From a virus, in the IMG/VR virus record IMGVR_UViG_3300044684_000041, positions 1-28,264 of that record: DNA of 28,264 nucleotides; one strand, given 5' to 3'. Below the pieces are notes generated by a model. The model was not told where the DNA came from. It saw only the letters and a program-made list of their open reading frames with translations, and made no database searches. Position numbers and translations under genes: made by a program. Numbering within the stretch: position 1 is the first letter of the stretch; the number at the start of each line of letters is the position of its first letter. Positions 1 through 28,264 of the stretch are shown one piece after another.

Positions 1-1
1 T

Positions 2-196
2 GACAGCATCGCCGTCCAGGGATCGTGCGACAAGGCCAATTTCGTGACCCTTTCGGGCATCAATCTGAACAGCAATGCGAGTTTGAGCTCGATCACCGCA
101 GATGGGGTTTATGCCTATCAGGCGTTGGAATTGCTTCAGTGGACGCAGACCGGCTCTGTCTCGACTCCCACCGTCACGCTTCTCCTGAAGGTGTAG
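2..196 (+). CDS. C-terminal end of a beta-rich phage protein (5' truncated by window edge)
   Basis: An open frame runs from the window edge to a TAG at 194-196 and gives the last 64 residues of a protein whose start lies outside. It is rich in Ser, Thr, Leu and Val and ends in alternating hydrophobic/polar residues (TPTVTLLLKV), which suggests a small beta-sandwich. The motif ITADGVYAYQ resembles the closing strands of decoration or fibre domains in other phage structural proteins, but I do not recognise the family. The next gene starts 1 nt after the stop, so the two are probably cotranscribed and translationally coupled. Being just upstream of a polyglycine adhesin-like gene and the head module, it is probably a virion or tail-surface protein. 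No catalytic motif is visible. The call as a real gene is fairly safe; the function is open. Confidence 0.6.
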   Translation, partial: DSIAVQGSCDKANFVTLSGINLNSNASLSSITADGVYAYQALELLQWTQTGSVSTPTVTLLLKV

Positions 197-197
197 C

Positions 198-1208
198 ATG
201 GATATCATCGCACGCGCACTGGCTCTCGCCGGCGGTGGTGGCGGAGGTTCCGTCACGCTGACCGGGGATGCTACCGGCACTGGCACCGGCACCGTGGCTG
301 TCACGGTCACGCCGCGTTGCAAACGCACCGTGTTCAGCGGCTCGGGGACATGGACCAAGGCCGCTGAATCGCAGATCGTCCGCGTCCGCGTCTATGGCGG
401 TGGCGGCGGCGGCGGCGGCGGTGGTGTAACCGCGTCGGGAACCGCCAATGGCGGTGGTGGCGGTGGCGGTGGCGGCGGCTTTCAGGAAGCGATTTTTGCC
501 GCGTCAACGCTCGGCGCAACCGAGACCGTCACGGTCGGCGCTGCGGGCACGGCAGGAGCCGCATCCGTCGGGACCGGCTCCGGCGGCAATGGCGGGGCCG
601 GAGGCACCAGTTCGTTCGGCGCGTGGCTGACCGCTTATGGCGGCGGTGCGGGTAGCGGTGGACAGGCGAACGGTGCCGGAACCGGCGGCGGCGGTGCGGG
701 CATTCGTGGGGCAGGCGGCAACGCATCGGGAACGACCGCCGGAACCGGAGGAAGCAACGGCGGAACCGCGGGCGGCGCTTCCACCTCTGGCGGCACGAAC
801 GGCACCGTTTACGGCGCAGGAAGCGGAGGAGGCGGTTCGGCCAGTGCCGGCTCTGGCGCTGGCGGCGGCAATGCGACCAGCGGCTGTGCCGGGGGCGGTG
901 CTGGCTCGGGAGTAACCACGACTCCATCGGCAGGAACAGGTGGCGCTGGCGGGGGCTCTGGCTTCCAGGCCCTCCCTTCTGGCGGCGCGATCAACAGCGC
1001 TGGCACAAGCCCTTCGGCAATCGACCACATGCCGGGCTGCGGCGGCGGCGGCGGCGGATCGAGCGTCACCGGCAATGGGGGCGCGGGCGGTGCCGGACAG
1101 ACGCCTGGCGGCGGCGGTGGCGGGGGCGGCGGCGCTATCGGTTCCAATACCAGCGGCGCGGGCGGCGCGGGCGGCGCAGGCCGCGTGATCGTCGAGGAGT
1201 GGTTCTGA
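198..1208 (+). CDS. Glycine-rich phage tail-surface/adhesin-like protein
   Basis: A 336-residue protein. After a short N-terminal part there is a recognisable entry block (FSGSGTWTKAA, then VRVRVYGGGG, about residues 45-75). This is the hallmark of the glycine-rich domain found in phage tail proteins, in which a beta-strand platform carries a sandwich of polyglycine helices. The rest is runs of 4-10 glycines separated by short Ala/Ser/Thr/Asn segments, ending with the family-typical GRVIVEEWF. T-even gp38-type distal adhesins use polyglycine helices to hold receptor-binding loops, so a receptor-binding or tip role is a reasonable inference; it is not proven by sequence. The start ATG has GAAGG about 6 nt upstream. 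GGN codon runs make this stretch prone to in-frame slippage. It lies directly before the head genes. Alternative: a general virion-surface glycine-rich protein without receptor function. Confidence 0.75.
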   Translation: MDIIARALALAGGGGGGSVTLTGDATGTGTGTVAVTVTPRCKRTVFSGSGTWTKAAESQIVRVRVYGGGGGGGGGGVTASGTANGGGGGGGGGGFQEAIFAASTLGATETVTVGAAGTAGAASVGTGSGGNGGAGGTSSFGAWLTAYGGGAGSGGQANGAGTGGGGAGIRGAGGNASGTTAGTGGSNGGTAGGASTSGGTNGTVYGAGSGGGGSASAGSGAGGGNATSGCAGGGAGSGVTTTPSAGTGGAGGGSGFQALPSGGAINSAGTSPSAIDHMPGCGGGGGGSSVTGNGGAGGAGQTPGGGGGGGGGAIGSNTSGAGGAGGAGRVIVEEWF

Positions 1209-1423
1209 TGTGCCTGTTCTCAGCCCCGAGCATTCCGCCGCCGCCGCAACCGGCCAGCTTTCAGCCGACGCAGACGCCCAAGGACTTGACCAACGGCAAG
1301 AGCACGGCGGACGCGCTCAAGCGCCGCGGCTTGTGGGCCAGCCTCTATAACCCCGGCGGCGCGCAGGGCATCGCGATCACTCCAGTCACCACCGGCACCG
1401 CTGGCGGCAAGACAGGTGCGTGA
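1208..1423 (+). CDS. Small proline-rich virion assembly protein upstream of portal (T7 gp7.3-like position)
   Basis: A 71-residue protein beginning MCLFSAPSIPPPPQ. The start at 1208 is preferred over the in-frame GTG at 1199 because it overlaps the previous stop as TGATG and has GAGGAG about 8 nt upstream. The N-terminus is proline rich; the middle is charged (STADALKRRGLW); the end is Gly/Thr rich. Short proteins of this build, with a Met-Cys or hydrophobic start and Pro/Gln segments, commonly precede the portal in T7-like podoviruses, where T7 gp7.3 is a tail/adsorption protein of similar size. I see no residues that prove homology, so the assignment is by position and composition. It overlaps the portal start by 8 nt, implying coupled translation. 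Confidence 0.6.
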   Translation: MCLFSAPSIPPPPQPASFQPTQTPKDLTNGKSTADALKRRGLWASLYNPGGAQGIAITPVTTGTAGGKTGA

Positions 1424-3092
1424 CCGCGTCGAACAGGACATTGGACTGAGGGACCGGACCAACCGACGCCTTCAGTCGATGAAGCAGCAGCGCCAGTGCT
1501 TCGAGCAGGACTGGCGCGAGATCGCCGGATATTGCGCGCCAGCCCGCTCGCGCTTTCTCGCCGAGCGCGCCAACAAGGGGCGTCGCTCCAACCGCCGGCT
1601 GAACAACGGCTATGGCATCCTCGCCTTCCGCACCTTGCAGAACGGCATGACCAGCGGGCTCAGCTCCAAGTCGCGGCCGTGGTTCAAGCTCTCGCTCTAC
1701 GACCAGAACCTCCTCGAAGACCCGGCAGTGAAGGCGTGGCTCGATCACGTCCAGACGCGCGTCTACGACCTTCTCGCATCGTCCAACTTCTACGAGGCGA
1801 TCGAGGTTTCGTATCTCGAATTGGGCATGTTCGGAACCTCCGTCTGCCTGATGCGGGATCATCCCCAGCAGGGCATAGTCTGCGACGCCCTGACGGCGGG
1901 CGAATACTGGCTTGGGCTCGATTCCGCGAACAATGCCGGAGCGCTCTATCGCGACAGCGGAATGACGGTGAAGCAGGCCGTCGACACGTTCGGCAACGGC
2001 GTGTCCGACCGGACCAGGGCGCTTTACGACAAGAGCGATTACGACTGCATCGTTCCTGTGTTCCACACCATCGAGCGCAACGACGACCAGGTTCCGGGCC
2101 GGCTTGGCTGGCAGGGCAAGGAATGGCGCTCCATCCACTTCGAGGGATGGGGGCAGGAAATCGGGGACGTCATCAAGATCGCCGGTTACGAGGAACAGCC
2201 GTTCTGGGCTCCGCGATGGTCGACCACGGGAGCCGACACGTACGGGCAGGGTCCGGGTCACGACGCGCTGCCCGATCTTCGCGAGCTTCAGTTGCAGGCC
2301 AAGCGCGAGGGCGAGATCACCGACATGCTGGTATGGCCGGAGATTCTGGCGACCAGCAAGGCCAAGCTGAAGCGGCAGCCCAAGAACGTGGTCTCGACCG
2401 ATGTTGTCGACGCCTCGAAAGCGGTGTCGGTTCCCTACCAGGTGCCGCCTGCCGCGCTGGAGGCCGTGGTCCAGAAGTCGGAAAAGCTGGAGCAGCGCAT
2501 CGCCCAGCTCGCCTTTGCCGACGTGTTCAAGGCGATCACCGACATGGCGGGCGTCCAGCCCCGCAACCAGGAAGAGATCAACGCCCGCCTCGAAGAGAAG
2601 ATGACGCAATTGGGGCCGGTGATCGAGCGGGTCAACGGCGCGCTGACCATCGCTCTGGATCGGGTTATCGGGATCATGCAGCGGCGCGGGCTTCTTCCGC
2701 CGGCACCGGAGCAACTGAAGAACAGCCCGCACATCAAGTTCGAGTTCGTGTCGATCCTCGCGCAGGCGCAGCGCATGGCGGGACTGTCGCAGATCGAGCG
2801 AACGTTCCAGTTCGTCGGCGGTCTGGTCGGGCTCTATCCGCAAGCGAGGTTCAAGCTCGACCCGTTTGCGATCATCGACGAATACGGCGACCGGGAGGGC
2901 ATCCCGTCGCACCTGATCCGCTCGAACGACGATGCGGCGAAGGACATGCAGGCCGAGCAGCAGCAGCAGCAGCAGCAGCGCATGGCTGAGATGATGAAGA
3001 CCGTCGGCAAGCCCACCAAGGACTTGACCGACGCGGCGACGCTCGCGGCCAACCTGCCGGTCGCGAAGACTCCGGCGATGCCGCAGCAGTGA
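1416..3092 (+). CDS. Portal protein (podoviral head-tail connector, T7 gp8 type)
   Basis: This 558-residue protein forms the dodecameric ring at the capsid vertex through which DNA is packaged and ejected. It matches the T7 gp8-type head-to-tail connector family: an N-terminal helix with WREIAGYCAPARSRF, then LNNGYGILAFRTLQNGM and LSSKSRPWFKL (about residues 65-95), a conserved GMFGTSVCLMRD block near 140, the PQLRE-like region (LPDLRELQLQAKREGE), and the C-terminal LGPVIERVNGALTIALDRVI and LAQAQRM segments. Length is normal for the family. The GTG start at 1416 overlaps the upstream gene. The C-terminus carries a glutamine run (residues 515-521) from seven CAG codons, in the region that forms the internal barrel/wing extension in related portals. 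The stop shares bases with a following 34-codon gene (GTGA overlap). Confidence 0.93.
   Translation: MRDRVEQDIGLRDRTNRRLQSMKQQRQCFEQDWREIAGYCAPARSRFLAERANKGRRSNRRLNNGYGILAFRTLQNGMTSGLSSKSRPWFKLSLYDQNLLEDPAVKAWLDHVQTRVYDLLASSNFYEAIEVSYLELGMFGTSVCLMRDHPQQGIVCDALTAGEYWLGLDSANNAGALYRDSGMTVKQAVDTFGNGVSDRTRALYDKSDYDCIVPVFHTIERNDDQVPGRLGWQGKEWRSIHFEGWGQEIGDVIKIAGYEEQPFWAPRWSTTGADTYGQGPGHDALPDLRELQLQAKREGEITDMLVWPEILATSKAKLKRQPKNVVSTDVVDASKAVSVPYQVPPAALEAVVQKSEKLEQRIAQLAFADVFKAITDMAGVQPRNQEEINARLEEKMTQLGPVIERVNGALTIALDRVIGIMQRRGLLPPAPEQLKNSPHIKFEFVSILAQAQRMAGLSQIERTFQFVGGLVGLYPQARFKLDPFAIIDEYGDREGIPSHLIRSNDDAAKDMQAEQQQQQQQRMAEMMKTVGKPTKDLTDAATLAANLPVAKTPAMPQQ
2958..2978 (+). repeat. (CAG)7 trinucleotide run in the portal gene
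   Basis: Seven consecutive CAG codons encode Gln515-521 of the portal, flanked by Ala-Glu and Arg-Met. The tract is a simple repeat that can change length without breaking the reading frame. It lies near the portal C-terminus, where related proteins are variable. Confidence 0.9.
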
Positions 3093-3193
3093 CCGGCTTC
3101 TACCTCATGCTCGCCGAGGCGTGTGTCGGGTGGGGCCTGCTCCTCAACCGCTGCGCCGACTGGTGCATCCGCAAGGCATACGACCAGCTATGA
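3089..3193 (+). CDS. 34-residue hydrophobic peptide between portal and Bbp19-like gene
   Basis: A very short gene with GTG start at 3089-3091 overlapping the portal stop (GTGA), and a TGA at 3191-3193 overlapping the next start (ATGA). It encodes 34 residues: VTGFYLMLAEACVGWG followed by LLLNRCADWCIRKAYDQL. It has a hydrophobic amphipathic first half with Trp and Cys, then a basic end. The exact stop/start coupling on both sides is the pattern used throughout this genome and is the main evidence that it is real. Without it there would be a 97-nt gap in an otherwise gapless operon. It could be a short membrane-associated or minor head peptide; there is no known domain. Function is unknown. Confidence 0.7.
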   Translation: MTGFYLMLAEACVGWGLLLNRCADWCIRKAYDQL

Positions 3194-3528
3194 GCCCGGA
3201 AGAGCGGCAGAAAGCGGACATGACGTTCCTTCAGGGTCGTCCCGAGTTCGCAAGATTTTTGTGGCGCGTGATTCAAAGTTGTGGGATTTTCTCTCCTACA
3301 ACCGATGGGTCGGTAGATCGTCATCTCGCCTACGACGAGGGACGCAGGAACCTGGGGTTGGAAATCCTCGCGATGGCCGAACAGGGCCAGCCCGCGTCGC
3401 ATCCGAACGGGCAGCCGATCCTGACAATCCTTCAGGTGCTTCGAGAGGAAGCCAATCAACCACAGGAGAAAGCGCATGGCAGATCAGACCGATACGACCG
3501 CAACCGAGACCTCGACGACGACGGATAG
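3190..3528 (+). CDS. Bbp19-like phage head-region protein
   Basis: A 112-residue protein starting MSPEERQKADMTF. The core (about residues 11-65) contains EFARFLWRVIQSCGIF, then DEGRRNLGLEILAMA. This matches the small conserved domain named after Bordetella phage Bbp19, which sits between portal and scaffold genes in podoviruses and whose hallmark is a FLW...CG(V/I)F segment followed by EGRRNVGL. The ATG at 3190 is chosen because it overlaps the stop of the preceding 34-codon gene as ATGA. Its last 53 nt overlap the scaffold gene in another frame, so the charged tail (RSDRYDRNRDLDDDG) shares DNA with the scaffold N-terminus. The precise role is unknown; location implies head assembly. Confidence 0.85.
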   Translation: MSPEERQKADMTFLQGRPEFARFLWRVIQSCGIFSPTTDGSVDRHLAYDEGRRNLGLEILAMAEQGQPASHPNGQPILTILQVLREEANQPQEKAHGRSDRYDRNRDLDDDG

Positions 3529-4243
3529 CCCCGCCGCGACCGGAGGAACCAATGACGCAGGCGCAACTCAAGAGTCTGCTCAGGTCGACACGTCTGGTCA
3601 GGGCGACGATGCCTCTCTCCTCGGTTCGGCCACAGCCGACACCGGAACCGGAGACGACAAGGGCGGAACGGGAAAAACGGAGACGGCTGCTCCTGCCAAG
3701 GATGATGCTGCTGGCGTGCCCGAAGCCTACGAGCTGAAGGCGTTTACGGTCGGCGAGGGAGACGCCGCAACCGAAGTCCAGATCGACTCCGGCCTGCTGG
3801 AGACGGTCACTCCCGGCCTCAAGGATGCTGGCGTTACGCAGGAGCAGTTGGACAAGCTCGCGCCTCTGGTGCCCGCGATCCAGGAAGCCACCTTGAAGCA
3901 GATGAACGACGAGTTCTCTGCGACCCGCGCGGCATGGGCCAAGCAGGCTCAGGACGACCCGGAGATCGGCGGCAAGAACTTCACCGATACCGTCCGGCTC
4001 GCAGCCGCGGCACTCGATCATTTCGGAGCGCGCAGCGAGATCAAGGACGGCAAGGAGACCAACGAGTTCCGCAAGCTCCTGAATGAGAGCGGGCTCGGCA
4101 ATCACCCGGTGATGCTGCGCATGTTCCGCGACATCGGCGCATCGCTCGGCGAGGACGGAACGTTCGTCCGCGCCACCGCAGTCGCCGAGCCACCGAAGAC
4201 CCGAGCAGAGATTTTGTACCCCGACGACCAACCGAAGAGCTGA
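3476..4243 (+). CDS. Capsid assembly scaffolding protein (T7 gp9 type)
   Basis: A 255-residue scaffold that should template procapsid assembly inside the growing head and then leave. The first about 80 residues are acidic, Thr/Ser/Ala/Gly rich and disordered, typical of this family. The conserved C-terminal half includes VPEAYELKAF, a long helix with EATLKQMNDEFSATRAAW, DPEIGGKNF and the signature GLGNHPVMLRMFRDIGASL (about residues 205-225), ending AEILYPDDQPKS. In T7-like scaffolds the NHP..(V/M)R.F..IG motif is diagnostic. The start at 3476 has AGGAG 8 nt upstream and lies inside the Bbp19-like gene. It is followed by the major capsid gene after a 52-nt gap that carries a small hairpin. 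Confidence 0.92.
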   Translation: MADQTDTTATETSTTTDSPAATGGTNDAGATQESAQVDTSGQGDDASLLGSATADTGTGDDKGGTGKTETAAPAKDDAAGVPEAYELKAFTVGEGDAATEVQIDSGLLETVTPGLKDAGVTQEQLDKLAPLVPAIQEATLKQMNDEFSATRAAWAKQAQDDPEIGGKNFTDTVRLAAAALDHFGARSEIKDGKETNEFRKLLNESGLGNHPVMLRMFRDIGASLGEDGTFVRATAVAEPPKTRAEILYPDDQPKS

Positions 4244-4255
4244 ACCCGGACAACC

Positions 4256-4295
4256 ACGCCGTGAGGCGTCGCGTCCCTTAGATGGAGTAAGTTAA
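4256..4295 (+). promoter_or_regulatory. Leader of the major capsid gene: small hairpin plus strong ribosome-binding site
   Basis: ACGCC (4256-4260) and GGCGT (4265-4269) form a perfect 5-bp stem closed by GTGA, a GNRA-type tetraloop. It is followed by the ribosome-binding sequence GGAGTAAG about 7 nt before the capsid ATG. This is one of the few places in the operon with a clear intergenic leader and a near-consensus Shine-Dalgarno, as expected for the most highly made protein. The hairpin could stabilise or mark a processed mRNA end; it has no U-tract and is not a terminator. Confidence 0.5.
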
Positions 4296-5354
4296 ATGGC
4301 GACTATTGGAGCTTCGATGATCTCCCTCATCGACCAGATGAGGGGCACCGGCCCGGAGGGCGCTGCCAACGCCCAGGTCGCGGAAGTGATGAACCGGCTC
4401 TCGCCGGTCTATCGCAACGCGATGAGCGTCGAGTGCAACAACGGCACCCGGCACCGCCACAAGATTCGGACCTCGCTTCCGTCCTCGACCTGGGGCCGCC
4501 TCTACCAGGGCATCCCGCAGTCGAAGTCGGGCTACGCGATGGTCGAGGATACCACCGGCTTCGTCGAGAGCCGTTCCTCGGTCGACACCCGTGAGCTGGC
4601 GATCGCGACCAACCCGGCCCTGCTTCGCCAGCTTGAGGCGGACGGGCAGATCGAGGCGATGACCCAGACCCTCGAATCGACGATCTTCTACGGCGACGTC
4701 ATCACCACGCCGGAGCAGTTCAAGGGCCTCGCGGCGCGCTACAACACGCTCGCCACGGGCTCCTCGCCGAGCGCGGCCTCATCGCAGGTCATCAATGGCG
4801 GCGGCAACGGATCGAACAACTGCTCGATCTGGGTCGTCACCTGGTCCGATACCGCCACCACCCTGCTCTATCCCAAGGGGACGAGCGGCGGAATCCAGCG
4901 CGAGGACAAGGGCGAGCAGCGCGTCCTCGACGCCAACGGCAACGCCTATTACGTCAAGGAAGAAATCTTCCGGGCGCACTGCGGCCTTGCGGTCAAGGAC
5001 TGGCGCTACAACGCCCGCATCTGCAACATCAACGCGACCAACCGCGATGCGGGGACCGTCGACCTCTACGCGCTTCTGCGCAAGGCGTTCTACTCGTTGC
5101 AGGGCGTCTATCAGACGGCGCTTCGCACGCAGGACGGCAAGCTCAACCCCAACGCTTCGGCGGAAGGGCGCACGGTGATCTACATGAACCGCGCGACGAT
5201 GGCCGCCCTCGATGCGCTCGGCACCAACGGCTCGCAGTATGGCGCCCTGCGCTTGAGCACGATGGAGCTCGAAGGCCGGATGGTCCCCGCCTACCGCAGC
5301 ATCCCGATCGAAGTGACCGATGCCCTCCTGGATACCGAAGCAGCCGTTTCGTGA
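4296..5354 (+). CDS. Major capsid protein
   Basis: A 352-residue shell protein, probably HK97-fold, in the position expected after the scaffold. It resembles the podoviral major capsid family annotated as GP7: MATIGASMISLIDQM start, the segment NAMSVECNNGTRHRHKIRT, TWGRLYQGIPQSKS, a VDTRELAIATNP stretch, LRQLEADGQIEAM and TIFYGD (about residues 110-130), VVTWSDTATTLLYPKGT, the DWRYNARICNIN motif near 235, and a C-terminal segment with IYMNRATMAALDAL and IPIEVTDALLDTEAAV. Length is normal. The upstream GGAGTAAG ribosome-binding site is one of the best in the window. No internal frameshift signal for a longer minor form is visible. Followed by the cement protein 28 nt later, which also has a strong AAGGAG site. 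Confidence 0.92.
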   Translation: MATIGASMISLIDQMRGTGPEGAANAQVAEVMNRLSPVYRNAMSVECNNGTRHRHKIRTSLPSSTWGRLYQGIPQSKSGYAMVEDTTGFVESRSSVDTRELAIATNPALLRQLEADGQIEAMTQTLESTIFYGDVITTPEQFKGLAARYNTLATGSSPSAASSQVINGGGNGSNNCSIWVVTWSDTATTLLYPKGTSGGIQREDKGEQRVLDANGNAYYVKEEIFRAHCGLAVKDWRYNARICNINATNRDAGTVDLYALLRKAFYSLQGVYQTALRTQDGKLNPNASAEGRTVIYMNRATMAALDALGTNGSQYGALRLSTMELEGRMVPAYRSIPIEVTDALLDTEAAVS

Positions 5355-5382
5355 TCCGCCTAGCCTTTAAGGAGTTAGTGAC

Positions 5383-5811
5383 ATGATTATCGACAATACG
5401 CTGGTCCTCTCCGACAGCCAGGCGATCACCGCCACGGCGGCGTCGACCAACATGATCGACCTCGGGGCTCCGGGGACGCCGTTCGGCGCTCCGGCTCCGG
5501 TCGAGCAGGATATCGGCAAGGCCAACCGCATCGACATCGCGGTGAACGTGACTCAGGGCTTCAACAACCTCACCAGCCTTGCGATCGCGCTCCAGGTGTC
5601 GAGCGACGGTTCGACGTGGAAGGAAGTCGCGACGCACACCTATTCGCTCGCCGACATCTCCTCGCCGACCCAGCTCAACTTCCCGGCGCACCTGCCGCCC
5701 GGAACGAACCTGCGTTACCTGCAGCTCAACTACACCGTCTCGGGCACTGCTCCGACGACCGGCAAGATTTTCGCCGGCATCGTCGCGGGCCGCCAGAGCA
5801 ACAACCACTAA
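5383..5811 (+). CDS. Bbp16-like capsid cement (decoration) protein
   Basis: A 142-residue protein with the N-terminal pattern MIIDNTLVLSDSQAITATAA then STNMIDLG, which is characteristic of the Bbp16 family of capsid cement proteins in BPP-1-like podoviruses. The rest is beta-rich (IDIAVNVTQGFNNLTSLAIA, LQVSSDGSTWKEV, RYLQLNYTVSGTAPTTGKIF), consistent with a jellyroll that binds the outer shell at quasi-threefold positions. It follows the major capsid gene with AAGGAG upstream of the ATG, so high expression is likely. Residue length and order fit the family well. Main alternative: another jellyroll decoration protein; the structural role would be the same. Confidence 0.87.
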   Translation: MIIDNTLVLSDSQAITATAASTNMIDLGAPGTPFGAPAPVEQDIGKANRIDIAVNVTQGFNNLTSLAIALQVSSDGSTWKEVATHTYSLADISSPTQLNFPAHLPPGTNLRYLQLNYTVSGTAPTTGKIFAGIVAGRQSNNH

Positions 5812-5823
5812 GGGGGATAGAGC

Positions 5824-6012
5824 ATGGCGGACGCCAAGGTTGTGCTGACCAAGCCCGGAAGCCACGTCGCAATCGCGAAGGGCTATGCCCACGGGCACAT
5901 CATCGAAGTGGGCGAGCCGGTACCGGCGGGCATCCCGGTTACGGACCCGGAAGGTGCCGGTCACTGGATGGCGGAAGCGGGTTCGGCTCCTGCCGCGCCT
6001 GCTGAAGAGTAG
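5824..6012 (+). CDS. Small head-region protein of unknown function
   Basis: A 62-residue protein: MADAKVVLTKPGSHVAIAKG at the start, a GHIIEVGEPVPAGIPV stretch in the middle, and an Ala/Pro/Glu tail. It has a good ribosome-binding site (AAGGGGGA) and begins 12 nt after the cement gene, so it belongs to the head operon. The central hydrophobic/glycine pattern suggests a small beta-barrel, and the tail looks disordered. In this position phages often carry a minor head or head-completion protein, but I see no diagnostic motif. It is the last gene before the hairpin-containing intergenic gap. Confidence 0.7.
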   Translation: MADAKVVLTKPGSHVAIAKGYAHGHIIEVGEPVPAGIPVTDPEGAGHWMAEAGSAPAAPAEE

Positions 6013-6125
6013 GCGAACGGCCCGTCGCGAGACGGTCCCAGACGGGCGGGGACGGGGATTCGAGAGTGTTCTCCCCTTCTCACGAGTGCGCGGATTCCCC
6101 GCCCGTCGCTTTCGAGGAGTGACCA
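6013..6125 (+). other. Structured intergenic region between head genes and ATP-grasp gene (two hairpins)
   Basis: This 113-nt gap holds two RNA-fold signals. The first is a stem at 6019-6026 with 6031-6038, eight positions with one C/T mismatch, closed by GCGA (GNRA tetraloop). The second is a perfect 12-bp inverted repeat, GACGGGCGGGGA (6041-6052) and TCCCCGCCCGTC (6096-6107), enclosing 43 nt. There is no U-run after either stem beyond GCTTTC, so they are not classical intrinsic terminators. The place matches T7, whose late terminator lies just after the capsid gene, so attenuation or RNA processing is possible. The next start codon (GTG 6126) has its own GAGGAG site at the end of the gap. 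Confidence 0.6.
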
Positions 6126-7541
6126 GTGAGACTGTTGCTTCTCGACGTTGAAGGGCTGGGCCTCGACTTCTGCCTGCGCTGCGCCGACGCGGGCCATGAC
6201 GTCCGTTGGTTCCGCCTCGATTCGGACAAGTCGCGCGATGGCGAGGGCTTCGAGCGGATCGCGACGGTCGAGGACTGGCACGATCACATGGACTGGGCGC
6301 GAGGCGGCCTGATCCTCAATACCGGGAACCACAAGTTCCTCTCCGAACTGGACGAATATCGCGAGGAAGGCTATCCGATCTTCGGCCCGTCAAAAGCGTC
6401 GGCGGCTCTGGAGATCAAGCGATCTCTCGGCATGGACCTGTTGAAGAAGGTCGGCGTCGATCTCCCGCCCTACAGCATGTTCAATAGCCTGGAAGAGGCG
6501 GCTGCGTTCGCCCGCCGGTCGGATCAGGCATGGGTGTTCAAGACGATGGGCGACGAAGCCGACAAGAGCCTCGCCTATGTCAGCAAAGACCCCGCCGACA
6601 TGGCCGGGTGGATTGAGCAGAAAATCCGCAAGGGCATGAAGCTGAAAGGACCCTGCATGTTGCAGGAGAAGATCGACATGCTCTGCGACTACGGCCTCGG
6701 CGGATGGATGGGGCCGCAGGGCTTCCTTCGCGATCGATGGGAAGTCAGCTTCGAGCACAAGAAGCTGATGAACGGGGAGATCGGACCCAATACCGGGGAA
6801 CAAGGCACGGTTACGCAGAGGGTCGAGAAAGACCCGCTAGCCGACGTTCTTCTCGCGCTCGAACCGGAACTGGTGAGGCTCGGGCACACCGGGGACTTTT
6901 CCATCGGCGTCGGCATCGACAGACAAGGCAAGGCGTGGCCGTTCGAGTTCACGGTTCGGCTCGGATACCCGGCGTGGTTCCTCCAGATCGCCACGGTTCA
7001 AGGCGACCCGCTCCAGTGGATGCGCGACCTTATCGACGGCAAGGACAGCCTGAAGGTGTCCCGAGAGACGTGCATCGGCGTCGTCTGCGCCCAGCCTCCC
7101 TATCCATCGGAGAAGTTCAAGGCCGAGGAAGTCCAAGGCGAGCCGATCTCGTTCGACGACAAGGTGCGCGACCAGATTCACCCGTGCGCCGTGATGATGG
7201 GCGAAGGCCCGGTGATGAAGGACGGCAAGGTTGTCGACGCGCCGATGTGGCAGACCACCGCCCCCTACGTCATGGTCGTCACGGGAATGGGCGACAGCGT
7301 GAAGGACGCGCAGAAAAGCGTTTATTCGGCCATCGATGAGATCAGCTTTCCCGACATGATGTATCGCACCGACATTGGCGACAAGGTGAAGAAATATCTG
7401 CCCGAGCTGCACAGGTTCGGGTTTGCCTTGCCCATGCAGCCAGAAGCCAAGGCCGTCGAGAAGCCAAGGCCCGCTCCGCGCCCGGCCATTTCCCCGGTGC
7501 GCTCGGCGATGATGCGGGCGGCGATTCAACCCCCGGCGTAG
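6126..7541 (+). CDS. PurD-like ATP-grasp protein encoded in the tail/head module
   Basis: A 471-residue protein resembling phosphoribosylamine-glycine ligase (PurD/GARS) over most of its length. Residues 1-80 are Rossmann-like (MRLLLLDVEGLGLDFC) but lack the GSGGREHA loop of true PurD. From residue 86 the match is clear: IFGPSKASAALEIKRSLGM, a VFKTMG strand with Lys139 as the usual ATP-binding lysine, MLQEKID, then SFEHKKLMNGE and GPNTGEQGT (220-228), equivalent to PurD's HKR...GPNTGGMG. FEFTVRLGYP (273-282) replaces PurD's EFN.R.GDPE, so metal-binding Glu274 is kept but Asn becomes Thr276 and the DPE is lost. ATP binding is likely; the purine reaction is doubtful. A Pro/Ala-rich tail ends the protein. 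GTG start with GAGGAG 6-7 nt upstream. It occupies the slot of the T7 gp11-type adaptor. Confidence 0.85.
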   Translation: MRLLLLDVEGLGLDFCLRCADAGHDVRWFRLDSDKSRDGEGFERIATVEDWHDHMDWARGGLILNTGNHKFLSELDEYREEGYPIFGPSKASAALEIKRSLGMDLLKKVGVDLPPYSMFNSLEEAAAFARRSDQAWVFKTMGDEADKSLAYVSKDPADMAGWIEQKIRKGMKLKGPCMLQEKIDMLCDYGLGGWMGPQGFLRDRWEVSFEHKKLMNGEIGPNTGEQGTVTQRVEKDPLADVLLALEPELVRLGHTGDFSIGVGIDRQGKAWPFEFTVRLGYPAWFLQIATVQGDPLQWMRDLIDGKDSLKVSRETCIGVVCAQPPYPSEKFKAEEVQGEPISFDDKVRDQIHPCAVMMGEGPVMKDGKVVDAPMWQTTAPYVMVVTGMGDSVKDAQKSVYSAIDEISFPDMMYRTDIGDKVKKYLPELHRFGFALPMQPEAKAVEKPRPAPRPAISPVRSAMMRAAIQPPA

Positions 7542-7550
7542 CGGCTGTAG
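7518..7550 (+). promoter_or_regulatory. Putative late promoter P1 (CGATTCAAC...TAGC) before the nozzle gene
   Basis: GCGGCGATTCAAC (7518-7530) is followed by TAGC with its TAG at 7548-7550; the ATG of the nozzle gene begins 9 nt after that TAG. The same 13-mer with identical spacing recurs at 19061 and 23533, and a variant lies at 10499. No Shine-Dalgarno precedes the ATG. The layout fits a -35/-10 pair whose transcript would begin at or next to the start codon. The first half lies within the last codons of the upstream gene. Confidence 0.6.
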
Positions 7551-7559
7551 CCCTGTCGC

Positions 7560-8231
7560 ATGGGCGTCAGGGTCGCGGCTTTAAACTTCACCAAAGGCGA
7601 GATCAGCCCCGAAGTCGAGGCGCGGTTCGATCTCGACGTCACCAAGGCCGCGCTGCGCAAGGCCAGCAACGTCATCATCAAACGGACTGGCGGGGTCAGG
7701 AAGCGGCCGGGCTCGCGCTTCGCAACGGCAGCCATGTCACCTTCGGCGCGGCTCTTCCCGTTCCAGTTCTCAGATACGCAAGCCTACGCGCTGGAGTTCG
7801 ACCAGGCGAAAATGCGGCCGTTCGCACTTGGCGGGGCAGTGCTCGAACCGGGGCTCAAGGTCACGGCGATCACCATCGCCGAGGAGGCTCAGGTCACTGC
7901 CCCATTTCACGGCTATTCCCCCGGCGACCCGGTGTGGTTCGACGGAATTCAAGGAATGGTCGAGATCAACGACCGCTTTCTCACCGTCATGGAGGTCATG
8001 GACCAGAACAACTTCACGGTGAACTTCGACAGCCGGTTCGCCACTCCTTTCGTCGCCGACAGTGGAGGGCAGGTGAACACGTCTCCTCCGTCTGCCCCGC
8101 CGTCGGTTCCATCGCCACCGACCCCGACGCCGGCCCCAACCCCGCCCAAGAGCAGCGGTGGCGGGTCGGGCGGCTATGGCAATGGCGGCCAGTGGACGGG
8201 CAGTGGCGTCGTCCACCCGCAGCTAAGCTGA
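7560..8231 (+). CDS. Tail nozzle protein, N-terminal part with FCCH-like domain (T7 gp12 type, split gene)
   Basis: A 223-residue protein that is the N-terminal portion of a podoviral tail nozzle (tail tubular protein B). LNFTKGEISPEVEARFDLD, then ALRKASNVIIKRTGGVRKRPG and RLFPFQFSDTQAYALEF, are the classic opening of this family, in which a trimer or hexamer extends the tail tube. Residues about 100-175 form an inserted domain (FHGYSPGDPVWFDGIQGM, then NFTVNFDS) of the type annotated as E1-FCCH in phage nozzles. A Pro/Ser-rich and then Gly-rich linker (178-220) ends at TGA 8229-8231. The rest of the nozzle continues in the next gene, which restarts through TGATG. Either the gene is naturally split into two coupled chains or one base has been lost or gained near 8228. 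Promoter-like P1 precedes it; no Shine-Dalgarno. Confidence 0.85.
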   Translation: MGVRVAALNFTKGEISPEVEARFDLDVTKAALRKASNVIIKRTGGVRKRPGSRFATAAMSPSARLFPFQFSDTQAYALEFDQAKMRPFALGGAVLEPGLKVTAITIAEEAQVTAPFHGYSPGDPVWFDGIQGMVEINDRFLTVMEVMDQNNFTVNFDSRFATPFVADSGGQVNTSPPSAPPSVPSPPTPTPAPTPPKSSGGGSGGYGNGGQWTGSGVVHPQLS

Positions 8232-10066
8232 TGCCGGTCTATCGCATTTATACGGCGGCGTCCCCGTTCAACGCGGCCGACCTCGGGGCGCTCAATTTCG
8301 CGCAGGTTGCCGACGTCATCTACTTCGCCCATCAGAACTATGCCCCCGGAAAGCTGATCCGCTACGGGCACACGAACTGGCAATGGGTCAACGTCACCTT
8401 CGGCCCGACCATCACCGCCCCTACCGGAGTCGGCGGGACGGCGACGACGCCGAACACCGACGCAGCCAACAGTGGCAATGCCTATTTCCCGGAGCCCGCA
8501 ACCTACGTCGTCACCGCCATCGACAACGCCACGGGACAGGAGAGCCGGGCATCGACCGGAGTGACGCTGACCAACGACGTGACCCTGAAGCGCAACTACA
8601 ACACGATCACCTGGACCGCGAAAACGTGGTCGACCAGCCAGGGCGGGTACTATCGCGTCTACAAGGCGCAAAACAGCAACTTCCCCGGCTATATCGGAGC
8701 GACCACTTCAACCTCGTTCGTCGACGACAATATCGATCCCGACACGTCGCAGGGGCCGCCCACGGGATATAACCCGTTCCCCGGCGCCGGGGACTATCCC
8801 GGACTCATCAAGTTCCACGAGCAGCGCTCATGGTGGGGCAACACCATCAACCATCCCAACGCGCTCTACGCGTCCCGTTCCGCCGATTACGAGAACATGG
8901 ACTACCGGCAGCCGGGGCAGGCCGACGACAGCCTGGCGATCGGTCTCGTTACCGACAAGGTGAACGTCGTGAACCAGCTCGCGTCGACCAAGCAGGGCCT
9001 GCTTGCACTCACGTCCAATTGCGTGTTCTCGATCAAGGGTTCCAACGACGACTACATTGCCGCGACGCCACCGCCCAAGGCGACGGTTGAACTGACGCGC
9101 GGCGTCTCTCCCCTGCAGCCGATCATCGTCGATGCTGCGGTTCTCTACCAGACGATGAAGACGGGTCAGGTGCGGGCGCTCGGGTACGAGTTCGAGATCG
9201 ATGGATTGAGAACCGATGACGTCAGCATTTTCGCCCGCCACCTGTTCGACAATCATTCGATCGTCGACTGGTGCTGGGTCGAGAAGCCGCATTCGGCGAT
9301 CCTCGCGGTTCGAGACGACGGGATCATGCTCGTCCTGACATGGGACCAGGCGCAGCAGGTCTGGGGCTGGACCACATGGAGCACGGCGGGTTCCTATCTC
9401 GGCGTCTGCTCGATCACCGAGGAGGGCGAGGATCGGGTCTATGCCCTCGTCCAGCGGACTATCGAGGGTGTCTCGCAGACCTATGTCGAGCGCTTCGCTT
9501 CGGAGCTTTGGACCGACGCGGCGGACGCCTGCTATCTCGATTGCGCCAAGACCTACTTCAACACCGACACGACGATCACGACGTTCGACAGGCTCGACCA
9601 TCTGAACGGCTGCACCGTGATGGCGTGGGTCGACGGCGCGCTCTATTCGGCGGACGCCTATGGCAACCCGCTGGTCGTCGTCAACGGATCGCTCACGCTT
9701 CCCGCCGGAGGGGCGACAGTGACCATCGGCCTTCCGTTCACGTCGGAGATCGAGACCCTTCCGCTTGCGATGCAGACCGCGACGGGGTGGACGGTGGCTC
9801 GACCGCAGGATGCGGGCCACACCGTCGTGAAGGTCATTAATACCGCGCATATCCAGGTCGGGCCGAGCGAGGACAATCTGTTCGAGGTAAAGCAGCGCCA
9901 GTACGAGGACTTCGGCAACCCGACCGACCTTTTCACCGGCAACCTCGACGTCGACATGGCCGGAATCGTCGGCGACGAAGTGACGGTGTACGTCAAGTCG
10001 GACGTGCCGGCTCCGATGGAGATCGTCGGCATTCTCGTAGAGCCGAACGTCGGCAGTGTTTCGTGA
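8231..10066 (+). CDS. Tail nozzle protein, C-terminal part (T7 gp12 type, split gene)
   Basis: A 611-residue remainder of the tail nozzle. It opens MPVYRIYTAASPFNAADL with LNFAQVADVIYFAH and APGKLIRYGH, which in intact homologues follows the N-terminal domain directly. Later blocks typical of the family are FPGAGDYPGLIKFHEQRSWW, TINHPNALYASRSADYENMD, LGYEFEIDGLRTDDVSIFAR and HSAILAVRDDGIMLVLTWD. They form the beta-propeller-like platform that contacts the adaptor and fibres. Its frame is -1 relative to the upstream part, and the ATG shares a base with the upstream TGA, so reinitiation would make it efficiently. The frame is open upstream to about 7934, but the translation there is Arg/Trp rich and unlike a nozzle, which supports a start at 8231. 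The 3' end overlaps the next gene as GTGA. Confidence 0.88.
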   Translation: MPVYRIYTAASPFNAADLGALNFAQVADVIYFAHQNYAPGKLIRYGHTNWQWVNVTFGPTITAPTGVGGTATTPNTDAANSGNAYFPEPATYVVTAIDNATGQESRASTGVTLTNDVTLKRNYNTITWTAKTWSTSQGGYYRVYKAQNSNFPGYIGATTSTSFVDDNIDPDTSQGPPTGYNPFPGAGDYPGLIKFHEQRSWWGNTINHPNALYASRSADYENMDYRQPGQADDSLAIGLVTDKVNVVNQLASTKQGLLALTSNCVFSIKGSNDDYIAATPPPKATVELTRGVSPLQPIIVDAAVLYQTMKTGQVRALGYEFEIDGLRTDDVSIFARHLFDNHSIVDWCWVEKPHSAILAVRDDGIMLVLTWDQAQQVWGWTTWSTAGSYLGVCSITEEGEDRVYALVQRTIEGVSQTYVERFASELWTDAADACYLDCAKTYFNTDTTITTFDRLDHLNGCTVMAWVDGALYSADAYGNPLVVVNGSLTLPAGGATVTIGLPFTSEIETLPLAMQTATGWTVARPQDAGHTVVKVINTAHIQVGPSEDNLFEVKQRQYEDFGNPTDLFTGNLDVDMAGIVGDEVTVYVKSDVPAPMEIVGILVEPNVGSVS

Positions 10067-10527
10067 GGATTGTCCCCGCGCGCCTGACGCACTGCGGTCC
10101 ATTGGCAACGAGGATGAGACAAGCGGATCGGGAGGAGTGCCGGGCGCTGGGGCGGACGCCGAAGGAGGCGCTGCGGATGGGCCTGAAGGCGAGCCTCTAC
10201 AGTCTCAGCGCGATAGAGGACGACGGCGGCGTGACGGCGATGTTCGGGCTTACCGTCGTCAGCGCGTTAGGCGGGGTCGCGCGCCCGTGGTTCCTCGGAA
10301 CCGATAGGGTATTCGAGCATCAGCGTGCATTGTTATGCACAGGACCGAAGATTATTCACTGGTGGACGAGCGAGTTCCCAAGGCTGGAGAACATCGTCTC
10401 GGTGGATAATCATGCAGCGATACGCCTCTTGAGGCACTGGGGTGCCAGGGTTGGCGGGGCAATAGAGACCCACAAGGGCGTCGACTTCGTGCCGTTCACG
10501 ATTCAAGCCGACCCGACGAACGCATAG
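10063..10527 (+). CDS. Internal virion protein A-like / GNAT-fold protein (T7 gp13 type)
   Basis: A 154-residue protein with GTG start overlapping the nozzle stop. The order and motifs match the gp13-like/GNAT-fold family of podoviruses: MRIVPARLTHCGPLATRM, then ALGRTPKEALRMGLKASLYS, AMFGLTVVSALGGVARPWFL, and IVSVDNHAAIRLLRHWGARV, where the last resembles the final strand/helix of an N-acetyltransferase. In T7 gp13 is needed to incorporate the ejection proteins into the virion. The acetyl-CoA-binding loop of GNAT enzymes (Q/R-x-x-G-x-G/A) is not evident, so an enzymatic role is uncertain and a structural chaperone-like role is more likely. It sits directly before the gp14-like gene, as in T7. 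Confidence 0.8.
   Translation: MRIVPARLTHCGPLATRMRQADREECRALGRTPKEALRMGLKASLYSLSAIEDDGGVTAMFGLTVVSALGGVARPWFLGTDRVFEHQRALLCTGPKIIHWWTSEFPRLENIVSVDNHAAIRLLRHWGARVGGAIETHKGVDFVPFTIQADPTNA
10499..10527 (+). promoter_or_regulatory. Putative late promoter P2 (CGATTCAAG...TAGG) before the gp14-like gene
   Basis: CGATTCAAG (10499-10507) and TAG (10525-10527) have the same internal spacing as the three other copies; the TAG is also the stop codon of the upstream gene. The next ATG (10538) begins 10 nt later, without a Shine-Dalgarno. It is the most divergent copy because it lacks the leading GCGG. Confidence 0.5.
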
Positions 10528-10537
10528 GCTGCGATCC

Positions 10538-11053
10538 ATGTGCTTGCCGCTCGCCGCTGCTCTTGCCGTTGCCGGAGGCGTAACCAGTGCAATGGGCAGC
10601 ATCATGCAGGGCCAGCAGGCCGCTGCCCAGGCGAATTACAATGCCAAGGTCGCGCAGATCAACGCGAAGCAGGAAGTCGACGCATACCAGAACGAGCGCG
10701 GCAACGAGGTTCAGGAGCGGCAGAACTTCTGGCGGCAGGTAGGGCAGGTGCGTGGTCAGCAGGTCGCGGCAATGGCGGCCAACGGCATCGATCCCGGCTT
10801 CGGCTCGGGTGCCCGCCTTCAGAGCGATACGACGAAGATCGCCTACGAAGACGCGAGCACGATGTACCGCAACCAGCAGCAGAAGGCGAAAGGCTTTCTG
10901 ATCGACGCCACCAACTACACCGACGAGGCGATGGCCGACAAGGCGCAGGGCAAGGCCGCCGTCACCAACTCCTACTTCGGCGCGATCTCCTCGCTATTGG
11001 GCGCGGCAAGTCAGGCAGCGGGCATGACCGCCAAGGCCCGGTTCGGCGGCTAG
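10538..11053 (+). CDS. Internal virion/ejection protein (T7 gp14 type)
   Basis: A 171-residue protein beginning MCLPLAAALAVAGGVTSAMG, a hydrophobic helix, followed by Gln/Ala-rich helices (QGQQAAAQANYNAKVAQINA, QEVDAYQNERGNEVQERQNF) and a GQVRGQQVAAMAANGID segment. This is the pattern of the T7 gp14 virion core protein, in which GSARA/AANGVD-like motifs follow a coiled coil. gp14 is ejected first and forms an outer-membrane pore. The hydrophobic N-terminus and coiled-coil content suit that role. The start lacks a recognisable ribosome-binding site and is preceded by promoter-like P2, so leaderless translation is possible. The stop is directly adjacent to the start of the next ejection protein. 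Confidence 0.83.
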   Translation: MCLPLAAALAVAGGVTSAMGSIMQGQQAAAQANYNAKVAQINAKQEVDAYQNERGNEVQERQNFWRQVGQVRGQQVAAMAANGIDPGFGSGARLQSDTTKIAYEDASTMYRNQQQKAKGFLIDATNYTDEAMADKAQGKAAVTNSYFGAISSLLGAASQAAGMTAKARFGG

Positions 11054-13243
11054 ATGGCTCGCATCGAGGTATTCCAGCCAGGCGGCATCCAGCCCGACGC
11101 TCCGACTGTCACGCCGTTCCGAGCGCCCGACTTCGGCCCCGGCATCGGTCCCGGCATCGCCGAGCTTGGAAAGGGCATTGGCGAAGCCGCGCAGAAGGTC
11201 GACGAGATACAGGACGTCTCGGCGCGGATCGAGGCGAACCGTCTCTCGGTCGCGTATAACAATCTCGCGACGACCATCTCGCAGCGGGTCCGCTCGGCTC
11301 TCGGTGAAGGCGCTCCGGCAGCGGCGGACCAGGGGATTGCCGACCTCCAGAAAGGGGCCGGGGACATTCTCTCGAAAGCCTCGCCGCGCGCCCGGAGGAT
11401 GCTGGAGACCGAGTTCGCCAGTCGCACCGATCAGTATCGAAGCCAATGGTGGGAGCACGGCTTCGAGCAGAACAAGCAGGCGTTCGATACCTCTTCACAG
11501 GCGGCGAACGACAAGGATTTGGAAGCCGCGCTGGAGCAGTCGAGTGACAAGGACGCACAGCCCTATCTCGATTCCATCAAGTCCCGCAATTCGCAGCGCT
11601 CCCGCTTCTTCGGACTGGGCAAGGAATGGGAGGACGGCGAGAACCGCAAGGCGGTCAGTTCCTATTACAAGAGCCGAGCGCTGACCATCGGCGTCAATTC
11701 CGCGACCGATGCGGTCAACTACGCCATGCAGCATCGCGAGGAGATGAGCGACAGCGACTTTTCGGCAATCGTTCGAACCTATCGCGACGAAGCATTGGAC
11801 GAGCGGGCGGAAGTCGAAGTTCTCGGATACGGCCGGGACGATGCACCGACCGTCACCCACGACGACGGGACGACGCACAAGGGTGCGGACCCCGGCCTCG
11901 TGTTCAAGGGCCTCATCATCCCGAACGAGGGATCAGCACTCAAGATCGACAATAACGGTCATCCGGTAAAGCTCGGCATCAATCAGGGAGCGAACCCGGA
12001 CGTCGACGTTTCCAGGCTGACTCCGGCGAGCGCGCAAAAGCTGTTCGTCGACCGCTACTGGAAGCCGGTCGGCGCGGACAAGATGGCTCCGGCAATGGCC
12101 GTGGTGGCGGCGGATACCGCCTATGTCGCTGGCGTGAACAAGGCCAAGGCGCTTGTCCGCCAGAGCGGCGGCGACGTGCAGAAGCTAATCGAGCTGCGCA
12201 ACGACTTCCTCGCCGGCCTCCATGCCAGCAACCCCGCGAAGTATCCCGACTACACCAAGCGCAACGAGCGGGTCGAGCAGTACGCGGCCTCGCTCGGCGG
12301 CGACGGGACGCCGTTCTCCTTCTCCGGCAGGATCACGGACAAGACCAGCATGAGCGCGGTCGAAGACGAGATCATGGCGCGAAAGGACTTGCCGCTGGCG
12401 CTGAAGACCCGGATGCTCCGAGTTGCCCGCGAGCGCCGGGAGCTGCTTCGCGCCGACAAGCGCGCCGACGAAGAGGATGCGCGCGATAGCCTCATCACCG
12501 CGACCACGAACCTCGGCGACAACTTCACGTCCGTAAAGCAGTTGCCGCAGGACGCGCTTTCAAGGGCATCGCCGGAGACCATTCACAGCCTGACCGACCT
12601 CGCGAAGAACAATCGCGACCGGAAGAACGACGAAGCCTTGCGGCCCTACGTCATGGAAACCGAGATCACGAACCCGGCCAAGTTCGCATCGAAGGAGTTC
12701 CTGACCGAGCTGATGCGCAAAGGCGCGTCGCACTCGCTCATCAGCGACGTCCAGACGCAGCAGATGGACATTGCGAAGAAGCAGTTGAACGCCAGGCCGG
12801 ACGTGATCGGTTCGGGCCAGCTCTGGACGCTCGCCAAGCCAGCGTTCGAGGCGAGCGGACTGGACTTCGATCACGACAGCACCAAGGGCCTGTCGCGCGA
12901 TGCGATTGCCAAACAGCGGCAGGCCAGGGCGTCGCAGAAACAGCAGGCGCTCGCCTTCCTCCACGACCAGGCGACGGAATGGGCGACGGCGCATCCCGGC
13001 GAGAAGCCCACCGAGCAGATCATGAAGGGCTGGATCGGAACGGCCCTGATGCGGACCAAGGCGGGCACACCCGTGTTCGAGGCGAACAACAACGCGATCT
13101 TCAACTCCATTCCGGAAGCGAACCGCAACGCGATCATCCGCGCGCTGAGGCGGAACGGCGACACGGCGACCGGCAAGGAGCTGATCGATCACGTCGTTGC
13201 CTATCTGTGGGAATATAGCGCGATTCACGGCGGCGCACGGTGA
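11054..13243 (+). CDS. Ejection protein with GH108-like muramidase domain (T7 gp15 position)
   Basis: A 729-residue virion protein in the T7 gp15 slot. Residues 1-270 are mostly helical. Residues about 285-415 resemble the GH108 N-acetylmuramidase family with its C-terminal PG_binding_3-like tail: FKGLIIPNEGSALKIDNNG, with Glu292 in the place of the catalytic Glu of the EGG motif; KLGINQGANPDVDV; LTPASAQKLFVDRYWKPVG; AVVAADTAYVAG; and LRNDFLAGLHASNPAKYPDY, then RNERVEQYAAS. The role would be local digestion of peptidoglycan during DNA injection. In T7 that lytic domain belongs to gp16, so here it has moved to the preceding protein. The remainder is helical with KQRQARASQKQQALAF near 620. The start ATG abuts the preceding stop; the stop overlaps the next GTG (GTGA). 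Confidence 0.82.
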   Translation: MARIEVFQPGGIQPDAPTVTPFRAPDFGPGIGPGIAELGKGIGEAAQKVDEIQDVSARIEANRLSVAYNNLATTISQRVRSALGEGAPAAADQGIADLQKGAGDILSKASPRARRMLETEFASRTDQYRSQWWEHGFEQNKQAFDTSSQAANDKDLEAALEQSSDKDAQPYLDSIKSRNSQRSRFFGLGKEWEDGENRKAVSSYYKSRALTIGVNSATDAVNYAMQHREEMSDSDFSAIVRTYRDEALDERAEVEVLGYGRDDAPTVTHDDGTTHKGADPGLVFKGLIIPNEGSALKIDNNGHPVKLGINQGANPDVDVSRLTPASAQKLFVDRYWKPVGADKMAPAMAVVAADTAYVAGVNKAKALVRQSGGDVQKLIELRNDFLAGLHASNPAKYPDYTKRNERVEQYAASLGGDGTPFSFSGRITDKTSMSAVEDEIMARKDLPLALKTRMLRVARERRELLRADKRADEEDARDSLITATTNLGDNFTSVKQLPQDALSRASPETIHSLTDLAKNNRDRKNDEALRPYVMETEITNPAKFASKEFLTELMRKGASHSLISDVQTQQMDIAKKQLNARPDVIGSGQLWTLAKPAFEASGLDFDHDSTKGLSRDAIAKQRQARASQKQQALAFLHDQATEWATAHPGEKPTEQIMKGWIGTALMRTKAGTPVFEANNNAIFNSIPEANRNAIIRALRRNGDTATGKELIDHVVAYLWEYSAIHGGAR

Positions 13244-16200
13244 ACGACACCTTCGGCTCGAATATCGCTCGCGACGTCATCGCGCACGACGCCTACGGCT
13301 CCATCTATTCGGCGCAGTATCAGGAAGCGGCCAAGTCCGCCCGCGCCAACGAGATCGGGCGACGGCTCGGCCTGCCGCCAGATATTGTCGAGGCGAACAT
13401 GCCCGACATGATGGCTCAGGACCGGGTTCAACGAGCGATCGCGCAGGCGCGAAAGAACGCGGCCTATGCGCGGATGATGGCGAACCCCCGCCTTGCCGCT
13501 GCGGGCATCGACGATCACCATCTGCCTGCCGTCGCCAAGGCGGTCGGGGAGCATGTCGACTTCAGCGACATCAAGCGGCGGGCCGGAGGCGGACTATGGG
13601 GCGACCTCGCCGCAATCGGAGCCGGGACGGGCGTTCTCGCAACCCGCGTCGGGACCGGCTTCCTGGACCTGCTTTCCTCGGCTAGCGGGCTTGCTCATGC
13701 GGCGACCGAGATCGCGGACCGCAACCACGTCACCCTGTCGCCGGTCGATCCATTCCTCGGCGGTATGTCAATGGCGCTCCGGCTGTTCGGCAATGCCCAT
13801 CAGGCGATCCGCAAGGCCGCCGATGCAAGCCGGGTCGATACGTCCAACCGCAACTTCAACGATGTGGCAAGCGGCGTTGAAGGCATCCCGACGGCGCTTG
13901 CCGCATTGGCCGCGACCGGCGCCGGCGGGCCTGGAGCCGGAGCCGCTGTCTTTGGCGGTCAGGGCTTTTCCGACGCCTATGACGAAGGCCGGGACGCGGG
14001 TCTCAATCCCAATCGGGCCGCCCTCTATGGCGTGGGCGACGCGGCAATCCAGGCGGGGACCATGTTCCTGCCCGAGAAATACCTTGGCGGGGTCCTCTCG
14101 GGCAAGGGCGGGGCGGGAAAGGCGCTCGCCTCTGGAGTGGGACTCAGCGAAGTCGCCACAGCGCTTCAGGGCCTCAATCACTGGTATTTCATCGACAAGC
14201 CCAAGGGCGTGACGTTTGACCAGTTCGTTCAGTCCTTGCCCGACCAGATGCGCTCGACACTGGTCTCGACCCTGACGACGATGGGCGTGACCATCGGGGC
14301 GGGCCATGTCGCGTCGAAGGTGATGAACAACGTCGCCGATGCGCGGGGCCATGAAAGCCTCGACAGCGTGATGGACGCGGCGGCAAAGTCATCGACCCGC
14401 ACCAGCAACCCGTCCGACTTCGAGGCCGCCCTGAACCAGTTGGTCGGGGACAGCGACGCCTCGGATATCTACGTTCCCGCCGACAAGGTGCTGGAGCTGT
14501 TTCAACCGCAGGAAGGAAAGGCCCAGCGAGATCTTCGCTCCGATCCGTTCTGGGGCCAGTATGCGGGCCAGATCGAAGAAGCGGGAACGCTCGGCGGCGA
14601 CGTCGTTGTTCCGCTCTCTGCCGCCGCTACTCACCTTGCCGGGTCTCAAGACTGGTCCGCGATCAGGGATTTCGTTCGCACCCGGCCCGGCGGGGCTTCA
14701 CGCGCCGAGCTGAACACGGAAGCCGATCCCAAGGAACTTGAGGCGCTGGCTTCGGACATTGCGCGAAAGCTGGATGAGGCGGCACCGCACCTGAAGGCCA
14801 CGGCGCTGACACGGGATTTCGCCGCCAAGCTCGGCTACAAGGGCGAGCAGGCGGACGCGATCTCGCAATTGCTGGGAGCCGGATTGGCGCGGGCCTATGC
14901 GCTCGAAACAGCGCGTCAGGAGGCCGCTGGAAGGCCCGTGGAGAGCCTTGAAGACTTTGCCGCCTCTTGGTTGCCGGAAGCTCAAAAAACTACTCAGGCA
15001 GCGTTTGACGCAGCCAGAGCGGCCAATGAGGGCGTCACTGCGGAGGCGGCGCAGACCGGGCGCACGGATTCTCTGGCAAAAACGGCTAGCTGGGTCATCC
15101 GCGAAAAGGGAACTGGCAAGGTCATCATGGAGACGTTCGACCCCAAGCAGGTCGAAGCTCTGAACACCAACAAGTACGAGGCCGTCCCAATCCAAGAATA
15201 TCTCGGCAGCATCAACGGGAAGGGCGGCGATACGCTCTCTGACACCCAACGCCGGGGCAACATCTCTATCGCCCGCGACGCCGAAGGGCTGATGACCGGC
15301 GCTGTCATTCGCGCCTTCGAGGCATCGGACTTCTCCACCGCCATTCACGAAACAGGCCACTTCTTCCTCGAAGATTTGAAACGCCGTGCCTTGGGTGAAG
15401 GCGCGACCGAACAGGAGAAGGCCGATTGGCAGGCGGTCAAGGACTGGCTTGGCACGAGTGATGACTCGATCCCGACCGAAAGCCATGAGCAATTCGCGCG
15501 CGGGTTCGAGCGCTACATCTACGAGGGGAACGCGCCGGCCAAGGGGCTGAAGGCCGTTTTCGCCAAGATGCGCGACTTCATGGTTTCGCTCTATCGCTCC
15601 GTCCGTTCGTTCAACTCGCCGATCACGCCGGAAATCCGCAGCGTCATGGACCGGCTTCTTGCCAGCGACGACGAGATCAACGCCCGCCGCGAGGAACTGA
15701 GGCTCGGCGATCAGGCGCTCTCCGAGCTGATGAGCGGCGAGGAGCAGCAGCGCTATGCCCTGCTTGGCGAGGAGGCGCGCTCCGAAGCTCGCGACAGGCT
15801 ATACGACAAGGTTCTCTCCACCATTCGCGCCGAGCGGACCCGCACGGTAGCCAGGCGCAAGAACGAGATCAGGCAGGAGATTGGCGACCAGACCGACGCG
15901 CAGCCGATCTTCCGCGCGCTGAAGATGCTCCGCTCGGGAAGGGCCGTGGATGGAGAGACCACCCGCGTCACCATTCCTAGGCAATGGCTGGTCGACAATT
16001 ACGGCGAGGACGTTCTTGCGAAACTGCCCAAGGGCGTCCCGCCGATTGTCGACGACGCCCACGGAGTCGACCCGGAAAGCCTCGCTCAGGAAGCTGGTTT
16101 CGACAACGCCGACCAGATGGTTCAGAAGCTCATCTCTCACGAAGAGGCGCGGCAAGCGCTGAAGGCCAACGGGGACAACCGCTCCCCGCGCCGTGCCCTG

Positions 16201-19059
16201 GTCGAGAATATGACCGAGGAGAGGCTGCGAGCCGAACTCGGCGATCCGTTCGCCAATCTCGAAGAGGAAGCCGACGCCGCGCTCGCCAACGAGCGGCAGG
16301 CCGACCGCCTTTCGCTGGAGCTGAGAGCACTGTCGCGCAAGACCGGGAAACAGCCGGTGCCGTGGAAGCTGGCGAAAGACTGGGCCAGAGCGCACGTTCG
16401 CGCCGATACCGTGAGAGACGCGTCGAAGTCGGTTCAGCAATATGCCCGCATCGCGTCCAAGGCCGCGCAGGCCGTGGAAGAGGCGCTGGTCTCGGGCGAT
16501 TACGAAGCCGCGTTCAGGGCCAAGCAGCAGCAGGTCTTGAACCTCGCGCTGATGAGCGAAGCCAAGGCGGCGAAGGACGAGACCGTTGCGGCGGCCAAGC
16601 GGCTGCGCAAGATCGCCAAGGCCGCGAACATTCCCTCGGTCGATCAGGACTATCTCGATCAGGCCCACCGCCTGCTTGAGAACGTCGATATGAAGTCGCG
16701 GCCGGAGAAGGCTGTCGACCGGAGGATGGCGTTCGAGGCGTGGCACGCGAAACAGGTCGAGCAGGAGATCGATCCCGTCGTTCCGCCGGAATATCAATCG
16801 ATCCTCGGGCAGACGCACTGGACCCGCCTTAGCGTCAACGACCTCCTCGACCTCGACAAGGCCGTGAAGCAGATCGTCAAGCTCGGCCGGCTGAAGCAGG
16901 AATTGAAGGACGGCCAGAAAACCCGCGACTTCAATGAAGCCGTGACCGAGATGCAGGATCGCGGCGGACAGGTGCCACCGAGAAAGACGCGCGGCAAGAC
17001 CACCGACCCGCGCAAATCTCCCATCGGTCGAGCGGCTTCACGCCTTCGTTCGATCGACGCGGCGATGCTGAAGGCCGAACAGATCTGCATCTGGCTCGAC
17101 AACCACGACCCGAACGGGCCGTGGCAGCGCTATCTCTATCGCCCATTCGCAGAGGCGCAGGGCCGTAAGTCCGATCTCACCCGCCAGTATGGACGGGAAC
17201 TCAACGCGCTCATCAGGGCCATGCCGAAGGCGGCTGTCCGCGCGCTCACCCGCTCCGTCGATACGCCCGAGCTGGTCATCCGCAACAGCAATCACCTGTC
17301 CAACGGGCAGGCGTGGAAGGGCACCAAGGACCAGGTGCTAATGATGGCGCTGAACTGGGGCAACCTCGGGAACCGCCAGCGGCTTCTCGATGGCTTCGGG
17401 TGGCGCGAGGAAGACGTCGCCCGCGTGTTCGACCGCACCCTGACGAAGGACGATTGGGATTTCGTTCAGGGCGTGTGGGATACGGTCGACAAGCTTTGGC
17501 CCGACGTCGCCAAGCTCGAACGCGAAGTGAACGGGGTTGAGCCGGAGAAGGTCGAAGCCGCCGAAGTCCCGACGCCCCACGGCACCTACCGGGGCGGATA
17601 CTTCCCCATCGTCTACGATCCGATGCAGACCACGCACACCGCTCAGGTGGCCGAGGACAAGATGGCACCGAGCGGCGGATGGTGGTCGATCACCACCCGT
17701 TCTTCTGCGACCAAGGAGCGCGCCGAGCAGGTCAAGGGCAGGCCGCTCGACTTGTCCCTGTCCGTCATCACCCATCACATGAACGAAGTGATCCACGACC
17801 TTACCCATCGTCAGGCGGTGGGGCAGGCGAAGCGGCTCCTCGCCAACGAGCGCGTGATGGCGACGATGAACTCGCGCATGGGGCCGGAATATCTCGACGC
17901 GACCCGCCGCTGGGTCGAGAACATCGCCAAGCCGAACGCCGCCTATTCGCGCGCGAACCCCGCCGTCGTGTGGCTGGCCCGCTATCTGAACAAGGCGATC
18001 ACTACCGTTGGGCTGGGTTTCCGTGTCACGGTCTCCCTAAAGCAGCTCATGGGCATCCCCTTCTCGGCGAAGGAACTGGGCTCCGACAACCTCGCCAAAG
18101 GGATGGCGATCGTTCTCTCTAATCCGGTGGCGGCGTATCGGGAAATGACCGAGCGCTCTGCCGAGATGCGGGCGCGCTCCGACCATTTGGACGCCTCAAT
18201 CGAGGACATGCACCACGACATGTCCTCGGGGAAGCTCAAGACCATCGGGCCGCGCGGGATCACCAAATACGCCTTCCAGGGTATTGCCTACATGGACGTC
18301 GTATCGCGAACGACCGTGTGGACCAGCGCCTACAACAAGGGGATCGCCGAAGGGATGAGCGAAGCCGATGCGGTGGCCTACGGGGACCGTTCGGTTCGCC
18401 AGTCGCACGGTATCGGCTTCCAGAAGGATCGGGCCGCGATCCAGTACGATCACCCCTTCGCCCGAGCCCTATGGCCGTTCTTCTCTTACATGAATGCGCT
18501 CTACAATGCCCAGCGCGACGTCGGGCACAGGGTTGCCCGCGCCGAGACTGCAAGAGACTATGGAGAAGCGGCGCGGCGGGCGTGGTGGGTGATGGCCGTT
18601 CCGGGCCTTCTCTCGGCCACTTTGTTCGAGGACGGGCCGAGCGACGACACCGTGGGAGGATGGCTGAAGTACCTGACCGAGCAGACGATGCTCAGCAACT
18701 TCGAGAGCCTTCCCCTGGTTGGCAACTTCACCACGGCGATGGGCCGGGGCTACGGCTATCGCGCGATCTCCTATCAGCAGATCGGCGACAGCATCAAGAA
18801 GGCGGTGCAGGAAGACAAGAGGATTTTCCAGGGCGACGCGGACGTTTCCGGTGCCTCGATCAAGCATACGATGGAAGCCGTAGGCACATTGTTCGCGAAG
18901 CCCTTGGGCCAGATCGGCGCGACTGCCGGCGGCCTTTACGATTACGAGACAGGCAAGGCCGATCCGCAGAGCGTCGGCGACTGGTACTATCTCCTGACGC
19001 GCGGCAGCATCCCGCAGACCCCGACCGCCGCCGAAAGGATCGCTGGCCGCAAGCAATAG
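13240..19059 (+). CDS. Giant ejection protein with zinc-metallopeptidase motif (T7 gp16 position)
   Basis: A 1939-residue protein, larger than T7 gp16 (about 1300), the last of the ejection genes. It should be injected to form the periplasmic/inner-membrane DNA conduit. Residues about 120-160, 225-260 and 335-365 are Gly/Ala-rich hydrophobic segments that may insert in membrane. At 640-770 there is a block seen in large phage and mobile-element polyvalent proteins: RRGNISIAR, then AIHETGH (His703, Glu704, His707), FFLEDLKRRA, and ESHEQFARGFERYIYEGN, where a Glu (750 or 757) could be the third zinc ligand. A long helical middle (about 1000-1280) follows. The C-terminal third carries AQVAEDKMAPSGGW, GIGFQKDRAA and ALWPFFSYMNALYNAQRD, resembling LPD38-type polyvalent domains. 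GTG start overlapping the previous stop. No lysozyme domain is seen here. Confidence 0.85.
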   Translation: MNDTFGSNIARDVIAHDAYGSIYSAQYQEAAKSARANEIGRRLGLPPDIVEANMPDMMAQDRVQRAIAQARKNAAYARMMANPRLAAAGIDDHHLPAVAKAVGEHVDFSDIKRRAGGGLWGDLAAIGAGTGVLATRVGTGFLDLLSSASGLAHAATEIADRNHVTLSPVDPFLGGMSMALRLFGNAHQAIRKAADASRVDTSNRNFNDVASGVEGIPTALAALAATGAGGPGAGAAVFGGQGFSDAYDEGRDAGLNPNRAALYGVGDAAIQAGTMFLPEKYLGGVLSGKGGAGKALASGVGLSEVATALQGLNHWYFIDKPKGVTFDQFVQSLPDQMRSTLVSTLTTMGVTIGAGHVASKVMNNVADARGHESLDSVMDAAAKSSTRTSNPSDFEAALNQLVGDSDASDIYVPADKVLELFQPQEGKAQRDLRSDPFWGQYAGQIEEAGTLGGDVVVPLSAAATHLAGSQDWSAIRDFVRTRPGGASRAELNTEADPKELEALASDIARKLDEAAPHLKATALTRDFAAKLGYKGEQADAISQLLGAGLARAYALETARQEAAGRPVESLEDFAASWLPEAQKTTQAAFDAARAANEGVTAEAAQTGRTDSLAKTASWVIREKGTGKVIMETFDPKQVEALNTNKYEAVPIQEYLGSINGKGGDTLSDTQRRGNISIARDAEGLMTGAVIRAFEASDFSTAIHETGHFFLEDLKRRALGEGATEQEKADWQAVKDWLGTSDDSIPTESHEQFARGFERYIYEGNAPAKGLKAVFAKMRDFMVSLYRSVRSFNSPITPEIRSVMDRLLASDDEINARREELRLGDQALSELMSGEEQQRYALLGEEARSEARDRLYDKVLSTIRAERTRTVARRKNEIRQEIGDQTDAQPIFRALKMLRSGRAVDGETTRVTIPRQWLVDNYGEDVLAKLPKGVPPIVDDAHGVDPESLAQEAGFDNADQMVQKLISHEEARQALKANGDNRSPRRALVENMTEERLRAELGDPFANLEEEADAALANERQADRLSLELRALSRKTGKQPVPWKLAKDWARAHVRADTVRDASKSVQQYARIASKAAQAVEEALVSGDYEAAFRAKQQQVLNLALMSEAKAAKDETVAAAKRLRKIAKAANIPSVDQDYLDQAHRLLENVDMKSRPEKAVDRRMAFEAWHAKQVEQEIDPVVPPEYQSILGQTHWTRLSVNDLLDLDKAVKQIVKLGRLKQELKDGQKTRDFNEAVTEMQDRGGQVPPRKTRGKTTDPRKSPIGRAASRLRSIDAAMLKAEQICIWLDNHDPNGPWQRYLYRPFAEAQGRKSDLTRQYGRELNALIRAMPKAAVRALTRSVDTPELVIRNSNHLSNGQAWKGTKDQVLMMALNWGNLGNRQRLLDGFGWREEDVARVFDRTLTKDDWDFVQGVWDTVDKLWPDVAKLEREVNGVEPEKVEAAEVPTPHGTYRGGYFPIVYDPMQTTHTAQVAEDKMAPSGGWWSITTRSSATKERAEQVKGRPLDLSLSVITHHMNEVIHDLTHRQAVGQAKRLLANERVMATMNSRMGPEYLDATRRWVENIAKPNAAYSRANPAVVWLARYLNKAITTVGLGFRVTVSLKQLMGIPFSAKELGSDNLAKGMAIVLSNPVAAYREMTERSAEMRARSDHLDASIEDMHHDMSSGKLKTIGPRGITKYAFQGIAYMDVVSRTTVWTSAYNKGIAEGMSEADAVAYGDRSVRQSHGIGFQKDRAAIQYDHPFARALWPFFSYMNALYNAQRDVGHRVARAETARDYGEAARRAWWVMAVPGLLSATLFEDGPSDDTVGGWLKYLTEQTMLSNFESLPLVGNFTTAMGRGYGYRAISYQQIGDSIKKAVQEDKRIFQGDADVSGASIKHTMEAVGTLFAKPLGQIGATAGGLYDYETGKADPQSVGDWYYLLTRGSIPQTPTAAERIAGRKQ

Positions 19060-19060
19060 C

Positions 19061-19093
19061 GCGGCGATTCAACGAAAGCCAATGACGCCATAG
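19061..19093 (+). promoter_or_regulatory. Putative late promoter P3 (CGATTCAAC...TAGC) before the tail fibre
   Basis: GCGGCGATTCAAC (19061-19073), then TAGC with TAG at 19091-19093, 9 nt before the fibre ATG. This copy lies wholly in the 43-nt noncoding gap, so the motif is conserved as DNA and not as a peptide. The gene it precedes has no Shine-Dalgarno. Confidence 0.62.
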
Positions 19094-19102
19094 CGTTGCG
19101 GC

Positions 19103-21229
19103 ATGTCCGTAGTCGCGACCAATTCCTATACGCTGGCCTCGGGCAACGGCGCGACGTCGGTCTTCCCGTTCACCTTCGCCTGCCGCGATCCCTCTCAGGT
19201 TGCGGTCTACGTCAACAACGTCATCCAGCTTTCCGGCTTCTCCGTCAGCCTCAATAGCGGGTTCAACGGCGGCACGGTGTCGTTCACGGCGGCACCCGCA
19301 GCCGGGGCGAACATCATCATCGCCTCCGATCCCTCGTTCATGCAGCCCATCGCGTTCGAGAACGCCGGGCCGTACAATCCAGCGACGGTCGATGACGCGT
19401 TCGACATCGCCGCGATCCGCGCGATCTACCTTGCCGGCCTGCTTGCCCGCGCGCCACTGGTTCCGATCGGAGAGACCATCGGCCCGCTGCCCGACAAGAA
19501 CACGCGTCCGGGCCACTATTATGCGTGGGACGCGGACGGCAACCCGACCGCCGCGACCTCGACCGGAGGCGGGGACACGTCGCTTCGCACGGACCTCGCC
19601 GGGACCGCAGGAGCGTCGCTCGTCGGTTATCCCAACGGGCAGTCGCTACAGAGCGTGATCCGGGCTCCGCAGACAGCCGACGTCAACTACTTCGTCAGAA
19701 CCGATGGCAGCGACCTCAACAGCGGACTCATCAACAGTCCGAGCGGCGCGTTCCTCACCATCCAGAAGGCTATCGACACCGCTTACAACAGCCTCGACTT
19801 CAAGAAGAACAAGGTCATCATCCACGTCGCTGACGGAACCTATTCGCAGCCCGTCAGCCTCATGGGACGGCTGCAGGACGCTCGCGACAGCGCCGCGCAG
19901 CCGTTGCAGATCATCGGCAACGAGACGACGCCGGCCAACGTCGTCATCAACCCATCGACATCCTACGCCGTAGAATCGCAGGACCACGCCTATGTCCTGC
20001 TTGCCGGGCTGACCCTCCAGAACCCGACTGGCATCCTGATGATGGCCGCCAAGTACGGCATGATCGAGCATCGCAACTGCGTCCTCGGAGCGTGCCAGAA
20101 CGAAAAGGTGATGACCTTCCTTCACGGCACCATCAACGCGGTTGGGCCGACGACGGTCTCCGGCAATTGCACCAGCTTCGTCCACGCGACGCAGGATTCG
20201 GTCGTCAGCTTCTCCGGGCAGACAATCACCTTCTCCGGCTCCCCGGTGTTCTCGACCTATCTGTGGGGCATCAACGCAGCGGTGGTCGACGTATCGAGCT
20301 CGACCATCGTCGGCACCGCGACCGGCGGGATCACGGTCCACATCAATGGCGTCCTCAACGTCTCCAGCGTCACCGGAAAATGGACCGGCGGACAGGCTCC
20401 GCTGGTCGAGACTGGCGGCCTCATCATCGCCGAGGACGTTCAGCAGTACCGCACCTTCTACGTCCGCTCGGATGGCGACGATACCAACGACGGGATGCAA
20501 AACAGCGCCGCTCACGCCTTCAGGACGATCTCTGGTGCACTCACGGCAATTGCCAAGCTGCCGTTCGACCCGATCATGTGGAACGCCACCCTGTCGTCCT
20601 CGATCGTCATCCAGCTTTCCGGTCCCAGCCTTCCGGCGACGTTCAACGAGACCGTGAACCTCGTCGATCTCAAATACTCGGGCTGCACGATCATCGGCAG
20701 CGAGACAACTCCCGACAATTTCGTGATCGCCGGGCTCACGGATGGTGTGGTCGCGACCGGCACAAACACCAAGTTCTTCATTCGCGGGGTCAAGATCACC
20801 GCTCCCGGAGGGTGGTGTCTCAAGGCCGAGCAGGGTGCCGAGATCAGTTACGAGAACGTCGACTTCGGAGCCGCGAACCTGGGGCACGTCATGGCCTATC
20901 GCGGCGGCATCTGCATTGCGACCGGACCCTATACGATTACGGGTGCGGCTCCGTACCATATCCGCTCGTACATCGGTGGTGTGCTGGACGTCAGCGGTCA
21001 GTCCGTCACGCTGACGGGGACGCTGGCCTTTTCCTCAGCCTTTGCTTCGGCGGAACTGCTCGGGTGCATCAAGGCGGGCGGATCCGGCGGAAGTTTCAGT
21101 GGCGGCACGATCACCGGAGTGCGTTACAGCGCCGTCACCAACGGCGCTATCGACACGGGCGGCGGCGGCGCGAGCTTCTTCCCCGGGGGAACTGCTGGAT
21201 CGACCGCTACGGGCGGGCAATACACCTGA
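19103..21229 (+). CDS. Tail fibre/tailspike with T7 gp17-like anchor and duplicated beta-helix module
   Basis: A 708-residue receptor-binding protein. Residues 1-125 match the T7 gp17-type tail-attachment domain: NSYTLASGNGATSVFPFTF, VAVYVNNVIQLSGFSV, GGTVSFTAAPAAGANIIIAS, then DDAFDIAAIRAIYLAGL. A short linker (GHYYAWDADGNPTAATSTGG) leads to a right-handed beta-helix body. Two copies of a pectate-lyase-like entry unit are present: residues 196-277 (YFVRTDGSDLNSGLINS to IIGNETTPANVVI) and 453-537 (FYVRSDGDDTNDGMQNS to IIGSETTPDNFVI). The first is followed by helix coils ending near 450, the second by coils and a Gly-rich end. The repeat suggests internal duplication and possibly polysaccharide depolymerase activity; no catalytic residues can be assigned by eye. 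The start lacks a Shine-Dalgarno. Confidence 0.88.
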   Translation: MSVVATNSYTLASGNGATSVFPFTFACRDPSQVAVYVNNVIQLSGFSVSLNSGFNGGTVSFTAAPAAGANIIIASDPSFMQPIAFENAGPYNPATVDDAFDIAAIRAIYLAGLLARAPLVPIGETIGPLPDKNTRPGHYYAWDADGNPTAATSTGGGDTSLRTDLAGTAGASLVGYPNGQSLQSVIRAPQTADVNYFVRTDGSDLNSGLINSPSGAFLTIQKAIDTAYNSLDFKKNKVIIHVADGTYSQPVSLMGRLQDARDSAAQPLQIIGNETTPANVVINPSTSYAVESQDHAYVLLAGLTLQNPTGILMMAAKYGMIEHRNCVLGACQNEKVMTFLHGTINAVGPTTVSGNCTSFVHATQDSVVSFSGQTITFSGSPVFSTYLWGINAAVVDVSSSTIVGTATGGITVHINGVLNVSSVTGKWTGGQAPLVETGGLIIAEDVQQYRTFYVRSDGDDTNDGMQNSAAHAFRTISGALTAIAKLPFDPIMWNATLSSSIVIQLSGPSLPATFNETVNLVDLKYSGCTIIGSETTPDNFVIAGLTDGVVATGTNTKFFIRGVKITAPGGWCLKAEQGAEISYENVDFGAANLGHVMAYRGGICIATGPYTITGAAPYHIRSYIGGVLDVSGQSVTLTGTLAFSSAFASAELLGCIKAGGSGGSFSGGTITGVRYSAVTNGAIDTGGGGASFFPGGTAGSTATGGQYT
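19688..20716 (+). repeat. Internal duplication in the tail fibre gene (two beta-helix entry units)
   Basis: The units encoded at about 19688-19933 and 20459-20713 share YFVR(T/S)DG.D.N.G..NS...AF.TI..A and II G(N/S)ETTP(A/D)N.VI, spaced about 257-260 residues apart. The match is clear in protein and weak in DNA, so the duplication is old. Confidence 0.75.
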
Positions 21230-21414
21230 TGAACGGCGGCGACCTCCTTCAGCTCGGCGCTCAGTTCGGCGCTGCGGGCGTCGTGGTTGCCTACTTCATC
21301 TGGCGGGAATCGAACGACCGCAAGGACCGGCAAGCCGAGACCGACAGCCGGATCAAGCTCGCTACGGCCCTCGAAGCACTCAAGAACTTCATCATGGGCC
21401 GGCACGATGTGTAG
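21229..21414 (+). CDS. Small single-TM protein, holin or holin-like candidate
   Basis: A 61-residue protein starting through TGATG overlap with the fibre stop. Residues 8-25 (QLGAQFGAAGVVVAYFIW) form one hydrophobic helix; the rest (RESNDRKDRQAETDSRIKLA, then LEALKNFIMGRHDV) is charged and helical. A short N-terminal helix followed by a charged cytoplasmic tail is the build of small phage holins of the BhlA/UviB and pinholin-like types, and the gene heads the lysis cassette. Only one transmembrane segment is present, and a second candidate holin lies at 22256. Either may be the pore and the other an antiholin or regulator. No name can be given from sequence alone. Confidence 0.65.
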   Translation: MNGGDLLQLGAQFGAAGVVVAYFIWRESNDRKDRQAETDSRIKLATALEALKNFIMGRHDV

Positions 21415-21592
21415 GCGCGAGGACGTCCGAAGGGCGCAGGACGCGCAAGACGCCGCCGCTGAAGCCCTCGCTCACGCCTGCAAGGGTGTCTGCACAGACG
21501 ACATCGGGAAGGCGCTCCACAAGCTCTACGACAGCACATTGCAAGAGCCAGTCCCCGAGCAATTTTCGCACTTGCTGGACCGGATGAAATGA
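21407..21592 (+). CDS. NepR-like anti-sigma factor (alphaproteobacterial general stress response)
   Basis: A 61-residue protein. The C-terminal half DDIGKALHKLYDSTL, then QEPVPEQFSHLLDRM, follows the NepR core: (I/L)G..L..(I/L)Y(D/Q).(V/T)(V/L).E.(V/I)P(D/E)...(D/S)LL.(K/R)(L/M). In Alphaproteobacteria NepR binds the ECF sigma factor EcfG and keeps the general stress response off until phosphorylated PhyR removes it. The two helices joined at EPVP are the sigma-binding part. The N-terminal half (REDVRRAQDAQDAAAEALAH) is a variable helix with Cys residues. It overlaps the upstream holin-like gene by 8 nt and the endolysin start by 4 nt (ATGA), so it is made with the lysis proteins. A sigma-control or decoy role is inferred; I cannot exclude a lysis protein that merely resembles NepR. 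Confidence 0.72.
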   Translation: MCRREDVRRAQDAQDAAAEALAHACKGVCTDDIGKALHKLYDSTLQEPVPEQFSHLLDRMK

Positions 21593-22023
21593 CACCGTCC
21601 GATGCCTGCTATGCGCTAGTCCGCAATGCCGAAGGTCTGAGGCTCGCTTCCTATCAGGACAGCAAGGGCGTCTGGACCATCGGGTTCGGCCACACGCACG
21701 GCGTCGGACCCGGAATGACATGCACCGCCGATCAGGCGGAAGCCTGGCTCGAACTCGACATGGGCGAAGCGGCGGCGGGCGTGAACCTCCTCGCGACACC
21801 CTGTACGCAGGATCAGTTCGATGCGCTGACCGACTTCGCTTTCAACGAAGGCGTCCATGCGCTCGAAACCTCGCACCTCCTCCAGTACCACCGTGCCGGC
21901 GACTTCCCCGATGCCGCACATGCCTTTTCAAGCTGGGTGTTCTGCGACGGCAGGATACTCCCCGGCCTAGTGAAGCGTCGAGCGGCGGAAGCCCGTCTGT
22001 ATCTCGGCGAGGCGGACACATGA
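21589..22023 (+). CDS. Endolysin, GH24 lysozyme (T4 lysozyme-like muramidase)
   Basis: A 144-residue muramidase that cuts the MurNAc-GlcNAc bond of peptidoglycan at the end of infection. The GH24 triad is present with the expected spacing: Glu15 in RNAEGLRLASY, Asp24 in YQDSKGVWTIGFGHT and Thr30. The second conserved part (TQDQFDALTDFAFNEGVHAL, about residues 82-101) and the C-terminal LPGLVKRRAAEARLYL are typical of P22 gp19/RrrD-like lysozymes. There is no signal peptide or signal-anchor helix, so export must rely on a holin. The ATG overlaps the previous stop as ATGA and the stop overlaps the next ATG the same way. Confidence 0.94.
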   Translation: MTPSDACYALVRNAEGLRLASYQDSKGVWTIGFGHTHGVGPGMTCTADQAEAWLELDMGEAAAGVNLLATPCTQDQFDALTDFAFNEGVHALETSHLLQYHRAGDFPDAAHAFSSWVFCDGRILPGLVKRRAAEARLYLGEADT

Positions 22024-22259
22024 CCGTGACCGAGCGCCGCAGACGCATCGACGCCAACCGCTCGGTCAAGGACATTAGGCCTGGCGATTGCGTGCGCAAG
22101 ATCGGGCATCGCGGCGTCGGATTCGTGGAGGACATGCCCGACGAAAGCAACGCCTGGGTCTCGTGGAAGAGCGGGATTCTCGAACTTCTCCCTCTCGTCA
22201 TGCTCCGCAAGGTCCGCGCTGGCGGTCACAAGTACGACAGCCGCAGGTGGCAGCCGTGA
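22020..22259 (+). CDS. Small SH3-like protein of unknown function in the lysis cassette
   Basis: A 79-residue protein that begins with ATGA overlap on the endolysin stop. After a basic start (MTVTERRRRIDANRSVKD) it reads IRPGDCVRKIGHRGVGFVED, MPDESNAWVSWKSG and LELLPLVMLRKV. The alternation of short strands with GD..RK.G..G and a closing (L/V)P.(V/E)ML..V resembles SH3/KOW-type or Tudor-like barrels. No catalytic residues are visible. It sits between endolysin and holin candidate and is coupled to both, so it is made late; a binding role (cell wall or nucleic acid) cannot be decided. A real gene by overlap pattern; function unknown. Confidence 0.7.
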   Translation: MTVTERRRRIDANRSVKDIRPGDCVRKIGHRGVGFVEDMPDESNAWVSWKSGILELLPLVMLRKVRAGGHKYDSRRWQP

Positions 22260-22507
22260 GCCCCGATACCCGCCGCACCGTCCGCAACTGGCTGCTCGTA
22301 TTCGTCGTGCTGGGGCTTCTGGCGCTGCTCTACTGGGCGACCGAGCTGCTGAGCAAAGACCTGCTCGGCATCCGCGAGATCGCGCGCGGCTGCCTCATCA
22401 TCATCGGCCTGTTCGTAATCGGCGTGATCGCCGAGAACGTTGGACGGGTCTCGGTCGATATTGCCGGGGCCAAGGCGGACGTGGGGGAGGGCAATGGTCA
22501 GACCTAG
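22256..22507 (+). CDS. Two-TM holin candidate
   Basis: An 83-residue protein with GTG start overlapping the previous stop (GTGA). It has two hydrophobic helices, about residues 9-26 (WLLVFVVLGLLALLYWA) and 45-62 (CLIIIGLFVIGVIAEN), joined by a charged loop (TELLSKDLLGIREIARG), with short soluble ends. Two helices with both ends cytoplasmic is the class II holin topology (S21-like). Position two genes after the endolysin and before the spanins supports a holin role. The single-TM protein at 21229 is a competing candidate. The C-terminal tail (DIAGAKADVGEGNGQT) is Gly/Asp rich and overlaps the next start by 14 nt. Confidence 0.68.
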   Translation: MSPDTRRTVRNWLLVFVVLGLLALLYWATELLSKDLLGIREIARGCLIIIGLFVIGVIAENVGRVSVDIAGAKADVGEGNGQT

Positions 22508-22658
22508 CCTGGTTCTCGCCACGCTCCTCCTGCGCTCCGCTGTGCCGCCGCAGGAGCGCGGCGACGTGCCCGTTCATCCGCTGCAACTGTGCGCCCCGAT
22601 TGCCCCAACGGTCCAGGGTCCGACTGTCGACATCGGCGATCCGGTGAACGTGTCGTGA
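22494..22658 (+). CDS. Small protein with hydrophobic N-terminus, lysis region
   Basis: A 54-residue protein starting at an ATG with a strong GGGGGAGG about 4-6 nt upstream, inside the end of the two-TM gene. Residues 5-14 (SLVLATLLLR) are a short hydrophobic stretch, perhaps a weak signal peptide; the rest is Pro/Val rich with one cysteine (Cys31). It lacks a lipobox, so it is not an Rz1 type lipoprotein. The stop overlaps the next start (GTGA). The ribosome-binding site and the coupling on the 3' side support a real gene. Its function is unknown; an envelope peptide is possible. Confidence 0.55.
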   Translation: MVRPSLVLATLLLRSAVPPQERGDVPVHPLQLCAPIAPTVQGPTVDIGDPVNVS

Positions 22659-22957
22659 CCGCGCTGCTTCTACTGGCCGCTTCGACGTGGGGCGTTGGAA
22701 CAGTCAATTACGACGGTTGGCCGCCGCGCCGCTATACGTCGGACAATACCGCTCTGGTCCACTTTGTCGCGCCCGACAAAATCGACGGGGCCTGCGGCGT
22801 CAAGCACGATCCGGTGAACCCGGAAGAGGCGTGCCAGGAAGGGGCGGTAATTGTCCTCCCGAACCCCTGCACCTTTCCAGAGCGGGAGACGTTCGCTCGT
22901 CTCGCCTGTCACGAGCTGGGCCATCGCAACGGCTGGCCTGGGAACCATCCCAAATGA
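22655..22957 (+). CDS. Small secreted zincin-like metallopeptidase in the lysis cassette
   Basis: A 100-residue protein with GTG start overlapping the upstream stop. The N-terminus TALLLLAASTWG looks like a short signal peptide. The body has Cys residues (GACGVKHDPVNPEEAC and NPCTF) that could form disulphides, as expected in the periplasm. Near the end it has ACHELGHRNGWPGNHP: His86, Glu87 and His90 form HExxH, and His98 fits an extended HExxHxxGxxxxH zinc site, close to but longer than the metzincin HExxHxxGxxH. It would cut peptide bonds in the envelope, possibly during lysis; the substrate is unknown. At 100 residues it is very short for a zincin, so substrate specificity or a non-catalytic role is open. 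The stop overlaps the Rz start as ATGA. Confidence 0.7.
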   Translation: MTALLLLAASTWGVGTVNYDGWPPRRYTSDNTALVHFVAPDKIDGACGVKHDPVNPEEACQEGAVIVLPNPCTFPERETFARLACHELGHRNGWPGNHPK

Positions 22958-23565
22958 CGATTGCACTCGAACTCCTCACCGGAGGCTGGAACCTCATTAA
23001 GATGGGGTTTTCGGCGCTGGGCCGGTTCCTCGGATCGCTCAACGCGCAGGGTGTCTGCGGGCTGATCGTTTCGCTGATCCTCGCCTATGTCTCCTTCCAT
23101 CAATGGATGGAGGCGCGGCACTGGCACAAGCAGAGCGACCGCTACGAAGCGCTCTATACGCAGGAGAAGGCCGCGTTCGACAGGACCGTGGCCGCCTACA
23201 AGGACGCCGCCCAAAAGCAGAAAGCCGACGATGACGCGAAGAACCAGCGCACCGTCCTCCAGCAGACGGCGGTATCGCAGGAGAAATCCGATGAACTCGA
23301 AGCCCGCCTTGCTGCTGCTCGCGCTGAGTATGAGCGCCTGCGCGCCGCATATCAAAGCCATTCCGGTAGCCCCGGAAGCTCGGCAGTGCCCGGCCTACCC
23401 GCTCCCGCCGGCGGACTTGATGAAGCCGCCGATAAGGACAGACTTTCTGACGCCCTCACCTGCACCAGCCAATCCATCCAGCTAGAGGAGCTTCAGAAGT
23501 GGGTGTTGGGCCAGCACGCGATTGATCCGAATGCGGCGATTCAACCACTTGCGGGGTCGCGATAG
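22954..23565 (+). CDS. Inner-membrane spanin (Rz-like)
   Basis: A 203-residue protein with one N-terminal transmembrane helix (about residues 33-52: QGVCGLIVSLILAYVSFHQW) followed by a long charged coiled coil (ALYTQEKAAFDRTVAAYKDA, then DELEARLAAARAEYERLRAA) in the periplasm. This is the Rz architecture, which bridges to the outer-membrane Rz1 lipoprotein and fuses the membranes after peptidoglycan is cut. A complete Rz1 gene is embedded in another frame at 23291-23485, a known arrangement that confirms the call. The C-terminal part after residue 130 is Gly/Pro rich and encodes the overlap; it ends NAAIQPLAGSR. That last stretch also contains the first half of promoter-like P4. It is longer than lambda Rz (153). 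Confidence 0.88.
   Translation: MTIALELLTGGWNLIKMGFSALGRFLGSLNAQGVCGLIVSLILAYVSFHQWMEARHWHKQSDRYEALYTQEKAAFDRTVAAYKDAAQKQKADDDAKNQRTVLQQTAVSQEKSDELEARLAAARAEYERLRAAYQSHSGSPGSSAVPGLPAPAGGLDEAADKDRLSDALTCTSQSIQLEELQKWVLGQHAIDPNAAIQPLAGSR
23291..23485 (+). CDS. Outer-membrane spanin lipoprotein (Rz1-like), embedded in Rz gene
   Basis: A 64-residue lipoprotein wholly inside the Rz gene in another frame. MNSKPALLLLALSMSAC is a signal peptide with a lipobox ending at Cys17; the mature part is proline rich (CPAYPLPPADLMKPP), as in Rz1. After lipid modification it would sit in the outer membrane facing the periplasm and pair with the Rz C-terminus. Nested Rz/Rz1 pairs are well documented in phages. 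No obvious Shine-Dalgarno stands out (GGAGAAA about 5-9 nt upstream is the best match). Position, lipobox and Pro content together make this call firm. Confidence 0.9.
   Translation: MNSKPALLLLALSMSACAPHIKAIPVAPEARQCPAYPLPPADLMKPPIRTDFLTPSPAPANPSS
23533..23565 (+). promoter_or_regulatory. Putative late promoter P4 (CGATTCAAC...TAGC) before the adaptor fusion gene
   Basis: GCGGCGATTCAAC (23533-23545), then TAGC with TAG at 23563-23565, 9 nt before the ATG at 23575. The TAG is also the Rz stop codon. GAGGA lies directly against the ATG, too close for a normal Shine-Dalgarno. Same 13-mer and spacing as P1 and P3. Confidence 0.6.
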
Positions 23566-23574
23566 CCATGAGGA

Positions 23575-26109
23575 ATGCCGACACCCGCGCCGTCGCAGAT
23601 CACCATTTGCAATGAGGCGCTTGGCAATATCCGTGCCGGACTGATCGCCGACATCAACGAGAAGTCCCTCGCCGCCCAATACTGCCGCATCTACTGGCCC
23701 CGAGTCATCTCGAACATGCTGGAGATGCACGACTGGAGCTTCGCCAACCAGCGCGTCCAGATGGCCCCTGCGGCCAAGAACGACCGGCCCGAGTGGTTCT
23801 ACGCCTATATCCTGCCCGCCAATCTGGGCTCTCCGGTTCGGGTTCTTCCTGACCTTTCGACCTACGGGATCACGCTCGTTCCCGGAGACTGCTTCCCTTC
23901 GTCCGATGAGGGGTTCTACGTTGTCGAATACGAGATCGAGTCCGGGCTTCTCTACTGCAATGCGCAGAACGCGTGGCTGGAATATACGATCAACGACATC
24001 ACCGGCCTGTTGATCTCGTCGCTGTGTGCCGATGCGATTGCCGCCGATCTCGCATGGCGGCTCGCGATTCCCCTGAAAGGCGACGCCAATCTCAAGAAGG
24101 ATTGGATCGCTCAGGCAGAACTCGCGTGGCAGAAAGCCATCGCCGAGGATCGCAACCGCCAGCCCCAGACGTGGGGCGACTATGTTTCCGAGGCGATCCT
24201 TGCCCGCCATTACGGGCCGACGTTCGATCCGGCTTTCGTCGGCGCAACGCTTCCCCCGCCGCCGACGACAACGACCACGGGGACAAGTCAGACCCCCACG
24301 CCTACTCCAACCCCGACACCGACTCCAGCTCCCGTGTGCACGGTCAATCCGCTTGTCTCTGGCACGGCGACGCAGGGCAGTGTGCTATCGGTCACGACCG
24401 GAACCTGGACCAATTCGCCCACCGCTTTCGTCTATGCCTGGACGAACAATGGCCTGTTCATCGCCGGGGCCAATGCGAGCACCTACACGCTCGCCATTAC
24501 GGACGTCGGCTGCAATATCGCGTGCGTCGTTTCCGCATCGAATGCGAGCGGGGTCGGGACGGCGACATCGAACAGCGTTGGACCGATCGCCTCTCTTGCC
24601 CCGGTCAACACCGTTCCGCCGGTCATCACGGGTACTGCGCAGGACGGGCAGACGATCGCAGTATCCACCGGGACGTGGACGAACTCGCCGACCGTATACA
24701 CCTACCAATGGGAGCGTAACGGCACTCCCATCTCCGGGGCGACGTCGAGCACCTACGCCTGCGTCACGGCAGACGTCGGGGCAAACCTCGATTGCGTCGT
24801 CAATGCGTCCAACGTCTACGGTTCCGGGATCGCGACGGCCGCTCCGGTCGGCCCCGTCCTCCCCGCCGTTCCGGTCCTCGTCACGGCCCCGACAATCTCC
24901 GGCACCGCGACGCAGGGGCAGACGCTTTCCGTCACCAGCGACGGATCGTGGTCGAACAGTCCGACCAGCTTCACCTTTCAATGGTATTCCAACACGTCCA
25001 ACAGCACGTCGGGCGGGACACCGATCAGCGGCGAGACAGGTTCCAGCTACGTCGAGTCCAGCGCCGTTGTCGGCGATTACATCTATTGCGGCGTGATAGC
25101 GCACAATTCGGGCGGCGCATCTGCTGTCGCTTACTCGAATGTTCTTGGCCCGGTGGTTTCGTCGGGCGGTCTCGCAACTCCGACGTTGACGAATTACTCG
25201 GCGCTCGGGACGGCACCCGTCGTTCTTGAGTGGACCGATACGGATTACGTTGCCGGCCTTTACGGTCAGCTTCAGATTGCGAGCGATTCCGGCTTTTCCT
25301 CGATCAGCCAGAACATCGTGTTCTTTATCGACGGCGACAGTTGGGCGCGGCTCGACGAGTCGATTGGCCTCGCAACCCCATCGGGCACTTACTACGCCCG
25401 CATACGTGCTTTGCGCGAGGACGATAGCGGAGCGACTTCCGTTAGCGGCTTCGATCCGCTCGGCAATGCTGTCAGCTTCAATGCCGACGCGAGCGCCTGG
25501 TCGACGACGTTCAGCGACACGATCAGCGTCACCACCACAGTCCTCGACAGCTCGCACCGGAACACGAACAATGCGATCATCGGGACGGGCACGTTCGGCG
25601 CGAACCTGCGTCTAACCGGCATCGCGCAAGGCGCGCCTCAGTGCGCGCGCACGACAAACCATATTCCAGATGGCGCGAAATATTATTGGGAAGTCACCGT
25701 CACTGGGCTGCATAGCGGCGGTGCCGTCGTTACCGGAACCTCAGACGACCTTTTCACATGGAATACGTTCGCCACGCCTCCGGCGAACGGCCACGGTTCT
25801 GGTCTTGGGCAGAATTTCGCAATGTATCCGGGAGGAACAACCGGCATTTCCTCGGAGGTTGCCGGCGATATCATCATGTTCTGCGCCAAGCGCTCCGGCC
25901 TCACGATCACCACATGGGTTGGAAAGAACGGTTCGTGGCTGGCTGGGGGCGACCCATCCGCCGAGACTGGTGGGAAGGCGTTCACGACTACGGGAGCCGA
26001 TTTCTTCGGTTTTGCGAGTGTCAACACGACGACGGACACAGCCGACTGCAATTTCGGGCAGGCGGCCTTCACCTATACCATCCCGACCGGAGCGACCAAA
26101 TGGGCGTGA
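23575..26109 (+). CDS. Tail adaptor (T7 gp11-like) fused to three Ig-like, one FN3-like and a SPRY-like domain
   Basis: An 844-residue fusion. Residues 1-220 match tail tubular protein A/adaptor: ITICNEALGNIRAG, YCRIYWPRVISNMLEMHDW, FANQRVQMA, FYAYILPANLGSPVRVLPDL and a C-terminal helical bundle ending WGDYVSEAILARHYG. A Thr/Pro linker (224-252) follows. Three Ig-like repeats start near residues 254, 342 and 432, each with the pattern SGTATQG...L.VT.GTW.NSP..F.(Y/F).W and a (T/S)Y....ADVG...CVV.AxN motif. An FN3-like part (about 540-640) and a C-terminal SPRY/B30.2-like part (about 655-844: YYWEVTVTGL, LTITTWVGKNG, DCNFGQAAFTYTIPTG) finish the chain. As the adaptor is dodecameric, 12 arms would surround the tail. 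It lies far from its usual place before the nozzle. Preceded by promoter-like P4. Confidence 0.85.
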   Translation: MPTPAPSQITICNEALGNIRAGLIADINEKSLAAQYCRIYWPRVISNMLEMHDWSFANQRVQMAPAAKNDRPEWFYAYILPANLGSPVRVLPDLSTYGITLVPGDCFPSSDEGFYVVEYEIESGLLYCNAQNAWLEYTINDITGLLISSLCADAIAADLAWRLAIPLKGDANLKKDWIAQAELAWQKAIAEDRNRQPQTWGDYVSEAILARHYGPTFDPAFVGATLPPPPTTTTTGTSQTPTPTPTPTPTPAPVCTVNPLVSGTATQGSVLSVTTGTWTNSPTAFVYAWTNNGLFIAGANASTYTLAITDVGCNIACVVSASNASGVGTATSNSVGPIASLAPVNTVPPVITGTAQDGQTIAVSTGTWTNSPTVYTYQWERNGTPISGATSSTYACVTADVGANLDCVVNASNVYGSGIATAAPVGPVLPAVPVLVTAPTISGTATQGQTLSVTSDGSWSNSPTSFTFQWYSNTSNSTSGGTPISGETGSSYVESSAVVGDYIYCGVIAHNSGGASAVAYSNVLGPVVSSGGLATPTLTNYSALGTAPVVLEWTDTDYVAGLYGQLQIASDSGFSSISQNIVFFIDGDSWARLDESIGLATPSGTYYARIRALREDDSGATSVSGFDPLGNAVSFNADASAWSTTFSDTISVTTTVLDSSHRNTNNAIIGTGTFGANLRLTGIAQGAPQCARTTNHIPDGAKYYWEVTVTGLHSGGAVVTGTSDDLFTWNTFATPPANGHGSGLGQNFAMYPGGTTGISSEVAGDIIMFCAKRSGLTITTWVGKNGSWLAGGDPSAETGGKAFTTTGADFFGFASVNTTTDTADCNFGQAAFTYTIPTGATKWA

Positions 26110-27800
26110 CCCGCAAGATCATCCATTCATCGGCGTCAATCGCGGCGCTCGTTGCACCCATTGCCCCCGGCTTCGCGCAGAGCTTCCCCAAGCCGCCCGA
26201 CGTTCCCGCGTTCAGTCAGGTCGCGCCAGTCTACAAGACGGACGGCACGGCCAATACGCTGATGGATTCCACCGTCACGCCCATGCCGGTCGGGTCTGGG
26301 CTGACGAATATCCCGATCCCCTCCACAACCAACCGGCTCGTCACCACGTCGGATCAGACCGAAGGCACCTTCACGGCCTCCATCTCCGGCACGACCATGA
26401 CGGTCACGGCAGTAGCGAGCGGACGCATCCGCAACGGCGATATCGTTTACGGCCCCGGCGTAGCCTCGGGAACGTCGATCAGCTCGCTCGGCACAGGGAG
26501 CGGTGGGGCGGGAACCTACAACCTCAACATCTCGCAGACGGTCGGCTCCGAAACGATGGGCTCTAGCAACGTCTCGACCTATTGCCTGAGCACCGGATAT
26601 GGCGGCGTCTCCCCTTGCGTCGAGAACAAGTTCCGCACCGTCGTCGACTTCTCCCACATGCTGCCTGACGACCCGATCCGCAACTACGGACAGCCCGGCA
26701 CCAGTCACCTGCACTGCTTCTTCGGCGCGGGGTCGACCAACGCTTACTCGACCTACAAGAGCCTTCGCGCCCATGCTCTGAACAGCTTCGCGGCGGGAAC
26801 CGATGTCAACGGCACTGGATATTGGTTCCCGTGCATCGAAGTGCAGAACCCCTATGGCGACGGCAAGAACTACGCGATCAAGCCGAACTCGGTCACGGTC
26901 TATTATACCGAGAACCCGGCGACCAACGGGACCGGAACCGGCGCAAAGGCGTTCATCCCGGTCGGCCTGCGCTATGTCTCAGGCTTTGACATGGATGCGG
27001 TGTGGAACGCGACCACGCAGAGCGCCTCGCAATACGCATGGCTTCAGCCCTATCTCGACGCTGCCAACACGACGATTGGGCACACCCGCTATACGCTGAC
27101 TGGGCCAGGTGGAGGGTCAGACGTTGGCGTTCAATACGCCTGCGTAGGAGCGACCCCTTCTTCCACCAAGGTTATCGTCAATGCGGACGGCTCCGATCCG
27201 TTCGGTGGGACGTGCGGAGCGACGACCGGCGGCGTCGCATCGCCCGGCGACTTCTACATCGTGTTCTCTGCGGCGCAATGTTATGACGGGACGAATCTCT
27301 GGTCTCCAGGTGGTTACAAGCACCTGATCCCGAGGATTTATGACCACGATTTTTCAACGTGGGTTTGCCCGGACAATTACTACCGGCTGCCAAATCTCTC
27401 GATCGAGATTCACTTCACGCAATACGGCTGGACCGACCGGCAGCGGTGGGACTTGTCGAGCGACATTGCCTACCGCGCCAAATACGGGCTGACCAAGGCG
27501 CAGCTCCCGCCGGGAACGACCTTTCACACGGACTGGGACGATGGATGGGACGACGTTCAGCGCCGCAAGTGGGAAAGCAACTGCAACGGCGTCGAGCACC
27601 ACACCGGCCACCAGTGCAACACGTCGCAGATCGATCCTACCGAGTATCTGAAGGGCGGCAACGGGACGGAATGCGGCGTCACCCGTTGCCCGCAGGTCGA
27701 TAACTCAGGACTGCCGCACAGTCTCGAAACCGATCCGGGCTGGATGCTCATTCCCAACGCGTGGTCGGGCGGCATGACGAACATGCACATCCACAACTAG
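26100..27800 (+). CDS. Secreted DUF1996-like phage protein
   Basis: A 566-residue protein, overlapping the previous gene by 10 nt. Residues 1-28 look like a signal peptide (SASIAALVAPIAPGFAQS, cleavage near Ala-Gln). Residues about 80-145 contain FTASISGTTMTVTAVASG and GTGSGGAGTYNLNISQTVGS, a repeat unit common in phage tail and fibre proteins. From about 190 there is a DUF1996-like domain: DFSHMLPDDPI, SHLHCFFGAGSTNAYSTYKS (202-221), YWFPCIEV, LIPRIYDHDFSTWVCPDNYY and LSIEIHFTQY, with His-Cys-rich ends HHTGHQCNTS, LPHSLETDPGWML and MTNMHIHN. DUF1996 has no firm function, and is seen in secreted proteins of bacteria and fungi. Cys pairs suggest folding outside the cytoplasm. Starts with GGAG about 7 nt upstream. 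A surface-polymer role is inference. Confidence 0.72.
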   Translation: MGVTRKIIHSSASIAALVAPIAPGFAQSFPKPPDVPAFSQVAPVYKTDGTANTLMDSTVTPMPVGSGLTNIPIPSTTNRLVTTSDQTEGTFTASISGTTMTVTAVASGRIRNGDIVYGPGVASGTSISSLGTGSGGAGTYNLNISQTVGSETMGSSNVSTYCLSTGYGGVSPCVENKFRTVVDFSHMLPDDPIRNYGQPGTSHLHCFFGAGSTNAYSTYKSLRAHALNSFAAGTDVNGTGYWFPCIEVQNPYGDGKNYAIKPNSVTVYYTENPATNGTGTGAKAFIPVGLRYVSGFDMDAVWNATTQSASQYAWLQPYLDAANTTIGHTRYTLTGPGGGSDVGVQYACVGATPSSTKVIVNADGSDPFGGTCGATTGGVASPGDFYIVFSAAQCYDGTNLWSPGGYKHLIPRIYDHDFSTWVCPDNYYRLPNLSIEIHFTQYGWTDRQRWDLSSDIAYRAKYGLTKAQLPPGTTFHTDWDDGWDDVQRRKWESNCNGVEHHTGHQCNTSQIDPTEYLKGGNGTECGVTRCPQVDNSGLPHSLETDPGWMLIPNAWSGGMTNMHIHN

Positions 27801-27803
27801 GCC

Positions 27804-27899
27804 CTACCACTGCCAATCTTCCCACTCTTCTTCGGAGATATCGAAGAGGCGACGAAAGCGGTTGCCCACCCAGAACAGGGCCGTCCAGACAAGGCGCAT
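27804..27899 (-). CDS. 31-residue Trp-rich peptide on the minus strand
   Basis: The minus strand reads MRLVWTALFWVGNRFRRLFD, then ISEEEWEDWQW and a stop at 27804-27806. It has a hydrophobic N-terminal helix with Trp/Phe, a basic centre and an acidic Trp-rich end, a composition unlike a random frame of this DNA. GAGAGG lies about 10 nt before the ATG. It ends 4 nt after the late operon on the opposite strand. The size, amphipathic build and location are compatible with a small membrane-active or regulatory peptide; there is no family match. Real-gene status is likely but not proven. Confidence 0.5.
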   Translation of the reverse strand: MRLVWTALFWVGNRFRRLFDISEEEWEDWQW

Positions 27900-27980
27900 A
27901 ACCACGAAACCTCTCGCTAACCGAGCAGAGGGGCAACTGCTGTTTCCAATAGCCGCACAACACGCTCAAAGAAAGGGCGA

Positions 27981-28115
27981 TTGACGCCGGATCAGGAGAA
28001 AGAGATCGGGCTGGCGATGTGGCAGAGCGGAAGGCGGCGCACCAATAGCGCCGATCGATGCGCGTCAGCGATGAGACGCGAAGCGGCTCAGCCCGAAGGG
28101 CAAGAGCGGGAATAG
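27981..28115 (+). CDS. 44-residue protein with TTG start
   Basis: The frame is open from 27921, and the first possible start is TTG at 27981 with GAAAGGG 3-4 nt upstream. The product is MTPDQEKEIGLAMWQSGRRR, then TNSADRCASAMRREAAQPEG and QERE: charged, helical, hydrophilic. There is no ATG that would give a better start (the ATG at 28017 gives only 32 residues). It has a single-helix look, as in small phage regulatory proteins, but nothing specific. Coding is suggested by amino-acid balance rather than by length. Low to moderate confidence. Confidence 0.4.
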   Translation: MTPDQEKEIGLAMWQSGRRRTNSADRCASAMRREAAQPEGQERE

Positions 28116-28144
28116 CTCCAAAATCCAGTTAGGGGAGCAAGGAT

Positions 28145-28258
28145 CTAGCCTTTGGGCTTCGCGAGCTTTTCCATTTCGTCGATCTCGTCAATAAGCGCCT
28201 TAGCCTGCGATCGCAACTCTGCCACACCGTAGCTATTGAAGAATCCGCGGCTAAGCAT
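28145..28258 (-). CDS. 37-residue coiled-coil-like peptide on the minus strand (may extend past the window)
   Basis: The minus strand reads MLSRGFFNSYGVAELRSQAK, then ALIDEIDEMEKLAKPKG and TAG at 28145-28147. The repeating Leu/Ile/Met pattern in the second half (LRSQAKALIDEIDEMEKLA) suggests a short coiled coil. The frame is still open in the last 6 nt of the window (TTC AGG before ATG), so the true start could lie outside. It has lower G+C wording than the late genes. Two minus-strand genes here suggest that the region beyond the window is transcribed opposite to the late operon. Function unknown. Confidence 0.5.
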   Translation of the reverse strand: MLSRGFFNSYGVAELRSQAKALIDEIDEMEKLAKPKG

Positions 28259-28264
28259 CCTGAA

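Follow-up and report, generated by a model that had tools for sequence, protein, structure and literature searches.

The general stress response of Alphaproteobacteria has NepR as its central off-switch, and at this locus a phage appears to carry a copy of NepR inside its lysis cassette. The stretch of DNA analysed, hereafter the window, is a 28,264-bp IMG/VR virus record. The preliminary description took the NepR-like gene to be a phage copy and named sphingomonads as a source of partner proteins for structure prediction. Its phage nature is borne out by BPP-1/epsilon15-like head, tail and internal protein genes, with matches to a head-tail adaptor (PHROG 332), a major head protein (PHROG 212), and tail and internal virion proteins; judged by these genes and by tblastn searches with the capsid, the phage is a BPP-1/epsilon15/phiV10-like podovirus. 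A tRNA-Arg (ACG) gene is found at 5906-6002 amid the structural genes. The host assignment stands at the level of the class: related capsid genes were found on 33 bacterial contigs, every one of them from an alphaproteobacterium (Rhizobium, Pleomorphomonas, Novosphingobium, Croceibacterium, Aminobacter and others), and a sphingomonad in particular is only likely. The EcfG-NepR-PhyR system is present in hosts of this class, and NepR scores above the PF18557 cut-off in 16 of 21 such genomes. Four genomes from Novosphingobium and other Sphingomonadales (G055, G056, G058 and G059) lack a PF18557 match though related genomes have NepR, reflecting either loss, divergence or incompleteness. The nearest viral relatives (G005 and G012) have an 86% identical capsid protein and share the head, tail and internal proteins, and their lysis cassettes differ from that of the window. 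NepR is detectable neither in these two nor in 38 other related records, and the gene is therefore dispensable.

The lysis cassette lies on the + strand, directly downstream of a tail fibre or spike gene (19103..21229; PHROG 1640 tail protein, E 6e-17). Its first gene (21229..21414) encodes a 61-aa protein with one hydrophobic segment and is followed by the NepR-like ORF, also of 61 aa (21407..21592), and by the endolysin, a 144-aa GH24 phage lysozyme (21589..22023; PF00959, E 2.6e-37; PHROG 7, E 1.5e-50). Further downstream are a 79-aa protein with no family match, whose gene overlaps the lysozyme stop codon (22020..22259), an 83-aa hydrophobic membrane protein that is a second holin or lysis candidate (22256..22507; weak PHROG 38456 holin match, E 0.18), a 122-aa zincin-like protein with an HELGH motif (22589..22957) and an Rz-like spanin (22954..23565; PHROG 2466, E 1.4e-5; 53% identity to relative G005). 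The first gene is called a holin candidate on the basis of its size, its single hydrophobic segment, its position and a weak blastp similarity (27% identity, E 2e-6) to a 65-aa gene that viral contig G466 carries in its lysis region; none of the Pfam and PHROGs family profiles names it a holin. The NepR gene begins, at its ATG, within the last 8 nt of this single-TM gene (ATGTGTAG; overlap 21407-21414), and the NepR stop codon overlaps the lysozyme start by 4 nt (ATGA, 21589-21592), which is the overlap-coupled position between holin candidate and endolysin that had been described. No promoter- or terminator-like sites were found between the holin-candidate, NepR and lysozyme genes.

The coordinates and 61-residue product first given for the ORF are exact, and the NepR homology proposed for it was upheld by the profile search suggested as a check. 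In a Pfam scan, PF18557 (NepR) matches residues 31-59 at 31.1 bits, above its curated gathering cut-off of 25.7 (E 1.8e-7, or E 6.1e-9 when the record is searched alone); the only other Pfam match to the ORF is an insignificant one to DUF1287. A control search with PF18557 gave a match in 1 of 14 named genomes, that of Caulobacter. The NCBIfam NepR model matches weakly (18.6 bits), and a PHROGs search with the ORF gave no match. Two solved NepR structures top the phmmer ranking of the PDB at individually insignificant values (2lfw, E 0.08; 3t0y, E 0.16). As placed by the PDB alignment and the profile search, the core (21497..21586; IGKALHKLYDSTLQEPVPEQFSHLLDRM) would consist of helix 1, the EPVP hinge and helix 2; the 61-aa product contains the EPVP motif, and a two-helix layout is predicted for it. 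The NepR reading frame has the highest coding score of the six, with a GC content by codon position of 66/42/76%. AlphaFold2, supplied with the viral alignment, places helices at residues 2-45 and 51-60 on either side of a hinge at 46-50 (mean pLDDT 76, pTM 0.33); a Foldseek search of the PDB with this small two-helix model of modest confidence came back empty, so the structural evidence adds little to the profile match.

Other viral copies were sought by running degenerate DNA motifs for the NepR core through IMG/VR, the matches being checked with PF18557 or a local profile. These scans permit no mismatch and miss variants, so that the number of NepR phages is a lower bound, and the contigs searched are metagenomic and partial; peptide-pattern scans with a single NepR protein or with an alignment gave no matches. 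Four further lysis cassettes were found on five contigs (L209/L213, L212, L180 and L288), each with NepR between a small membrane-protein gene and the endolysin, and with PF18557 scores of 39.5 bits in L209 (40.7 in L213), 34.0 in L212, 38.7 in L180 and 28.8 in L288. Their phages include a podovirus unrelated to that of the window and a lambda-like siphovirus. All confirmed viral NepRs occupy this slot except those of three contigs considered separately below (L175, L185 and L201). In L209 (G489) the order is a 72-aa TM protein, NepR and a GH24 lysozyme, with the NepR start (ATGACTAG) overlapping the stop of the TM gene and the lysozyme start (GTGA) overlapping that of NepR; L213 has a nearly identical lysis region. 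The terminase, portal and head proteins of L209 belong to families other than those of the window phage, and its integrase suggests a temperate phage. L212 (G490) has the same gene order in a related cassette with a different holin candidate and spike. L180 (G466) comes from a siphovirus with a lambda gpJ-like tail protein, and has a four-TM protein, NepR and a GH108 endolysin unrelated to the lysozyme of the window and L209. In L288 the order is a TM protein, NepR, an uncharacterised ORF, an RNase H-like gene and a GH24 lysozyme, NepR being separated from the lysozyme by the two intervening genes (L288:1015-2077). The NepR start codon overlaps the stop of the preceding gene in the window, L209, L212 and L180. 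The phages that have this slot are unrelated in their heads and tails, and their endolysins fall into two families. The preceding holin candidates, assigned in all cassettes from their size, hydrophobicity and position, mostly show no relation to one another. Between the window and L209 the lysozymes are 54% identical and the zincin-like proteins 45% (E 6e-23, L209:4305-4622), and these may be related cassettes that have moved between phage backbones. The zincin-like small protein common to both (HELGH / HEVAH motif), whose Pfam match in the window to MPTase-PolyVal is below the cut-off, is a possible lysis-associated metalloprotease.

The three remaining contigs (G487 and relatives) carry tail genes of contractile-tailed phages and the order endolysin candidate, Rz-like gene, TM/coiled-coil gene, NepR and an EcfG-like sigma factor, the last two lying at L201:1-755 (G487), at L175:11894-12672 and at the 3' end of L185. 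All three end exactly at the sigma stop codon, as trimmed proviruses do. Because of this ending, and because NepR followed by EcfG is the usual host order, the NepR-sigma end may be host DNA; otherwise these phages have both NepR and EcfG. They were left out of the count of lysis cassettes, and the L201 NepR was kept in the viral alignment, whose five rows are the window, L209, L180, L201 and L212. No ECF sigma or PhyR-like gene was found in the window, nor any ECF sigma in the available NepR-phage sequence except in the ambiguous G487, which points to the host's sigma factor as the target.

Compared with 401 sphingomonad genomes, the phage NepR finds matches in 90, at 31-53% identity and nearly all over the core; some of them end at a C-terminal position identical to that of the phage protein. 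A profile built from the viral copies only matched 240 of the 391 sphingomonad genomes searched; among its 30 best matches, 29 lie near an EcfG/PhyR-like gene. At about 100 cellular NepR loci examined, most adjoin an EcfG/PhyR-like gene and none has a lysozyme beside it; no NepR was found beside L209-type lysozymes at 30 loci examined in sphingomonad genomes. The window core is 30-41% identical to the other viral cores and 52% identical to the best cellular one, and viral and sampled cellular cores are at most about 60% identical. These identities fit several independent captures or a very old divergence of the viral NepRs, the 30-residue core being too short for a reliable tree.

Sequence outside this core is not conserved. 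L209 and L212, the only pair close enough for selection to be measured, differ across the 30 core codons by 16.2 synonymous changes over 21 sites and 11.8 nonsynonymous changes over 69 sites (dN 0.195, dS saturated, Fisher p 1.2e-6), a saturation of synonymous change beside few nonsynonymous changes which argues that the core is kept as a protein in this pair. In their C-terminal extension dN/dS is near 0.8, and codon comparison finds no clear constraint there in any frame. An ORF in another frame overlaps the NepR extension at L209:3070-3345 and encodes a hydrophobic stretch that L212 shows too. Six residues (L37, Y41, E47, P50, F53 and L57 in window numbering) are invariant in the five aligned viral copies. 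In the alignment to 2lfw, L37 and Y41 fall on L32 and Y36 of the Sphingomonas melonis NepR, which are needed for full repression and whose replacement by alanine weakens it (PMC6599016).

In its normal role NepR keeps hold of sigma-EcfG until, under stress, phosphorylated PhyR takes it away (PMC12148442). In S. melonis and Methylobacterium extorquens the stress response is lowered by additional NepR homologues, even when these act through PhyR (PMC6599016, PMC4814048). The phage protein is probably a true NepR that serves, in the lysis cassettes where it occurs, as a late extra copy keeping the host stress response off. With overlaps at both ends and no separate promoter-like site, the gene is probably expressed late, together with holin and endolysin, the overlaps being expected to couple their translation. 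The extra NepR would then bind host sigma-EcfG directly, or would bind the antagonist PhyR and thereby free the host's own NepR; by either route the EcfG response would be unable to switch on while membrane and wall are under attack. As extra NepRs lower the response through EcfG or through PhyR, the predicted direction is the same whichever partner is bound. Binding and stress shutdown are predicted here from the conservation of experimentally mapped residues. The benefit would be that a protective host programme is kept from hindering lysis or late transcription; envelope-protective genes might not be induced as the holin acts, and core polymerase might be spared for late transcription. The freeing of core RNA polymerase and the control over lysis timing that were first suggested are more speculative. 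A literature search for effects of the EcfG response on phage infection found no report. This result counts against the explanation, as do the absence of NepR from the 40 related records and from the 30 sphingomonad lysozyme loci, the lack of conservation beyond the core, the empty Foldseek search and the lack of EcfG promoter motif enrichment in the window.

There is an appreciable, though lesser, chance that the phage protein binds PhyR and never sigma-EcfG, sequestering PhyR and thus leaving host NepR on EcfG; this is a sub-case of the preferred explanation, and the outcome is common to both. S. melonis NepR2 and M. extorquens META2p0735 are mainly PhyR binders and appear to act in this way (PMC6599016, PMC4814048), and the viral copies, like some paralogues of this kind, are divergent and stand alone. 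However, the Sinorhizobium protein RsiA2, also a second NepR copy, binds both partners and lowers the response (PMC4814048), most viral copies have F at position 53, like Caulobacter NepR, and no sequence feature excludes EcfG binding. It is unlikely that the NepR fold now serves in lysis regulation, as an antiholin-like partner of the holin encoded just before it, and plays no part in stress. Such a partnership would suit the position of viral NepR, always directly 3' of a small membrane-protein gene and mostly with an overlapping start codon, but the viral NepRs are polar, have no membrane segment and match no lysis family in PHROGs, and the residues they conserve are those that cellular NepR needs for its cytoplasmic partners; a common NepR-holin interface is also improbable given that the holin candidates are mostly unrelated. 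Still less credible is a passenger role, with the gene a fragment captured from the host and now without function: it is accessory and missing from close relatives, as a passenger might be, yet its placement is compact and overlapping, the slot recurs in unrelated phages, and the core is under purifying selection in L209 and L212. Chance similarity or a mispredicted frame can be given almost no weight, for although the matched part is short (30 residues at 31 bits) and the N-terminal half has no match, the curated cut-off is exceeded, none of 40 related viral records matches PF18557, the NepR frame is the best of six by codon use, and the viral-only profile retrieves host NepRs that adjoin EcfG.

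The phage protein and cellular NepR (PF18557) share the L...Y.....E..P..F/M..L pattern of the core, for which a helix-hinge-helix layout is predicted in the phage protein, with L32 and Y36 kept. They differ in setting: the phage gene lies between a holin candidate and an endolysin with no ecfG or phyR nearby, whereas the cellular genes mostly adjoin ecfG or phyR, an adjacency that is usual and not defining for NepR, solitary paralogues being known (PMC4814048). NepR2 and META2p0735, whose overproduction lowers the response (PMC6599016, PMC4814048), are likewise extra NepR homologues; those are host-encoded, EcfG-dependent feedback regulators, whereas the phage gene is part of a lysis operon and EcfG promoter motifs show no enrichment in the window. 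Large Rhizobium and Sinorhizobium phages also encode a part related to the EcfG pathway (phiM9 rpoE), although theirs are sigma factors and not inhibitors, in different gene neighbourhoods. The ECF sigmas of phiM9 (L327:1405-1959) and other large Rhizobium phages share about 31-40% identity with the EcfG-like sigma of L201, and large rhizobial phages may also push the stress pathway in the opposite way. Phage T4 AsiA is an anti-sigma factor that acts early, on the housekeeping sigma-70, and redirects transcription. Like AsiA, the phage NepR is small, phage-encoded and predicted to bind a sigma factor of the host; unlike it, the phage NepR resembles an inhibitor directed at a stress ECF sigma and is expected to act late, and the two are unrelated in sequence, the Pfam scan of the 61-aa ORF showing no similarity to AsiA. 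A tblastn search of 50,697 annotated phage genomes with the window NepR and five other NepR queries gave chance matches only; one in Rhizobium phage RHph_Y1_11 (H38) was rejected as a NepR, lying on the strand opposite the annotated genes. No report of a phage NepR, or of any other phage inhibitor of the EcfG pathway, was found among the papers searched. What appears to be new is not the NepR family itself but its occurrence in phages and its constant place in the lysis cassette.

A recurring unannotated lysis-cassette gene thereby gains a name, and the viral NepRs form a natural divergent set for mapping contacts with EcfG and PhyR. The recurrence of the slot in no fewer than three further kinds of phage suggests that silencing of the stress response just before lysis is common among phages infecting this class. 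A broader proposal, that a captured NepR was placed between holin and endolysin independently in several unrelated alphaproteobacterial phage lineages and that EcfG shut-off is a built-in late step of lysis, seems to us evenly poised between right and wrong. That unrelated phages have NepR in their lysis cassettes implies that the stress response is of consequence when lysis takes place. If the captures were independent and EcfG is shut off late, this would be a previously unreported strategy of host takeover, and would mean that the general stress response of these bacteria counteracts lysis or phage production.
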